Positions 1-64,000 are shown, counted from the stretch's first letter. The stretch: DNA of 64,000 bases from Actinomycetota bacterium (GCA_030447305.1 JAUJPC010000001.1:595739-659738), one strand, 5' to 3'. The notes: generated from the sequence alone by a model not told the origin. Translations and numbers: made by a program.

Positions 1-66
1 GATGGCGATGCAATCGTCGGCCGTTGACAGCTTCAAAACCCGCTCGAGCGTGTCTTGAAGGTCCAC
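1..66 (-). CDS. pmbA: PmbA/TldE-family protein, N-terminal fragment (cut by window edge)
   Basis: Only the first 22 codons are present. A GTG start directly follows the TAG stop of tldD with no spacer, and the peptide starts V-D-L-Q-D-T-L-E-R-V and continues into a D-D-C-I-A-I stretch, as N-termini of PmbA/TldE homologues do. In known systems TldD and TldE form a heteromeric metalloprotease, and the two genes are usually adjacent. The assignment rests mainly on position behind tldD plus this short match, because the rest of the gene lies outside the window. Confidence 0.65.
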   Translation of the reverse strand, partial: MDLQDTLERVLKLSTADDCIAI

Positions 67-1566
67 CTACTGCGCGCCCTCCTGAGCGGTGTTCAGCACG
101 TTGACCTGCCGGAACAGGGCGATGGGCGCTCCGTGGCTTACCGGGGCGATCTGTCCCGGCTGGCCCTTGCCGCAGTTGAATGCCCCGCCCAGCACGTAGG
201 TGGCGGGTCCCCCGACGGCCTCCATGCTGTTCCAGAAGTCGGTGGTGGTCGCCTGGTATGCAACGTCCTTGAGCTGCCCATCCAGCCGGCCGTTACGGAT
301 ACGCCAGAACTGCTGTCCGGTGAACTGGAAGTTGTACCGCTGCATGTCGATGCTCCAGCTGCGGTCGCCGATGACGTAGATGCCGTTCTCAACCCCGCCG
401 ATCAGGTCGTCGAGATCCAGGTCTTTCGCGCCGGGCTGCAGAGACACGTTGGGCATCCTCTGGAGCGGGACGTGGGAGCCCGACTCGGCAAACGCGCAGC
501 CGTTCGACCGCCCGAACCCCTCCTTGAGCGCCATCTGCCGGTTGAGCTGGTAGCCGGTGAGAATTCCATCCTTGATGAGGTCCCAGCTCTGGCCCGCTAC
601 GCCCTCGTCGTCGTATGCCACCGTCGCCAGACCGTGCTCCACCGTCCGGTCCCCGGTGACGTGCATGAAAGGGGCGCCGTACCGGAGGCTGTTCAGCTTG
701 TCGAGCGTGGCAAACGACGTGCCGGCATAGGCGGCCTCGTAGCCGAGGGCCCGGTCGAGCTCGGTTGCGTGGCCGATGGACTCGTGGATGGTCAGCCACA
801 GGTTGCTCGGGTGGATCACCAGGTCGTAGCGGCCCGGCTCTACCGAGGGCGCCGACATCTTCTCCTCCAGGAGGCCTGGGATCTCCTCCGCCGCAGCCAG
901 ATAGTCGAAGCCGGCGGTGAAGTGCTCCCATCCCCTCCCTCGAGGAAGGGCGCACGACCGCATGGTCTCGAAAGCGCCGTTGGCGTGGTCTATCTTGGTG
1001 GCGTCGAACTCGCCTTGCACCCGAACCCGCTGCTGGGTTGTCTCGGTGCCCTCCTGACTGGCGAAGTACTTGTTCTCCAGCACGAGCGACGCGCCGAAGT
1101 CTACGTGGTCGACCTTTCGGGAAGCCAGAACCTTCTCGTTGACCGCCAGCAGGAAGGCCACCTTCTCCTCGTCGGGGACCGAGAAGGGGTCGACCTCAAA
1201 ACCCGACACGTAGGTGTCCTGGTAGGCGGGTTCGGCAGCCAGCTCCACCGGTTCGCTGTTGAGGGAGGCGAGGGTGGCAGCCACCTCCGCCGCCGCGTCT
1301 GTCGTTGCGACGGCCGCATCCGGTGTCAGGGTCACACTGGAAGCAAAGCCCCAGGCACCTCGGAAGATCACGCGAACCGAGTAGGCGAGAGTCTCGGATG
1401 TGACCATGCTCTCCAATGAGGTATCCCGGACCGAGATGCCCTGGGCCCTGTCACGTTCGAAGCGAAAGTCGGCGTAGGTGGCGCCCAGGTCCCGGGCACG
1501 GCTTAGAGCCGCTTCGCCCAGCCGCCGGAAGGGCAGGTCAAGGAATGACGGATCGATGGGGCGCAC
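67..1566 (-). CDS. tldD: TldD family metalloprotease
   Basis: This 499-residue protein has the TldD zinc motif HESIGH at residues 261-266 and the C-terminal N-C-G-K-G-Q-P-G-Q segment followed by V-S-H-G that is conserved in the family. TldD works with PmbA/TldE in the cytoplasm to proteolyse unfolded peptides, including peptide natural-product precursors and antitoxins in other bacteria. Its length is normal. The start is a GTG with no strong ribosome-binding site. The next gene downstream on the same strand begins immediately after its stop and looks like the partner pmbA, so the two are almost certainly co-translated. Confidence 0.93.
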   Translation of the reverse strand: MRPIDPSFLDLPFRRLGEAALSRARDLGATYADFRFERDRAQGISVRDTSLESMVTSETLAYSVRVIFRGAWGFASSVTLTPDAAVATTDAAAEVAATLASLNSEPVELAAEPAYQDTYVSGFEVDPFSVPDEEKVAFLLAVNEKVLASRKVDHVDFGASLVLENKYFASQEGTETTQQRVRVQGEFDATKIDHANGAFETMRSCALPRGRGWEHFTAGFDYLAAAEEIPGLLEEKMSAPSVEPGRYDLVIHPSNLWLTIHESIGHATELDRALGYEAAYAGTSFATLDKLNSLRYGAPFMHVTGDRTVEHGLATVAYDDEGVAGQSWDLIKDGILTGYQLNRQMALKEGFGRSNGCAFAESGSHVPLQRMPNVSLQPGAKDLDLDDLIGGVENGIYVIGDRSWSIDMQRYNFQFTGQQFWRIRNGRLDGQLKDVAYQATTTDFWNSMEAVGGPATYVLGGAFNCGKGQPGQIAPVSHGAPIALFRQVNVLNTAQEGAQ

Positions 1567-1652
1567 CGGGCCAGTCTAACCAGAGCCACCGACATGACCC
1601 CAGGGCACTTCTAGGCCACCCAGCCTCCGCTCGACCTTCAACGCGGCCGCGG

Positions 1653-1823
1653 ACCACTTCGTATGACCCGCCGATCGCCTTTTGGGACCACTTCGGGTAG
1701 CGCACCGTGGAGCTGGCCGGAATCGGCTCTGGCGACAGGGTTCTCGACGTGTGTTGCGGAACCGGTGAGGTGTTCTCCGATGTGCTGTGCGCGCGTGCCA
1801 CGAAACCAGAGGCTGCGGTGTAG
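1653..1823 (+). pseudogene. Relic of a class I SAM-dependent methyltransferase
   Basis: In the plus frame starting at multiples of three, the translation reads F-W-D-H-F-G, then an in-frame TAG at 1698-1700, then R-T-V-E-L-A and a clear motif I, G-D-R-V-L-D-V-C-C-G-T-G, before ending at a TAG at 1821-1823. F-W-D.F-G..T-V-E-L followed by this glycine-rich motif is the N-terminal signature of UbiE-like methyltransferases. The remaining ~150 residues expected of such an enzyme are absent. I read it as a decayed, truncated copy; it occupies most of the 318-base gap between tldD and dps. Confidence 0.6.
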
Positions 1824-1884
1824 CTACGGCAATCGGTGGTAAAAGCTACGGGAAAATCTAAGCCGGATCCGAAAGGAGAGGCTT

Positions 1885-2379
1885 GTGGGTACGGAGATGT
1901 TCGAGACGCGTATCGACATCCCGCAGGAGAACCGCACCAAGCTGGTCGACTTGCTAAATGCCCGCCTGGCCGACATCACGGACCTGTACACGCAGGTCAA
2001 GCAGGCCCAATGGAATGTGAAGGGCTCCGATTCCTACCAGTTGCACGAGCTTTACGAGGAGCTGGCCGGCGCCCTTCTGCCGTTCGCAGATGCGATCGCC
2101 GAGCGGGCAACCACGCTGGGCGGAGAGGCGCTGGGAACCGTGCGCATGGCCGCTTCGGCCAGCTCTCTTAAGGAGTTCCCTCGGGACGCCTACGGGAGCA
2201 CGGACAGCGTCGACGCCCTGGCGGACCGCTATGCGATGTTCGCTGTGAGCCTTCGGGAGTCTGCCGACAAGGCGGAGCAGCTGGAGGACATGGACACCAA
2301 CGAGCTGCTCATCGAGGTGAGCCGCGAGGTCGACAACCAGTTGTGGTTCCTGGAAGCACACCTGCAGAAATCCCGCTAA
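1885..2379 (+). CDS. dps: Dps-family ferritin-like protein
   Basis: The 164-residue helical protein matches Dps across its length: K-Q-A-Q-W-N-V-K-G, then L-H-E-L-Y-E-E-L, then A-E-R-A-T-T-L-G-G. Dps oligomers oxidise and store iron and protect DNA during stress. A GTG start lies behind a good GAAAGGAG ribosome-binding site. In typical Dps the first motif reads Q-A-H-W-N; here the ferroxidase histidine is glutamine, and the aspartate after L-H-E is glutamate, so iron oxidation may be altered. The gene appears monocistronic. Confidence 0.88.
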   Translation: MGTEMFETRIDIPQENRTKLVDLLNARLADITDLYTQVKQAQWNVKGSDSYQLHELYEELAGALLPFADAIAERATTLGGEALGTVRMAASASSLKEFPRDAYGSTDSVDALADRYAMFAVSLRESADKAEQLEDMDTNELLIEVSREVDNQLWFLEAHLQKSR

Positions 2380-2420
2380 CTTCGGGGAGGCGTCAGGGTC
2401 GGCCGGCTGGCGCCCTCCCA

Positions 2421-4402
<1,982 letters not shown>

Positions 4403-4530
4403 ATGCGCCTCGGCGCCTAGCTAGACGCTACCAGACCTGCATGTTTCCGGTCGCAAATCCGAAAATGATGAGAGTGGGTAGAACACACTCGGCAAAGGCG
4501 GCGTCACGACCGGAAATTGGGGGCATCGGG

Positions 4531-5259
4531 ATGGATGGGACTAACGAAGCGGTAATGGCGCGACCCGGCGTCCGGCGCAGCCGCCGTGCCGGTGTTCGGG
4601 CTCTATTCCTGCTTGCCGTGCTGGCCCTCCTGGCCTTTGCTCTGCCCGCGGACAGGCGTGACCAGAACAGTGCGTCTGCGGCTCGGCCCCCGGCCGATGC
4701 GAAGCCGGAAGCCGCCACTCCCGCTCTCCTTCCTGCGACGGATTTGATCTACCGGGTCCCCGTGAAGCTCCGTCCCTCATGCGTTCCGATCGACAACAGA
4801 GGCGCGCCGGCGGAAACCCTCGAATGCTCGGATGGCCTTACCCGCGCCTACTACGTCAGGTACGCCGACGTGGCGGCTATGGACGCGCATTTCGATCAAA
4901 CGATTGCCCCCTTCAACCTCCCGGTGAGATCGGGCGGCTGCCGGGCCGGAGTGCCGAGTCAGGAGAGCTGGTACTACACGCGCTCCCGGGAACGGCCGCA
5001 GGGACGCATGGCGTGCTACATCCATCCTCCGGACGTCCCCGTCACCATCGTGACGCAGCCGGAGACCAGGCTGCTGTCGTTAGTGATCTCCGACCCGTCG
5101 CTGGGCTGGCAGGGACATTTCGAGAAGTGGAGGTCGATGGTGCCCAACCCGCTGTCCGGACCTGCACCTCCCGAGCCACCCCCTCCACCGCCCGAGCCTC
5201 CGCTACCGCCCGAGCCTCCCCTCCCGCCCGAGCCACCCCTCCCGCCTCCGGGGGGCTAA
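4531..5259 (+). CDS. Secreted or membrane-anchored protein with proline-rich tail
   Basis: From the ATG at 4531 (a second ATG is at 4555) the protein has a basic N-terminus, a hydrophobic segment near residues 26-43, and a globular part of about 150 residues containing four cysteines and conserved-looking Y-Y-V-R-Y and W-Y-Y-T patches. It ends in a P-E-P-P-L-P repeat tail. The globular part resembles in pattern the extracellular sensor domains attached to some actinobacterial Ser/Thr kinases; that is inference from memory, and no kinase domain is present. The gene is divergent from thiC, and a longer open frame upstream runs into the riboswitch and is unlikely to be translated. Confidence 0.65.
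   Translation: MDGTNEAVMARPGVRRSRRAGVRALFLLAVLALLAFALPADRRDQNSASAARPPADAKPEAATPALLPATDLIYRVPVKLRPSCVPIDNRGAPAETLECSDGLTRAYYVRYADVAAMDAHFDQTIAPFNLPVRSGGCRAGVPSQESWYYTRSRERPQGRMACYIHPPDVPVTIVTQPETRLLSLVISDPSLGWQGHFEKWRSMVPNPLSGPAPPEPPPPPPEPPLPPEPPLPPEPPLPPPGG
5191..5244 (+). repeat. Three tandem 18-base units coding P-E-P-P-L-P
   Basis: Units start at 5191, 5209 and 5227 and are near-identical, in frame, and extend a looser proline-rich stretch just before them. They form the C-terminal tail of the secreted protein. Such tails often span or contact the cell wall, and an in-frame array of this kind can change length by slippage. Confidence 0.85.
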
Positions 5260-6266
5260 CCCGCGGGCTGTTGCAGCCACCTGGGTAGCGCCACAGAGAG
5301 CAGCAGCCATAGTCCGGCCACCAGCAATAGGCCGTCAAGGGCCCATGCCGCGAACAGGACGATGGCCACCAGCTCGGTTCCCAGACTTGCAACCGAGGTC
5401 ACGGTAGCCCTCGCAGGGCCCTCGATTCGGTCCTGGAGCCGGGCCTCTATCACCACCAGGATCATCTGGTGCAACCCATAGAAAACGGCTACCCCAACTA
5501 GGCCCGCGGGCAGCGCGACCAATGCGGTTGTCGCCAGAACAGCCAGGGCTCCGAAGAGGATCGCAGCCAGCGTTCGAGCACTGAGCCGGCTCGCGCGGCC
5601 CCCGAGGGCTGCACCGGCGGCTCCTGCCAGTGGCAATCCCAGGACTGCGATGGGGATGATCGCCGTCGGGACTCCCCATATCTTCGCCATCAAAGGGAAG
5701 TACTCCTCCAGCCCGTCCAGCCCCCCGATCACCGCGGCCGCTATAACGGCGGCCCTGACCAATGGTTGAGCCAACGCCTCGGAAAGCCCGCTGCGGAGGG
5801 TGGCAAAGTAGCTCGAATGGTACTCGTGCTGGCCGGTTTGCCCCCCGGGCTCAGGCAGTTGGGCGGCTAGCAACGAGGCGGCCAGGCAGATCGCGATGCT
5901 CACCCACCCAACAAGGTCGTAGCCGCCCATCCAGAACAGAAGGGCTGCCAGCCCGGACGACGGGATCTGCGACAGAAGGCCGATGGCGTTTACGGCCGAG
6001 TTCACCTTGACGTAGTGATTCTCGGCATCTCGTTCGACCAGGCCTTCGTAGAGCAGTGCCTCGAACGCTCCCGAGGCCAGTGCTCCTCCGAACCCCCACA
6101 GCACGAAGCCGGCCGCGAAGGAGACGAACCCCGGAAGGACTATCCACAAGACGTATCCGACGGCCTGGAACAGACTCGACGCGATCAGCGCACCGCGCCG
6201 CGAGAAGCGGTCGGCCAGCGCGCCGGAGGGAATCTCGGCGACGAAGCCAACCGTCGACCACAGCAT
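5256..6266 (-). CDS. MFS-family transporter, N-terminus in doubt
   Basis: The 336-residue open frame is strongly hydrophobic with about ten membrane segments and the MFS loop motif G-A-L-A-D-R-F-S-R-R after the second segment. From the ATG at 6266 it lacks transmembrane segment 1. That segment is encoded upstream in the same frame (A-V-G-W-A-T-L-A-D-T then L-Y-A-L-Y-A-L-L-F), but no ATG, GTG or TTG precedes it before an in-frame TGA. A GTG at 6414 in another frame would supply M-T-L-T-T-S if one base were added or removed near 6395. The gene is therefore either frameshifted or starts unusually. The substrate is unknown. Confidence 0.72.
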   Translation of the reverse strand: MLWSTVGFVAEIPSGALADRFSRRGALIASSLFQAVGYVLWIVLPGFVSFAAGFVLWGFGGALASGAFEALLYEGLVERDAENHYVKVNSAVNAIGLLSQIPSSGLAALLFWMGGYDLVGWVSIAICLAASLLAAQLPEPGGQTGQHEYHSSYFATLRSGLSEALAQPLVRAAVIAAAVIGGLDGLEEYFPLMAKIWGVPTAIIPIAVLGLPLAGAAGAALGGRASRLSARTLAAILFGALAVLATTALVALPAGLVGVAVFYGLHQMILVVIEARLQDRIEGPARATVTSVASLGTELVAIVLFAAWALDGLLLVAGLWLLLSVALPRWLQQPAG

Positions 6267-6547
6267 GAATAGGAGGGAGATCTGAGCCTGGGAGAGCCCC
6301 GTGTCCGCGAAAAGCAGCGCGTACAGGGCGTACAGGGGAACGGTGTCGGCGAGCGTTGCCCAACCGACCGCCAGCCGGCTTAGCCGGCGCGCTTCAGGAG
6401 GTAGTCAGTGTCACCCAAAGGGAAATTGCATGCCACACAGAATAGCTTGTAGAGGCGGCCGACGAAAGCCCTTGGGCAATCAGGCCACCTGCTAGCCTTT
6501 GAAGTGAGTTTGAAGCGAGCATTTCCGGGCTTTACTCAGGGGACAAC

Positions 6548-6610
6548 ATGGGCAAGGACAAGGGTTTCCACTTCGCCATCCCTGTCTTGGGCGCCGGGCC
6601 GGACTCTTGA
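6548..6610 (+). CDS. Short leader-like ORF (20 residues) before the DapA-like gene
   Basis: An ATG preceded by CAGGGGACAAC opens a 20-codon frame beginning M-G-K-D-K-G-F-H-F and ending in TGA. The TGA overlaps the TTG start of the next gene as TTGA. The arrangement suits translational coupling, but the peptide has no recognisable family and could be fortuitous. Confidence 0.3.
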   Translation: MGKDKGFHFAIPVLGAGPDS

Positions 6611-7380
6611 GCCCCGAGCCGACCTTTGAGGGCGTCGGCGTTGCGCTGATCACCCTGTTCGACCGATCCGGCAACCTGGATGCGCAGGCAACCGCGAATC
6701 ACGCCCTCCGCCTGGTGGAGCTGGGAGTCAAGGCACTTGTAGTCGCCGGTAGCACCGGCGAAGCTGCAGCGCTATCCCTCGAAGAGAGAGCCGACCTAAT
6801 TCGTAAGGTGCGCAGCCGGGTGCCCGCCGGAGGGTTGCCGGTCATCGCCGGCACGGGAGCCCCGTCTGCCCGCCAGGCGGCCGCCTTCACCAGGTCTGCC
6901 CGCGATGAGGGAGCCGACGCCGTTCTGGCGCTATCCCCACCCGGGGCCGCCGACCCCCGGCCCTACTACGACATGGTCGCTGAGGCCGCGGGGGAGATGC
7001 CGGTTCTCGGCTACCACTGGCCCGCCATGGCGACGCCCGGGATACCGGTCTCGCTCCTCAAAGATCTCCCGATCGCCGGCTGTAAGGACTCCTCCGGTGA
7101 TGCCGACCGCCTGCTGGAGACGCTTACCAGCTGGGGCGGTCCGCTGTACGTCGGGTCCTCGGCACTGCTCTCGTACGCCGGACCGATGGGGTGCGCAGGA
7201 GCGATCGTTTCGCTGGCCAACGCCGACCCGGAGGGCTGTGCCGCGGCCTTCGGTGGCGACTTCGACGCGCAACGCAAGCTGGCGGAAGGGCACCGCCGGG
7301 CCATCGCCGACTTCCCCGCCGGCATCAAATGCCTGACCGCGGAGAGGTTCGGAACCTCAACCACCACGCGGCTGGGTTAG
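6607..7380 (+). CDS. DapA/NanA-family class I aldolase-like protein
   Basis: This 257-residue TIM-barrel protein has the family motif G-S-T-G-E near residue 46, a Schiff-base lysine in G-C-K-D-S-S-G, and a Y-H-W-P in place of the usual Y-N-x-P. Family members cleave or form pyruvate-containing carbon-carbon bonds (dihydrodipicolinate synthase, N-acetylneuraminate lyase and others). It is shorter than typical DapA (about 290), so I do not assign lysine biosynthesis. The start is a TTG overlapping the stop of a short upstream ORF. A permease gene follows after 9 bases. Confidence 0.82.
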   Translation: MSPEPTFEGVGVALITLFDRSGNLDAQATANHALRLVELGVKALVVAGSTGEAAALSLEERADLIRKVRSRVPAGGLPVIAGTGAPSARQAAAFTRSARDEGADAVLALSPPGAADPRPYYDMVAEAAGEMPVLGYHWPAMATPGIPVSLLKDLPIAGCKDSSGDADRLLETLTSWGGPLYVGSSALLSYAGPMGCAGAIVSLANADPEGCAAAFGGDFDAQRKLAEGHRRAIADFPAGIKCLTAERFGTSTTTRLG

Positions 7381-7389
7381 GCCCGGCAG

Positions 7390-8154
7390 ATGAACGGCTG
7401 GGAACCGGCGGCTGTGTTCTTCGGCGGCCTGGCTGCGGGGACGATAAACACGGTGGTGGGAGCGGGGTCGCTGATCACCTTCCCGCTCCTGCTGGCCATC
7501 GGCTACCCGCCTGTGACTGCCAACGTCAGCAACACGGTGGGACTCGTTCCGGGCTCTGTCTCGGGGGCCCTGGGTTACCGCCGGGAGCTGGTGGGACAGC
7601 GGAACAGGCTCATCCGACTCGGCGCGGCTGCCGCGGTCGGGGGGCTCTCGGGGGGAGTGATCCTGCTGGCGATGCCGTCGAAGGTTTTCGAGAGCGTCGT
7701 GCCCTTCCTCATCGCGCTGGCCTGCGTGCTGGTGCTCCTGCAGCCTATGGTCGCTCGCCGGCTGGAACGCCGCGCGGCTGCCGCCCAGCCCGGCAAGTCC
7801 GAGGTGGGTCCGGGCCTTCTCATCCAGGTGTTCCTGTGCGGCATCTACGGCGGCTACTTCGGCGCAGCCCAGGGAGTCCTGCTTCTGGGAGTGCTGGGCA
7901 TCGGCCTCAAGGAACATCTGCAGCGGATCAACGCAGCCAAGAACGTCATCGCCGCGACGGTGAACCTTGTGCCGGCGACCCTGTTCATCCTGGTGGCGGA
8001 CGTGTCGTGGCCGGTCGCACTGTTGCTCGCGGCGGGTTCGGTTCTGGGGGGCCAGGTCGGAGCGCGGGTGGGCCGGCGCCTTCCCTCGGCCGCACTGCGT
8101 GCCGCCGTGCTCGCCGTCGGCATTCTGGCAATAGTGAGGATTCTGGCGGGCTAA
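7390..8154 (+). CDS. TauE/SafE (TSUP) family permease
   Basis: The 254-residue membrane protein has two related halves of about four helices each. The first begins F-F-G-G-L-A-A-G-T-I-N-T-V-V-G-A-G-S, the second F-L-C-G-I-Y-G-G-Y-F-G-A, which is the pattern of the sulfite exporter TauE/SafE family. Members move sulfite, sulfoacetate or other organosulfur or organic anions. The gene probably shares a transcript with the DapA-like gene, and a hairpin overlaps its stop. Confidence 0.87.
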   Translation: MNGWEPAAVFFGGLAAGTINTVVGAGSLITFPLLLAIGYPPVTANVSNTVGLVPGSVSGALGYRRELVGQRNRLIRLGAAAAVGGLSGGVILLAMPSKVFESVVPFLIALACVLVLLQPMVARRLERRAAAAQPGKSEVGPGLLIQVFLCGIYGGYFGAAQGVLLLGVLGIGLKEHLQRINAAKNVIAATVNLVPATLFILVADVSWPVALLLAAGSVLGGQVGARVGRRLPSAALRAAVLAVGILAIVRILAG

Positions 8155-8168
8155 CACCGTAGCCCGCC
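8145..8168 (+). terminator. Hairpin at the end of the TauE/SafE gene
   Basis: GGCGGGCT and AGCCCGCC form a perfect 8-bp GC-rich stem around an 8-base loop, and the arm plus loop include the TAA stop. No T-run follows, so it is a weak or Rho-assisted terminator at best, or an mRNA-stabilising 3' structure. Confidence 0.45.
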
Positions 8169-8275
8169 GGGAAACACGCGTCGACGACTTGACCACGTGA
8201 TGCCGCCTGGTGAGCCGCGGGCAATGGCTGGCAGGCCGCGTACAATGGGAAGTCAACCGAAAGGAGGAGGAAGCC

Positions 8276-8761
8276 ATGCTGATGAGGTTCGACCCTTTCC
8301 GAGAACTCGACCGGGCGGTACAGATGTTCAATCAGGTCCCGGCTGCCACTCCCAACCCCATGCCGATGGATGCGTACCGGGACGGCGACCGGTTCATCGT
8401 CCACTTCGACCTGCCGGGGGTTGATCTGGAATCGGTCGACCTGACCGTCGAGAACAACGTGCTGACGGTCCGGGCCGAAAGGTCCTGGCCGGTGAACCAG
8501 CAGCAGGAGATCCTGGTGCGCGAACGGACACAGGGCACGTTCACCCGCCAGCTTTTTCTGGGCGAGAGCCTCGACTCCGAAAGGGTGCAGGCTAACTACT
8601 CGAACGGCGTGCTGACTCTGACCATCCCGGTTCGGGAGCAGGCAAAGCCACGCAAGGTCGAGGTGCAGTCAGGCGACCAAGGCAGCCAGACTATCGAAGC
8701 CCGCTCGCCGGATAACAAGAGAGAAGCCGAGTCGGGCTACCAGACCGGTTCCGGGTCGTAG
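8276..8761 (+). CDS. Hsp20 / alpha-crystallin family small heat-shock protein
   Basis: This 161-residue chaperone has an alpha-crystallin domain at about residues 22-120, including D-L-P-G-V, and the diagnostic N-G-V-L-T-L-T-I-P near its end. It binds unfolding proteins without ATP. The start at 8276 is chosen because AAAGGAGGAGG lies just upstream; an earlier in-frame start at 8210 would add 22 residues of non-conserved sequence. A TACAAT at 8241 could be a -10 element, but I see no good -35 box and no HAIR operator. Confidence 0.94.
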   Translation: MLMRFDPFRELDRAVQMFNQVPAATPNPMPMDAYRDGDRFIVHFDLPGVDLESVDLTVENNVLTVRAERSWPVNQQQEILVRERTQGTFTRQLFLGESLDSERVQANYSNGVLTLTIPVREQAKPRKVEVQSGDQGSQTIEARSPDNKREAESGYQTGSGS

Positions 8762-8815
8762 TCAGTCGGATCAGACGGCGGGGTCGTCCGGGAGCGCTAA
8801 GGTCCCGGAGGGGCT

Positions 8816-9265
8816 GTGACTTCCCAGGTTGTTGAGTGCCCGGCGTGCGGGACGAAGAACCGAGTGCCCTCATCCGCGCAGGGACTCCCCCGGTGCGCCC
8901 GCTGCCGGGCCGGTCTGCCATGGGTGGCACAGGCGGACGACTCCACGTTCTACGAAGTAGTCATCGGGTCGGGCATTCCTGTGCTCCTGGATCTGTGGGC
9001 GCCATGGTGCGGACCTTGCCGGCAGGTGAGCCCCGTTCTGGAGAAGCTGGCCGCAACCTTCGCCGGCCGAATCAAGCTGGTCAAGGTCAACGTCGACGAG
9101 TCGCCGCAGACATCGATGCGCTTCGACGTAAAGGGAATTCCCACTCTTCTGGTGATGAAGGGCGACCGGGTAATCGCTCGCCAGACGGGAGCCGCTCCGG
9201 AGCTTCATCTGAGGGAGTGGCTGGGATCGGTGCTTGCCTCGGCGGGAGGGCAGCGGGCCGGCTAG
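8816..9265 (+). CDS. trxC: Thioredoxin with N-terminal zinc ribbon (thioredoxin 2 type)
   Basis: The 149-residue protein begins with two CxxC knuckles (C-P-A-C near residue 8 and C-A-R-C near residue 27) followed by a thioredoxin fold with the active site W-C-G-P-C at residues 64-68. This layout is that of thioredoxin 2, a cytoplasmic disulfide reductase induced under oxidative stress in other bacteria. Translation starts at a GTG. It sits 54 bases after hsp20, consistent with a stress-response cluster. Confidence 0.93.
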   Translation: MTSQVVECPACGTKNRVPSSAQGLPRCARCRAGLPWVAQADDSTFYEVVIGSGIPVLLDLWAPWCGPCRQVSPVLEKLAATFAGRIKLVKVNVDESPQTSMRFDVKGIPTLLVMKGDRVIARQTGAAPELHLREWLGSVLASAGGQRAG

Positions 9266-9331
9266 CTGTGGCTACGCGCGCACGAACAAAAGCTATGCTC
9301 CGGGTGGCCGCAAGTCGCGTACACTGCCGGC

Positions 9332-9814
9332 ATGCCTTCCTGGTCGGATGTGATGGCCGCCGCGCCGGCGCTCGCGGCAACCGTCAGGTCGAGATTTGAA
9401 GCCTACGGGCTCGGTCTGCTCGCCACCATCCGCTCGGATGGCTTTCCGCGCATCAGCGGCATAGAGCCGCTGTTCAGTGACGAGCTGTGGCTCGGCATGA
9501 TGCCAAACTCCTTTAAGGCCGCCGACCTCAGGCGCGACCCCCGCCTTTGCCTGCACAGCGCCACTTCCGACAAGAACGTGACCGGCGGCGATGCCAAGCT
9601 CTTCGGACGGGGAGTGGAAATTGCCGACGAGGCAACGGTACGGCAGTTTCGATCGGACTTTGCGGCTTCCGCCGGCATGGAGCCGCCTCCCGGACCGATG
9701 CACCTGTTCCGGGTGGACGTGAAGGAGATCAGTTTTCTTATTCCCGGCGCCGACCACCTGGTCATCGAGTCATGGCGCCAGGGCGGAAGGGTTCGAAGAG
9801 TAGAGCGGCGTTAG
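9332..9814 (+). CDS. Pyridoxamine 5'-phosphate oxidase-like split-barrel flavoprotein
   Basis: The 160-residue protein shows the split-barrel pattern: a G-L-G-L-L-A-T-I-R-S-D-G-F-P-R strand-turn-strand, then L-W-L-G-M-M-P-N-S and D-P-R-L-C-L-H-S. Relatives bind FMN, F420 or heme. The window also carries F420-linked genes, so F420 is a plausible cofactor, but the sequence alone does not tell which is used. It is not expected to be the biosynthetic pdxH, since it lacks the longer C-terminal region of that enzyme. Confidence 0.8.
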   Translation: MPSWSDVMAAAPALAATVRSRFEAYGLGLLATIRSDGFPRISGIEPLFSDELWLGMMPNSFKAADLRRDPRLCLHSATSDKNVTGGDAKLFGRGVEIADEATVRQFRSDFAASAGMEPPPGPMHLFRVDVKEISFLIPGADHLVIESWRQGGRVRRVERR

Positions 9815-9833
9815 CGGGCCGCCCAGAAAGGGG

Positions 9834-10631
9834 CTAAGCGCAGGTCCAGGGTTGCCAGCCCCGCTCCCTAAACAAGGCATGGGCAGCCCGGATCTGAGCC
9901 TCAGCGTCGGGCCCGTGCCCGTAATCCGCCCTCTCATTGGCACCCATTTGGAACAGCCCCAGATACTCGCCCCTCTGTGCCTGTGGTCGAAGCTCCGACT
10001 CACAGCGGGCAACCTGAACTGCCTTTTCTCCATCGGCACCAAAGACCTCGCGGATCTTGTTCTCAACCGGCGGGCGCAGCGGGTTGACTGCTTTGGGCGC
10101 GGCAACCGTGCTCGCCGGGGTTCCCGGCAGAGGAAGCGCCTCGGTCAGCTGGACGCTTTCCGTGCCGAGCGCTCCGGGAACCGGTGCAGCGGAGGGAGCC
10201 GCGGGAGGAACGGCCGCAACTTTGGCGGTGACAACAGAGGATGCGGACAACAGCGATGCCAGGGGAGAGGCCTTCTCTTCCTGGGCCCCGGCCGGCTTCT
10301 CGGCCAAGCGCTTACCTGAGGGTCGGCCACCGGCAACCCGGGGCCGGCGAACTGCCGTGTCGGCCGACGGCACGGCGGCTACTACAGGCTTGGTGGCCGG
10401 TTGCGGCCGGTCCGTTGCTACGTCCCTTCCGGATGAAAGGGCAGGGTTTCCGGCCGCCCCCGCTGCGGTCGCGGCAGACTTCGGCTTGATGCCGGTGCGG
10501 GCGGCTGCCAACGCCGCAGGTGGCGGGGCGTCGACTTCGGAAAACGCAACCTGATAGACCACGCCAAATTGGAGGAGCCCTCCGATGACTCCCACACAAA
10601 TCCACTTAGCATGGCTCTTCTCGCTCAACAT
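9834..10631 (-). CDS. Membrane-anchored lysozyme-like (transglycosylase/Rpf-type) protein
   Basis: The protein has 265 residues. Residues about 10-30 form a single membrane anchor or signal, residues 35-190 are an Ala/Pro/Ser-rich linker, and the last 75 residues are a compact lysozyme-like domain with A-R-C-E-S-E-L, G-L-F-Q-M-G and a terminal W-Q-P-W-T-C-A. The glutamate in C-E-S matches the catalytic position of SLT and Rpf-type domains. It should act on peptidoglycan outside the cell. The start ATG is preceded by AAGGAGG. No riboswitch known from rpf leaders could be recognised upstream. Confidence 0.85.
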   Translation of the reverse strand: MLSEKSHAKWICVGVIGGLLQFGVVYQVAFSEVDAPPPAALAAARTGIKPKSAATAAGAAGNPALSSGRDVATDRPQPATKPVVAAVPSADTAVRRPRVAGGRPSGKRLAEKPAGAQEEKASPLASLLSASSVVTAKVAAVPPAAPSAAPVPGALGTESVQLTEALPLPGTPASTVAAPKAVNPLRPPVENKIREVFGADGEKAVQVARCESELRPQAQRGEYLGLFQMGANERADYGHGPDAEAQIRAAHALFRERGWQPWTCA

Positions 10632-10838
10632 GCGACCTCCTTGGAAGGGCTACATCCCGGGGCAGCCGAAACCAAGCTGTGGGCTTAAGTGTTGCGCGCT
10701 TAATCGCGACTGCGTTCTGGGATTGGGGCCGACTCTAAGCTACAGAGATGTAGTTATGCAAGTCCGCGAATATCCGACGAAGACGCGAGCGAAGATATTT
10801 TGGGCCATTTGCGACGGAGCTGAGGAGGGGTTGTGGCT

Positions 10839-11546
10839 CTAGGTGCTCGGATGGGAGGCGTCGGTGAACTCTCGAAACTCGCCGGTGATTAGGAAGGCAG
10901 TCTGCTCGGCAATGTCGACCGCGTGGTCTGCGACCCGCTCGATCTGACGCGATACCACGTGGATCTGCATGCCCCATTCAAGCAGCCGCATGTCGTTGGC
11001 CATCGGCAGAATGTCCCGGATGATGCCCCGGTTCAGGCGGTCGACCGGGTCATCCATCAGGGGAAGACGGAGGGAGAGGTCGAGGTCGCGGTTGGCGAAC
11101 GCATCCATGGAAGCCTCGATCATCGTGAGAGCGATGCTGCCCATCTCCATGATCGTCGTCATCACCGAATTGTTGCGCGGCAGGTGCGAAACGCAGCTTC
11201 CTATTTTCACGATGTTCACCGACATGTCGGCCATCCTCTCGAGGTGCAAGCTCACGTGCAGCAGCGCGGTCAGGAACCGCAGGTCGGACGCCATCGGGGA
11301 CTGGAGAGCCAAGACGTCGAGGACTTGGCGCTCGATATCCATGTAGTAGGCGTCGACCACGTCGTCGCTGGCGATCACCTCGTCGAAGCCGGTGTTGCTC
11401 TGTATCGAGTGAAGCGAGCTCTCGAACATGCTTTGGGATGCCGCCCCCATGGAACGGATCTTGACCTGCAGGTCCCTCAGCTCATGGTCCAGCCGGCGCC
11501 TGATGTGGGGGCTCAACTCGGGTATTGCGCTCATGTCCATTCCCAT
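10839..11546 (-). CDS. phoU: PhoU-family phosphate signalling regulator (first copy)
   Basis: The 235-residue all-helical protein has two PhoU repeats, with the metal-binding E-R-M-A-D and E-R-V-A-D-H-A segments near residues 105 and 210. PhoU links the Pst transporter to the PhoR-type kinase and restrains phosphate uptake. This is the last gene of the pst operon and the second phoU in it; the preceding phoU ends 89 bases upstream. Confidence 0.92.
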   Translation of the reverse strand: MGMDMSAIPELSPHIRRRLDHELRDLQVKIRSMGAASQSMFESSLHSIQSNTGFDEVIASDDVVDAYYMDIERQVLDVLALQSPMASDLRFLTALLHVSLHLERMADMSVNIVKIGSCVSHLPRNNSVMTTIMEMGSIALTMIEASMDAFANRDLDLSLRLPLMDDPVDRLNRGIIRDILPMANDMRLLEWGMQIHVVSRQIERVADHAVDIAEQTAFLITGEFREFTDASHPST

Positions 11547-11634
11547 CGCTTAGCCGGCAACCTCTCCTTGCTCGGCTGGCTGCGAAACAATCTGGTCGTG
11601 GCTTTCCCACTTCTACGAACGGGGAATGCTACTA

Positions 11635-12315
11635 CTAGCGTACCTCCGACGCGAGGTAGGCGGGGTCGGCGGTAAGCATGTACTGGAGCCGCTCGCCGAC
11701 AATGACGCTGTGATCCGCGATCCGGTCCAGGGCTTTGCCTATCAACACCGCACTCACCGCAACCTGTATTGCCCCGGGACCCTCCAGGCGCAGGATCTGC
11801 TCCAGGAGGCGGGTGTAGTGTCCGTCCATCGCCTGGTTGCGATCTGCCAGCGTGCTGGCCAGGTCAAGGCTCTGGCTGGCCCACGCTGCGACTGCCGTGC
11901 GGTAAAGGCCCTGGGCTATGTCGGCCATCTGGTCCAGGGTGTCGAACATCTCGGAGTCCCCGGGCAGCTCTGGCGCATGCTTGACCACTCTCAGAGCCAG
12001 ATCGCCGACGCGTTCCAACTCCTCCAGGAGCCTGAGGACCGAAACGACAAAGCGGAGGTCGGACGCAACGGGGGATTGCCGGCGAAGCAGGTCGTAGCAG
12101 CGCTCGGTAAGCGAGACGAGCATGGCGTCGATCTCGTCGTCGGCCTCCAGCGTCTGGGCTGCCACCTTGAGGTTTCCGGTGGCCAGCACGGTTCGCATCC
12201 GGCTGAGCGCTTCGCCGACCCTGACGGCCATGACCTCCACCTGGAGCCGCAACTGATCGAGCTCGGCGTCGAAATGCGCTCGAATACCCGGGCCTGGGGA
12301 CATAAGGCTATCCAA
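11635..12315 (-). CDS. phoU: PhoU-family phosphate signalling regulator (second copy)
   Basis: This 226-residue PhoU homologue differs clearly in sequence from its neighbour but carries the same E-R-V-G-D-L-A and D-R-I-A-D-H-S metal-ligand repeats. Its start overlaps the 3' end of pstB, so it is translationally coupled to the transporter. It is probably the copy acting directly on PstB, while the distal copy may serve a different kinase or stabilise the complex; that division of labour is inference. Confidence 0.92.
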
Positions 12316-13210
12316 ACCGTCCGGTGACGTAGTTTTCGGTGCGCTCGTCCGAGGGGTTTGAGAACATCTTCTCGGTCTTGTCGTACTCCACTAGAACGCC
12401 GGTACGTGTGTCGGAAGTCTCGTTGACCTCTGCGGTGAAGAAGGCGCACATGTCGCTGACCCGCGCCGCCTGCTGCATATTGTGGGTCACGATGATTATC
12501 GTGTACTCGCTCTTGATCTCTTCCATGAGGTCCTCGATGCGCCCGGTGGCGATTGGGTCGAGGGCGGAGCAAGGCTCGTCCATCAGGATCACCTCGGGGT
12601 CCACAGCGAGCGCACGGGCGATACACAGCCGCTGCTGCTGACCGCCGGACAGCCCCATCGCCGATTCCTTGAGCCGGTCCTTGACCTCATCCCATAGCGC
12701 CGCCCTACGCAGGGAGCGCTCCACGATCTCGTCCATATTGCCTTTGATGCCGGCAACCTTGGGGCCGAAGGTGATGTTGTCGTAGATCGACTTGGGGAAC
12801 GGGTTCGGTTTCTGGAACACCATTCCGATGCGACGACGCACCTCGACCGCGTTGACGTCCGGGTGGTACAGGTCAACGCCGTGGTAGAGAATCTTGCCGG
12901 CCACCCGTGCGATCTCCACCAGGTCGTTCATGCGATTGAAGCAGCGAAGAAGCGTGGTCTTGCCGCATCCTGAGGGTCCGATGAGGGAGGTGATCTGCCG
13001 CTCGCACACGGTCATGCTCACGTCTCGAACTGCGCGGAAGGAGCCGTAGTAAACGGAAAGGTCATCCACCTGGAAGACCGGGACATCCTCCGGGGGGCTT
13101 AGGGGCACATCAGAGGGCGAGCGCTTGATCTCTAATCGGGTGGGCACTACAGAAGGGGAACCGGAACCACTGCCCTGCGCTGTTTTGGCTTCTGGTGGCA
13201 TGTCGCTCAT
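12308..13210 (-). CDS. pstB: Phosphate ABC transporter ATP-binding protein PstB
   Basis: The 300-residue ATPase has Walker [10 protein letters not shown] at residues 78-86, the signature L-S-G-G-Q-Q-Q-R and Walker B V-I-L-M-D-E-P. About 45 disordered residues precede the ABC domain, longer than in most PstB proteins. It powers PstCA-mediated uptake of phosphate. The start overlaps the pstA stop by 4 bases and the stop overlaps the next phoU. Confidence 0.97.
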
Positions 13211-14100
13211 CTCCTCTTCTCGTACTTGTTTCTCAGCAAGATGGCGACGGTGTTCGCCAAAAGTACCACGACCAGCAGGACCACAATGGCTGCCGCCGTG
13301 TTTTCTACAAAGCCGGGCTGAGGCCTTCCCGCCCAGGTGTAGATGACTATCGGCATCGCGGTGAAGCGCTCCTGGAGCGACTCCAGGCTGTAGCGGGCGC
13401 CCTCGGTCAGAAAGCCTGTGACGGCACCAACCAGTATCAACGGCGCAGCCTCACCCAGTGCCCGTGCCAGTGAAAGGACGGTTCCGGTCAGAATGCCCGG
13501 CCCCGCGTAGGGCAGGACGTGACTGCGGATCACCTCCCAGCGGGTGGCGCCCACGCCGAATCCTGCTTCCCGGAGGCTTTCGGGTACCGCCCGGATGGCC
13601 TCGGCCGACGTGATGATCACTATCGGGAGCACCAGGACGGCAAGGGTGAGACCGGCGGATATAACGGTGGCTCCATTGGCCCTTGGCCCGGTGATGAACT
13701 CCAGCGCGTTCACGAAGATTGCGAACCCCAGCAGCCCGAAGACCACCGAGGGAACTCCGGCGAGGTTACGGATGTTCACGTCGATAAAGCGGGTGAACCG
13801 TGATCGCGGAGCGTACTCCTCCAGGTAGATTGCGGCGCCGACCCCTATCGGGAAGGCGATCACCACTACGAACAATCCTATAAAGAAGGTTCCCCGCAAC
13901 CCCTGGCCTATGCCCGACGTGGCGGGGATGCTCCCAAGCTTTCCGGTGAGAAAGTCACCCAGCCGGGTGGAAAGTACGCTCCAGCCACTCGTCACCACGT
14001 CGATGATGAGGATGGTCAACAGGAGCATGGTGATAAACAGGGCCGCCAACAGGAGCAGCCGGAAAACGAACCCGGCAGCGTCGAACCTGCGTCCCTGCAA
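13207..14100 (-). CDS. pstA: Phosphate ABC transporter permease PstA
   Basis: The protein has six membrane segments and the permease loop E-A-x-R-x-V-P-x-x-L-R-E-A-x-x-G-x-G-A-T, placing it in the PstA family. The annotated start is a TTG at 14100. The open frame continues about 25 codons upstream with plausible sequence (P-L-T-T-S-P-E-F-V-R-A), and a very strong AAGGAGGTGA lies near 14165, but no ATG, GTG or TTG occurs in frame there. The true start is thus uncertain and may be non-canonical or shifted. Confidence 0.93.
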
Positions 14101-14184
14101 TCTCGCCCGAACGAACTCCGGAGAGGTGGTCAGGGGCGGAGTCCTTACGCTGATGTGATCTTCACCTCCTTAGTGATCGCGGTA

Positions 14185-15126
14185 CTAGTAGCGCTGGCGC
14201 ACACGGCGCACGAAGCGGTCGGCGAACAGGTTGAGAGACAGTGTGATGATGAACAGCAGGGATCCAACGAAGAACAGGCTCTGAAAGGTAAGCCCGGCGC
14301 CCTTGACGGCGTCGGTGCCTGCCGCCATCGAGGCCATGGCCGCGGTCATGGTCTGGCCGCGCTCGAAGATGTTCAGGCTGAACAGCGAGCCACCGCTGGC
14401 CCCCGCGGCGATGGCCACCACCATGGTTTCTCCGATGGCCCGGGATATCCCGATGATGAAAGCGGCCACCAGTCCGGACACGGCCGCCGGGATGATGACC
14501 CGGATCGTGGTGGTCACCTTGCGGGCACCCATACCGTACGAGGCCTCACGCAACGCCTTGGGCACTGCTCTCATTGCGTCCTCGCCGACCGAAGCGACCA
14601 GTGGGGTAACCAGGATGCCAACGCCGATACCGGCGGCCGCCAGGTTGAACAGGGCGGCCTCGCTATTCAGGCGCTGGACGATCTCAGGGGAGATCCAGAC
14701 CAGGGCGAAAAATCCCAGGACCACGCTTGGAATGCCGGCGAGGATCTCCAGTACGGGCTTTACCACCCGGCGCACCCTTGGCTTGGCGTACTCCGACAGA
14801 TATACGGCGGCCCCCATCCCCAGAGGGGCTGCCACCACCATCGCTATCAAGGTCACCAGGACGCTGCCTACGAAGATGGTCCTGACGTCGTACAGAGCGC
14901 GCCGCGGGAACCAGCCTTCAGACCACAGCTTGGACAGGTCAACCTGGGTGACGAAGGTGTAGGTCTCTCGGGCAAGTGTGAACACTATCAATGAGCTGAT
15001 CACAATGGACAATGCTGCGGCCGCCAGAAACAGCGCTCGGATGACTGCCTCCTTGCGTACGCGGCGCCGTTCGCCCGCCAGGGAGGCGAGGCTGAAGCCG
15101 TCCCGATCTGCCAACCGTTGAGCCAT
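14185..15126 (-). CDS. pstC: Phosphate ABC transporter permease PstC
   Basis: The 313-residue membrane protein has six predicted helices, an N-terminal cytoplasmic tail, and the EAA-type loop with A-L-R-E-A-S-Y-G-M-G-A. It pairs with PstA to form the channel. It is separated from pstS by a strong hairpin, which should lower its expression relative to the binding protein, as in other pst operons. Confidence 0.96.
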   Translation of the reverse strand: MAQRLADRDGFSLASLAGERRRVRKEAVIRALFLAAAALSIVISSLIVFTLARETYTFVTQVDLSKLWSEGWFPRRALYDVRTIFVGSVLVTLIAMVVAAPLGMGAAVYLSEYAKPRVRRVVKPVLEILAGIPSVVLGFFALVWISPEIVQRLNSEAALFNLAAAGIGVGILVTPLVASVGEDAMRAVPKALREASYGMGARKVTTTIRVIIPAAVSGLVAAFIIGISRAIGETMVVAIAAGASGGSLFSLNIFERGQTMTAAMASMAAGTDAVKGAGLTFQSLFFVGSLLFIITLSLNLFADRFVRRVRQRY

Positions 15127-15156
15127 TTACTCTCCGTTCGCCTGTTGTTCAAAGGT

Positions 15157-15192
15157 GAAGATCGGGACCGCCGAAAGGTGGTCCCGATCTTC
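15157..15192 (-). terminator. Strong intercistronic hairpin between pstS and pstC
   Basis: A 16-base arm (15157-15172) pairs with 15177-15192 around a 4-base loop, with only one non-Watson-Crick position. There is no U-run after it. The position after the binding-protein gene suggests partial termination or protection of the pstS message from 3' decay, which would give an excess of PstS over the membrane components. Confidence 0.75.
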
Positions 15193-15215
15193 AGCCTTGA
15201 GGCATTGCCGCTCCG

Positions 15216-16277
15216 CTAGCCTTCGCGCGTCCCAGTGGTCCGGTCCTCCCAGGCCTGCCGGGTGGCTTCCAGGTCCTCGTCGCCGAGCTCGACGTAGCCT
15301 ACTTGAGGGACCGTGGCCAGGCCCTCGTCGCTCAGGTAGAGGTCGACGTACTCCTCGAGGGCCGGGTTCTCCTCCAACTTCTGGTTGTTGACGTAGATGA
15401 ACAACGGGCGGGAGATGGGGTAATCCCCGTTGCTGATGGTTTGGGGGGTCGGAGCTACGCAGTCGCCTTCCTCGCCCGCCACCTCGAACGCCTTGAGCCG
15501 TTCACGGTTGGTGTCGTAGAAGGAATAACCCACCCAGCCGAAGGAAGTGTCGGATCCGGTTATGCCTTGGACGATGACGTTGTCGTCGGCCGAGGCCTGA
15601 TAGTCGGGCCGGGTCTGCGGTTCCTTCTCCCGCTCCTCGGCAAGGTCCTCCAGCACGAGCTCGACGAAGCTGTCGTAGGTGCCCGACTCCTCACCCGGCC
15701 CGGTGATGGCCAGCGGGACCTCAGGGAAGGGCGCTGCCTTACTCTCGCCGATCTGAGTGGCCAGGGGGTTGGCGTCCGACCACTGATCGAAGCCCTGGGA
15801 CTCCGGGCCTACGAGGGAGTAGATGTCGCCGAAGGAGAGGCAGTCCTTGACCTCCTCGTTGTTGGGTGAGGTCAAGACGGCGATGCCGTCGATGGCGACC
15901 TTGAGCTCGATGAACTCGATGCCGGCCGCTTCGCAGGCGGCGATCTCCTCTTCACTGATCGCCCGTGAAGCATCCGAGATATCCGTTTCCCCCCGGCAGA
16001 ACTGCTCAAAGCCGTCGCCGGTGCCGGGACCGGTTACCGACACGTTAACGTCGGGAGCGTCCTCGCCAAAGAGCTCCGCCACCGCGATGGAGATCGGCTC
16101 CACAGTCGAGGAGCCGGAAACTACGATGTTGCCGCTGAATTCCTCCCCCGCGGCGTCCCCTCCGCCGTTCTCCCCGCATGCGGAGGCAAGCATTGTTAAT
16201 GCCAGTAACGCAGTAAGCAGCCTCGGAGCCTTGAATCTGGTAGTAGTTCGATCGGATCCGCCGTGTCGGTCCTGCAT
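15216..16277 (-). CDS. pstS: Phosphate-binding lipoprotein PstS
   Basis: From the ATG at 16277 the 353-residue protein has a signal peptide with lipobox L-A-S-A-C (lipidated Cys 34), then the PstS motif V-S-G-S-S-T-V-E-P-I and a later G-S-D-T-S-F-G-W-V-G-Y. It captures phosphate at the membrane surface for PstCAB. An open frame extends further upstream into the regulatory region; I reject that because the lipoprotein signal fixes the N-terminus and GGCGGAAG precedes this ATG. A PHO-box-like repeat lies about 145 bases upstream. Confidence 0.96.
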   Translation of the reverse strand: MQDRHGGSDRTTTRFKAPRLLTALLALTMLASACGENGGGDAAGEEFSGNIVVSGSSTVEPISIAVAELFGEDAPDVNVSVTGPGTGDGFEQFCRGETDISDASRAISEEEIAACEAAGIEFIELKVAIDGIAVLTSPNNEEVKDCLSFGDIYSLVGPESQGFDQWSDANPLATQIGESKAAPFPEVPLAITGPGEESGTYDSFVELVLEDLAEEREKEPQTRPDYQASADDNVIVQGITGSDTSFGWVGYSFYDTNRERLKAFEVAGEEGDCVAPTPQTISNGDYPISRPLFIYVNNQKLEENPALEEYVDLYLSDEGLATVPQVGYVELGDEDLEATRQAWEDRTTGTREG

Positions 16278-16421
16278 AGGTTCTTCCGCCTTCCCTTCTC
16301 GGATTCGCCGGATTCCCAGCGGCCATCTCCACAACCCTGAATGCCGCCGGACACGGCGCGCAAAAGCCTCTTTAAGCACCGTCCGGTTAAGCCTAGGAAG
16401 GCCGGACGCTACTATGGTGGT

Positions 16422-16444
16422 CTGAAACTGAACTAATCCTGAAC
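16422..16444 (-). promoter_or_regulatory. PHO-box-like direct repeat between pstS and the response regulator
   Basis: On the minus strand three GTTCAG-like units occur in succession: two exact GTTCAG copies with an 11-base period, then TTTCAG. Direct repeats of 11-base period with a GTTCA core are the known form of PhoB/PhoP binding sites. The location between divergent pstS and the two-component genes allows control of both directions. Confidence 0.65.
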
Positions 16445-16458
16445 TTCGGAGGCGACGG

Positions 16459-17154
16459 GTGTCCAAGCTGCTCGTGGTGGAGGACGATCCCACGATGTGC
16501 GAGATGCTCGCCTACAACCTGAGGCGGGAGGGCTTCGACGTCGACACAGCCTCAGACGGCGAGACCGGCATGTCAAAGGCCAACCAATCGGATGTCTCCA
16601 TGTTGATCCTGGACCTGATGCTTCCCGGCATCGACGGACTTCAGATCACCCGCGAGCTAAGGCAGCGTCGCAGCGACCTGATCATCCTGATGCTGACGGC
16701 CCGATCCGAGGAAGCGGTACGCATCCAGGGCTTTGGGTTGGGCATCGATGACTTCCTCGCCAAGCCCTTCTCCATGGGGGAGCTGGTGGCCAGGGTGAAG
16801 GCTCTGCTCAGGCGCTCCCGACTGGAGGCCCTGCGTAATGGAGCGCCTCCCGAGCTGGTCTTCGGCGACCTGAAGATAGTGGCCCGAGATTTTCGGTGCT
16901 GGGTGGCGGGCACCGAGATAGACCTGCGGCCGAAGGAGCTGACACTGCTGGCGACACTCGCAGCCGAGCCGGGCCGGCTGTTTTCTCGAGCCGAGCTGGC
17001 CGAGAAGGTGTGGGGCTACGACAAGATGACCGACACCCGGACCATCGACACCCACATCAAGAACCTGCGGCGCAAGGTGGAGCAGCCCTCTGAATACACC
17101 TACATCGTCACCGTGCGAGGCATAGGCTACCGGTTCCGCGTGCAGCCCAGATGA
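16459..17154 (+). CDS. OmpR/PhoB-type response regulator of the pst locus
   Basis: The 231-residue protein has a receiver domain with acidic pocket E-D-D, phosphoacceptor D52 (L-I-L-D-L-M-L-P-G) and lysine in A-K-P-F-S, followed by a winged-helix domain ending in V-R-G-I-G-Y-R-F. It is the likely phosphate-starvation activator (PhoP/RegX3 group). A GTG start follows GGAGGCGACG. It overlaps the kinase gene by 4 bases and faces pstS across a PHO-box-like site. Confidence 0.93.
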   Translation: MSKLLVVEDDPTMCEMLAYNLRREGFDVDTASDGETGMSKANQSDVSMLILDLMLPGIDGLQITRELRQRRSDLIILMLTARSEEAVRIQGFGLGIDDFLAKPFSMGELVARVKALLRRSRLEALRNGAPPELVFGDLKIVARDFRCWVAGTEIDLRPKELTLLATLAAEPGRLFSRAELAEKVWGYDKMTDTRTIDTHIKNLRRKVEQPSEYTYIVTVRGIGYRFRVQPR

Positions 17155-18446
17155 CGAGGCCTCCCAACCTGCGCAACCGGATAGCGGGGGTCCAGTTGGT
17201 GGTGGTGGCACTGGGGATGGCAGCCCTAATGCTGACAGCCGGCAACCGGCTGGGTCCAGCGCGAGGGCCGTTTGCGCTTGTGATAGCAGCGACCCTGGTA
17301 GCCACGCTGGCTTCGTCCTTTTTGATAGCCAGATGGATCTCTGGTTCCCTGGAGCGGCTGGCATCGGACCTTGCCCGGATCGCAAGGGGACACTCGGATC
17401 GGGTTGCCGTGTCCGGGCCCGCCGAAACCGTCGAACTGTCCGAGGCCATCAATGGCATGGCGGAGGAGCTTGCGGGAGTGATCAACGAGCTCCGAGCGGA
17501 GACCGGCTTGCGCGAGCAGATCCTTGCCTCTATGCGGGAGGGAGTAGTGCTCGCGAACACCTACGGAGAGCTGATCTACGCCAACCAGGCGGCCTACGTC
17601 ATGTTCGGGCGCAGCCCCCGCGAGCTACTGCCCGCCCAGCTAGAGGGGACCGGAGAGCGCGAGTTCACCATCCACCACCCTCGGCGGCGGGAGCTGCGGT
17701 CGACTTCGGTAAAGCTCGAGGACGGACGGACCCTGGTGGTGATTCAGGACGAGACCGAGCGAAAACGCGTGGAGTCGATCCGTAGGGACTTCGTGGCCAA
17801 CGCCTCGCACGAGCTCAAGACGCCCGTTGCCGGGATCATGGTGACTGCGGAGACCGTTGAGCGCGCCCTGGATGACGATGTCGACCACGCCCGGCGCTTT
17901 GCTGCCAACCTCGTCAGAGAAGCCCGGAGGCTGAGTGCTCTGGTGCAGGACCTGCTGGATCTGGCGCGGCTCGAGAGGGGCCACGGGGCGCAGTCCCGTG
18001 TCTGCCTGGCGGACGTGGTTGAGGGGGAGCTGGTGGCGTTGCGGGAGCGCATAGAGGCCAAGGGCCTGGCGCTCGACGTTGAAGTCGATGAAGAGATCGA
18101 GGTGCTCGGGGTCCACGAGGACCTGGCGCTCATGGTTCGCAACCTTCTCGAGAACGCCCTGGTCTACACCGCGGAAGGGTTGATTCAGGTCCGGTTATCC
18201 GATAACAAGCAGGCTTTTGAGCTGAAGGTAAGCGATACCGGCTCGGGCATTCCCTCTTCAGACCTGGAGAGGATCTTCGAGCGCTTCTACCGGGTGGACA
18301 AGGCTCGCAGCCGGGACACTGGTGGGACCGGACTGGGGCTTGCAATAGTCCGGCATGTGGCCGAAAGCCATGGCGGAGTGGTGGAGGTTGCAAGCCAGCT
18401 GGGTTCCGGATCGACGTTCACAGTACGGCTCCCTCACCCCGGCTAA
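17151..18446 (+). CDS. PhoR-like membrane sensor histidine kinase
   Basis: The 431-residue kinase has two membrane helices at about 11-29 and 41-60, a HAMP-like linker, a PAS-like domain around 122-200, the dimerisation motif with phospho-accepting H220 (N-A-S-H-E-L-K-T-P), the N box N-L-L-E-N-A, and glycine boxes D-T-G-S-G-I-P and G-T-G-L-G-L-A-I. There is almost no periplasmic domain, so like PhoR it probably senses through PstB and PhoU. It is co-translated with the regulator upstream. It is the only histidine kinase in the window, which holds three PhoB-type regulators. Confidence 0.94.
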   Translation: MTRPPNLRNRIAGVQLVVVALGMAALMLTAGNRLGPARGPFALVIAATLVATLASSFLIARWISGSLERLASDLARIARGHSDRVAVSGPAETVELSEAINGMAEELAGVINELRAETGLREQILASMREGVVLANTYGELIYANQAAYVMFGRSPRELLPAQLEGTGEREFTIHHPRRRELRSTSVKLEDGRTLVVIQDETERKRVESIRRDFVANASHELKTPVAGIMVTAETVERALDDDVDHARRFAANLVREARRLSALVQDLLDLARLERGHGAQSRVCLADVVEGELVALRERIEAKGLALDVEVDEEIEVLGVHEDLALMVRNLLENALVYTAEGLIQVRLSDNKQAFELKVSDTGSGIPSSDLERIFERFYRVDKARSRDTGGTGLGLAIVRHVAESHGGVVEVASQLGSGSTFTVRLPHPG

Positions 18447-19285
18447 TCCCGAGCGCAGGTAACTCCGACCTTCTCCGGGCCCTTGTTGCACCGTTCCTGA
18501 ATAAATCCCTCGACGGCCTTGGTGTTCAGCCTGTCGCACTGCTGCGAATGCCTCCAGGCCGCGATGGCAATCGGCTTCTCGATGTCCGGATCGGGAGCGG
18601 AGATAACGCCGTCGACGTGCGAGTCGGCAAACTCGTCGAGCTCATCGACCTGGTCGTCCGTCAGGTCCTTGTAGAAGATCACGATGCCGCCATGCTCCAG
18701 GTTGTGGACGAGAGTCTCCCGCTCGGGGGCTTCCCGGTACGAGCCCCACGGTGCGGGCTGCAGCCGGTGGGGACCCGAGGTCGGCGGGTTGGTCTTGTAA
18801 TCGGCGAACTGTTCATTGGGATCAAGGTGCCTCTGGCCCTCGTCCTCGAAGGATTCGATGTCGCCACAGCCGGCTTGCTCTGCCGCTGAAGCGAAGGCTG
18901 CCTTCTGACCCTGCGATCTCTGGATCGCAAACCAGGTGCCTCCCGCAACCGCGACCAGCAGGACGATTGCCACCACGACCTGCTTGCGCCGCTTGGCCTG
19001 CTGGCGCTTGCGAGCAACGGCGATACGTTCCTGCCGGGCCGCTTCCCGTTTGGCTTTACGTTCCTCGGCAGCTTTGCTGAGAGGTGCCGCACTCTCCTCT
19101 TCTGCAGTTCCTGCTGCCGCTGCGGAGGTTTCGGCCGCCGTAGCCTTGCCGGCATCTCCGGACGCGGCGCTCTTGGGAGAACCCTTGCTCTCTGCGGGCT
19201 TACGCGCCTGCTGAGGTTTACGGCCTTGCGGTGGTCTTTTCTGACCGGATCTGCCCTGAGGAGGACGCTTCTTGGGGGGTGCCAT
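18443..19285 (-). CDS. DUF3105 family membrane-anchored protein
   Basis: The 280-residue protein has a Lys/Ala/Pro-rich cytoplasmic N-terminus (about 120 residues), one membrane helix near 105-122, and an outer domain with the DUF3105 signature P-P-T-S-G-P-H and H-N-L-E-H-G-G-I-V-I-F-Y. The function of DUF3105 is unknown. Its stop codon overlaps that of the histidine kinase gene on the other strand (CTAA), so no terminator fits between them. Confidence 0.86.
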   Translation of the reverse strand: MAPPKKRPPQGRSGQKRPPQGRKPQQARKPAESKGSPKSAASGDAGKATAAETSAAAAGTAEEESAAPLSKAAEERKAKREAARQERIAVARKRQQAKRRKQVVVAIVLLVAVAGGTWFAIQRSQGQKAAFASAAEQAGCGDIESFEDEGQRHLDPNEQFADYKTNPPTSGPHRLQPAPWGSYREAPERETLVHNLEHGGIVIFYKDLTDDQVDELDEFADSHVDGVISAPDPDIEKPIAIAAWRHSQQCDRLNTKAVEGFIQERCNKGPEKVGVTCARD

Positions 19286-19336
19286 CTGAGATGAATCCTA
19301 AACCACAACCGCGACGAGCCCGTTCAAACTGAGCTC

Positions 19337-20104
19337 TTAGATGGCCTCCGGCTTGTACTCGATCGTCTTCATGGCGTTCAGGGCTTCGAGTCTGTCGCTG
19401 AACATGCGGCGACGGTACTCGACCAGCCTCTGACGTCTGGCGAGGGTCTCAGTCCGGCGCTGCTCCTTGGTGCCGGCGTTTATCCGGAAGTACTTGATCA
19501 TGTTGGTGGTGCCCTGAAGCTTGGTGCGCAGTGGGCCCATCGGCACGGGCGGGGGCAGCTCGAAGTCCATCCACTCCGGCTGCTTGCGAACCGGGGTGTA
19601 GCCCCAACCGACCTGTGTCGCAATGAGGATCAAGCTGTCGTGGTCCAGGGGACGTGCGGTCACGGGGATGTGCGATACGAGCTCGGCTTCGGTGCCAATC
19701 GGGGTGTTGTTCTGGTCGGGGTCCGGATTCAGCACCACTGGCGTGTTATCCACGACCGGCGCATCGGCCAGCAGCATTGCCGGCTCCAACTCGCCGATGA
19801 CGATTGCAGGCTCAACGGGTTCGGGAGGTGCCTCGCCGGCGGTGGGTGCATCCTCTTCCTGATCCAACAGAAGAGAGACCATCTGAGCGTGATCGAGGTC
19901 TCGGCGAAGGTGGCGGATGGCCTTGTGGTTCAGGTCCAGAACGGTGGGGGTGCGCATCCAGCGAACAATTAGGTGGCAGTCGCACCAGAAGCACTGCAGT
20001 ATTGGACGGCCGTGGTAGGTGGTTACCAGCCTGTAGTCATCACCCTCGGGGTCGCCGGCCATGGCACACGAAGGGCACTTAACTATCTTGCTCACCTCCG
20101 GCAA
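19337..20104 (-). CDS. Zinc-ribbon protein of unknown function
   Basis: The 255-residue protein begins with a zinc-ribbon pair, C-P-S-C near residue 10 and C-F-W-C near residue 38, followed by a proline/acid-rich linker and a basic helical C-terminus with many arginines. I recognise no family. The first codon is a TTG; a GTG four codons later (M-S-K-I-V-K-C) may be the real start. It lies among other small cysteine-motif and surface proteins on the minus strand. The 170 bases upstream show nothing recognisable. Confidence 0.6.
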   Translation of the reverse strand: MPEVSKIVKCPSCAMAGDPEGDDYRLVTTYHGRPILQCFWCDCHLIVRWMRTPTVLDLNHKAIRHLRRDLDHAQMVSLLLDQEEDAPTAGEAPPEPVEPAIVIGELEPAMLLADAPVVDNTPVVLNPDPDQNNTPIGTEAELVSHIPVTARPLDHDSLILIATQVGWGYTPVRKQPEWMDFELPPPVPMGPLRTKLQGTTNMIKYFRINAGTKEQRRTETLARRQRLVEYRRRMFSDRLEALNAMKTIEYKPEAI

Positions 20105-20274
20105 ATCCTTTCCGTACGTTGAGGCGAAAAAGGCTGTGCTCCCAAGCTCGAGTCACCCCAGAATCGAGTTGGGTCAGCTATGTATCGGCAGGAACGGCTG
20201 ATGATTCAGGTCTTTCTAGGAATCTTGACGTCTGGGCGCGCAAAAAGAAAGTTGGGACTGCATAAGACTTTGTT

Positions 20275-20895
20275 CTAAACGCCCAGGTCGAACGAGAAGG
20301 TGCCGATGCTCCCGCCGGAGTTGCTGCCACCCCCGGCTCCGCCCACTGCCATCGGGCTGCCACTGGAGCCGCTGCTGGCCGTGCTGGAGCCGGACGGGGC
20401 GCTCCCCGTGAGGGTTCCGGTGGACGTGGATGCCGTCCCAGCGGTCCTTGCCGGTGCACCGGCCGGAAGGTCGCCGTCCGTCGTGGCCCCGGAGAAGTTG
20501 CCGGAGCCGCCGGCGGGTCCACCACCACCGCCGCTTCCGCCGGTGCCGCCGCCGGTACCGCCGCTGTTCGCACCTGTGCCGGTACCGCCGCCCCCGCCGT
20601 TACCGCTGCCACCGGTTGAAGGACCAGAGGTGCCACCACCGCCGCCATCCCCCGCGCTGCCCGAATTTGCGCCGGATCCTCCGGTTCCGGTGGTTGCCGA
20701 GGACTGGCTGTCCCCGGAGCCGAGGTCGAAGTCTTGCGCGCACGAGGAACTGGCTGAAGATGAAGATGAGGAGTTTGCTGAAGATGATGTAGAGCTGTTG
20801 ACCGGACAGGCGGTTTGAGCTTGTACCACCACGGTTAGCAGAAAGAAGACGCAGAGCGCCAACGCAATCATTCCGACCGCTCTCGATGCCTTCAT
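20275..20895 (-). CDS. Secreted glycine/serine-rich low-complexity protein
   Basis: A clear signal peptide (M-K-A-S-R then a hydrophobic run to V-Q-A-Q) leads into a poly-serine stretch and then about 150 residues of Gly, Ser and Thr with few charges, like repetitive surface or adhesive proteins. Two cysteines near residues 29 and 51 flank the serine run. An arginine-rich frame and a proline-rich frame on the opposite strand are mirror artefacts of its biased codons. Function is unknown. Confidence 0.65.
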   Translation of the reverse strand: MKASRAVGMIALALCVFFLLTVVVQAQTACPVNSSTSSSANSSSSSSASSSCAQDFDLGSGDSQSSATTGTGGSGANSGSAGDGGGGGTSGPSTGGSGNGGGGGTGTGANSGGTGGGTGGSGGGGGPAGGSGNFSGATTDGDLPAGAPARTAGTASTSTGTLTGSAPSGSSTASSGSSGSPMAVGGAGGGSNSGGSIGTFSFDLGV

Positions 20896-20973
20896 GTCTG
20901 CTACCTCCCTTGTTTTTCCGATCCTAACCTACAAGACCGGCGGGATGGCCTACAAGGTAACGAAAAGATCGAT

Positions 20974-21594
20974 TTACCCGGCGACCGGAGTGACCGTTGC
21001 CTCCCACTCAGCCGACTTGGGCTCGCAGGTCCCGCCGGCAGTTGCGGCCGCTCCGGTGGGCGTGAATGCGGTTCGTTTGACCGCGGACATCTTCGTGACC
21101 ACCCCCTTACCGTTCTCAACCTCAAACTCAGTCGGTTTGACCTCAACGGTGTTGGTGGCCTCGTAAGCTTGCGGAATGAGGGTCCCGTCGGCCGCCCGGC
21201 AGGCGTTGCCGACCTCCGGAGGGAAGGTCTGGTTGATCCGGTAGACGCCGTTATCGTAATTAACCATTGATACGACCGCTTCTGCTTCCGGCTCATCCGG
21301 GTTGGTGGCTGAGATCTCCGAATTACAGGGACGGTCATCGCATCCAGGCGTGACCTCCCAGATGCGACGAATTTTGTTGCCGGGCTGGAAGGTGGTCTCC
21401 TGCTCGGTGGCCCCCACCAGGCGGACGAGAGTGTAGTTGAACTCCCAGGTGCCCTTCCATACGGCGGTCTCCAGTGATGGCTCGATCTGGGTCCTCGCAG
21501 AGGGGGACGTAGCCGCCCGCGGAACCGGCTTGTTGGAACAGGCCGACAGGACCAACAGCCCGACCGCCGCCAAGCGGCCTAGCCGCGCTGCCAA
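20974..21594 (-). CDS. Lipoprotein of unknown function
   Basis: From a TTG at 21594 the 206-residue protein has a short hydrophobic signal ending in lipobox L-S-A-C, and a mature domain with five further cysteines, W-K-G-T-W-E-F-N-Y and a C-D-D-R-P-C-N-S-E-I patch. No family is recognised; the beta-rich look resembles other actinobacterial surface lipoproteins. Its start overlaps the end of the small zinc-motif gene upstream by 16 bases, which implies coupled translation. Confidence 0.7.
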   Translation of the reverse strand: MAARLGRLAAVGLLVLSACSNKPVPRAATSPSARTQIEPSLETAVWKGTWEFNYTLVRLVGATEQETTFQPGNKIRRIWEVTPGCDDRPCNSEISATNPDEPEAEAVVSMVNYDNGVYRINQTFPPEVGNACRAADGTLIPQAYEATNTVEVKPTEFEVENGKGVVTKMSAVKRTAFTPTGAAATAGGTCEPKSAEWEATVTPVAG

Positions 21595-21845
21595 GGGTAT
21601 CGCTGTGGGGGAGTCGGGGGCGGCTGGTCGATCTCCGGCTGCTTGGTCTCGGCGGGCTGCTCGAAGCTGCTCGGGGCCTTCGCCAGCTCCGCCTGCATCC
21701 GGCGTACGGTTTCCTCCAGCCGGTCGATGCTGGTGAGAAAGCCCTGCTTTTTTGTCGCAAAGTCGGGGGCCTGGGCGACCTTCACCCGGCCGCACTTGCG
21801 GCAGGTCTGGGTCATCTCCAGGCCGTGCTTGCAATGTTCGGGCAT
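21579..21845 (-). CDS. Small zinc-finger-like protein with coiled coil
   Basis: The 88-residue protein starts M-P-E-H-C-K-H-G, has C-R-K-C near residue 15, then a helix of heptad type and a proline-rich end. A Cys/His/Cys/Cys set could bind one zinc. It overlaps the lipoprotein gene downstream and follows another small zinc-motif gene after 9 bases, so the three form one operon. No function is known. Confidence 0.6.
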   Translation of the reverse strand: MPEHCKHGLEMTQTCRKCGRVKVAQAPDFATKKQGFLTSIDRLEETVRRMQAELAKAPSSFEQPAETKQPEIDQPPPTPPQRYPWQRG

Positions 21846-21854
21846 CGGGTCCTC

Positions 21855-22115
21855 CTAGAGCAGCGGACCACGGCACTTGCGGCACAGGCCCTTGACCGTC
21901 AGGTCCTCGTTGCCGCATTTGCGGCATCTGGCCCAGTCGATCTGGGCGACGAAGCCGCGGGGCTCGGAGATCACTCCCAGTGACTGGCCATGGTAGCGAG
22001 CTTGCTCGTACTCGTCGCCTTCCTTGCGCTCGACGAAATCCCAGACGTAGCTGGTGAACTCCCGCTCCCGCTGGAACTCGGGAATTTTGGTTAAGTCGAC
22101 TTTTATCCAGTACAC
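21855..22115 (-). CDS. Small zinc-ribbon protein
   Basis: The 86-residue protein carries its cysteines at the C-terminus: C-R-K-C-G then C-R-K-C-R-G, a typical zinc-ribbon spacing. The N-terminal 60 residues are mixed alpha/beta with no known motif. It is the first gene of a three-gene minus-strand set ending in a lipoprotein and is divergent from the DUF5519 gene with a 34-base gap. Confidence 0.6.
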   Translation of the reverse strand: MYWIKVDLTKIPEFQREREFTSYVWDFVERKEGDEYEQARYHGQSLGVISEPRGFVAQIDWARCRKCGNEDLTVKGLCRKCRGPLL

Positions 22116-22149
22116 AAGTCAAGGATAAGGGCGGACATAAAATCGGTTG

Positions 22150-22641
22150 ATGGAACCGGACGACCCCCGACGCGAGTGGCTGCCTCAGCGATTGGGGAAT
22201 CGTCCTCGGGCCACCCCCGACGACCCGCACCGGCAGCTGACCCAGATCGCACCGCCCGAGCTCCAGGAGGAGGTCGTCGCCCGAGGACGGAAGATGCCGG
22301 GGACCTACGTCTGCCCAAGCTTGATCTCCCTGCCCGGCTCACGGGCGTTTATGCTGGACAACTCCACTCCGACGCCGGCTTCTCGCGTCTTCATGGTCGC
22401 ACGTGAGTTCGCGCACATCCACCCCCCGGTCGACGGAAGCCTTCACATGGTCCTTCCTCCCCACATCGTCCGGCAGGTCGTGGAGCGCGGCTGGGGTGAG
22501 CAGCATCCTGTGGCGAAGATGGGACTGATACCCCCGACCACCATGATGGTCTACGGCCCGCGGGATGCCGGCGAGCTCGAGGTGGTTCTGAGCCTGTTGT
22601 CCGCCTCCTGGAGCTACGCCCGAGGAGAGGCGGCGGGTTAG
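22150..22641 (+). CDS. DUF5519 (luciferase-domain) family protein
   Basis: The 163-residue protein contains the conserved core of this family: R-E-F-A-H-I-H-P-P-x-D-G-S-L-H-M, then G-W-G-E-x-H-P and T-T-M-M-V-Y-G-P-R-D. The histidine-rich patch suggests a metal or flavin-related role but no activity is established. ATG at 22150 is preferred over a TTG one codon earlier. The LOG-family gene follows after 25 bases. Confidence 0.78.
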   Translation: MEPDDPRREWLPQRLGNRPRATPDDPHRQLTQIAPPELQEEVVARGRKMPGTYVCPSLISLPGSRAFMLDNSTPTPASRVFMVAREFAHIHPPVDGSLHMVLPPHIVRQVVERGWGEQHPVAKMGLIPPTTMMVYGPRDAGELEVVLSLLSASWSYARGEAAG

Positions 22642-22666
22642 CGATCGCTGTAGCTACGATGGAGAC

Positions 22667-23698
22667 GTGAAGCAAGCCAGATACACCACCGGCGACCCGA
22701 AGGTTGACGAGCGCCTGCGCGAGATGGTGGCCGAGCTCAATCCGTCCGACGCTCAGATGGTTTTCGAGATGATGACCTCGGCGCTGGAACTGGCCAAGGA
22801 TCCCATCTCCCGCCTGGACCGCAAGATCGCCAACACCGCACTGAAGGAGATGCGGTACGCCTTCAGCGTGTTCGCCCCCTACCGCAATGTCCGCAAGGTC
22901 ACGATATTCGGCTCGTCCCGAACTGCCAAGGGGCGCCCGGAGTATGGGCTCGCGCGGGATTTTTCCCGCACCATCGCCGACCGGGGGTGGATGATCGTCA
23001 CCGGCGCCGGCCCGGGGATCATGGAAGCCGGCCACGAGGGGGCCGGCGGGGACCGCTCCTTCGGCGTGAACATCGTGCTGCCCTTCGAGGCCACGGCGAA
23101 CCCGTACATCGCCGGCGATCCCAAGCTGATCAACTTCAAGTACTTCTTCACCCGCAAGCTGATGTTCATCAAGGAGTCGGAGGCCTTCGTGTTGATGCCC
23201 GGTGGGTTTGGGACGCTTGACGAGGCCTTCGAACTCCTGACGCTCATTCAAACCGGCAAGAGCGACCTGCACCCCATCGTCATGCTCGACGTGCCGGGAG
23301 GCACCTACTGGAAGTCCTTCGACCGGTACCTGAGGGAGGAACTGCTCAACAACGGCTACATTTCGGACAGCGACCTGAACCTGTTCACCTACACCGACGA
23401 CATAGAGCAGGCGGTTGAGGAGATCGAGCGGTTCTACCGCGTTTACCACTCCCAGCGCTACGTGAACAACCGGCTGATCCTGCGCCTGAACGTCATGCCG
23501 GCAGCGGAGCAGCTTCAGGCACTCTCCGAGGAGTTCGGCGACATCCTGGAGGGCCCCATCGAGCCCGTTGAGCCTTCAACCGGAGAGATCAGGGACGACG
23601 ACGTGGTCCATCTGCCTCGGATCGCCCTCAATTTCGACCGCATTCATGCGGGGCGGCTGCGCATGCTGGTCAACCGCCTGAACGACACGGTTGTGTAG
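22667..23698 (+). CDS. LOG family Rossmann-fold protein (nucleotide phosphoribohydrolase-like)
   Basis: The 343-residue protein has the LOG signature G-G-F-G-T-L-D-E near residue 180 and the earlier F-G-S-S-R and G-A-G-P-G-I-M-E-A nucleotide-site motifs. Family members cleave nucleoside 5'-monophosphates to base and ribose 5-phosphate. It is longer than minimal LOG proteins, with N- and C-terminal additions of about 80 residues each, closer to the long PpnN-like form. It starts with GTG. Confidence 0.87.
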   Translation: MKQARYTTGDPKVDERLREMVAELNPSDAQMVFEMMTSALELAKDPISRLDRKIANTALKEMRYAFSVFAPYRNVRKVTIFGSSRTAKGRPEYGLARDFSRTIADRGWMIVTGAGPGIMEAGHEGAGGDRSFGVNIVLPFEATANPYIAGDPKLINFKYFFTRKLMFIKESEAFVLMPGGFGTLDEAFELLTLIQTGKSDLHPIVMLDVPGGTYWKSFDRYLREELLNNGYISDSDLNLFTYTDDIEQAVEEIERFYRVYHSQRYVNNRLILRLNVMPAAEQLQALSEEFGDILEGPIEPVEPSTGEIRDDDVVHLPRIALNFDRIHAGRLRMLVNRLNDTVV

Positions 23699-23723
23699 CG
23701 ACCTGCCCCATCGGTCGGATAGC

Positions 23724-24776
23724 ATGAGCGCCATGAGGCGCAGATCGAGCGCATTTCTCTCACTTTTGCTTCTTCCCTCTCTAGTGCCCACCAGGGTCGA
23801 TGCGGCACCCTCCCGCGGCAACTTGGAAGCGGACATCGAAAAGCTCGAGACCCAGATCTCCACTCTGGACGAGGACTACAACCATGCCCGGCTCAAACTG
23901 AGCACGGCCGAGCGGCAGATGAGAGAGCTCGGCGTTGCCAAAGAGCAGGCCGACCGCCGGCTTTACCACCTGCGCCGGACCGCATCCCAGCGGGCGGCCG
24001 CCTCCTACCGGATCGGTGCTCCCAACATGATCCTCGTCCTGTTCGGATCCGAAAACTTCAACGACTTCGCCCGGCGCATGGGCTTGTCCACCCGGGTGGG
24101 GGACTGGGAGTCCGGCATAGTGACCGAGCTGGAGATCGCCAACAACCGTTCCGAGGCCAAGGGGGCGGAGCTCCGGAAGGAGCGCGACCGCGCCAGGGCG
24201 CTCAGTGCCTCCATCAATAAGAAGCGGTTGCAGCTCAAGGAACGGGTGGACCAGCATGAGGCGCTGATCGGCCGCCTGGTGGCGCAGGAGCGCCAGCGGG
24301 CGGAAGCTGCAGCTCGAGCCGCCGCCCGCCGGGGCGCCCCTGCTCCGAGGGCGGCCGTGGTTCCTCGGGATGCAGCCGAGCTGCGCAAGGAACCTTTGAT
24401 AGCGCCACCGCCGCTGCCCGCATCGGGTAACGCACGGGCCGCGGTGGCGGCCGGCTACTCAAAGCTGGGAACGCCGTACCAGTGGGGTGGGAGTGGACCC
24501 GGCTCCTTTGACTGCTCCGGGTTCACCAGTTTTGCCTGGCGGGCGGGTGGCGTCTCGCTTCCACACTCCTCCAGGGCCCAGTACGCAGCCACGAAGCGGG
24601 TGGCCAAGGAGGATCTGCAGCCTGGCGACCTGGTGTTCTTCGGCAGCCCCATCCACCATGTGGGCCTGTACGTCGGAGGCGGAAACATGCTCGACGCCTC
24701 GACCTACGGTCGTCCGGTGGCGGTGAGGTCGGTCAACCGGAGCGGTTACGTCGGCTCCGGCAGGGTGGGAGGTTGA
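23724..24776 (+). CDS. Secreted NlpC/P60 peptidoglycan endopeptidase (RipA-like)
   Basis: From 23724 the 350-residue protein has a signal peptide, a long coiled coil (about residues 30-200), an Ala/Pro linker, and a C-terminal NlpC/P60 domain with catalytic C264 (F-D-C-S-G-F) and H-H-V-G-L-Y near residue 311. Coiled-coil plus NlpC/P60 is the layout of actinobacterial RipA-type enzymes that cleave stem peptides during cell separation. ATGs at 23724 and 23733 are both possible starts. Confidence 0.92.
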   Translation: MSAMRRRSSAFLSLLLLPSLVPTRVDAAPSRGNLEADIEKLETQISTLDEDYNHARLKLSTAERQMRELGVAKEQADRRLYHLRRTASQRAAASYRIGAPNMILVLFGSENFNDFARRMGLSTRVGDWESGIVTELEIANNRSEAKGAELRKERDRARALSASINKKRLQLKERVDQHEALIGRLVAQERQRAEAAARAAARRGAPAPRAAVVPRDAAELRKEPLIAPPPLPASGNARAAVAAGYSKLGTPYQWGGSGPGSFDCSGFTSFAWRAGGVSLPHSSRAQYAATKRVAKEDLQPGDLVFFGSPIHHVGLYVGGGNMLDASTYGRPVAVRSVNRSGYVGSGRVGG

Positions 24777-24807
24777 CCCCGGGCGGCTGCCCGCATGTGG
24801 AGAACAC

Positions 24808-25815
24808 ATGAAAGTGGCAATAATCGGGGCCGGAGCCATGGCCGGTGCCCTCGCAATCCACTTTCACCGGTCCGGCCACGCGGTTGCGATCTGTGCCACG
24901 AAGTTCGACGCGCACATCCTCGAGGCGATCCGCACCGACCGCAAACACCCGACCCTCGGCCACTGGATCCCCGATGGGGTCGACGTGCACGACTACCGTC
25001 ACTGGAGCCGGGGATTCCGGCGGGCCGACATTGCGGTCCTGGCGGTCCCGTCGGTGGGCGCTCTCAGCTCGGTCACCGCGGCGCTGGAGCACCTGGGGCG
25101 CAGCACCATCTGGGCGGTTGCCACCAAGGGGTGGGTCGCTGGCAGCGGCAGGCCGATGTCCGAGTTCATCGAAGAGGTGTCCCCCGGACATCCGGTGGTG
25201 ATGCTGGTGGGCCCTTCCCTGGCGAGGGAGATCGCAGGAGGGACGCCGACCGCGTTGGTGTGCGCCAGCAAGGATCCGGTGGCTGCAGCGGCCGTGGCGG
25301 CCCTCATCACGTCCGGGCCGCTTCGCGGCTTTGTCACCGACGACATCGCCGGTGTGGAGGTGGGGGCCGCCGTGAAGAACGTCCTGGCCATAGCCATCGG
25401 GATGTGCGACGGGCTGGAGGAGGTGAAGGGCCGCTCCATGACCAACACTAAGGGGGCGCTGTTCTCGAGGGGGCTGATGGAGATGGGCCGCCTGGCGGTG
25501 GCGCTGGGCGGGCGCCAGGAAACTGTGCTCGGTCTGACCGGCGCCGGAGACCTCTTCCTCACGGTTGCCGGGGGGCGGAACGGGCGGTTCGGCCGGCTGG
25601 TGGGGACGGGCCTGGACCCGATCAGGGCCTTCGAACAGATGGGCACGACGGTCGAGGGCTTCGACAACACCCGGGAGGCCGTTCTCCTGGCGAAGCGCCA
25701 CCGGATCCGGATGCCGGTGGTCGAGATGACGCATGGGGTGCTGTTCGGCGGCGCCGACCCGGAGCAGGCCATACTGGAGCTCGTGCTCAGTCCGCTGGAA
25801 CCGGATCCCAAATGA
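24808..25815 (+). CDS. gpsA: NAD(P)-dependent glycerol-3-phosphate dehydrogenase
   Basis: The 335-residue protein has the dinucleotide-binding G-A-G-A-M-A-G at the N-terminus, the substrate-site V-G-P-S-L-A-R-E-I and the conserved A-A-V-K-N-V-L-A-I-A-I-G with the active-site lysine, plus T-G-A-G-D-L. It makes glycerol 3-phosphate for phospholipids. The first glycine motif reads G-A-G-A-M-A rather than the usual G-x-G-x-x-G with W, a minor deviation. It overlaps trpF by 4 bases. Confidence 0.92.
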   Translation: MKVAIIGAGAMAGALAIHFHRSGHAVAICATKFDAHILEAIRTDRKHPTLGHWIPDGVDVHDYRHWSRGFRRADIAVLAVPSVGALSSVTAALEHLGRSTIWAVATKGWVAGSGRPMSEFIEEVSPGHPVVMLVGPSLAREIAGGTPTALVCASKDPVAAAAVAALITSGPLRGFVTDDIAGVEVGAAVKNVLAIAIGMCDGLEEVKGRSMTNTKGALFSRGLMEMGRLAVALGGRQETVLGLTGAGDLFLTVAGGRNGRFGRLVGTGLDPIRAFEQMGTTVEGFDNTREAVLLAKRHRIRMPVVEMTHGVLFGGADPEQAILELVLSPLEPDPK

Positions 25816-26447
25816 CGTTCATCAAGATTTGCGGCATCACTCGACTCGGCGATGCCCGGGCTGCGGTGACCGCCGGCGCGAACGCAGTGGGGTTCATCTT
25901 CGCCCGCAGCCTGCGGCGAGTCTCGGCCGCCGAGGCATCTGCTATCACCGATCACCTTCATCCGGCGGTGAACCGGATCGGCGTGTTTGTCAACGCCACC
26001 CAGGAAAGGATTCTCGAGGTTGCCGACAAGGTAGGGCTTGACGGCGTGCAGCTTCAGGGGTCGGAGACACCCGAATTCATGGACGGGCTCAGGAGAGCCC
26101 GTCGCTCGCTGTTGATCTTCAAGGCGATCAGACCCCTGTCCGCAGGCGATGTGGCAGGGGCGGCGGCCTACCCGGTCGACGCAGTCTTTCTGGATCCGCG
26201 TGACCCGGACAACCCGTTCGAGCCGGCCCCCCCCATACCTGTGAGCTGGCTGCGGGACGTGTCGGCGGCCCGTTTCGTCGTCGCCGGTGGCCTGAGCCCG
26301 GACAACGTCGGGGATCTGGTGTCCACCCTGCGTCCCTGGGGCGTGGATGTGTCCGGCGGAGTGGAGTCCGGGCCGGGCAAGAAGGACGGGGTGAAGATCC
26401 GAGCCTTTGTCCGCGCCGTGAGGGAGGCGGAGGCGGCCTCGAGGTGA
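25812..26447 (+). CDS. trpF: Phosphoribosylanthranilate isomerase TrpF
   Basis: The 211-residue TIM barrel has the catalytic K-I-C-G-I-T at the N-terminus, V-G-F-I-F-A, F-L-D-P and the C-terminal phosphate-binding G-L-S-P-D-N-V and V-D-V-S-G-G-V-E. It catalyses the Amadori step of tryptophan synthesis. No other trp gene is in the window, so it is detached from the pathway operon. ATGA overlap with gpsA and GTGA overlap with the next gene tie it to both neighbours. Confidence 0.95.
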   Translation: MTFIKICGITRLGDARAAVTAGANAVGFIFARSLRRVSAAEASAITDHLHPAVNRIGVFVNATQERILEVADKVGLDGVQLQGSETPEFMDGLRRARRSLLIFKAIRPLSAGDVAGAAAYPVDAVFLDPRDPDNPFEPAPPIPVSWLRDVSAARFVVAGGLSPDNVGDLVSTLRPWGVDVSGGVESGPGKKDGVKIRAFVRAVREAEAASR

Positions 26448-26866
26448 ATCTCACGCGGGCGGTCCAGCATCTCGGCCGGCTGACGGTGAACCCGATTGTT
26501 CTGTGGCTGGTCCGCTCCGGCCGCTCCCTCCCCGGGGTCAGCCGAGAGTCCGTTCTGTGGCTAAAGACGGTGGGCCGCAAGTCGGGACATCCCCGGGTGA
26601 CCCCGATGGGATACGTACGCGTCGATGACGACACGGTCTGGGTGGTATCCGAGCATGGCGGCCGGTCCGACTGGTATCGCAATGCCCGGCGGGCGGGCAC
26701 CGTGGAGGTGCAGGTTGGCGAGAGTGCCCGGAAGGCCAGGGTGCGCCTGCTGCCGGAAGAGTCGCCCAAAGCGGTTCTGAAGAGAATGAGCCCCGTCGTC
26801 GCCCTGGCCAACCGGGCGCTCTGGGACCGCCCGGCCGTGGTGGAGATCCGGTTTGTGGACACTTGA
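26444..26866 (+). CDS. Deazaflavin (F420)-dependent nitroreductase family protein
   Basis: The 140-residue protein shows the Ddn/FDOR-A pattern: L-K-T-V-G-R-K-S-G-H-P-R, then W-V-V-S-E-H-G-G-R-S-D-W-Y-R-N, then N-A-R-R-A. Relatives reduce substrates with F420H2 or bind related cofactors and fatty acids. The presence of cofC and an frhB-like gene in this window supports F420 use. It is coupled by overlap to trpF before it and to the helicase after it. Confidence 0.87.
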   Translation: MNLTRAVQHLGRLTVNPIVLWLVRSGRSLPGVSRESVLWLKTVGRKSGHPRVTPMGYVRVDDDTVWVVSEHGGRSDWYRNARRAGTVEVQVGESARKARVRLLPEESPKAVLKRMSPVVALANRALWDRPAVVEIRFVDT

Positions 26867-29154
26867 AAACGACTGACCGCACCGAGCTGAAGAGTCTGTT
26901 GGAGTCGCTCTCCGCCACCCTTGAGAGTGAAGGCCTGAAGGCGGTCGTCCCTCTGCCGGCCAAGCCGGGGACCACCGTTCAGCCCGACCCGCCGCTGCCC
27001 CGGCCGCTGGCCGGCCGGCTCAAGGCAAAGGGCATCGACGGACTGTGGACCCATCAGGACGAGGCTCTGGCCGCGGCCAGGCGGGGCGAGAACGTCGCCG
27101 TCTCCACCGGTACCGCCAGCGGCAAGAGCCTGTGCTTCAACCTGCCCGCCATCGAGAGCATCCTCATCGATCGGCGATCGCGGGCGCTGTACCTGTATCC
27201 CACCAAGGCACTCGCGCAGGACCAGCTGCGAGCGCTGCGAAGCTTCGCGATGACCGAGGTGCTGCCGGCGACTTACGACGGCGATACGCCGGCGGACGAG
27301 CGGCCCTCGGTCCGCAAGTACGCCAACGTGGTGTTGACCAACCCCGACATGCTGCATTTCGGGATCCTGCCCTCACATAACCGGTGGGCCGACTTCTTCG
27401 CCAACCTGAGGTTCGTGGTGATCGACGAGGGGCACGTATGCAGAGGTGTCTTCGGCTCCCATGTCGGTTGCATACTCCGAAGGCTCCGGCGGATAGCAAG
27501 ATCCTACGGCGGGGACCCGGTGTTTCTCCTGACGTCGGCCACCATCCCGAATCCCGGCGGGCTGGCGGAACGGCTCGTCGGGGTGCCGTTCACCGAGGTA
27601 ACGAACGACGGCGCACCGCGGGGAGAACGGCTCTTCGCCTTCTGGAACCCGCCCTTCGTAGACGAGCCGACGGCAACCCGCTCCTCGGCCAACTGGGAGA
27701 GCGCTCGCCTGATGGCGGCCTTCGCCAACCGGGACATCAAGACGATTGCCTTCGCAAAGTCGCGAAAGGCGGCCGAGCTGGTGGCCAAGTACGCCAAGAC
27801 GATGGTGGTGGACTCCCAGGACCGGATCACCGCCTACCGCGCCGGGTACCTGGCCGCCGAGCGAAGAGCCATCGAGCGCAAGCTGTTCTCAGGGGATCTC
27901 GTAGGAGTGGCCGCAACGTCGGCCCTGGAGCTGGGAATCGATGTCGGGGGCCTGGATGCAGTGGTCATGAACGGCTTTCCAGGGACCGTGGCCCAGGTGT
28001 GGCAGCAGGCGGGCCGGGCCGGACGGTCAACCGCGGCCTCGGTGGCGGTACTGGTCGGCCGGGACGACCCGCTGGACCAGTACTACGTCGCCCACCCGGA
28101 GCTTCTGCTGACGAAGCCCTTCGAGATGGCGCTGGTGGACACGACGAACCCGAACATCCTGCGACCTCACCTGGCCTGCGCTGCCTACGAGAAGCCGATC
28201 CCGCCGGAGGACGTGTCCGAATACTTCGGGGCGGACGGGCTGCGCCAGGCGGAGGAGATGGCGGGGGAGGGCCGGCTGGCGCTGCGGAAGTCGAAGGGGA
28301 TCAGGCGGTACCACTACCGCGGGGACACCCCACCCGGCGACCTCGACCTGCGCTCCATGGGCGACACCTACTCGATCGTTGACAAGCAGACCGGAGCTCT
28401 GCTGGGTACCGTCGACGGCGGAAAGGCGTTCTCGCAGGTCCATCCGGGAGCGGTATACCTTCACCAGGGCGACAACTGGGAGGTCATGGAGCTGGACATC
28501 TTCCACAACGTGGCACTGGTCGAGCCGGCAAAGGGACGGTACTTCACCCAGTCCAGGGAGACGTCCGACATCCGGGTGCTGGAGACGTTGGACCACAAGA
28601 AGGTGGGTAGGGCCGAGTTCTACCTGGGGCGGGTGGAGGTGACCAACCGGGTCGTGGCTTTTGCCCGAAAGGACATTGCATCGGGTGAGACCCTCGCGGT
28701 GGTGGATCTGGATCTGCCGGAGGTGATCCTGCCGACGGTGGCCGTGTGGTACACGGTCGGCCAAGCGGTGGCGCAGCGGGCAAGGCTGTCGGCGGCAGAC
28801 CTGCCCGGCAGCCTTCACGCCGCCGAACATGCGGCCATCGGCATGCTGCCGCTGTTTGCCATGGCGGACCGCTGGGACATCGGGGGAGTCAGCACCGCTT
28901 TCTCTGCCGACACGAGCTTTCCCACCGTGTTCATCTACGATGGCTATCCGGGTGGGGCCGGAATTGCCGCCAGGGGCTTTGCGGAGGCGCCGGAGCACCT
29001 CAGCGCCACGCTCGAGGCGGTTTCTCGATGTCCATGCGAGAAGGGATGCCCCTCCTGCGTGCAGTCGCCGAAATGCGGCAACGGAAACGAGCCGCTCGAC
29101 AAGGCGGGAGCTATTCGTCTGCTGGCAACTATTCTTAGAGGTGATGGAAGCTGA
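26863..29154 (+). CDS. DEAD/DEAH helicase with DUF1998 domain (MrfA/YprA-like)
   Basis: The 763-residue protein has Walker A S-T-G-T-A-S-G-K-S near residue 85, motif II D-E-G-H, motif VI Q-x-G-R-A-G-R and a C-terminal DUF1998 region with four cysteines in C-E-K-G-C-P-S-C and K-C-G-N-G-N. The same layout is seen in MrfA, a 3'-5' helicase for repair of mitomycin-type lesions, and its Hrq1-like relatives. It starts with TTG overlapping the previous stop as TTGA. Confidence 0.92.
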   Translation: MKTTDRTELKSLLESLSATLESEGLKAVVPLPAKPGTTVQPDPPLPRPLAGRLKAKGIDGLWTHQDEALAAARRGENVAVSTGTASGKSLCFNLPAIESILIDRRSRALYLYPTKALAQDQLRALRSFAMTEVLPATYDGDTPADERPSVRKYANVVLTNPDMLHFGILPSHNRWADFFANLRFVVIDEGHVCRGVFGSHVGCILRRLRRIARSYGGDPVFLLTSATIPNPGGLAERLVGVPFTEVTNDGAPRGERLFAFWNPPFVDEPTATRSSANWESARLMAAFANRDIKTIAFAKSRKAAELVAKYAKTMVVDSQDRITAYRAGYLAAERRAIERKLFSGDLVGVAATSALELGIDVGGLDAVVMNGFPGTVAQVWQQAGRAGRSTAASVAVLVGRDDPLDQYYVAHPELLLTKPFEMALVDTTNPNILRPHLACAAYEKPIPPEDVSEYFGADGLRQAEEMAGEGRLALRKSKGIRRYHYRGDTPPGDLDLRSMGDTYSIVDKQTGALLGTVDGGKAFSQVHPGAVYLHQGDNWEVMELDIFHNVALVEPAKGRYFTQSRETSDIRVLETLDHKKVGRAEFYLGRVEVTNRVVAFARKDIASGETLAVVDLDLPEVILPTVAVWYTVGQAVAQRARLSAADLPGSLHAAEHAAIGMLPLFAMADRWDIGGVSTAFSADTSFPTVFIYDGYPGGAGIAARGFAEAPEHLSATLEAVSRCPCEKGCPSCVQSPKCGNGNEPLDKAGAIRLLATILRGDGS

Positions 29155-29752
29155 GGCAGTTACCCCCCAACGAATAAGTCCGGCCAAGCTGAAGGTGATT
29201 CGCCTGCTGGCCTTCGCGCTGGTGCCTGCTCTGTTTGTCGGATTCATTGGCTTCTCGCTGCTGAGGACGGCGCCTCCCGAGACTCTGGTGGGCACAAAGA
29301 TGCCGGAGTTCTCGCTGAAGAAGCTGGGGTCGGACTCCATGCTGAGCTCGGCGGACCTGGAGGGCAAGGCGATTGTCCTGAACTTCTGGGCTTCGTGGTG
29401 TGTGCCCTGCATTGAGGAGGCACCCGATCTTCAGGCGGCGTACGCCAAGTACGAGAAGGATGACGTGGTGGTCCTCGGGGTAAACGTGCAGGACTCGGAG
29501 CAGGACGCCCTGGCGTTTGCGAAGGAATACGGCATCACGTATCCGATCGTCCGGGACCCCAGCTTGAGCCTGTACAGCAAGCTGGGAGTAAGGGGACTGC
29601 CGGAGACCTTCTTCGTTGATAAGCAGGGCGTCTTCATGGGTGTGGGGTCAGGTGAGCAGGTGGGCCACAGTGGAACAACGAAGACCCTGGGGGCAATAGA
29701 TCCGGCCCTGCTGGAGAGCCAGATAAGGAAGATGCTGGGCAAATCGCGGTAA
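29144..29752 (+). CDS. TlpA/ResA-type thiol-disulfide oxidoreductase
   Basis: The 202-residue protein has one N-terminal membrane helix (about residues 18-36) and a thioredoxin-like domain outside the membrane with W-A-S-W-C-V-P-C. G-L-P-E-T-F supplies the cis-proline region. Proteins of this type reduce cytochrome c maturation or other extracytoplasmic disulfides. The ATG at 29144 overlaps the 3' end of the helicase gene; a GTG one codon earlier is equally possible. No ccm genes are nearby. Confidence 0.88.
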   Translation: MEAEAVTPQRISPAKLKVIRLLAFALVPALFVGFIGFSLLRTAPPETLVGTKMPEFSLKKLGSDSMLSSADLEGKAIVLNFWASWCVPCIEEAPDLQAAYAKYEKDDVVVLGVNVQDSEQDALAFAKEYGITYPIVRDPSLSLYSKLGVRGLPETFFVDKQGVFMGVGSGEQVGHSGTTKTLGAIDPALLESQIRKMLGKSR

Positions 29753-29816
29753 GTATCGTTTCTGGAGCCAAGACGCGGCCTGTCCGGCTGAGTAGCCAAT
29801 ACGACATACTTGCCAC

Positions 29817-30263
29817 ATGAGCTTCCGCACCACCCTGGAGCTCGGCGGGAAGACCGCTACCGGCATCCGGGTCCCCCCGGAGGTCGTGGAGCGCCTCGGC
29901 AAGGGCAAAAAACCACCGGTCCGGGTGACGATCAACGGCCACACCTACCGCAGCACCGTAGCGGTCATGGCCGGCGAGTACTGGCTCCCCGTAAGCGCGG
30001 AAAACCGGGAATCCGCGGGCATCCAGGCCGGCGATGAGGTCGAGGTGAACCTCGAGCTTGACACCGAGCCCCGCGAGGTCACCGTGCCCCCGGACCTGAC
30101 GGAGGCGCTGGACCGCAATCCGAAAGCCAGGTCGTATTTCGAAGCGCTCTCGTACAGCAACAAGCTGCGCCACGTGCTGGCCATCGAAGGCGCCAAGACG
30201 GCCGAGACCCGGCAGCGGCGCGTCGACAAGTCGGTCGCCCTGTTCGCGCAGGGCCGAAACTAG
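29817..30263 (+). CDS. DUF1905/YdeI (OmpD-associated) family protein
   Basis: The 148-residue protein joins a small beta-barrel DUF1905 part (F-R-T-T-L-E-L-G-G-K-T-A-T-G-I and V-R-V-T-I-N-G-H) to a helical C-terminal OmdA-like part (L-D-R-N-P-K-A-R-S-Y-F-E-A-L-S). Such proteins are widespread and of unknown biochemical function. Its stop is 2 bases from that of the convergent glycerophosphodiesterase-like gene. Confidence 0.82.
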   Translation: MSFRTTLELGGKTATGIRVPPEVVERLGKGKKPPVRVTINGHTYRSTVAVMAGEYWLPVSAENRESAGIQAGDEVEVNLELDTEPREVTVPPDLTEALDRNPKARSYFEALSYSNKLRHVLAIEGAKTAETRQRRVDKSVALFAQGRN

Positions 30264-30265
30264 CC

Positions 30266-31147
30266 TCAGGCGCTCCGCGCTGAAGCAAGCTGAGGGCGGG
30301 TTAGGGGCAGCGGGACGGCAAGCTGCTTCTGGGTCATCACAGCCCGCAACCTCTCGGGGTAGTCGGTGACGATTCCGTCCACCCCCAGGTCGATAAGCCG
30401 GCCCATCCACACCGGCTGATTCACCGTCCAGGGAACTATCCGCATTCCTTCCCGGTGAGCCGATCGGACCATGCAGGCAGTCACGGTTCGCCAGGGCGGT
30501 GCGAGGACGCAGGCGCCGATTGAACTGGCGGCGGCGGCTACATCTCCGAAGAAGGGACGAGCCGACACGTCGAGCCCCGCAGTCCAGACCGGACTTATCG
30601 ATCCGGGCCCCCCCCGTGAATGGGCGACCAGAGCAACCAGCGGCAATCCGCTCAGCAGCGACCGGGCGCTGAGCAGCACCCTCCAATCGAAAGAGGAGAG
30701 CATGCTGGTTCCGGGATCTCCGTAGATCTGGATTGCCTCGAGTGTGACTGCCGCAAACCTCGACGGAGGGACCGTCTCATGAGGCCGCGTGGGATCCAGC
30801 TTTGCCTCTATGTTGATTTGAACCTGGCCGGCTCCGTACCGTCCGCAAAGAACGAAAGCTTCCTCTAGGGTTGGCATGCGGGAGCCGGCTGCCGGGTTTC
30901 CGCCGGCATCGCCCGCGCCGTCAAAGTGCGCTTTTGGGTATCCTCGGGCCGGCAGGAAGCGCAGGGACCTAATTTGAGCCGTTGTGAGATCGACAATCCT
31001 ACGGCCGGCGTAGGGGAACAGCGCATCGCCATGCACAACGGGGTGCGTATCCCTGTAAACGCGCCGGCCTACATGCCGGTCATGGTTGACGACCACAGTG
31101 CCGTCCCTGGTGATCCCGACGTCGAGCTCCAGGGTGGTCACGCCCAT
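30266..31147 (-). CDS. Glycerophosphodiester phosphodiesterase family protein, degenerate N-terminus
   Basis: From the ATG at 31147 the 293-residue product has the metal-ligand motifs L-E-L-D-V and N-H-D and the late W-T-V-N and G-I-V-T-D-Y-P. The canonical first motif (Q-x-H-R-G, then P-E-N) is encoded upstream in the same frame, but as Q-G-H-Q-G-A-R-G and R-Q-N-S-L-A-S-F, so the arginine and the metal-binding glutamate are lost. No ATG, GTG or TTG opens that extension before a TGA. A G/C-rich hairpin sits at this point (31197-31218). It may be inactive or affected by a sequence error. Confidence 0.7.
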   Translation of the reverse strand: MGVTTLELDVGITRDGTVVVNHDRHVGRRVYRDTHPVVHGDALFPYAGRRIVDLTTAQIRSLRFLPARGYPKAHFDGAGDAGGNPAAGSRMPTLEEAFVLCGRYGAGQVQINIEAKLDPTRPHETVPPSRFAAVTLEAIQIYGDPGTSMLSSFDWRVLLSARSLLSGLPLVALVAHSRGGPGSISPVWTAGLDVSARPFFGDVAAAASSIGACVLAPPWRTVTACMVRSAHREGMRIVPWTVNQPVWMGRLIDLGVDGIVTDYPERLRAVMTQKQLAVPLPLTRPQLASARSA

Positions 31148-31420
31148 CTGCAGCGCGGCTTGAAACGAGGCAAGTGAGTTTTGCCGCCAAGGGCCCCGGG
31201 CCCCTTGGTGGCCTTGTACCTCGAAGGCGAGCCTGCAGGTGGTGGGATCGATGACCCCACACTTTCAGGTCGAAAAAAACGGACTCTAACGCCAGGGTGG
31301 CGGTGGAGCTAACCTTTCGCGAACTGCGTGTGACGTCCCGGCTTCGGTTGAGCGGAAAAGTTAAGGCAGTGTTCTTCTCGCCGCAATGTTCGGTTCATGC
31401 AGTAGTTCTACGGTAGCGAT

Positions 31421-32131
31421 GTGAAGACGGACGTCGCCGCCGGCGAAGGCCCGATCCTGGTGGTCGAGGACGAGCCCACCATCTCAGAGGCGATGAGGTA
31501 CGCGTTGGAGCGGGAGGGCTTTCGTGTGGAGACCGCCGCCGACGGACGCCAGGCGTTGCATCGGTTCAGGGCCAATCCGCCGATGCTCGTCCTGCTGGAC
31601 CTGATGCTGCCGGAGATGGCCGGCCTCGACGTGTGCCGGATAATCCGGTCGGAATCGATCGTTCCAATTCTGATGGTCACCGCCAAGGACGCCGAGTCCG
31701 ACAAGATCGTCTCCCTGGAGATGGGGGCGGACGACTACATCACCAAGCCGTTCTCCATGCTCGAGCTGGTATCCCGCATCAGAGCCCATTTGAGAAGGGC
31801 GTCCATGGTGGAAACGGCTCCGGAGCCGTCGGTTTTGACCGCGGGACCCGTGAAGATGGACACCCAGGCGCATAGGGTTTGGGTGCGTGGGGAAAGCGTT
31901 TCACTGCCTCCCAAGGAGTTCGCGTTACTGGCAAGCCTGATGAGAGGGGCGGGGAGGCTGATGACCCGTGATGCGCTGATCGGTCAGGTTTGGGGACATG
32001 ACTACTTCGGGGACACCCGCACGCTTGATGTGCACGTCAAGCGGCTCCGGGAGAAGATTGAGGAGAATCCACACGATCCCCGGTATCTGAAAACGGTTCG
32101 CGGCCTGGGGTACAAATTCGACCTCACTTGA
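31421..32131 (+). CDS. OmpR/PhoB-type response regulator (orphan)
   Basis: The 236-residue protein has E-D-E, phosphoacceptor D60 (V-L-L-D-L-M-L-P-E), T-K-P-F-S and a C-terminal winged helix ending V-R-G-L-G-Y-K-F. It closely resembles RegX3/PhoB-type regulators and the regulator at 36711. No kinase gene adjoins it. It starts with GTG. Several GTTC words precede it (31371, 31388, 31393, 31405) but their spacing is irregular, so a PHO box is only a possibility. The CYTH-CHAD gene follows after 20 bases. Confidence 0.92.
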   Translation: MKTDVAAGEGPILVVEDEPTISEAMRYALEREGFRVETAADGRQALHRFRANPPMLVLLDLMLPEMAGLDVCRIIRSESIVPILMVTAKDAESDKIVSLEMGADDYITKPFSMLELVSRIRAHLRRASMVETAPEPSVLTAGPVKMDTQAHRVWVRGESVSLPPKEFALLASLMRGAGRLMTRDALIGQVWGHDYFGDTRTLDVHVKRLREKIEENPHDPRYLKTVRGLGYKFDLT

Positions 32132-32151
32132 TGAGGGTTTAATGTGAAGCC

Positions 32152-33582
32152 GTGAAATCGACCCTGGAACGGGAGATCAAGCTTCAGGCGCCTGCGGGAT
32201 TCGTTCTTCCGCAGTTCCCCGGCACTGCGATAGGACCCCGCAGGTTCACGTCCACCTACGTGGACACGGAAGATTTTCGGCTGGCCGGAGCAGGCATAAC
32301 ACTTCGCCGGCGAGTCGAAAACCGCCGCGGAGTCTGGCAGCTGAAGATTCCCAGGGATCACGCTCGCCTGGAGCTCGAGGAGCGGGGGGGCCCGCTCCGA
32401 CCGCCGGCCTCATTCCTGAGGTTGCTGGTGGCTCCGCTGAGAGGAAGCTCAGTTAGTCCGGTCGCCAAGCTGCGGACCTTGCGTACCGGCACGACATTCA
32501 TGGACGGAAACCGCAGGGTGGCCGAGGTCGTCTTCGACTCGGTGCAGGTCCTGAAAGGGTTGACCGTGGTGAACCGATTCAGCGAGATCGAGGTCGAGCT
32601 GCTGGAAGGTGACGAAAACGACCTGAATCAGCTCGGTTCGGCCCTGAAAGCTCTCGGTGCCCATCCGGGTGACGAGCGGCCGAAGTTGTTCCAGGCCCTC
32701 AAGATCGAGGTCGCGCACCCGGAGCCCGAGCACCGGGCGGACAACGAGCTGGCGCAGATCCAGGGCATGATCTCAGACCAGTTCCGACTGCTGATCCGGC
32801 ACGACCCGGGCACCCGCCTGGGCGACGATCCTGAAGATTTACACCAGCATCGCGTGGCCATTCGGAAGCTCAGAAGCCTCCTGGCGTCGGCTCGCATGCT
32901 GGAACCGGAGTGGTCGGCCTCCCTCCGCTCGGAGCTGGAGTGGATCGGGGACCTCATGAATCCGGTTAGGGATATGGACGTAATGATTCCGTATATGCGC
33001 GCCGATATGCAGCTGCTGGAACCGAAGGACGCTGCGCTCGTGGAGCTGTTCATCGACAAGCTGAGAGCTGACCGAGAAGTTGCCCGGCTGAAGATGCTCA
33101 AAGGCCTGGAGAGCGAGCGCTACCTGTCACTGTTGAACACTTTGGAGTCGGCAACCGTGTCGCTGGTCGTCAGAGCGGTCGACGACAGCCTGCAAGACGG
33201 GGCCGCCCGGCAATTCCGCAAGCTGAAGAAAGCGGTTAAGGCTCTTCCGGAACCTGCGGAGGACGAAGACCTGCACCGGGTTCGCCGGCTGGCCAAAAAG
33301 GCTCGCTACACCGCCGACCTGGTCAAGCCGACTGGAGGCGAGAAGGTGGCGAAGTACCTCAACCACATCAAACGGGTTCAAGAGGTGCTCGGCGATTTCC
33401 AGGATGCCGTTGTCGCGGAAGCCAGCATCAAACAGTTCCTAACCGAAGCGCAAAGCAATCGCCAGGCATTCGCCCTGGGCCGGCTGGCCGAGCTGCAGGC
33501 CGGGAAGAAGCGCCGGGTGCGAGCCGAGTTCCCGCCGGCCTGGCGCAAGGTCGCGAAGAGTGGACGCAAGGCGTGGCGCTAA
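32152..33582 (+). CDS. CYTH and CHAD domain protein
   Basis: The 476-residue protein has an N-terminal CYTH domain with the E-R-E-I-K metal/phosphate motif, and from about residue 200 a helical CHAD domain with conserved histidines and basic residues (L-H-Q-H-R-V-A-I-R-K-L-R and L-H-R-V-R-R-L-A-K-K-A-R). CYTH domains hydrolyse inorganic triphosphate and CHAD domains bind polyphosphate. It lies in the polyphosphate neighbourhood between a PhoB-type regulator and mutT1/ppk1, overlapping the next gene by 10 bases. Confidence 0.94.
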   Translation: MKSTLEREIKLQAPAGFVLPQFPGTAIGPRRFTSTYVDTEDFRLAGAGITLRRRVENRRGVWQLKIPRDHARLELEERGGPLRPPASFLRLLVAPLRGSSVSPVAKLRTLRTGTTFMDGNRRVAEVVFDSVQVLKGLTVVNRFSEIEVELLEGDENDLNQLGSALKALGAHPGDERPKLFQALKIEVAHPEPEHRADNELAQIQGMISDQFRLLIRHDPGTRLGDDPEDLHQHRVAIRKLRSLLASARMLEPEWSASLRSELEWIGDLMNPVRDMDVMIPYMRADMQLLEPKDAALVELFIDKLRADREVARLKMLKGLESERYLSLLNTLESATVSLVVRAVDDSLQDGAARQFRKLKKAVKALPEPAEDEDLHRVRRLAKKARYTADLVKPTGGEKVAKYLNHIKRVQEVLGDFQDAVVAEASIKQFLTEAQSNRQAFALGRLAELQAGKKRRVRAEFPPAWRKVAKSGRKAWR

Positions 33583-34445
33583 GACGGTTGCTGCGTGGCA
33601 ATCCGACCGTCCGAGCGGCGGGAGGGGTCATCTCCCGGAAGATGCCGGGCGGCGCAACCCAGGTCCTGGTGGTGCACCGGCCCCGCTACGACGACTGGAG
33701 CTTCCCCAAAGGCAAGCTGCACGCCGGTGAAACCGAAGAGCAGTGCGCCATCCGAGAGGTCGAGGAGGAAACCGGGCTGCTGTGCGAGCCCATCCGTGAG
33801 CTGAGCGGAACGTCGTACAGGGACCGCCGTGGACGCCCGAAGACGGTCAGGTACTGGAACATGAGGGCCGTTTCAGGCAAGTTCAAGGCCAATTCAGAGG
33901 TGGACCAGGCTCGTTGGGTGGATCTGGCCGAGGCTGCTCGGCTACTGAGCTACGAGCACGACCTTTCGATGCTGGAGGAGCTGATGGAGCAGGAGGTGGC
34001 TGAGGCCGCTGCGTTGCTGGTGCGCCACGGCACAGCCGGCAATCGTAAAGACTGGGATGCCAAGGACGAGCTGCGGCCTCTGGACGACAAAGGTCTGCGA
34101 CAGGCCCAGGCGCTGGCCGATACTCTCATCCACCATCCGATCAGGCATATTTTCTCGAGCCCTTACCTGCGATGCGTGCAAACCGTTGAGCCCCTTGCCC
34201 AGCGGCTGGGACTGCCGGTGCAGGAAGCCGGGGAGCTGGCCGAGGGAGCCTCGGCAGCCGAAGTCGCAAAGCTGATAGGCGGGCTTGACGGCGGGTTGGC
34301 GGTGCTCTGCACGCACGGCGACGTCATAGAGAAGATCGTGGGAGAGGACGCGCCCAACCGCAAAGGAGGATTCTGGCTGCTCAATACGACGGCCGACGGC
34401 TTGAAGCCGTCGCGGTACGTGCCTCCACCGGAGCTGGGGACCTGA
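33573..34445 (+). CDS. Nudix hydrolase fused to histidine phosphatase (MutT1-like)
   Basis: The first 140 residues hold a perfect Nudix box (G-K-L-H-A-G-E-T-E then R-E-V-E-E-E-T-G), and the second half is a phosphoglycerate-mutase-type phosphatase with R-H-G-T-A. Mycobacterial MutT1 has this fusion and degrades 8-oxo-dGTP and diadenosine polyphosphates. Coupling to the CYTH-CHAD gene and a one-base gap from the convergent ppk1 stop suggest a role in polyphosphate or phosphorylated nucleotide turnover, which is inference. Confidence 0.92.
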   Translation: MALRRLLRGNPTVRAAGGVISRKMPGGATQVLVVHRPRYDDWSFPKGKLHAGETEEQCAIREVEEETGLLCEPIRELSGTSYRDRRGRPKTVRYWNMRAVSGKFKANSEVDQARWVDLAEAARLLSYEHDLSMLEELMEQEVAEAAALLVRHGTAGNRKDWDAKDELRPLDDKGLRQAQALADTLIHHPIRHIFSSPYLRCVQTVEPLAQRLGLPVQEAGELAEGASAAEVAKLIGGLDGGLAVLCTHGDVIEKIVGEDAPNRKGGFWLLNTTADGLKPSRYVPPPELGT

Positions 34446-34446
34446 C

Positions 34447-36582
34447 CTAACCTTTGTTCTTTGCCTTCACCTTGCGCTTCGGGGCGTTTCTCGCCTGAGC
34501 AGCCAGCATCAGGGCTTCCTGACTCCCGGTTCCCAGGGAGCCGGGCTTGCCCTGGGTATTGCGGGTCCAGTGGCCGTCCGGTTGCAGATCCCAGGCAAAG
34601 ACGTCGTCGGCCCACCCGGCTTCGAATGCGGCAGAGAGCTCTTTTCTAATAGCCTCGGCCTCCACGGGAACCACAACCTCCACCCGCTCATTCAGGTTGC
34701 GCGGCATCAGGTCCGCGCTTCCCATCAGATACCTGGTGGTGTCGCCCGCCTGGAAGATGTACACCCGGCTGTGCTCGAGGAACCGTCCCAGGACGCTGCG
34801 GACCATGATGTTGCGGCTTATTCCGGGAATGCCGGGGCGGAGCGAGCAGATTCCTCGGCACAAAATCCGGATGTCGGCGCCGGCGTTGGAGGCTCTGTAG
34901 AGCTCCTCGATGAGATCCGGATCGGTCAGCGCATTCAGCTTGAGGCGCATGATGGCGGGTTTGCCGGTCTCTGCCGCCTTGGCGACGTGGCGAATCTCCT
35001 CCATGAGACCCGAGCGAAGACCAAACGGAGCAACGAGAATCTTTCGGAAATGGACCGGCTTGCTGAACCCTGTCAGGTAGTTGAACAGCTCCGCGACATC
35101 GGCGGCGATATCCGGGTCGCTGGTGAAGAGGCCGAAGTCCTCGTAGATCCGGGCGGTCGCCGAGTGGTAGTTGCCAGTGCCGATATGCACGTACCTCCGC
35201 AGAACTCCCTCCTCACGCCTGACCACGAGAATCGTCTTGGCGTGGATCTTGAGGTTGGGAAACCCGTGGACAACGTGCACCCCTGCACGCTCCAGGCGCT
35301 TCGACCACTCGATGTTGTGGCCCTCGTCGAACCGGGCCTTCAGCTCGACCAGGGCGACGCTCTGCTTGCCGGATTCCGCCGCCTCGATCAGTGCCGGTAC
35401 CACCGGCGACTTCTCGGAAGTGCGGTACACCGTGGTCTTCAGAGCAATGACCGCGGGATCCCGGGCGGCGCCTCTGACGAAGTCCTCGACGCTGGTGGTG
35501 AACGAGTCGTACGGGAGATGAACCAGAAGATCTCTCCTGCGAATCTGGGCGAAGAAGTCGGAGGTGGTGGCCGCCTGAAGCTGGGGACGGGTGACGGGTG
35601 CCCACGGTTCAAACTTGAGATCGGGACGGTCCAGATCCGCGAGCTGCGATACGTCGGCGAAATCGAGGAATCCGTCAATCGGGTAGACCTGATCCGAGCC
35701 GACGCCCATCGCTTCCCGAAGAAGGTCAAGCATTCTCGGGGAGGCGGTTTCTGAGACCTCGAGGCGTACGACATCGCCGAAGCGGCGCCTCCGCAGCTCC
35801 AGCTCTACGGCTTCCATCAGGTCGGCGGCCTCATCGTCGACCTCGAAGTCGGCATCCCGCGTGACCCGGAACATCGTCCTCTCTACGATCTCCACTCCTG
35901 GAAAAAGATAGTGCAGGAAGTGGCCGATGACGTCCTCCGACGGGATCATCAGGTTACGGTTTCCGACGGTCACGAACCGAGGGAGGCCCTCGGGAACCTT
36001 GACCCGGGCAAACCGCTCCTCGCCATTGGCCGGGTCTCGAACGAACAGGCCGAGGCTGAGCGAAAGCCCCGATATGTAGGGAAACGGCTGACCGGGACCC
36101 ACGGCGAGTGGAGTGAGAACGGGGTACAGGTCCTCTTTGAACGCCGTCTCCAGCTCCTCCAGCTCGTCGGGGGAGCAGTCGGTCACGTCACCTATGAGTA
36201 CCCCAGCCTTCGCGAGCTGGGGCTGAAGCTCGGTTCTCCAAAGCTGGGCCTGCCCTTTGAACATGAGCAGTGCCCGGTTACGGATCTCGGCAAGCGTTTC
36301 CGCGGCGGTCATCCCATCGGTCGAGGGCAAGGAGGCGGCCGACATTGCCCGCCCCATCAACCCAGCGACTCGCACCATGAAGAACTCATCGAGATTCGCC
36401 GAAAAGATGGAGCAGAAGCGAACTCGCTCCAGTAGCGGAACGCTCTCGTCGGCTGCGATGGCCAGCACCCGGTCGTTGAAGTCAAGCCAGGACAGCTCGC
36501 GGTTGATCAGGCGGTGGTTGGGCGGATCGTCCGCCTGGGAGATCGCAGCCTGGCTCAGGGTATCGCTGGTCGCTTCATGCAT
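34447..36582 (-). CDS. ppk1: Polyphosphate kinase Ppk1
   Basis: The 711-residue enzyme polymerises the terminal phosphate of ATP into polyphosphate. The four expected domains are present: N-terminal (N-R-E-L-S-W-L-D-F-N), head, and two catalytic domains, with the autophosphorylated histidine at H466 in Y-V-H-I-G-T-G-N-Y. The C-terminal tail is lysine-rich. The gene is divergent from a PhoB-type regulator and convergent with the MutT1-like gene, so polyphosphate synthesis and breakdown genes sit together. Confidence 0.97.
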   Translation of the reverse strand: MHEATSDTLSQAAISQADDPPNHRLINRELSWLDFNDRVLAIAADESVPLLERVRFCSIFSANLDEFFMVRVAGLMGRAMSAASLPSTDGMTAAETLAEIRNRALLMFKGQAQLWRTELQPQLAKAGVLIGDVTDCSPDELEELETAFKEDLYPVLTPLAVGPGQPFPYISGLSLSLGLFVRDPANGEERFARVKVPEGLPRFVTVGNRNLMIPSEDVIGHFLHYLFPGVEIVERTMFRVTRDADFEVDDEAADLMEAVELELRRRRFGDVVRLEVSETASPRMLDLLREAMGVGSDQVYPIDGFLDFADVSQLADLDRPDLKFEPWAPVTRPQLQAATTSDFFAQIRRRDLLVHLPYDSFTTSVEDFVRGAARDPAVIALKTTVYRTSEKSPVVPALIEAAESGKQSVALVELKARFDEGHNIEWSKRLERAGVHVVHGFPNLKIHAKTILVVRREEGVLRRYVHIGTGNYHSATARIYEDFGLFTSDPDIAADVAELFNYLTGFSKPVHFRKILVAPFGLRSGLMEEIRHVAKAAETGKPAIMRLKLNALTDPDLIEELYRASNAGADIRILCRGICSLRPGIPGISRNIMVRSVLGRFLEHSRVYIFQAGDTTRYLMGSADLMPRNLNERVEVVVPVEAEAIRKELSAAFEAGWADDVFAWDLQPDGHWTRNTQGKPGSLGTGSQEALMLAAQARNAPKRKVKAKNKG

Positions 36583-36681
36583 GGTCGGCTCAGCCGTCTT
36601 GTTGGAAGGAATAGAGCCAGGTTACCCCAGGATGCCGCAAACCAAGTCTCAGCATCCTCCGGTGGTTAAAGTGGGCCAACT

Positions 36682-36694
36682 GTTCACATAGAAC
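36682..36694. promoter_or_regulatory. Candidate operator between ppk1 and the response regulator
   Basis: An inverted repeat GTTC-ACATA-GAAC lies 20 bases before the start of the regulator gene, inside a wider GTGGG...CCCAC pair. The GTTCA core resembles half of a PHO box but the arrangement is inverted rather than direct. It is in the right place to control both ppk1 and the regulator. Confidence 0.3.
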
Positions 36695-36710
36695 CCACGG
36701 GCGGCCGAAG

Positions 36711-37394
36711 TTGGTGGATATCTTGGTGGTGGAGGACGAGCCGTCGCTGGCGGAGTCCATCGAATACAACCTCGAGCGGGAGGGGTACCGGGTCATTCTG
36801 GCGTCCGACGGCGCGGTGGGCCTAAACCACTTTCGCCGCGGCCGGCCGGACCTCATTCTGCTGGACCTGATGATTCCGGAGATCTCCGGCCTGGATCTGT
36901 GCCGGATGATCCGAGCCGAGTCCGAGGTGCCCATCATTGTGCTGACTGCCAAGGATGCGGAGTCCGACAAAGTGCTGGGCCTGGAGCTCGGTGCCGATGA
37001 CTACGTCACCAAGCCGTTCTCCATGCGGGAGCTGATTGCCCGCGTGAGGGCAAACCTGAGAAGGGCGAAGGCGGCGGACGGCGGCGCATCGAGCGGGATC
37101 CTGGCCGCGGGGGCCCTGCTCATCGACCCGGAACGCCACACGGTCAAGATCCGGGGCACGCCGGTCGATCTTACGCCCAAGGAGTTCGCCATACTGCAGC
37201 TCCTTGTCGAGCGGAGGGGCCGCCTGCTCACCCGGGACTTCCTTATCGACGAGGTCTGGGGACCGGAGTTCTCCGGTGTCACCACAACGCTGGACGTTCA
37301 CATCCGGCGCCTCCGGGAGAAGGTGGAGGAAGACCCCAAGAGCCCGGTCCATATCCAGACGGTCCGGGGGCTGGGCTACAAGTTCGTGGATTAA
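36711..37394 (+). CDS. OmpR/PhoB-type response regulator (orphan, next to ppk1)
   Basis: The 227-residue protein has E-D-E, phosphoacceptor D52 (L-I-L-L-D-L-M-I-P-E), V-T-K-P-F-S and a winged helix ending V-R-G-L-G-Y-K-F. Sequence and length are close to the regulator at 31421, suggesting duplication. The start is TTG at 36711 or GTG at 36714. There is no kinase next to it. Its position opposite ppk1 suggests it regulates polyphosphate synthesis. Confidence 0.92.
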   Translation: MVDILVVEDEPSLAESIEYNLEREGYRVILASDGAVGLNHFRRGRPDLILLDLMIPEISGLDLCRMIRAESEVPIIVLTAKDAESDKVLGLELGADDYVTKPFSMRELIARVRANLRRAKAADGGASSGILAAGALLIDPERHTVKIRGTPVDLTPKEFAILQLLVERRGRLLTRDFLIDEVWGPEFSGVTTTLDVHIRRLREKVEEDPKSPVHIQTVRGLGYKFVD

Positions 37395-37436
37395 CCGCTT
37401 GACCTTCCGACGCTGAGACTGGGGGATAATCGCCCA

Positions 37437-37715
37437 ATGGTCAAAAGAGCGATCTCCGGAAAAGGCCGGCGCGGCGCACCACCACTTCCACGGCAAAGAG
37501 GGGCGTTGAGGGTGGTGCAGCTGAGTCTTCTGGGGCTGGCGCTGTTCCTCAGCAACATGGCCTACCGGTCCTGGTTGGCTTACTCGTCGGCCGAGCCGAA
37601 CACCCGCTTGGACGAGGTGGTCGTCGTGGGGGCGGTGGCATTGGTCTGCGCCGCCGGCTGCCTGTGGATGGGCGTGCGCACGGTTCGAGGCCCCCAGCCG
37701 CCAAGCCTCGACTAG
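37437..37715 (+). CDS. Small membrane protein of unknown function
   Basis: The 92-residue protein has a basic proline-rich N-terminus and two hydrophobic helices (about residues 26-44 and 60-80). ATG follows GGGGGAT. It lies 42 bases after the response regulator and may share its transcript. No family is recognised. Confidence 0.65.
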   Translation: MVKRAISGKGRRGAPPLPRQRGALRVVQLSLLGLALFLSNMAYRSWLAYSSAEPNTRLDEVVVVGAVALVCAAGCLWMGVRTVRGPQPPSLD

Positions 37716-37734
37716 CTGCCAGCCGCTTTCCGTC

Positions 37735-38715
37735 GTGCCCCGCTTTCTCACAACGTGCCGGGTTCCCGCGCTACTCGCCGTCCTGTTTCTCCTGCCGGCA
37801 GCATGCGGTGAGGGCGGCACCCGCAGCGAGACCAGTCCGGCGCCCCAACGAACCGTCGCCGGGGGTTGGGAGACACTGAAGCCGGCTCCCAGTGAGCGGA
37901 CCGAGGTGGCTGCGGCCGCGGCCGGAGACAGGATCTACATCATGGGTGGCTTCGCGCCACCGGGGCGAACGGTTTCTGCCGTTGAGGTGTACAACACGAA
38001 GACCGACACCTACTCCCGAGGCCCCGACCTGCCCATCGGCGTCAACCATGCGATGGGTGCTTCTTTCGACGATGTGGTTTACATAATCGGGGGATACCGC
38101 GGGGAGGCGGATCTGACCTACCCGACCGACCGGGCCTTTGCCCTCAGGGGGACCGGTTGGGAGGAGCTCCCGCCGATGCCGGAGGTTCGCGCAGCAGCCG
38201 GCGCGGCCGTGATCGGCGGAAGGATCTACGTTGCCGGCGGCGTGGGACCGAACGGCTTGGCCGACAGTACCCTGGTCTTCGACGTGGCCGGCGGAACCTG
38301 GTCCAAAGCTGCCGGCGTGCCCACGCCCCGCGAGCACCTGGGGGTGGCGACCGACGGCCGGCGGCTCTACGTGGTGGGCGGCAGGCCGCCCAATACCGAT
38401 GTGGCGGAGGTTTTCGACCCGCAGACCGGTCATTGGGAGCGCCTGCCCGACATGCCCACCCCCCGGGGAGGGCTGGCCGCGGCCGGGACGGCCAACGGGC
38501 TGATAGTAGCAGCCGGAGGTGAGGCAGAGGACACCTTCCGGGAGGTCGAGGCTTATTACGTCGCCAGGGGAAGTTGGGTCAGGCTGGACGGCCTGCCCAC
38601 CCCTCGCCACGGACTGGGCGTGGTTGCCGTGGGCAACACGGTCTACGTGTTGGCCGGCGGTCCCAAGCCGGGCTTTGCGTTCTCCGGTGCCAACGAGGCC
38701 CTGGACCTCTCCTGA
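37735..38715 (+). CDS. Kelch-repeat lipoprotein
   Basis: The 326-residue protein has a signal peptide with lipobox L-P-A-A-C (Cys near residue 24) and then about six Kelch repeats, each with a G-G doublet after a hydrophobic strand (I-Y-I-M-G-G, V-Y-I-I-G-G, I-Y-V-A-G-G, L-Y-V-V-G-G, V-Y-V-L-A-G-G). It should fold as a beta-propeller on the cell surface, for protein or glycan binding. It starts with GTG. Its stop is 28 bases from that of the convergent swivel-domain gene. Confidence 0.9.
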   Translation: MPRFLTTCRVPALLAVLFLLPAACGEGGTRSETSPAPQRTVAGGWETLKPAPSERTEVAAAAAGDRIYIMGGFAPPGRTVSAVEVYNTKTDTYSRGPDLPIGVNHAMGASFDDVVYIIGGYRGEADLTYPTDRAFALRGTGWEELPPMPEVRAAAGAAVIGGRIYVAGGVGPNGLADSTLVFDVAGGTWSKAAGVPTPREHLGVATDGRRLYVVGGRPPNTDVAEVFDPQTGHWERLPDMPTPRGGLAAAGTANGLIVAAGGEAEDTFREVEAYYVARGSWVRLDGLPTPRHGLGVVAVGNTVYVLAGGPKPGFAFSGANEALDLS

Positions 38716-38743
38716 CCTGGGACGGGGTGTGCTCGGAACGCTG

Positions 38744-40117
38744 TCAGGCCTGAATGATGGCAACCGTTCCCGCCGCTCGGGTGGCGTCGACCTCCACGAT
38801 CATGCCGTCCCGCAGCACGCTGGTGGCCGTCTCGCTCCCCAGAATGCACGGGACCCGGTTCTCCCGGCAGATGATAGCTGCGTGGCTGAGAAGCCCGCCT
38901 TCATCGGTGACGATGGCTGCGGCCTTCTCAATTGCCACGGCCGGCACGGTTCGGTAAGGGAAAACTGAAGGCTGCCCCTCGTAGTTGGGGGTGCTGAGGT
39001 TGGTGACCAGGATGTCCCCGACCTCCAGCTTGCCTCCCTCGTCGGCATCGAGGATCACCTTCACCCGTCCCGCCGCTCTGCCGAGGGAGACCGACTGTCC
39101 GGTTAGGTCCTCCGGCAATGCAGTGGATGCATCGTTGGAGCGAGCGGATACCTGCCCGCCGGAACCCAGAAGGCTGAAGCCGTTGGTGGCTCGCAGATCC
39201 AGCTCGCCGACTTCCAGCCGAGCTGTTCCGTTCAGGGCCGAGCGGATCTCCGCCGGCGTCGCGTAGGCAAGCTGCCGGTTTGAGCATCCGGCGGCTTTGG
39301 CGACCTTCTCCCAGAACGACCTCGATATCCAACGGGCCTTCACCAAAAGAACTGGCCTGAACGATAAGCCGCCGGCCACGGTGCGACAGGCCTCGATCAG
39401 CCCGGGGACTTTCTCCGGGACGTCCTTCGCCGCCTGGGTCTTCTTCGAAGGTGAAGCCAGGCCCGCTGCAACGGCAAGGGTGCCGGCATCCCACCGCAAC
39501 AGGGCTACCTGAATTCGCTGCATCAGCTCTTTTGGAGATAGCGGGTCCAGGTTGGTTCGCGCGCTTCGGACCCAGCCGTACTCCGCGAGATGGTGGTCGA
39601 TCAACGCAGAGATCGCCGGAAATTCCGCCTGCAGCCCTCGGGCCGCCCGGTTCGATGAAAGGTCGAGCACCAGATCCCTCCCCGCCGGATCTTTCCCGAT
39701 GGCCAGCGCGATCCGGTAAAGGCTTTTGATCTCCGAGGATTCGGGGGATTCGGGATACCCGATGTGCGCCCGGAGCGACTCCGGGTCGTCCGGCAACCGT
39801 AGTTCCCGGGCCAATGCGTGGCAGAGCTCCTGCAGCACGTCCGGCGCGGAGGCAACAAAGTTGGCAGCGCTGATGGCTTTCTCGAGGTACCTCTCAAGTC
39901 CGGCCGTCAACGTTTCGCCGGAACCGTCCGCGGTCAGCGCGATTTCTTTGACGCAGTCCATTAACGCTTCGGCGGCGTCTGTTGCTTCGTCGATAAACGT
40001 GGAAAACGCCGGACTGTCAGCATTCTTTGAGCCCGGCGGGGTCCGGCCGGCGGCGGCAATCAGCGCGGCGTCGAATGCCCGACGAATACCAGGTAGAGAG
40101 CCGGAGTTGTCGGTCAC
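38744..40117 (-). CDS. Phosphohistidine swivel-domain protein (split dikinase, second subunit)
   Basis: The last 110 residues of this 457-residue protein form the PEP-utilising mobile domain with T-D-E-G-G-L-L-S-H-A-A-I, phospho-accepting His at about 412. The first ~340 residues are helical with no recognised family and probably contain the acceptor-substrate site. The C-terminal PEP/pyruvate TIM barrel of true PEP synthase or PPDK is missing. The start overlaps the ATP-grasp gene upstream as GTGA, so the two are subunits of one split enzyme. The layout (ATP-grasp, substrate part, His domain) is that of rifampin phosphotransferase, but the substrate part is about 100 residues shorter. Confidence 0.85.
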   Translation of the reverse strand: MTDNSGSLPGIRRAFDAALIAAAGRTPPGSKNADSPAFSTFIDEATDAAEALMDCVKEIALTADGSGETLTAGLERYLEKAISAANFVASAPDVLQELCHALARELRLPDDPESLRAHIGYPESPESSEIKSLYRIALAIGKDPAGRDLVLDLSSNRAARGLQAEFPAISALIDHHLAEYGWVRSARTNLDPLSPKELMQRIQVALLRWDAGTLAVAAGLASPSKKTQAAKDVPEKVPGLIEACRTVAGGLSFRPVLLVKARWISRSFWEKVAKAAGCSNRQLAYATPAEIRSALNGTARLEVGELDLRATNGFSLLGSGGQVSARSNDASTALPEDLTGQSVSLGRAAGRVKVILDADEGGKLEVGDILVTNLSTPNYEGQPSVFPYRTVPAVAIEKAAAIVTDEGGLLSHAAIICRENRVPCILGSETATSVLRDGMIVEVDATRAAGTVAIIQA

Positions 40118-41061
40118 TCAGGCCTGGCCGTCTGGGGGCGGGCCTGGAGAATCCAGAGCCCCCTGCCGTCGATCGCCCACTCGATGTCCTGCGGTTGTCC
40201 CATGAGCTCCTCAATGTCCAGGCATACTGAAACTATTCCTTCCGCCTCCGAATCGGATAGCACTGCCAGTTTGCGCCGAGCCGGGTCCGTTTCGAGAGTT
40301 TGGCTTCCCTCGCCCGTTTTCGAGACTACGGTCATCCGCCGTTTCGACCCGATCCTAGACTCCACGATCTTGCCGGTTGTTCTGGAAACCGTGATGGAAT
40401 CGGGAGTAACCGTGCCGCCTACGACCGACTCTCCCGTGCCGTAGTTGGCCTCCAGGTAAGCCGAGTCACCTTCCGGCTCCAGCGGATGGCGGGTGAAGAG
40501 CACCCCGGCCTTCTCGGCGAAGATCTGGGACTGGATGAGCACCCCAAACCCGGCACGGGGACGCAGCTCAATGTCTCGTGCCCGGCGGTAGGCGAGTACA
40601 TCCTCGGAGAGGCACGACGACCAAACCGTTCTCAGCGCGCCCAGCAGCTTGGCACCACCCGACACGCCCAACATCGAGCTGTACTGCCCGGCGAACGACG
40701 CTCCGATAGAGTCCTCATCCGCACCGGAGGAACGAACCGCCACCACATCGTTCTCAGCTTCCGCGGTCAGGCTCGCATAGCCCTCGAGGATTAAGCCGGC
40801 GACCTCTTCCGGGATGGGCGCCTGGGCAATTTGCCGGCGCAGACCGGCAAGGGTTTCCGGATGGGGGCGGTCGTCCACGGCGGGCCAGGTGATTCTGTTG
40901 TGCTCAAGATGCCTCTGCAATGCGTCCGACGGAACGACAAAAAATGCCGGTACGGGAACGCGACGGGCTGACAGGCGAGCAAGGGATGCGGCCTTGCCGC
41001 CGACCTGTTCCAGAGGCGCATGCAGTGCCTCGGCCATCGTCAAGAGCGGGATGCTAGCCAA
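40114..41061 (-). CDS. PEP synthase/PPDK-type ATP-grasp domain protein (split dikinase, first subunit)
   Basis: The 315-residue protein corresponds to the ATP-binding domain alone: V-G-G-K-A-A-S-L near the N-terminus, V-R-S-S-G-A-D-E-D and F-A-G-Q-Y in the middle, and W-I-L-Q-A-R-P-Q-T at the end, exactly where fused dikinases continue into the swivel domain. TTG at 41061 overlaps the cofC stop; an ATG at 41037 is an alternative. It should transfer the beta-phosphate of ATP to the histidine of the partner encoded next. Coupling to cofC suggests a role in F420 synthesis, which is my inference. Confidence 0.87.
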   Translation of the reverse strand: MASIPLLTMAEALHAPLEQVGGKAASLARLSARRVPVPAFFVVPSDALQRHLEHNRITWPAVDDRPHPETLAGLRRQIAQAPIPEEVAGLILEGYASLTAEAENDVVAVRSSGADEDSIGASFAGQYSSMLGVSGGAKLLGALRTVWSSCLSEDVLAYRRARDIELRPRAGFGVLIQSQIFAEKAGVLFTRHPLEPEGDSAYLEANYGTGESVVGGTVTPDSITVSRTTGKIVESRIGSKRRMTVVSKTGEGSQTLETDPARRKLAVLSDSEAEGIVSVCLDIEELMGQPQDIEWAIDGRGLWILQARPQTARPE

Positions 41062-41665
41062 GCAGCTCGCGCGCCAGGCGCACGCTCTCCCGAAGGTTGG
41101 CCAGCCCGCCGAGAGTTACCAGGTCGCGGTACCGGTCGATGTCCAAAACCAGCGAGCTCATCTCCACCAGACGGCACGTCAGCCCCGCTTCCAAAGCCCC
41201 CCTCCGGTGCGACTCCGCGCTGAATGGCCCAAAGCACGGTTCCACCGCCTGCGGCGGCCGGCGCAACAGCGCATTGGTGCCTCCGTCGCGGGAGGGCGCC
41301 ACCACCACGTTCTCGGGACTCCCAAAGAGTGCGGTGATGTCGTCGGAAGTCACCATCGGAACGTCGGAGGGCAGGACCAGCAGCGTGGAGGAACCGGCCG
41401 AGACTGCAGCATCGGTTCCGGCGACGACCGCGACGTTAAGCCCCAGGCCGGGGTCGGCGACGAGTGAACACCCGAAGGCCAATCCCACCGCCTCGGCATC
41501 CTGATCGCTGGTGACGATTAGCCGATGCGTCCACTTTTCGGTCGCCCGCAACACGTCGGCGAGCATCGCCAGACCCAGGCGGCGCCGGTCCGGCGGGGCC
41601 AGTCGCTGAGAGAGTCGCAGCTTCGCCTGGTCCAGGCGCTTCACCGGGATGAGGATGGATTCCAA
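41054..41665 (-). CDS. cofC: CofC/FbiD-type phospholactate or PEP guanylyltransferase
   Basis: From a TTG at 41665 with GGAAGG upstream, the 203-residue protein matches CofC: I-P-V-K-R-L-D-Q-A-K-x-R-L-S at the N-terminus, L-V-L-P-S-D-V-P in the middle and D-G-G-T-N-A-L in the nucleotide site. The enzyme activates 2-phospho-L-lactate, or PEP in mycobacteria, with GTP in the first step of F420 side-chain assembly. A longer open frame upstream runs antisense through frhB and is spurious. It heads an operon with the two dikinase subunits. Confidence 0.92.
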   Translation of the reverse strand: MESILIPVKRLDQAKLRLSQRLAPPDRRRLGLAMLADVLRATEKWTHRLIVTSDQDAEAVGLAFGCSLVADPGLGLNVAVVAGTDAAVSAGSSTLLVLPSDVPMVTSDDITALFGSPENVVVAPSRDGGTNALLRRPPQAVEPCFGPFSAESHRRGALEAGLTCRLVEMSSLVLDIDRYRDLVTLGGLANLRESVRLARELLG

Positions 41666-41764
41666 GCCTAATTCCTTCCAGACGGCCCTGGCATCCGGAC
41701 GGCCGGGGAATCTGGTGGAGGGATCGTCCGCGGGCTTCTGCCCGCGCAGCTTATACTCTCCGGC

Positions 41765-43063
41765 ATGGCGGACGTAAACGGGAGCTCGCCGGCGGCTCCG
41801 GGCGAGAAGCGCAAGCACTGGAACGCCGGTCCCGAGCGCAAGCACTGGAAGCATCTCTACCAGGAGATCGTCGCTACCGAGGTCTGCGTGGGTTGCTCGG
41901 CGTGCGTGGTCTCCTGTCCCCACGACGTCATTGAGATGTTGCCGACGCTGCGGCCCGACCAAAAGGACAAAGAGCGGCCGCGTGACTTCTGCGAGCACGG
42001 CGAAGCCAGCTGCTCGCTGTGCGCCATGGCTTGCCTGCGGCTTGAGCCGGCCATCGACAAGATCGAGGACATGATGTTCGGCCGCCGGCGCAAGCACCCC
42101 AGCGAGATCTACGGCCAGCAGCGCGAGATGTGGCTTGGCCGCACCACCAGCGAGGAGATTCGCAAGGTCGGCCAGGATGGCGGGGTGGTCAGCTCGATAA
42201 TCGGTTGGATGCTCGACAACGGCGAGCTCGACGGCGCCTGCGTCGCGATGCCCGACCCCGAGAAGCCCTGGTACGACAAGCCCGCCGTCGTGCGCAACCG
42301 TGAGGACATGCTGAAATCGTCCGGTTCTCGTTACACGTACTGCAACACGCCGCTGGCCTTGAAGGAGGCCGCCGAGATGAAGCTCAAGAAGGTGGGCGTG
42401 GTCGGCGTGTCGTGCGAATCGACTGCCATGCGCGAGATGGCGGCCGAGGGCATCAAGCGCTGGAGCCGGATGACCAAGTTCGTGGCCGGCCTGATGTGCA
42501 ACGAGACCTTCAAGTACGAGGAGTTCATCTTCGACATCGTTCGTGACCGGTACAAAGTGGACGTCGACAAGATCGTGAAGATTAACGTCAAGGGCGACGT
42601 CTACGTCACCTTGACCGACGGTACCGACGTGAGGATTCCGCTGGACGAGTGCAAGGTCGTCTCGAACGACTGGTGTCACCACTGCCCGGACTTCGCGGCC
42701 GAGCATGCCGACATCTCCTTTGGTGGCATCGGCCTGTCCGGCTGGACGATGTGCATCATCCGCAGCGAGTACGGCCAGGACGTGTGGAGCCGGGCGGTCG
42801 AGGCCGGAATCATCGAGACCAAGCCGACCTCCGAGGACCCGGACGGCATGCGGGTTCTGGAGGTGCTCGCAAAGAAGCAGCGCCGCCGCACCGGTCCGCT
42901 GGAGTCCCACGCCGCAGCCCGGTGGCCAGTCAAGCGGGTGCTGGACAAGGCCAAGAAGGAGTTCGTGGAGGAGCAGCTCGCCTCAATCGAAGCCGAGTCC
43001 GGCAACGGCAAAGCCGAGGCCGCAGAGCCGACCCCCGGCATCGAGGCCTCACCTCCCCGCTGA
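41765..43063 (+). CDS. FrhB-family coenzyme F420 hydrogenase/dehydrogenase beta-subunit-like protein
   Basis: The 432-residue flavoprotein has a 4Fe-4S motif at Cys 41, 44, 47 and 51 (C-V-G-C-S-A-C-V-V-S-C-P), a second cysteine set at 76, 83, 86 and 90, and FrhB N- and C-terminal domains with G-V-V-S-S-I-I-G-W-M-L. FrhB-type proteins move electrons between F420, flavin and iron-sulphur partners. No hydrogenase or other partner subunit is encoded nearby. The N-terminus has a short doubled K-H-W-N / K-H-W-K segment. It is divergent from the cofC operon across 99 bases. Confidence 0.9.
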   Translation: MADVNGSSPAAPGEKRKHWNAGPERKHWKHLYQEIVATEVCVGCSACVVSCPHDVIEMLPTLRPDQKDKERPRDFCEHGEASCSLCAMACLRLEPAIDKIEDMMFGRRRKHPSEIYGQQREMWLGRTTSEEIRKVGQDGGVVSSIIGWMLDNGELDGACVAMPDPEKPWYDKPAVVRNREDMLKSSGSRYTYCNTPLALKEAAEMKLKKVGVVGVSCESTAMREMAAEGIKRWSRMTKFVAGLMCNETFKYEEFIFDIVRDRYKVDVDKIVKINVKGDVYVTLTDGTDVRIPLDECKVVSNDWCHHCPDFAAEHADISFGGIGLSGWTMCIIRSEYGQDVWSRAVEAGIIETKPTSEDPDGMRVLEVLAKKQRRRTGPLESHAAARWPVKRVLDKAKKEFVEEQLASIEAESGNGKAEAAEPTPGIEASPPR

Positions 43064-43096
43064 TAAGCCGGCCCCTGCTGGACTCGAAAACCTGAT

Positions 43097-44197
43097 ATGA
43101 AAACCCGAGTCGTCCTGCTCTACGGCGGGCAATCGGCCGAACACGAAGTCTCCTGTGTCTCCGCCCTCCACGTGGCCGCCGCCATGAATCGCTCCCGCTA
43201 CGTGGTCATTCCGGTCGGCATCACGAAGGAGGGCGACTGGGTCCTGCCCGAAGTGTCGATGCAGGTGATCGCCGGCGGAGCGTTGGAGCTTCCGAACGAG
43301 GCCTTCGTCGCCGAAGGCACCCGGCTTGACCTGTTCGGCGGCATGCGGCCCCAGTCCTCGGCCCCGGTAGCCGGCGCATACGGGCTACGGGCCCCAACCC
43401 TGCCATGCGACGTCGTTTTTCCCGTTCTTCACGGCCCGTACGGCGAGGACGGCACCGTGCAGGGGTTTCTGGAGATGGCCGGTGTGCCGTATGTCGGCTC
43501 CGGCGTGCTGGGCTCCGCAGTCGGCATGGACAAGCAGATGATGAAGTTGGCCTTCGCGGCGGCCGGCCTCCCGAACCCCCGGCATGTGGTGTTTCGCCGG
43601 GGCGGATGGGCTCACAGGGAGGCCGCTCTATCCACTGCCGCCCTCCTGGGCTATCCGGCGTTCACGAAGCCGGCGAACCTGGGCTCGTCGGTGGGCATCT
43701 CCCGCTGCACGGACGAGGAGAGTCTGGCTGCCGGCATCGAGCTGGCATTCAAGTACGACAGCAAGGTAATCGTGGAAGAGGGCATCACCGGCAGGGAGAT
43801 CGAGTGCGCGCTCCTGGGCAACGAGGACCCGAAGGCGAGCGTCTGCGGCGAGATCATCCCGGGCCGGAAGTTCTACGACTACGAAGCGAAGTACGTGGAG
43901 CCGTCGTCGAAGACGCTGGTGCCGGCCGATCTGCCGGAGCGGGTCAGCGAAACCATCCGGTCCTATGCGGTCTCTGCTTTCAGGGCGGTCGGCGCAGCCG
44001 GCCTGTCCCGGGTGGACTTCTTCTACGACGAAGCGAACGATCGGGTCCTGATCAATGAGATCAACACGATGCCCGGCTTCACGGAGATCTCGATGTTCCC
44101 GAAGTTATGGGCTGCCTCCGGGGTCGGGTACTCGGAGCTGATAGACCGGCTGATAGAGCTGGCGCTGGAGAGGGCGGCGCAGAAGATGGTCGGCTGA
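43097..44197 (+). CDS. ddl: D-alanine--D-alanine ligase
   Basis: This 366-residue ATP-grasp enzyme joins two D-Ala for peptidoglycan. It has the N-terminal L-Y-G-G-Q-S-A-E-H-E-V-S, the P-A-N-L-G-S-S-V-G-I-S phosphate-binding region, G-R-E-I-E-C-A and the magnesium site D-F-F-Y-D...N-E-I-N-T-M-P-G-F-T. Length and motifs are normal. It follows the frhB-like gene by 33 bases. Confidence 0.96.
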   Translation: MKTRVVLLYGGQSAEHEVSCVSALHVAAAMNRSRYVVIPVGITKEGDWVLPEVSMQVIAGGALELPNEAFVAEGTRLDLFGGMRPQSSAPVAGAYGLRAPTLPCDVVFPVLHGPYGEDGTVQGFLEMAGVPYVGSGVLGSAVGMDKQMMKLAFAAAGLPNPRHVVFRRGGWAHREAALSTAALLGYPAFTKPANLGSSVGISRCTDEESLAAGIELAFKYDSKVIVEEGITGREIECALLGNEDPKASVCGEIIPGRKFYDYEAKYVEPSSKTLVPADLPERVSETIRSYAVSAFRAVGAAGLSRVDFFYDEANDRVLINEINTMPGFTEISMFPKLWAASGVGYSELIDRLIELALERAAQKMVG

Positions 44198-44255
44198 GCG
44201 AGTCGGCGCTGGTGGGCGGGGTAGAAGGTGACCTGACCGCCGAGCAGCATGCTGA

Positions 44256-45623
44256 CTAACTGGTCGCCTCGAGGCCCTCATGGCCGGCAAACAGCGCTTG
44301 GAACGGATCCTTCTCCCAGGGTGCCGGGCGCTCGGAACGCTTCTTCTTTATCTTCTTCGGAGGCGCGGTGCCCCGTATCTGCCGGATCCGCTTCTGGCGC
44401 ACGATGGGGATGCCGCCCGTCGACAGCTCAGGCTGAACCGGTTTTTCACCGAGGTCTTTGGGAGCGACCAAGATCCACCTGCCGCCCACCCGCTCCAGCT
44501 TGTACCCGTGGTGGGTCTTGAGACCGTGGTGGAAGGCGCACATCCGCACGAGGTTGGCCAGGCTCGTCGGGCCCCTCCTTTGGCGAACTCGGTGACGTGG
44601 TCGAACTCCAGGCAGCACATCTTGTCGCACCCCGAGATCACGCAAACCTGGTCCCGCTCAATCAAGGCTGTCCGAAGTCGAGCCGAGATGGTTCGTCCGA
44701 GGTGGGCCACACCCACCTGGTCCTCGGCGTTGCACAGGATTGCCGAGAGAAACGAATCGGTCACCAACTCTTTGGCCTCGGCCACCGAGATCGGCCCGAC
44801 GCCCGGCACTCGCACAGCTCACCGTTGTGAACATGTCCCCGCAGTAGGGCGGCGAGATCCACCCTCAGGTGGACCAGCGACTGCGGCCCGGGACGGTGAT
44901 CGGCGAACCCGCCGCACCGGGACTGCTCGGCCATCTGCACCAGGGCGTCGGCCAGCAGGGCGCCGTCCGAGTCTTTGACCTTGCCGTTGGCGTTGGCCGC
45001 CGCCTGCTTGAGCAACCTGGTCTTGAACGGCTGCAGCGCCGCCAACACCTCCGCTCCCGCCTTGGGCGTCATCTGGCCCTTCATGTGGAACACGCCTTCC
45101 CGGTCTACCCAGGAGGATAAGTTCCGCTGGCGGTGCGCCCGCTCGACTTATCCCGCTCGTCCCTGGCGGCCGCCCAGACCTTGTCGCACTCCCGCTGCAG
45201 CTGCCGAAACGCCTCGTACTCGGCCGCTTCCAGCAGCGCCTGCTCGGCATCGGGGTCCAGCGCCACCGCTGAAGCGACTTCGATCACCTGCGACTCGCTC
45301 AGCTTGCCGGAGCGAAACGCCTGCTCCGTCTCTGGAATATCTTTAAGAATCTCGGCCGTCTCCAGCACATCGGTAGCCCGCTTCACCGTGGAACCCGAAG
45401 CCTTGGCGATCAGGTGGGTCGGCGACCGCTCGAGCGAGTCGTACCAGGCGTCCGATGCTGCCACCTGCCGGGAGGCGAGCGCCTTGCCGGCGGCGCATAG
45501 CTTCTCCGCCCGGCAGAACCGCTCCAGCGCAGCCAGCGACTGGTCGGCTGACAAAGTCTCCGGCTCGAACCCCTCCACGAAGGACTCAAGAAGGCAGATG
45601 ACGGTATCCAGCGAATTAAACAC
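44256..45623 (-). pseudogene. DUF222-HNH endonuclease family gene broken by frameshifts
   Basis: Pieces of one actinobacterial DUF222-HNH protein appear in order in changing frames. A DUF222 N-terminus runs to about 45120, then W-V-D-R-E-G-V-F-H-M-K continues in a second frame to about 44816. The segment V-P-G-V-G-P-I-S-V-A and the HNH part C-L-E-F-D-H-V-T-E-F-A-K-G-G are in a third. The end (T-S-L-A-N-L-V-R-M-C-A-F-H-H-G) follows another shift near 44575 at a G/C run. At least three single-base indels are needed, so the gene is dead unless the sequence is faulty. Intact members are often multicopy and of uncertain function. Confidence 0.85.
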
Positions 45624-45684
45624 GACACCATAGTAGAGACCGGGTATGACAAAAACTGGCTCAAACCGGCCGGGGACCACAGAA

Positions 45685-45807
45685 CTACAAGTTTCTTGCC
45701 GTCCCGGTCGGGATCGGCAGCGACACCACCCGGCCGTCCGGCAAGACCGGACAGGGATAGCCGCCGTAGCCGGAGTCGAAGCCCTTACGGCTGAGGATCA
45801 GCCTCAT
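45685..45807 (-). pseudogene. N-terminal stub of an Nmad3-like (nucleotide modification associated) gene
   Basis: An ATG at 45807 opens a 40-codon frame whose first residues, M-R-L-I-L-S-R-K-G-F-D-S-G-Y-G-G, then P-D-G-R and S-L-P-I-P, match the start of nucleotide-modification-associated domain 3 proteins as I recall them. The frame stops at a TAG and nothing downstream continues the domain, which is normally over 200 residues. It sits beside the broken DUF222-HNH gene, so both look like remnants of a decayed accessory segment. The name rests on a short match and needs a search. Confidence 0.5.
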
Positions 45808-45882
45808 TGAGAAAGGAGGCGTGGAGCCGCCCGCCCCAAAACGGAGCGGCCTCTCGCTGGCCCGCCCCGCCGTGGAAGCGTC

Positions 45883-46128
45883 CTAGAGGTGCACGACCGG
45901 GCAGGTCAGGGTCCTGGTGATTCCCTCCACCGCCTGAATCTTCGCCACGACCAGCTTTCCCAGATCGTCCACGGAGCTGGCCTCTGCCTGCACGATTACG
46001 TCGTAGGGTCCCGTTACGTCCTCGGCGGAGGTCACTCCCGGAATGCTGGAGGCCTCGCTGGCCACCTTTGCGGCCTTGCCGACCTCGGTCTGAATCAGGA
46101 TGTAAGCTTGCACTGGCACGTGACTCAC
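45883..46128 (-). CDS. Stand-alone Lrp/AsnC effector-binding (RAM) domain protein
   Basis: The 81-residue protein is a single alpha/beta RAM domain: V-Q-A-Y-I-L-I-Q-T at the start, [10 protein letters not shown] in the middle and I-T-R-T-L-T-C-P-V at the end. It lacks the DNA-binding half of Lrp. Such small proteins bind amino acids or related effectors as oligomers and may modulate full-length Lrp proteins. It is divergent from pckG with a 149-base gap. Confidence 0.88.
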
Positions 46129-46277
46129 CTTCCCCTCCCTCTAGAGTGGGCAATATCCTAAACTGCGTCGGGCTGGGCAGGTCGAGTCACATCATTCGAG
46201 CCCCTCTGCATCTGACAACGGCGTCTGGCAGAGACCCATCAGGGCTCCGGGACCGCGTACAGGGGGAAATATCTAAG

Positions 46278-48083
46278 ATGGCTAATTCCGCGACGACACT
46301 CACCAACAACAAGGCGCTATTGGCTTGGGTCGATGATGTCGCCACCCTCACCACTCCCGATGACGTCCACTGGTGCGACGGCTCGGCGGAGGAGTACGAC
46401 CGTCTGTGCCGGCTGCTGGTGGACGCCGGCACCTTCACCAAGCTGGACGAGGCCAAGCGCCCCAACAGCTACTGGGCCGCCTCGGACCCCGGTGATGTCG
46501 CCCGGGTCGAGGACCGCACCTTCATCTGCTGGAAGAACGCCGACGACGCCGGTCCCACCAACAACTGGACCGATCCGGACGAGATGCGCGAGACGATGAC
46601 GAACCTCTACCGGGGATCGATGAAGGGGCGGACGATGTACGTCGTGCCCTTTTCCATGGGGCCGCTGGGGTCGCCAATTGCCCATATCGGGGTAGAGCTT
46701 ACCGACTCCCCTTACGTCGCGGTCAGCATGCGAATCATGACCCGGATGGGCGCCAAGGCCCTCGACGTGCTGGGCGACGATGGCGAGTTCGTGCCCTGCC
46801 TGCACTCGCTCGGCGCACCCCTTGAGGCGGGGCAACAGGACTCCACGTGGCCCTGCAACCCGGAGAAGAAGTACATCGTCCACTTCCCGGAGACCAAGGA
46901 GATCTGGTCCTACGGCTCGGGGTACGGTGGAAACGCCCTGCTCGGCAAGAAGTGCTTCGCCTTGCGTATCGCCTCGATCATGGCCCGCGAGGACGGCTGG
47001 CTGGCCGAGCACATGCTGATCGTGAAGGTCACCTCCCCGGAGGGCGAGGTCCACTACTTGACCGGCGCCTTCCCGTCGGCGTGTGGTAAGACCAACCTCG
47101 CCATGCTGGTGCCGACCCTGCCCGGCTGGAAGGTCGAGACCCTGGGCGACGACATCTGCTGGATGAAGTTCGGGGAGGACGGCAGGCTGTACGCCATCAA
47201 CCCCGAGGCCGGATTTTTCGGCGTTGCTCCAGGGACGTCGGACGAGACCAACTACAACGCGATGCGGACGCTGGAGGGCAACTCACTGTTCACCAACACC
47301 GCACTGACCGACGATGGTGACGTGTGGTGGGAAGGCATGACAAACCAGCCGCCGGCGCACCTGACCGATTGGAAGCGGCAGTCATGGAGTCCGGAGAGCG
47401 GCACGCCGTCGGCTCACCCGAACGCCAGGTTCACCGCTCCTGCGGCGCAGTGCCCGGTCATCGCTCCCGAGTGGGAGGATCCGGCCGGCGTTCCGATCTC
47501 CGCAATGCTGTTCGGCGGCCGCCGAGCTACGGCGGTTCCCCTGGTGACCGAGGCCTTCGACTGGCAGCACGGGGTCTTCCTGGGATCCATCATGTCGTCC
47601 GAGACCACCGCAGCGGCGGCAGGGGCGGTCGGAAACGTGCGCCGCGACCCGTTCGCGATGCTTCCGTTCTGCGGCTACAACATGGCCGACTACATGGCCC
47701 ACTGGCTGTCCGTCGGCGCCCAGTCGAATCCGGAGGCGCTGCCGAAGATCTTCTATGTCAACTGGTTCCGCAAGGACTCCAACGGCAAGTTCCTGTGGCC
47801 GGGGTTCGGTGAAAACAGCCGGGTGCTCGCGTGGGTCTGCGAGCGTGTGGCCGGTAAGGCCGGCACTGTCGACACCCCTCTCGGCCGGGTACCAACTCAA
47901 GGCAGCCTCAACACCGAGGGGTTGGGCCTTACTGACGAGGACCTCAACTACCTCCTCTCGGTCGACAACCAGGACTGGAAGGCAGAGGCCAAATCCATCG
48001 CCGAGCACTACACCAAGATGGGCGACCGGATGCCGCAAGCGCTTAAGGACGAGCTCGGCAAGCTCGAGGAGCGTCTCGGCTAG
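46278..48083 (+). CDS. pckG: GTP-dependent phosphoenolpyruvate carboxykinase
   Basis: The 601-residue enzyme interconverts oxaloacetate and PEP using GTP. It has the P-loop with catalytic cysteine [16 protein letters not shown] and N-P-E-A-G-F-F-G. The start is ATG 46278; the frame is open upstream but without conserved sequence. It is the main PEP-forming enzyme seen in the window and lies about 5 kb from the split dikinase/cofC genes. Confidence 0.97.
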
Positions 48084-48104
48084 CCAACGGGGTAACCTCG
48101 TGGT

Positions 48105-49079
48105 ATGGAGCTGTCCCAGGTAGGTGAGTTCGGCCTCATACAGCGCCTGAGATCCATCGTCGGTGAGCCCGGCGACGGGGAGGTCTGGATTGGCGACGAC
48201 GCTGCGGTTCTCAGGGCGCCGTCCGGGACCATCCTGTTCACCACCGACCTGCTGGTCGAGGGCGTCCACTTCGATACCGGCTTCACCGGTCCGGAGGACC
48301 TCGGCTACAAGTCCATCGCGGTCAACGTCAGCGACGTCGCCGCCATGGGGGGAGTTCCCCGTCGGGCGGTGGTCGGGCTGGGGGTCGTGCCTGGGCTCGA
48401 GGTGGAGTGGATCGAGAACCTGTACCTGGGAATGCAGCAGTGCTGTCAAGAGTTCGACATGGCCGTGGTCGGCGGCGATTTGACCCGCAGCGACCAGATC
48501 ATCATCTCGGTGGCCTTGCTCGGGAACCCGGCCGGACGGCTATTCATAGAACGCGGCAACGCCCGGGTGGGCGACGCCGTCTGCGTGACCGGCACGCTCG
48601 GGGAGAGTGCCGCCGGGCTGCGGCTGATGCGGCAGGGCAACCGAGAGCGGCTGGATCTGCTGAAGGCCCATCTTCGCCCGACGGCCAGGGTCAAAGAGGT
48701 TCAGGCGCTGCGGCGGCATCTTCCTTCGGCGATGGTGGACGTGTCCGACGGCTTCTGCGCCGATCTGGGGCACATCTGCGCCGCATCAAGCGTCGGTGTG
48801 CTGATCCAGGAATCCGACCTGCCGGTGGTGGAGCTGGAAGGTGTGGAGCTGGAGGAGAGTCCCCTCCAGCTGGCCCTCGCCGGGGGAGAGGACTACGAGC
48901 TGTGCTACACCATCCCCGAGGATCGCTGTGAGGCGGCCATGGCCGCGGTCACGCAGGCGACCGGAACGAGGGTCACCAAGGTGGGAGAGGTGGTGGAACA
49001 GTCGCGAGGCCGTGTCCTTCTCATCGAGTCGGCAGAGCATCCCCTGGAGATGCCCGGCTGGGACCACCTCCGGGTTTGA
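48105..49079 (+). CDS. thiL: Thiamine-monophosphate kinase ThiL
   Basis: The 324-residue enzyme phosphorylates thiamine phosphate to the pyrophosphate. It has the N-terminal G-D-D-A-A-V, the metal site V-N-V-S-D-V-A-A-M-G-G, and D-V-S-D-G-F-C-A-D-L and G-E-D-Y-E-L in the C-terminal half. It overlaps thiD as TTGA. No TPP riboswitch precedes it, unlike thiC. Confidence 0.96.
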   Translation: MELSQVGEFGLIQRLRSIVGEPGDGEVWIGDDAAVLRAPSGTILFTTDLLVEGVHFDTGFTGPEDLGYKSIAVNVSDVAAMGGVPRRAVVGLGVVPGLEVEWIENLYLGMQQCCQEFDMAVVGGDLTRSDQIIISVALLGNPAGRLFIERGNARVGDAVCVTGTLGESAAGLRLMRQGNRERLDLLKAHLRPTARVKEVQALRRHLPSAMVDVSDGFCADLGHICAASSVGVLIQESDLPVVELEGVELEESPLQLALAGGEDYELCYTIPEDRCEAAMAAVTQATGTRVTKVGEVVEQSRGRVLLIESAEHPLEMPGWDHLRV

Positions 49080-49888
49080 GAGTTCCCTCGGCGCTGACCG
49101 TCGCCGGCTCGGACTCGGGAGGAGGGGCCGGCATCCAGGCCGACCTCAAGACGTTTCTGGCACTTGGCGTCCACGGCATGAGCGCGATCTGCGCCCTGAC
49201 GGCCCAGAACACCAAAGGGGTGTCGGGAGTGCACGAAGTTCCACCGGAGTTCGTAAAGGAGCAGATCTCCCAGGTCGCTACCGACTTCGAGATAGGGGCC
49301 GCCAAGACCGGAATGCTTTCGGGCCCGGCCATTGTGGAAGCGGTGGCCGGGTCGATAAGCGAGCACTCCATTCCCAACCTGGTGGTGGACCCGGTGTTCG
49401 TCTCCAAAAACCAGGACGTCCTGCTGTCGCAGGACAGCATCAACAGTCTGCTGTCGCAGCTGATTCCCCTGGCGACGGTGGTCACTCCCAACCTCCAAGA
49501 GGCCGCCCTCCTCACGGGAACGGAGATTTTAAACCTGGACGGCATGCGGGAGGGGGCAAAGGCACTCCATGCGCTCGGCCCCCGCTACGTCCTGGTCAAG
49601 GGTGGGCACCTGGACGCCGACGCCACCGACGTCCTGTACGACGGCGAGTCGTTCTTGGAGATCACGGCCACCAGGATCGCGTCCCAGAACACCCACGGAA
49701 CCGGCTGCACCCTGTCGGCGGCAATCGCCGCGCACCTGGCAAAAGGCTCCAAGGTGCCGGAGGCGGTAAGGCTGGCGAAGGACTACGTCACCGGAGCGAT
49801 CCGGCACGGACTGGAGGTGGGGAGGGGCTACGGACCGACCAATCACGGCTGGAGCTCCACGATGAGACCCGCCTCTGTCGAGCCGTAG
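49076..49888 (+). CDS. thiD: Hydroxymethylpyrimidine/phosphomethylpyrimidine kinase ThiD
   Basis: The 270-residue ribokinase-fold enzyme phosphorylates HMP and HMP-phosphate. It has A-G-S-D-S-G-G-G-A-G-I-Q-A-D at the N-terminus and the anion-hole motif H-G-T-G-C-T-L-S near residue 205. It begins with TTG overlapping the thiL stop. Together with ThiC it provides the pyrimidine half of thiamine; a thiE gene is not in the window. Confidence 0.96.
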   Translation: MRVPSALTVAGSDSGGGAGIQADLKTFLALGVHGMSAICALTAQNTKGVSGVHEVPPEFVKEQISQVATDFEIGAAKTGMLSGPAIVEAVAGSISEHSIPNLVVDPVFVSKNQDVLLSQDSINSLLSQLIPLATVVTPNLQEAALLTGTEILNLDGMREGAKALHALGPRYVLVKGGHLDADATDVLYDGESFLEITATRIASQNTHGTGCTLSAAIAAHLAKGSKVPEAVRLAKDYVTGAIRHGLEVGRGYGPTNHGWSSTMRPASVEP

Positions 49889-50078
49889 AAAACAATTGCC
49901 GGCCGTTCCATCAGTCAGGGAACCGAACAGGCGTGCGTTTCTCGGCAATGGGTATACCCTAGGGAGATAGCCTTGGACGTTTAGGACGTAAATAAACAGG
50001 TCGGGGCCCTACAGCAGGATCGCACGGCGAAGTCGATACAAAGACTCCCAACCAAGCGAATCCACGAGAGGGATCCCA

Positions 50079-50138
50079 ATGACAGATCTGAACCCCCATT
50101 CATGCCTCACCCGCGCGGTCGAGGCCTCCCGTGGTTGA
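50079..50138 (+). CDS. Short leader ORF (19 residues) before the GAF-ANTAR genes
   Basis: ATG at 50079 follows a good GAGAGGGAT site and opens a 19-codon frame starting M-T-D-L-N-P-H-S. Its TGA lies 7 bases inside the next gene, past that gene's GTG at 50131. This is the form of a coupling leader peptide. The 190 bases before it (49889-50078) include a GGGTATACCC-like word near 49952 but no feature I can name. Confidence 0.4.
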   Translation: MTDLNPHSCLTRAVEASRG

Positions 50139-50859
50139 CCTCAGGGTAGGTGTCGACAGCGACCAAGCAGTAGCCGATGCGTTCGAAGCGCTTGCCAACT
50201 ATGTCATCTCGGACAATACCGTCGACGGCGCGCTTCAGCTTTTGGTCGATCTGGCCGGAGCTTGCATCGAAGGGGCGGAAGCGGTTGGAATCTCCCTGAT
50301 GCGCCGGGGTGGAGTGGTCACTGCCGTCTCCTCGAAGCCGAAGGTCATCGCAATCGACAACCTCCAGTACGATTCTGGCTCTGGTCCCTGCCTACAGGCC
50401 ATGGCCGACGGCGAGATGCAGATGGTCACATCCCTGCTCACTGAGGACCGGTGGCCCGAGTTCACCAACAAGGCGCTATACGAGGGAGTTCAGAGCATCG
50501 TTGCTTATCCACTCAAGTCGAAGGAAGAGGTGTTCGGTGCCCTGAATGTCTACTCGCCGAGGGACCAAGCGTTCAGCCACCACGCCATCTCGGTTGGCGA
50601 AGTCTTTGCCGCGAGAGCCTCGGTTTTGCTGGTGAACGCCACCAGGTACGAGGCCGCCATCCAACTTGCATCCCAGCTCGAGGAGGCGCTTCAGTCCCGT
50701 GCGGTAATCGACCAGGCGAAGGGCATCCTCATGGAACGGGAGAAGATCTCGGCCGACGAGGCGTTCGACCGGCTCAAGTCGGTGTCCCAGCATTCCAACA
50801 TCAAGGTGCGCGAGCTGGCCCAGCGCATCGTGGAGGACGCGCTCCAGCGTGCCAACTGA
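50131..50859 (+). CDS. GAF and ANTAR domain regulator (first of tandem pair)
   Basis: The 242-residue protein has a GAF sensor domain (about residues 30-165) and a C-terminal three-helix ANTAR domain (about 180-235) with A-K-G-I-L-M-E-R and A-F-D-R-L-K. ANTAR domains bind paired RNA hairpins and prevent transcription termination. The GAF ligand is unknown. It overlaps the second GAF-ANTAR gene by 11 bases. Confidence 0.92.
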   Translation: MVDLRVGVDSDQAVADAFEALANYVISDNTVDGALQLLVDLAGACIEGAEAVGISLMRRGGVVTAVSSKPKVIAIDNLQYDSGSGPCLQAMADGEMQMVTSLLTEDRWPEFTNKALYEGVQSIVAYPLKSKEEVFGALNVYSPRDQAFSHHAISVGEVFAARASVLLVNATRYEAAIQLASQLEEALQSRAVIDQAKGILMEREKISADEAFDRLKSVSQHSNIKVRELAQRIVEDALQRAN

Positions 50860-51571
50860 GAACGCTCCATCCCAACTGAGCGACCTGTTCGCGCGCCTTT
50901 CGGGTCTGCTGTTCTCCGAGGAGACGGTTCAATCGGCGCTGGACCTCACGGCAGCTTTGGCCCACGAGGCCCTTCCCGGTACGGCCGGTGCCGGAGTCAC
51001 TCTGATGCGGGACGGGAAGAAGCTGACCGCGGCATACTCTGACGAGGCGGTCAAGATAGCCGATTCCCTGCAGTACGACCTCGATGAAGGGCCGTGCCTG
51101 TCCGCGTGGATGGACAACCAGCCCTATCGCATCGATTCCATGGAGAAAGAGGAGCGTTGGCCCAGGTGGGCTCCCGCCGCGCGGGGTTTGGGCATGCGCA
51201 GTGCGATCAGCGTCCCATTGGTGGTCCGGGGGGACAGGCGGCTTGGCGCCCTAAAGGCTTATTCGCGACAGCCGGCTGCCTACGATGATCGAGACGTAAG
51301 GATCCTTGCGATGTTCGCCGATCAAGCGAGCATCGTTCTGGCTAACGTGTTGTCCTACGCCGACGCTCAGGAGATGACCGCTCATCTAAAGGGCGCCTTG
51401 AGGACCCGCCAGCTGATCGCTTACTCGATGGGCATCCTCATGGAGAGAGAAGGGGTGGCAGAGGACCATGCGTTCAAGCTGCTGCGGAAGACCGCTCAGA
51501 GGGACAACGTCAAGTTGCATGAAACAGCATCAAAAATGGTCGGTGCAACAACCGGCCACCCAAGGCAGTAG
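50849..51571 (+). CDS. GAF and ANTAR domain regulator (second of tandem pair)
   Basis: The 240-residue protein repeats the layout of its neighbour, with a GAF domain (D-E-G-P-C-L-S-A-W near the ligand pocket) and an ANTAR domain with M-G-I-L-M-E-R-E. The two proteins are clearly related but diverged, so this is an old duplication that may form heterodimers. A small conserved gene follows after 15 bases. Confidence 0.92.
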   Translation: MPTENAPSQLSDLFARLSGLLFSEETVQSALDLTAALAHEALPGTAGAGVTLMRDGKKLTAAYSDEAVKIADSLQYDLDEGPCLSAWMDNQPYRIDSMEKEERWPRWAPAARGLGMRSAISVPLVVRGDRRLGALKAYSRQPAAYDDRDVRILAMFADQASIVLANVLSYADAQEMTAHLKGALRTRQLIAYSMGILMEREGVAEDHAFKLLRKTAQRDNVKLHETASKMVGATTGHPRQ

Positions 51572-51586
51572 ACGGCAAGGAGGCGT

Positions 51587-51835
51587 ATGCCAACCATTCC
51601 TGATGCAGTAGTGCTGGAGTCCGGTCTCAGGGACTCGGGCCTATCCATGGACGAACTGTGGCTGCGCTACTTCGAGCTCACGGGTGAAGCGTCGTTGCTG
51701 GAGCTGGAGGCCTACCTCCACGGGGCGCTGGCACCCGACCCGCTTCAGTACGACATGATTGCGCACGCTCTGAACGAGCGGTTTATGGAGATGGGCCGGG
51801 ACCACCCGGTTCCGTACGTCGAAGAAAACCCGTAG
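51587..51835 (+). CDS. Small acidic protein of unknown function
   Basis: The 82-residue, helix-rich acidic protein (M-D-E-L-W-L-R-Y-F-E-L and L-E-L-E-A-Y-L-H-G) follows the ANTAR genes and has GGCAAGGAGG upstream. Similar short proteins occur in other actinobacteria, sometimes near ANTAR genes, but I know no function. It is convergent with the DUF3618-like gene, 12 bases away. Confidence 0.7.
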   Translation: MPTIPDAVVLESGLRDSGLSMDELWLRYFELTGEASLLELEAYLHGALAPDPLQYDMIAHALNERFMEMGRDHPVPYVEENP

Positions 51836-51847
51836 CCGCCGGGACTT

Positions 51848-52087
51848 CTACCTTCTTCGCAGGGCTCTCTTAATAATCAGGACACCCACCACGGCGACGA
51901 AGGCGATCGCTACAACCTTGACCGCGGCCGACTTGACCTCCTCGACCTTTTCCTTGACGTTCTCCGTCTCTTCCTTGACCAGCTCAGCGCTCTCTTTCAC
52001 CTGATCGGCGAGCGCATCGACCTTCTCAGCCAAAGACAGGCGGGCCTGCTTGATCTCCAGCTCTATCTCCTCGGGCGTTTTGCCCAT
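51848..52087 (-). CDS. DUF3618-like small membrane protein
   Basis: The 79-residue protein starts with an amphipathic region matching DUF3618 (P-E-E-I-E-L-E-I-K-Q-A-R), continues as a charged K/E coiled coil, and ends in one membrane helix with a basic tail. It overlaps the holin-like gene by 25 bases, the usual arrangement for these pairs. The role may be membrane or envelope stress, but none is proven. Confidence 0.75.
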   Translation of the reverse strand: MGKTPEEIELEIKQARLSLAEKVDALADQVKESAELVKEETENVKEKVEEVKSAAVKVVAIAFVAVVGVLIIKRALRRR

Positions 52088-52539
52088 TTCACGCTCTCCT
52101 TGAAGGTCCTGAGGGTGACCTTGACCGATTTAACCGTCGTCTCGGGTACGAAACTCCCTTCCAGCTTTCTCTTGGCAAAGAAGAAAATGCCGGCGGACGC
52201 TCCTGCAACAAGGAGGGTCACCACCAGGGCGGCCAGCCAGCGCGGCATAAAGGTGGCGAAGATCTCGAAGACGGTTACGAGCATAAAGGGAACTATCATC
52301 AGCGCCAGGACCACGCCGAGTGTCGCCACGCCGGCGGCCACCATCTTCGGCCGGGCAATCTCGACTATCTCCTGCTTGGCCAGCTCAATCTCGAGCCTCA
52401 CGAGCTTCGACAGGTCCTGCGTGATGCCCGCGAGGAGGTCGCCTGCCGTCTGAACGTTTTTTGAGATCTCCGAGATGGATTCGTGAAGCGACTCGGAGAA
52501 ATCCTCTTGGGTGGGATCTGCCGGGTCGCGAACCCTCAT
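52063..52539 (-). CDS. Actinobacterial Holin-X-type (phage holin superfamily) membrane protein
   Basis: The 158-residue protein has an amphipathic N-terminal helix (D-L-S-K-L-V-R-L-E-I-E-L-A-K) and two membrane helices near residues 70-92 and 102-122. Despite the family name there is no phage context, and such genes are normal chromosomal genes in actinobacteria, paired with DUF3618 proteins as here. Confidence 0.8.
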   Translation of the reverse strand: MRVRDPADPTQEDFSESLHESISEISKNVQTAGDLLAGITQDLSKLVRLEIELAKQEIVEIARPKMVAAGVATLGVVLALMIVPFMLVTVFEIFATFMPRWLAALVVTLLVAGASAGIFFFAKRKLEGSFVPETTVKSVKVTLRTFKESVKWAKRPRR

Positions 52540-52554
52540 GGCGGACTTAGGCCT

Positions 52555-52743
52555 TTAGGCCCGAGGCACCTTGTTCGCCGAGATGCACGACGTGCAGGCT
52601 CGGAGCTTGCGGGGAGTACCCGCGACGACCGTGCGAACGGTCTGAATGTTCGGCGACCAGCGACGATTGCTCCGGCGATGTGAGTGGCTGATGGACTTTC
52701 CGAACACCGGCGACTTGCCGCATACGTCACAAACCTTGGACAA
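52555..52743 (-). CDS. rpmB: 50S ribosomal protein L28
   Basis: The 62-residue protein has the L28 signature C-D-V-C-G-K-S-P at the start, [14 protein letters not shown], and a C-terminal C-T-S-C zinc pair. The start is TTG at 52743 behind AGGGAG; the frame is open a few codons further. It is divergent from recG, as in many bacteria. Confidence 0.96.
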
Positions 52744-52827
52744 GGGTGACTCCCTCAAATTTGTCGGTAGACGTCAACATTAATGGAAACCGAGGATCTT
52801 GTCCCCACCGCACGGCATGATAGGGCC

Positions 52828-55029
52828 ATGACGCAGGCTCTGCTGCTTTACGCGCCGCCCCACCTTCAGGTTCCCGTCACAAACCTCAGGGGAGTCGGCG
52901 AGGCGCAAGCAAAGATCCTGGCCGAGTCCAAGTTTTGCATCGAGTCGGTGCAGGACCTGCTTCAACACTATCCACGCCGGCATCTCGACTTCTCCGAATC
53001 CAAGCCCATCGAACAGGCCCGGGTGGGCGACGAGCTGACCATCATGGGAGAGATCCGCCGGGTGCAGGCGCCACGGGCGAAAGGCCGCAAGCTCCCGTTC
53101 AAGGCCGCCCTGTACGACGGAAGCTCGCACCTGTGGCTGGTGTTCTTCAACCAGCCGTGGCGGGAACGCCAGCTAAAGGTCGGAACCTACGTCGCCGCCA
53201 AGGGCAAGGTCGCCGTGTTCCGGGGCAGCCGCCAGATGAACTCTCCCATGGTGGACGTGATCACCGACGCCGGCGAGACCGTGAAAATCGTGCCGGTGTA
53301 CCCCGGCACCGCCGACGTTCAGACCACCCGCCTGCGCCAGTACATCCGTGCGGCGCTCGACAGGTACAGCCCTCTCGCAGACCCGGTCCCGCAGGCCACG
53401 CTGGACCGCCACGGGCTCATCGAGCGCACCCGCGCGCTTGCCGAGTACCACTTCCCGACCGAGATGAGCCGCAAGTACGTTGCCCGCAGGCGTCTGGTGT
53501 TCGACGAGCTGCTCACCCTGCAGCTGGGGCTGGCATACCGAAAGCACCGGATAGAGGCACAGACCATAGGAATCAGCCACAAGGTCGAGGCCGACCTTGG
53601 CGACCGGTTCGTGGAGGCGCTCCCCTTCAAGGTGACCGGAGCCCAGCGCCGGTCGATGGACGAGATCCGCGCCGACATGGCCCGCACCAGCCCCATGCAC
53701 CGGCTTCTTCAGGGAGAGGTCGGCTCGGGCAAGACGGTGGTGGCGCTCTATGCCGCGCTGCTGGCGGTGCAGGGCGGCTATCAGGCGGCGGTGATGGCGC
53801 CCACCGAGGTGCTGGCCAACCAGCACTTCCTGACCCTCAGTGCCCTCCTCGAGCCGATCTACGGCTCTTCGCGTGCCATCGGCGAGGTCCAGATGGACCT
53901 GTTCGGTAACGTGGAGGTACCCCAAGGCCCTACCGTCATGGACTACGACAACTCGGGGGGAATCGTTCTGCTCACCGGCAGCGTCGGAGCCGCCAGGCGC
54001 CGAGAGGCCCTGAAGCGGATCGCCGACGGCTCCGCCGGCATCGTGGTCGGCACCCATGCCCTCATCCAGGAGGGCGTGGAGTTCGCCAACCTCGGCATGG
54101 TGGTGGTGGACGAGCAGCACCGCTTCGGGGTCCGCCAGCGCATGGCGCTCAAGGAGAAGACGGCCGGTCAGTCCACGCCGGATGTCTTGATCATGACCGC
54201 CACCCCCATACCCAGAACGCTGGCCTTCACTCTTTACGGCGACCTCGACGTGAGCGTCCTGGATGAGCTCCCCAAGGGTCGAAGCCCGGTGAACACCGAG
54301 GTGGTCGACGAATCGGAGCGCCAGCGTGCCTACGACCTGGTGCGGGGGGAGGTGGGGGCCGGACGGCAGGCGTATGTCATCACGCCGCTGGTGGAGGAGT
54401 CGGACAAGATGGCGGTCAAGTCGGCGGAGACGGAGGCGCAGCGGCTCGCCACCGAGGTCTTTGTTGACCTGAGGGTCGGCATGATGCACGGTCGCATGCG
54501 GCCGAACGCCAAAGAGGATGTCATGGCCAGGTTTCGCCGGGGCGACATCGACGTCCTGATCTCCACCACTGTGGTCGAGGTGGGGGTGGATGTGCCCAAC
54601 GCCACGGTGATGCTCATCGAGGACGCCGACCGCTTCGGTCTCTCGCAGCTGCACCAGCTGCGCGGCCGCATCGGCCGGGGCAAGCACCGGTCGACCTGTC
54701 TTCTGCTCTCCAGTGTGGTCGGCGACGAGGAGGCGGACCCCGCTACAGTTGAGCGACTCAAGGCGGTGGCGTCGACGAACGACGGCTTCAAGCTCGCCAA
54801 CAAGGACCTGGAGCTTCGAGGAACGGGCACGATCCTGGGGGAGCGCCAGTCGGGGTGGAGCGACCTGCGCCTGACGCACCTGCTGCGCGACATCGACCTT
54901 TTGAAAGCGGCCCGTGAGGAAGCGTTTGCGCTGATCGAGCAGGATCCCGACCTCCTCCGCCATCCACAGATCCGGTTGGAGATGGAAGGCCGGTTTGCCG
55001 ACCGCCTTGACTGGTTGCTGAGGTCGTAA
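52828..55029 (+). CDS. recG: ATP-dependent DNA helicase RecG
   Basis: The 733-residue helicase has an N-terminal OB-fold wedge domain, Walker A G-E-V-G-S-G-K-T, motif II D-E-Q-H, motif III T-A-T-P-I-P and motif VI Q-L-R-G-R-I-G-R-G. It remodels stalled forks and branched DNA. The ATG at 52828 is preferred because AGGG precedes it; an ATG at 52783 would add 15 residues without a ribosome-binding site. A 30-residue insertion after motif Ia (about 53900-53970) is present, as in other actinobacteria. Confidence 0.96.
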   Translation: MTQALLLYAPPHLQVPVTNLRGVGEAQAKILAESKFCIESVQDLLQHYPRRHLDFSESKPIEQARVGDELTIMGEIRRVQAPRAKGRKLPFKAALYDGSSHLWLVFFNQPWRERQLKVGTYVAAKGKVAVFRGSRQMNSPMVDVITDAGETVKIVPVYPGTADVQTTRLRQYIRAALDRYSPLADPVPQATLDRHGLIERTRALAEYHFPTEMSRKYVARRRLVFDELLTLQLGLAYRKHRIEAQTIGISHKVEADLGDRFVEALPFKVTGAQRRSMDEIRADMARTSPMHRLLQGEVGSGKTVVALYAALLAVQGGYQAAVMAPTEVLANQHFLTLSALLEPIYGSSRAIGEVQMDLFGNVEVPQGPTVMDYDNSGGIVLLTGSVGAARRREALKRIADGSAGIVVGTHALIQEGVEFANLGMVVVDEQHRFGVRQRMALKEKTAGQSTPDVLIMTATPIPRTLAFTLYGDLDVSVLDELPKGRSPVNTEVVDESERQRAYDLVRGEVGAGRQAYVITPLVEESDKMAVKSAETEAQRLATEVFVDLRVGMMHGRMRPNAKEDVMARFRRGDIDVLISTTVVEVGVDVPNATVMLIEDADRFGLSQLHQLRGRIGRGKHRSTCLLLSSVVGDEEADPATVERLKAVASTNDGFKLANKDLELRGTGTILGERQSGWSDLRLTHLLRDIDLLKAAREEAFALIEQDPDLLRHPQIRLEMEGRFADRLDWLLRS

Positions 55030-55036
55030 AGCCGTT

Positions 55037-55603
55037 GTGAGAGTCATCGCCGGAAGCGCCCGTGGTCGCAAGCTCCGCTCGCCGGATAGCATGGGGGTCC
55101 GCCCCACCGCCGACCGCTTGAAGGAGTCGCTGTTTTCGACCCTCGGTCCGGGAATTAGGGGTAAGCGCGTGCTCGACTTGTTCGCCGGCTCCGGGGCCTT
55201 GGGCATAGAGGCCCTGTCCCGGGGAGCCCGTCACGCCACCTTTGTTGAGGCCGATTCAGCCGCCGCGGCCTTGATCAGAGCAAACCTGGCCGGCACCGGC
55301 CTGCAGGACCGGGCTGCGGTGGTGTGTCAAAAGGCAGAGGCCTTCGCCGGGAGCTCCGGTTTCGGAAGCCCGGACGGTTTCGACGTCGTTCTTGCCGATC
55401 CCCCGTATGAAACCGGGATTCCGGTCCGGGCTCTCGAGGCACTGTCCTCGGCCGGGCGGCTGGCGCCCGATGCGATGGTGGTCGTCGAGATCTCATCACG
55501 TTTGAGAGATTTGAATCCTCCCTTTGGATACCGTTTGCTCGACGTCCGCAAGTACGGTGACTCCAGGTTGCTGTACCTAAAGGAAGACAAAGGAGACCAG
55601 TAA
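55037..55603 (+). CDS. rsmD: 16S rRNA (guanine(966)-N(2))-methyltransferase RsmD
   Basis: The 188-residue methyltransferase has the SAM motif V-L-D-L-F-A-G-S-G-A-L-G-I-E-A-L and catalytic D-P-P-Y. The N-terminal G-S-A-R-G-R-K-L and R-P-T-x-D-R-x-K-E-S segments are diagnostic. It starts with GTG and abuts coaD, a conserved pair. Confidence 0.96.
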   Translation: MRVIAGSARGRKLRSPDSMGVRPTADRLKESLFSTLGPGIRGKRVLDLFAGSGALGIEALSRGARHATFVEADSAAAALIRANLAGTGLQDRAAVVCQKAEAFAGSSGFGSPDGFDVVLADPPYETGIPVRALEALSSAGRLAPDAMVVVEISSRLRDLNPPFGYRLLDVRKYGDSRLLYLKEDKGDQ

Positions 55604-56074
55604 TTGGCCGTAGCCATCTGCCCCGGATCGTTCGACCCCCCCACCAATGGTCACGTCGACGTCATCCAGCGGGCCAGCCGTCACTTTGACCGCGTGGTGG
55701 TGTCCGTTGCGGTTAATCCGGCGAAGACCCCCCTGCTAACCCCGGACCAGCGGGTGGATCTTCTGCGCGAGGTGCTGTCCCATTTGGACAACGTGGAGGT
55801 CGAGGCGTACGACGGTCTGCTGGTGGACCTGGCCCGGAAGCGGGGAGCGGGCGTGATAGTGAAAGGCCTGAGAGCGTTGTCAGACGTCGAGCGGGAGCTC
55901 CAGATGGCCCAGATGAACGCCGGTCTGTACGAAGCCGTCGATACGTTTTTTGTGACCACCGACCCGCGCTGGAGTTTCGTCTCATCGAGTCTGGTGAAGG
56001 AGGTGGCCGCGTATGGAGGGGATGTCAGCGGACTCGTCCCCGATGCCGTCAACCGCCTGCTCCTTAAGCGGTAA
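55604..56074 (+). CDS. coaD: Phosphopantetheine adenylyltransferase
   Basis: The 156-residue enzyme makes dephospho-CoA. It has the nucleotidyltransferase G-S-F-D-P-P-T-N-G-H and the later S-S-S-L-V-K-E-V-A. It starts with TTG immediately after the rsmD stop. The 252 bases after it (56075-56326) show no recognisable feature beyond a probable promoter for the next gene. Confidence 0.97.
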   Translation: MAVAICPGSFDPPTNGHVDVIQRASRHFDRVVVSVAVNPAKTPLLTPDQRVDLLREVLSHLDNVEVEAYDGLLVDLARKRGAGVIVKGLRALSDVERELQMAQMNAGLYEAVDTFFVTTDPRWSFVSSSLVKEVAAYGGDVSGLVPDAVNRLLLKR

Positions 56075-56326
56075 GGGCGGAAGACGCTAGCCCCAAGCGC
56101 CTCCCGCCCCGGCCGCTCTCGTCATCTCAAGCCCGCACCTGGTCCAAAAAGGCCCTCGTAGGGGCAATTAATGCCAGGTCCGAGCTCAAGGCGAGATCTC
56201 AAACCGGTTAGTGCGCGCGGGGTTATTCCCAGGGGCGCAATACCTAAACGTTAGCCGCGCGCTCGCAGAAAATATTTGGGGTTGGGAAAAGGTGCGTTCT
56301 CGGAAAGGAAGGACTAGTCTGTACGC

Positions 56327-56866
56327 ATGGGCCTCCTTGAAGAAATCGACTCGGTAATTGCCGAGGTTCGCGAGGCTAAGCCGGTTCCGCTGTCCGCTTC
56401 TGCGATGATCAACAGGAAGAGCCTTCTCGGCAAGCTGGAGCGCATCCGCCGCAACGTTCCGGAGGAGCTGCACGAGGCTCGTTACCTCATGCAGGACCGG
56501 GACGGCCTGATGACCGGGGCACAGGCGGAGATCGATCAGCTCCGCGCCCAGGCCTACGCGGAGCGGGACAAACTGGTCTCCCGGACCGAAATCGTGGCAG
56601 CCGCCAGCCGGGAGGCCGACAAGATCATCGAGGAGTCCAAGAAGCGAGCCCGCCAGATCCGGGTAGAGGCCGAGGACTACGTCGACGCCAAGCTGGCCAG
56701 CTTCGAGGTGGTGCTGCAAAAGACTCTCGGCGCGGTGACGAGAGGGCGGGAATCCCTTCGTGGCCGGCTCGATGTGGCGGGCCAGCACGTGCCCACCGAC
56801 GCTCCGGGCGAGGTGACCGATCCTCGAATCGACGTGCGGAACACCGGCAGCATCAATCGCGTTTAG
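56327..56866 (+). CDS. Coiled-coil protein (DivIVA/AtpF-like), actinobacterial rpmF neighbourhood
   Basis: The 179-residue protein is mostly helical with a long charged coiled coil (about residues 30-135) similar in style to DivIVA or b-subunit stalks, and no membrane segment. A gene of this type lies between coaD and yceD in other actinobacteria. AAAGGAAGGA precedes the ATG. Function is not known; a link to cell division or envelope organisation is a guess. Confidence 0.75.
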   Translation: MGLLEEIDSVIAEVREAKPVPLSASAMINRKSLLGKLERIRRNVPEELHEARYLMQDRDGLMTGAQAEIDQLRAQAYAERDKLVSRTEIVAAASREADKIIEESKKRARQIRVEAEDYVDAKLASFEVVLQKTLGAVTRGRESLRGRLDVAGQHVPTDAPGEVTDPRIDVRNTGSINRV

Positions 56867-56969
56867 TCTAGAAGACGAAGTACTGCCTCCGGAACATCCC
56901 GGAGCTCGAAACCGGCGCTTGATAGACGGTTTGATAACTAAAGCGCGTTCTTCCAAGGCGGCCAAGCTC

Positions 56970-57512
56970 ATGCACTGGTTGCAAATCGACGTATCGAATC
57001 TGGCCGGGAAACCTGGATCCACCAGGAAACTGACCTCTTCGGGCCCCGTGGAAGGGTTCCGCAGCGGCCTGGGGTGGATCGAAGACGGCGACTCGGTCCA
57101 CATCGATCTGTTGTTGCGCAGCGCCGGCGATGGTGTCGAGGCGACCGGCGAGGCGTGGGGCAGGCTGCACTTGAGCTGCTCCAGGTGCCTGGTGGAGTAC
57201 GAGCAGGATTTCAGGTTGAGCCTCGATGAGAAGTTCTACGTCGAGTCCGACCTGGCGGAAGAAAACGAAGGATATGAGGTACGGGATCAGGTCATCGACC
57301 TGGAGCCGATGTTGCGGGACGTCATCGTGCTCGACATCCCAATAAGGCCCGTCCATGCTGAGGATTGCAGGGGACTATGCCCCGAGTGTGGCGCCGACCT
57401 CAATGTCTCGGACTGCAGTCACGCCGAGCAGGCGGTTGATGTCCGGTGGGCTCCGCTGCAGAGCCTGATGGCACTGCAGTCGGGAGGAGATGAGGAAGAA
57501 GTGGAGAACTGA
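56970..57512 (+). CDS. yceD: YceD/DUF177 family protein
   Basis: From ATG 56970 the 180-residue protein has the DUF177 core: L-S-C-S-R-C-L-V near residue 70, and later C-R-G-L-C-P-E-C-G-A-D-L-N. It is found just before rpmF in most bacteria and influences 23S rRNA accumulation in plants and E. coli. A TTG at 56919 would extend it by 17 weakly plausible residues. Confidence 0.9.
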   Translation: MHWLQIDVSNLAGKPGSTRKLTSSGPVEGFRSGLGWIEDGDSVHIDLLLRSAGDGVEATGEAWGRLHLSCSRCLVEYEQDFRLSLDEKFYVESDLAEENEGYEVRDQVIDLEPMLRDVIVLDIPIRPVHAEDCRGLCPECGADLNVSDCSHAEQAVDVRWAPLQSLMALQSGGDEEEVEN

Positions 57513-57689
57513 ATGCCCGTACCAAAGAGAAAGAAGTCTCGCTCAACTACCCGGCATCGTAAGTCGCAGTGGAAGCTGTTTACGCCCGGCAAGTCGATCT
57601 GTCCGCAGTGCCATGCGCCCAAGGCCTCCCACAGGGTGTGCGGCAAGTGTGGCTACTACGATGGTCGCGAGGTAGTGGAAGTCGACTAG
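57513..57689 (+). CDS. rpmF: 50S ribosomal protein L32
   Basis: The 58-residue protein begins M-P-V-P-K-R-K-K-S-R and carries a four-cysteine zinc ribbon (C-P-Q-C and C-G-K-C-G-Y-Y). It starts directly after the yceD stop codon. It is entirely typical. Confidence 0.96.
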   Translation: MPVPKRKKSRSTTRHRKSQWKLFTPGKSICPQCHAPKASHRVCGKCGYYDGREVVEVD

Positions 57690-57706
57690 GACCGGCTGAG
57701 CGTTTG

Positions 57707-58456
57707 ATGGATATCACGGAAGAAGCCGGCCCCATCACTCACGCACTGCTGGCCCGGCTCGGCATCACCTGCACCCATACCCCTCTGCTCGAGGTGGCAC
57801 TTGCTCACCGCTCCTTTGCGTTCGAGCGGAAGGGCGCTCGCAACAACGAGCGGCTGGAGTTCCTGGGCGACGCGGTCCTGGGCCTGGTCGTGACCGACAT
57901 GATCTTCAACTGGTTTCCGGATCTGCCCGAGGGCGACATGGCGAAGCTGCGCTCCAGCACGGTCAACATGGCGGTTCTCGCCGACGTGGCCCGCTCTGTA
58001 GGCCTGGGCGACGAGCTCTTTCTCGGCAAGGGCGAAGAGCTGTCGGGGGGGCGCAACAAGGACTCCATCCTGGCGGACGCCTTCGAGGCCGTGTTGGGAG
58101 CCCTCTACCTGGACTGTGGACTGGATGAGACGGCCGCCCTCATCGAGCGGCTGTTCTCAAGTCACATCCATGAGCTGGTCGACCGAGGCGTCGTTCGGGA
58201 CTTCAAGACCAATCTTCAGGAGCTGTCGGTCCAACAGGTGGGTGCCATGCCGGAGTACCGGGTATCCGCCTCTGGTCCAGACCACGACAAGCGGTTCGAT
58301 GCCGAGGTGTTCGTGAAGGGCGACTACATGGGTTCGGGAATCGGCCGATCCAAAAAGCAGGCCGAGCAGGCCGCGGCCAAAGAGGCCCTTACCCAGCTGG
58401 CTGAGGGCTACCGCCAAGTGGCCGAGAGTCTCGGCACCGATGCCAGAGCTACCTGA
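57707..58456 (+). CDS. rnc: Ribonuclease III
   Basis: The 249-residue enzyme has the signature N-E-R-L-E-F-L-G-D-A-V-L, a second acidic site A-D-A-F-E-A-V-L-G-A-L-Y, and a C-terminal double-stranded-RNA-binding domain ending K-K-Q-A-E-Q-A-A-A-K. It processes rRNA precursors and structured mRNAs. ATG 57707 is chosen; it overlaps mutM by 17 bases. Confidence 0.96.
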   Translation: MDITEEAGPITHALLARLGITCTHTPLLEVALAHRSFAFERKGARNNERLEFLGDAVLGLVVTDMIFNWFPDLPEGDMAKLRSSTVNMAVLADVARSVGLGDELFLGKGEELSGGRNKDSILADAFEAVLGALYLDCGLDETAALIERLFSSHIHELVDRGVVRDFKTNLQELSVQQVGAMPEYRVSASGPDHDKRFDAEVFVKGDYMGSGIGRSKKQAEQAAAKEALTQLAEGYRQVAESLGTDARAT

Positions 58457-59285
58457 AGTAGAGGTAATCCGCCGGGATCTGCAGACGGAGGTGGTGGGCC
58501 GCAAGATCGTCGGGGCGCAGGTCCGTGATGTTCCGAACGCCCCCCGAGTGATCCGCCGCCACCCCTTACCCGCAGAGTTTGAGGCTCCGCTTGAGGGAAT
58601 GACCATCTCCCGGCTGGACCGCCGGGGCAAGTACCTGTTGTTCTACCTGGACGATCACCTGGTCATGGTGGTGCACCTGGGCATGTCGGGCCAGTTGATA
58701 CTGAGCGACGCCGATCAGCCGATGGCCAAACATACCCACGTCGTCCTGGATTTGGCAGGCGGCGGCCAGCTGCGATACGTCGACCCACGAAGCTTCGGTG
58801 AGATGTTCGTGACCGAGGAAAGCGAACTGGGCGAAATCCCGGAGCTAGTCCGGTTGGGGAGGGACCCTGTCACCGACGATCTACCCGTCGAGTACCTGTC
58901 CGATACGTTCGCCCGGCGCAAGACCCGAATCAAGCCGCTGCTCATGGACCAGAGCTTCCTCTGCGGGCTGGGCAACATCTACTCCGACGAGGTGCTTTTC
59001 CTGGCGAGCGTCCGCCATGACCGGCCGACTTCGGCAGTGAGCGAAGCCGAGACGCGCTTGCTCCACAAGGCCATCCCGAGGGTATTAAAGGAGTCCATTG
59101 AGCATCGGGGGTCGTCGATCGCCGACGAGCAGTATCGGGACCTTTATGGTGCCGCAGGGAGTTACCAGAACCGGCTCAGGGTCTACGGGAGGCAGGCGCA
59201 GCCGTGCCTTCGCTGCGGGACCCCGATTGAGCGAGGCCGCTGGAGCAACCGGTCCACCTACTACTGCCCGCGCTGCCAGACGTGA
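58440..59285 (+). CDS. mutM: Formamidopyrimidine-DNA glycosylase MutM/Fpg
   Basis: The 281-residue repair enzyme has the catalytic N-terminal P-E-L-P-E-V-E, the helix-two-turn-helix region with G-N-I-Y-S-D-E and a C-terminal zinc finger (C-L-R-C...C-P-R-C). It removes oxidised purines. The rnc-mutM overlap indicates co-translation, an arrangement common in actinobacteria. Confidence 0.97.
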   Translation: MPELPEVEVIRRDLQTEVVGRKIVGAQVRDVPNAPRVIRRHPLPAEFEAPLEGMTISRLDRRGKYLLFYLDDHLVMVVHLGMSGQLILSDADQPMAKHTHVVLDLAGGGQLRYVDPRSFGEMFVTEESELGEIPELVRLGRDPVTDDLPVEYLSDTFARRKTRIKPLLMDQSFLCGLGNIYSDEVLFLASVRHDRPTSAVSEAETRLLHKAIPRVLKESIEHRGSSIADEQYRDLYGAAGSYQNRLRVYGRQAQPCLRCGTPIERGRWSNRSTYYCPRCQT

Positions 59286-59340
59286 CGGCAACCGAGCGAT
59301 CCTTGATCCGATGGGAGGGGGAAACCTGCATCGGGATGTG

Positions 59341-60051
59341 ATGAGCGAGAATCGCCCAGTGAAAAACGGTTCGGTACTGCTGGACGCCGGTGACATAAGT
59401 GTTCCCGCTGAAGTTGACGCTCCTGCAGGCTTTCCGCAGCCACCCGGCTTCCTTCTGGCCCACGGCGCGGGAGGCGACCGGAACACCGTTGGGCTCAAGG
59501 CACTTGCAAGGGGCCTGGCCGAGGCCGGATATCTCGTCGTGAGGCCGGATCTGCCCTACCGGGCCGCCGGCCGCAGGTCGCCGCCGCCGGCGGAGAGAAG
59601 TGTTGCCGGGTTCGTGCAGATGGCTGCGTCCGCCCGGTTGCAGCTGGGAGAGGACGTGCCGTGGGTCGTCGGAGGACGCTCCTACGGGGGCCGGGTCGCC
59701 TCCATGGCCCTTGTCGACGGCTTGCAGGCGGCCGGTTTGCTGCTGTGCTCCTATCCGCTTCACCGGCCGGGAGACCCCTCGCAACCACGGGTGGCGCACT
59801 GGCCGAGGATAAAGGTCCCTTCGCTGTTCCTGGAGGGCACCAACGACCCCTTCTGCGACCTCGAGGTCTTCCGGCGTCACCTGGTTGAACTGGGCGCCGA
59901 GCCAACGGTGCACGTGGTGGAAGGCGGCGACCACAGCCTCAAGGTAGGCAAGCTCAACTCGCCGGATGGCAAAGCCCGCTCGGAAGTCTCGGTGGTCGCG
60001 AGCCTCGTCCCGGTGATCGATGATTGGGTCAGAACCCTGTTTCTAGCGTAG
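59341..60051 (+). CDS. Alpha/beta hydrolase (KANL3/Tex30-like)
   Basis: The 236-residue protein has an oxyanion-region H-G-A-G-G-D, nucleophile elbow G-G-R-S-Y-G-G-R, acid in G-T-N-D-P-F and histidine in G-G-D-H-S-L. This matches the small alpha/beta hydrolases related to Tex30, whose substrates are unknown. It lies between mutM and apgM and ends one base before the convergent apgM stop. Confidence 0.87.
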   Translation: MSENRPVKNGSVLLDAGDISVPAEVDAPAGFPQPPGFLLAHGAGGDRNTVGLKALARGLAEAGYLVVRPDLPYRAAGRRSPPPAERSVAGFVQMAASARLQLGEDVPWVVGGRSYGGRVASMALVDGLQAAGLLLCSYPLHRPGDPSQPRVAHWPRIKVPSLFLEGTNDPFCDLEVFRRHLVELGAEPTVHVVEGGDHSLKVGKLNSPDGKARSEVSVVASLVPVIDDWVRTLFLA

Positions 60052-61251
60052 CTAGGCTCCGTAGGTCCCAAGCCGGCCGGTGGCCGCCAGCATGAAAGCC
60101 ATGAGGTCCTTGGCGTACTGGTACCCGAAGGCGCCGTGGCGGGCGGCCTCCTCGTCGAACCGGTCAACTGCGTCCACTCCCACGCTCTCCCCCCACATCA
60201 AGAAGGGGACCGGGTGCCATGAGTGCCGCTGCAACGGCGCCGGCGTAGCGTGGTCGCCGGTCACGCAGATGACACCGGCGCCGAGGGACGCAATCTCCGG
60301 AATGGTTTGGTCCACCTGTTCGATGGCAGCGCATTTGCGCTCGAAGTCGCCGTCCTCTCCGGCCGAGTCGGTGAGCTTTTGATGGAGGTAGAAGTAGTCG
60401 TAGTCGTACCAGTTGGCCTTCAGGTCCTCCACCGACTCTATCCATCCCGCAGTAGCAGGGGACACGTCCATCCCCACGATCTTCGACAGGCCCAGGTACA
60501 TCGGATAGCTCGCGATGCCCCTGGCCTTGAGCAGATAACGCAACGAGAAGGCCTCGATCGGCCGCAGCGTGTCGAAGCCCCGGAGAAGCATGAAGTTGGC
60601 TTGCTCGTCGCACAGGATGGCGTGGACCTGATCCAGGAAGCTCTGGACGACGGCTGCGGTCGCGGCCCCCTCGGTGCTGCGGGGAGTCGGCTGGTGAGGT
60701 CTGACCCCGGTGACCCCGGGATCGGTGTCCGTCAGGTCGGCCGACAGGTTGAGGCCCCTCAGCACCAGCAGGGCCCGATGATCGCGCTCCGCCACCAGGA
60801 AGACTTCGATTCCCTCCTCCATGTGGATCTTGTCCATGATGAGCTTGCACAGGCGATGGCTGGTCTCGGTGGGAATGCGGCCGGCCCGGCGGTCGACCAC
60901 CCGGCCTTCCTCGTCGACCGTGCAGAAGTTGACCCGGGCGGCAACGTCGCCGGCGCGAAGTGCGAAGTTGACTCCGGCGGCCGAGAGGGCACCCCGGCCG
61001 AGAAGATAGGTCACCGGGTCGTAGCCGAACAGGGCCATGTGCCCGGCGCCGCTGCCGGGAGTGATGCCGGGGCCCACCACGGTGTGGACTCCAGAGGAGC
61101 CTTCGGCGGCCAGCTGGTCCAGGTTGGGGGTTCTCGCCTCGGCCAGCTCAGAGGCTCCGCCGGCGGTTCGGACGCCGCCGAGACCATCCAGCACGAGCAG
61201 GATGATCTTTGATTCTGACTTGCGCACGAGTGACGGGACGAGTTCACGCAT
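60052..61251 (-). CDS. apgM: Archaeal-type cofactor-independent phosphoglycerate mutase
   Basis: The 399-residue alkaline-phosphatase-superfamily enzyme has L-L-V-L-D-G-L-G-G at the N-terminus, T-P-N-L-D, the nucleophile region G-S-G-A-G-H-M-A-L-F-G-Y-D-P and metal ligands in T-G-D-H-A-T-P. It interconverts 3- and 2-phosphoglycerate, next to PEP in glycolysis. It is divergent from smc with a 136-base gap. Confidence 0.94.
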   Translation of the reverse strand: MRELVPSLVRKSESKIILLVLDGLGGVRTAGGASELAEARTPNLDQLAAEGSSGVHTVVGPGITPGSGAGHMALFGYDPVTYLLGRGALSAAGVNFALRAGDVAARVNFCTVDEEGRVVDRRAGRIPTETSHRLCKLIMDKIHMEEGIEVFLVAERDHRALLVLRGLNLSADLTDTDPGVTGVRPHQPTPRSTEGAATAAVVQSFLDQVHAILCDEQANFMLLRGFDTLRPIEAFSLRYLLKARGIASYPMYLGLSKIVGMDVSPATAGWIESVEDLKANWYDYDYFYLHQKLTDSAGEDGDFERKCAAIEQVDQTIPEIASLGAGVICVTGDHATPAPLQRHSWHPVPFLMWGESVGVDAVDRFDEEAARHGAFGYQYAKDLMAFMLAATGRLGTYGA

Positions 61252-61387
61252 GCCCTAACTATATGGTTTGCGGGTTAACGCCTGATTAAGTACAGGTGAC
61301 CGCGCTGAAGACTTCGCTCTTCAGAGCATTCCGAACCGGCGGAACCACGGCCGCGGCCCTCCTGCCTGATACCATCGAGCCCCAGGT

Positions 61388-64000
61388 ATGTTCTTAAAGT
61401 CTCTGGTCATCCGCGGCTTCAAATCCTTCGCCGACAAGACGAATCTCGCCTTTGAGCCCGGCATCTCCGTGGTGGTCGGCCCCAACGGCAGCGGCAAGTC
61501 GAACGTCATCGACGCCATCTCCTGGGTGCTCGGTGAGCAGGGACCCGCAACCCTTCGGGGCGGCAAGATGGAGGACGTCATTTTCGCCGGCTCCGCGACC
61601 AGGCCGCCCCTCGGTATGGCCGACGTCCAGCTCACCATCGACAACTCGGCCGGTATTCTTCCCGTCGAGTTCAGCGAGGTGACGATCTCCCGGACGCTTT
61701 TCCGCTCCGGCGACAGCGAGTATCGGATGAACGGGGGGATCTGCCGGCTGCTCGACATCTCCGAGATGCTGTCCGATGCCGGAGTCGGCCGGGAGCAGCA
61801 CACCATCGTCGGCCAGGGCAGGCTGGATGAGGTCCTCAGCGCCGATCCCGTGCAGATGCGCAACATCATCGAGGACGCCGCCGGGGTTGGGAAGCACCGC
61901 CGCCGCAAGGACCGGGCGATCCGCAAGATGACGGCCACCGAAACCAACCTCGAGCACTTGGGTGACCTCCTGTCCGAGATCCGGCGCCAGTTGAAACCCC
62001 TTCGCCGGCAGGCTGAGATCGCCGACCGCCACGAACGTATCCGTCAGGAGGTGCGCCGGGTCAAGCTGGTCCTCATCGCTCGGCAGATGGCAGCTCTCAC
62101 CGTCGAGCTTGGGTCGCCGGAGGCGGGCCGGCGTGAAGAGGAGCTGAGGACAAAGGAGCAGGAGGTTGCCGCGCTCCGGTCCCAGGTGACCGATCTCGAG
62201 GCCCGGCAGCTCGGGCACCTTACGTTTACCGCGGGCAGGGGGGAGTTGGGATGGCGGCTTTCGGGGGCGGTGGACCGGCTGGCATCCCTCAAGCGCCTGG
62301 CGGAGGAGCGGACCCGCACCCTCAGGGCTGAGCTGACCGCCGGACGCGAAGACATAGAGCAGGCGAGCCTGATGGAACTGCGGCGCCAGCAGACCGAGCT
62401 CGAGGCGGCAATGGTTGAAGCGCAGAGGAAGGAAGCGGCGGAGATGGCGGCTTTAAGTGAGATCCAGCCGGCGAGCGACCGGGCCCGTGAGCAGCTCCTG
62501 GCCGCCGAGCAGGCCCTCAACGCGGCGCTCCGGGCTCACTCCCAGGCTTCGGGTGAAGCCGCGGGCCGTCGCCGGGAGATCGCCCGTGCCCTGGCGACGG
62601 CGCAGTCCGTTGAGCTCGAGCGCAACCACCTGGCAGAGCGGGCGGAGGCGGCCGAGCTGAGGCGCAGGCAGAACGAGTCCCGGGTCGCTGCGGCGGAGCT
62701 GGAGCTTGATCTGACAGTGTCCCGACTTGAGCGGGCTGAGGAGGCGGTGAGCGCGGCCGAGGAGCGGCTGGAGGAGCTGACCGGCTTGAGGCACCGGCTG
62801 CTGGAGGAGATCCGCAACCTGGAGAAGCAAGCCGCTGTCTTACGGGCCAGGGCCGGGGTTATAGCGGCAGCTGAGACGGGGACTTCCGATGCCGGGGCGC
62901 CATTTCGATCGATGCCGGGCACGGCTCTGCTGTCGGAGCTGGTTGAGCTGAGCGCCGGCCACCGCAGGGCCCTGGAGGCGCTGTTAGGCTCGATTGACGC
63001 CGTGGTCGTTGCCTCCGACCGGGACTCCGCGTGGCGGGCGCTGACCGCGGGCCCAGAGGAAGAGGCTCTCACCGTGGTTGTGGCGGAGGAGTCGCAGCCG
63101 GCGGTCGAGGGGCTTGAGTCGTTGACCGAGCGCGCTCGAGTCCTGGATCCCCGCGCCCGGGCCGCCCTCTTCAATGTGTGCCTGGCGTCCAGCGGCCAGG
63201 AGGCGATCAGGCTGGCCGCAAAGCACCGACACGTTATCTTTCTGAGCGAGGACGGGACGGTCGCTTCCGGAGGGCTGGTATCGAAGGGGTCGGCCGCGCT
63301 GGCCTCGGCCGCGCTGGCCTCGGCCGCGTTGGAGTGCGAGGTGAAGATTACCGGCGGCCGGGAAGCAATGGCCGAGCTGGAGAGTCAGATCTCGGGAGCC
63401 CGCAGCCGGTTGAAGCAGGTTCTGGCCGCCAACAGAGAGGCCGAGAGCGCCCGGGTGCGGGCGGCCGAGTACTTGCGGGCGCGCCAGTCCGACGCCCAGC
63501 GGGTGGAAGCGGAGATTGCCGAGATCGCCCGGGCGACCCAGCGTTTCGGGGAGTCGGCGCAGTCGACCTCCGACCGTTTCAGCTCGCTGGAAGACGAGGT
63601 GGGACGAGCGGAGACCGCCGTCGTCCTGGCGGAGACGGTGCTCCAGAGCGCAAGGGCGGGTCGCGAGCGATGCGCCGAAGCCTACGACGAGGCGGCGCAG
63701 GCCTCCGAGGCGGCCCGGATGAGAGCCGGAATCGCTGCGGAGCGCACCCGCCAGTACGTGAACCGGTTGAAGCAGGTGGTCAACGGAATTTCCGAGGCCA
63801 CAGGCCGCTTGAGCGGCGTCGGCGCCCGTCAGGAAGCCCTTTTGCGCACCCAGAAGCACGTTGCGTCGGTGGGGGCAGTGTGCGATCTGCTGGTGGGTCC
63901 GGCTGCGGAGTGGGCGACACAGGCCAAAGAGCAGCACGCCGACGCGGTTATCACCGCCGGCCGGATCGATCACCAGATCAGCGGGCTCAAGGGCAGGCTG
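61388..64000 (+). CDS. smc: Chromosome segregation protein SMC (3' end beyond window)
   Basis: The frame is open from ATG 61388 to the window edge (871 codons). It has the N-terminal I-R-G-F-K-S-F-A-D and Walker A G-P-N-G-S-G-K-S-N, the Q-loop L-G-E-Q-G, a long coiled coil, and a hinge around residues 500-650. The second coiled-coil arm starts but the C-terminal ATPase half lies outside. SMC with ScpAB compacts and segregates chromosomes. A 15-base tandem repeat occurs at the end of the hinge. Confidence 0.97.
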   Translation, partial: MFLKSLVIRGFKSFADKTNLAFEPGISVVVGPNGSGKSNVIDAISWVLGEQGPATLRGGKMEDVIFAGSATRPPLGMADVQLTIDNSAGILPVEFSEVTISRTLFRSGDSEYRMNGGICRLLDISEMLSDAGVGREQHTIVGQGRLDEVLSADPVQMRNIIEDAAGVGKHRRRKDRAIRKMTATETNLEHLGDLLSEIRRQLKPLRRQAEIADRHERIRQEVRRVKLVLIARQMAALTVELGSPEAGRREEELRTKEQEVAALRSQVTDLEARQLGHLTFTAGRGELGWRLSGAVDRLASLKRLAEERTRTLRAELTAGREDIEQASLMELRRQQTELEAAMVEAQRKEAAEMAALSEIQPASDRAREQLLAAEQALNAALRAHSQASGEAAGRRREIARALATAQSVELERNHLAERAEAAELRRRQNESRVAAAELELDLTVSRLERAEEAVSAAEERLEELTGLRHRLLEEIRNLEKQAAVLRARAGVIAAAETGTSDAGAPFRSMPGTALLSELVELSAGHRRALEALLGSIDAVVVASDRDSAWRALTAGPEEEALTVVVAEESQPAVEGLESLTERARVLDPRARAALFNVCLASSGQEAIRLAAKHRHVIFLSEDGTVASGGLVSKGSAALASAALASAALECEVKITGGREAMAELESQISGARSRLKQVLAANREAESARVRAAEYLRARQSDAQRVEAEIAEIARATQRFGESAQSTSDRFSSLEDEVGRAETAVVLAETVLQSARAGRERCAEAYDEAAQASEAARMRAGIAAERTRQYVNRLKQVVNGISEATGRLSGVGARQEALLRTQKHVASVGAVCDLLVGPAAEWATQAKEQHADAVITAGRIDHQISGLKGRL
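63290..63334 (+). repeat. Three in-frame 15-base units in the smc hinge region
   Basis: Two exact copies of a 15-base unit coding S-A-A-L-A, at 63290 and 63305, are followed by a third with two changes at 63320 (S-A-A-L-E). They encode a small alanine-rich helix at the exit of the hinge. Such an array could gain or lose units without shifting frame. Confidence 0.85.

Follow-up and report, generated by a model that had tools for sequence, protein, structure and literature searches.

A cofC-linked gene pair of an Actinomycetota genus that resembles two-component small-molecule dikinases

Introduction

Rifampin phosphotransferase (RPH) is a single polypeptide of three domains, in which an ATP-grasp domain is followed by a helical substrate domain and a C-terminal His swivel (PMC4844700). 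The two-component dikinases, of which HpeHI of Rhodococcus, CreHI and the phenylphosphate synthase PpsAB have been described (PMC12167813), carry the ATP-grasp domain on one subunit and the substrate domain with its His swivel on another, and have no PEP barrel. An earlier note on the DNA analysed here had proposed a possible new F420-precursor phosphotransferase, whose architecture has precedents in these enzymes. The gene pair in question shares its domain order with RPH, though on two polypeptides rather than one, and its division into subunits with HpeHI, CreHI and PpsAB. With PEP synthase and PPDK it has the ATP-grasp and swivel domains in common, but it lacks their PEP/pyruvate TIM barrel. 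The pair adjoins cofC, the gene for a 2-phospholactate (2-PL)/PEP guanylyltransferase.

When PEP is the substrate of CofC, no dedicated kinase is required. PEP has been reported as the F420 precursor, and a candidate lactate kinase was not found in F420 operons (PMC6450877). The 2-PL kinase is nevertheless still listed as unknown in a review (PMC8498797).

Organization of the locus

The window, that is, the whole stretch of 64,000 nucleotides that was analysed, contains the following features.

41765-43063, plus strand: FrhB/FpoF-like F420-reducing protein with a ferredoxin motif, divergent neighbour of cofC (PF04432, PF04422)
41054-41665, minus strand: cofC, 2-phospholactate/PEP guanylyltransferase (TIGR03552)
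40114-41061, minus strand: ATP-grasp subunit of the dikinase, 315 aa, TTG start (PF01326 PPDK_N)
38744-40117, minus strand: acceptor subunit, 457 aa, GTG start, with helical substrate domain and phosphohistidine swivel (PF00391)
38944-38985, minus strand: about 13 additional residues inserted into the swivel of the acceptor subunit (alignments and pLDDT)

Reading of the sequence confirmed both junctions of the three minus-strand genes, which had been described as overlapping by 8 and 4 bases. The 8-nt overlap of cofC with the ATP-grasp gene (TTGGCTAG) depends on the TTG start; were translation to begin at an in-frame ATG nine codons further on, the two genes would be 16 nt apart. The stop of the ATP-grasp gene and the start of the helical gene overlap by 4 nt (GTGA). 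An ATGA or GTGA overlap of these two genes is kept in the window, in G004 of the same genus and in G002 of a sister genus, and the pair is therefore a real unit. Elsewhere in the window, at 32152-36582, lies a polyphosphate-type cluster consisting of a CYTH-CHAD protein, a Nudix and phosphohistidine-phosphatase-like protein (assigned by eye) and a polyphosphate kinase.

The identity of the three genes agrees with what had been claimed for them. CofC scores 147 bits with TIGR03552 against a cut-off of 105 (NCBIfam). The ATP-grasp protein consists of the ATP domain only, matching PF01326 over profile positions 2-312 of 328 (E 1.3e-70), and Pfam and NCBIfam profile searches found no PEP/pyruvate TIM barrel in either dikinase protein. 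Both miss the NCBIfam equivalog cut-offs for PEP synthase and PPDK by far.

The two dikinase subunits

The best match of the ATP-grasp subunit among the sequences of solved structures is 9GOJ, the HpeI subunit of HpeHI (E 2.7e-35). Lys22, Arg117 and Glu297 of RPH correspond to K23, R110 and E294, so that the ATP-site Lys and Arg are kept, and Thr136 is conservatively replaced by S129. Like its two-component counterparts, this ATP-grasp domain occupies a polypeptide of its own beside one that combines substrate domain and swivel.

The acceptor subunit comprises the helical substrate domain (approximately residues 1-335) and the swivel (approximately residues 336-457), with residues 395-447 giving the only Pfam match (PF00391, E 5.7e-16). 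The C-terminal swivel contains the catalytic-His motif TDEGGLLSH with His412, which conforms to the pattern T/S-x-x-G-G-x-x-x-H and upholds the phosphohistidine swivel (T-x-G-G-x-x-S-H) of the earlier note. An AlphaFold2 model of the subunit has a mean pLDDT of 83.7, and Foldseek with the whole model ranks RPH first, the top six PDB matches all being RPH (E 1.3e-11 to 1.4e-9). This predicted structure is in keeping with the RPH-like layout, substrate domain in the middle, that had been suggested. For the helical domain alone (model pLDDT 81.4) the top four Foldseek matches are again RPH, although weak (TM 0.45-0.55, E 0.003-0.05). The Arg666-Glu667 acceptor-site pair of RPH is not kept: the window has R254 and then Pro, G004 has Ser and G002 has Gly. 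With the NCBIfam RPH model the two proteins reach 180 and 53 bits, short of its cut-off of 999.

Beside the catalytic loop, the swivel of all members from the window's order contains an insertion at residues ~378-391 (YEGQPSVFPYRTVP), with pLDDT below 50 at residues 380-393 of the AlphaFold2 model. Such an insertion is found neither in the aligned CPR/DPANN and alphaproteobacterial proteins nor in PEPS and RPH of solved structure. It is also one of the differences from HpeHI, along with the size of the acceptor subunit (457 aa here, 71 kDa in HpeH), a middle domain that gives no significant direct profile match with PRK08296-type proteins, and a neighbourhood in which aromatic catabolism genes were not recognised.

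Relatives of the helical domain

The earlier note had left the helical part in no known family. When 84,980 species genomes were scanned with a query alignment of three full-length rows, the matches included an alphaproteobacterial pair (L057) and many proteins of DPANN archaea and CPR bacteria. When the swivel was left out, the helical domain matched the middle domain of the CPR/DPANN proteins (hhalign 97.6%, E 3.9e-12) with a score of 91, against 10 for a reversed profile and at most 19 for twelve shuffles. PRK08296-type two-component proteins match the CPR/DPANN set on one side (hhalign 79%, or 93% with all sets joined) and RPH-type proteins on the other (hhalign 99.7%). Curated RPH models also extend into the CPR/DPANN helical domain; residues 193-469 of L062:1078-2499, for example, align to RPH 601-861. 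Direct hhalign comparison of the window family's middle domain with RPH-type (3%) or PRK08296-type (0.6%) profiles was not significant, and homology is therefore claimed only through the CPR/DPANN family. The chain of profile matches is suggestive of, but does not prove, a relationship between the helical domain and the RPH substrate domain. The part is thus no longer without a family: it shares ancestry with the middle domain of the CPR/DPANN proteins, from which profile matches extend to that of RPH.

The helical domain occurs in 35 of 287 genomes of one CPR phylum (E up to 1e-10). Tandem arrays of overlapping or closely spaced helical-His-swivel genes are present in the CPR/DPANN genomes L062, L058, L085 and L219-L228. 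L222 has about nine such genes and one ATP-grasp gene, L223 and L226 have about eight each, and L062 has five with one ATP-grasp gene; in L058, four helical-His-swivel modules are joined in one frame of 1705 residues. Arrays in which an ATP-grasp gene was recognised had a single one. These proteins share with the window's pair the homologous middle domain, the swivel and a single ATP-grasp partner, but differ in their tandem acceptors, where the window has one, and in coming from genomes without cofC. The arrangement suggests that a single ATP-loading subunit may serve many acceptors. Neighbours of the arrays (HAD and histidine phosphatases, a carbamoyltransferase-like protein and DUF5674) gave no clear clue to a substrate, and a term-based literature search found no paper on the arrays.

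Distribution and linkage to cofC

Among 396 genomes sampled from the phylum, 217 have cofC, and the helical domain was found in four (E below 1e-16), all in one order. The full-length relatives in this sample are those of G000, G002, G004 and G006, while a fifth cofC genome, G005, is represented by its ATP-grasp subunit, at a contig end. This leaves about 212 of the 217 genomes with cofC and without the pair. One of these is G007, a genome from the same order that encodes CofD and a stand-alone CofE besides CofC. No dikinase lies within 1.5 kb of cofC at the 30 best-scoring cofC loci.

Within the window's genus, each of the three species with an assembled locus (G000, G004 and G005) has the ATP-grasp gene adjoining cofC, with an overlap or close to one. 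The helical gene then follows in G000 and G004, and in G004 it is split over two contig ends. Two candidate readings of these assemblies were rejected. G005 does not count as lacking the pair, as its contig stops inside the ATP-grasp gene right after cofC, and the two helical matches of G004 are not paralogues but parts of one gene, the same stretch of protein being encoded at both contig ends. The incomplete genome G003 yielded no clear cofC and no pair.

Outside the genus, the pair or its helical subunit is found apart from cofC. The pair of the sister genus (G002) adjoins thiC, with cofC on another contig and ppk close to it. G006 carries a helical acceptor gene (L037:7689-9131, G006:C50) with no adjacent ATP-grasp partner; a single-domain ATP-grasp gene is absent from this genome, in which the remaining matches come from ordinary PEP synthases and PPDK. 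The alphaproteobacterium G396 has its cofC on a different contig from the pair, with no dikinase within ~8 kb, and all 11 CPR/DPANN genomes with helical-domain relatives lack cofC. At the alphaproteobacterial locus L057:8868-15583, the ATP-grasp/helical-swivel pair is followed by a membrane protein, a class II aldolase/adducin-domain protein and a RelA/SpoT-like protein.

In representatives of three genera (G001, G002 and G007) the homologue of window 37437-37715 is the immediate neighbour of cofC, the pair being absent from this site. The pair-free site therefore looks ancestral, and insertion in the window's genus is the simplest account. The FrhB/FpoF-like gene stands beside cofC also in G001, G004, G005, G006 and G007, whether or not the pair is there. 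Between G000 and G004, CofC is 84% and FrhB 85% identical, against 55% for the ATP-grasp subunit and 41% for the helical domain.

The earlier note suggested that the pair may phosphorylate a C3 acid and so feed CofC, to be judged by their co-occurrence across taxa, and named as contrary evidence a pair found mostly away from cofC and in organisms without F420. The distribution largely takes that contrary form: adjacency is confined to the window's genus, the helical domain reaches four of the 217 cofC genomes, and linkage is missing in G002, G006 and G396 as well as in the 11 CPR/DPANN genomes that have no cofC at all.

Function of the pair

Domain make-up, ATP-site residues, the catalytic His, the RPH-like fold and the conserved 4-nt overlap characterize the pair as a divergent, shortened two-component small-molecule dikinase without a PEP barrel. 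It is probably an RPH/HpeHI-like enzyme that came to lie downstream of cofC in the ancestor of the genus and works outside F420 synthesis. By analogy with RPH, PpsAB and HpeHI, the ATP-grasp subunit would bind ATP, and His412 of the swivel would attack its beta-phosphate. The pyrophosphorylated His so formed would give up the gamma-phosphate, AMP and Pi being released, and the swivel domain would take the phosphate left on the His to a hydroxylated small molecule bound in the helical domain. The insertion most likely placed the pair in co-transcription with cofC. Against this explanation stand the cofC/ATP-grasp junction, kept in three species and so more than chance needs, the tie of the middle domain to RPH by way of the CPR/DPANN family and not by direct comparison, the loss of the RPH Arg666/Glu667 pair and the G006 helical gene with no ATP-grasp gene beside it.

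The junction is also the reason why a second explanation retains a small share of the probability. The pair may be the missing, CofB-like C3-acid kinase that makes 2-PL or another phospho-C3 acid for CofC, which on balance appears improbable. The CofC site is compatible with such a role: K17, L92, D116, G163, S166, D188 and D190 of Mycobacterium tuberculosis FbiD correspond to K9, L76, D101, G146, S149, D175 and D177, Gly146 stands where 3-phosphoglycerate enzymes have Ser, and Leu76 agrees with PEP/2-PL enzymes. Judged by these residues, the active site is of the PEP/2-PL type. Room for 2-PL is further left by CofE, which is a stand-alone protein without the FbiB reductase domain required by the PEP route. 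No clear candidate for a dehydro-F420-0 reductase was identified in the window's order, and the matches of the top-ranking stand-alone nitroreductase in G000 are to BluB and other nitroreductases and include no FbiB structure. G000 and related genomes share this form of CofE whether or not they carry the pair, G007 being an example of one that does not; the form therefore does not single out the pair carriers. The cofD-cofE loci L152, L155, L156, L153 and L154, from the genus or order of the window, all encode a stand-alone CofE. The idea that the lineage needs 2-PL for want of an FbiB reductase was rejected, as stand-alone CofE is also found where the pair is missing.

Several lines of evidence weigh against a C3-acid kinase. 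The great majority of cofC genomes in the phylum do without the pair, which in other taxa lies away from cofC, and the reported precursor is PEP (PMC6450877). The helical clefts of the characterised relatives hold rifampin or phenols, not C3 acids. The substrate domain also diverges far faster than CofC, and a fixed C3-acid site would be expected to be better kept than the 41% identity of the helical domain beside the 84% of CofC. A variant restricted to the window's genus, where a recruited pair would phosphorylate L-lactate, another precursor or an F420 intermediate and hand the product to CofC, likewise has a slender chance of being correct.

It is very unlikely that the pair acts on F420, Fo or a flavin-like molecule, yielding a phosphorylated derivative or controlling the pool. 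The operon with cofC and the divergent F420-reducing protein next door would suit this role, as would the fit of large aromatic molecules into RPH-type clefts (PMC4844700). However, most F420 producers lack the pair, which also occurs away from cofC, and no phosphorylated F420 variant of this kind was found in the literature examined.

Decay or inactivity of the acceptor subunit in the window's order is highly doubtful. Decay would explain why the subunit diverges rapidly, why G002 and G004 have lost the RPH-like Arg and why G006 has an orphan gene, but all members have open reading frames, an invariant His and GGLLSH and a swivel that is 73% identical, and the ATP-site residues and the 4-nt overlap are kept. 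Phosphorylation of a protein or a regulatory role can be largely discounted: VadK of M. tuberculosis, a PPDK derivative that functions as a histidine kinase (PMC13400623), offers a precedent, but VadK is not of the two-component type and the helical domain is most like a rifampin, hence small-molecule, binding domain.

Concluding remarks

Were the link to F420 true, the pair would be a candidate for the 2-PL kinase and the first candidate for the lactate kinase, CofB. As the small-molecule dikinase that it probably is, it adds a divergent and shortened branch to the recently recognised two-component enzymes. By sequence, the window's pair is also tied to a large family of uncharacterised CPR/DPANN proteins whose acceptor genes stand in tandem and in which one ATP-loading subunit may serve many acceptors.
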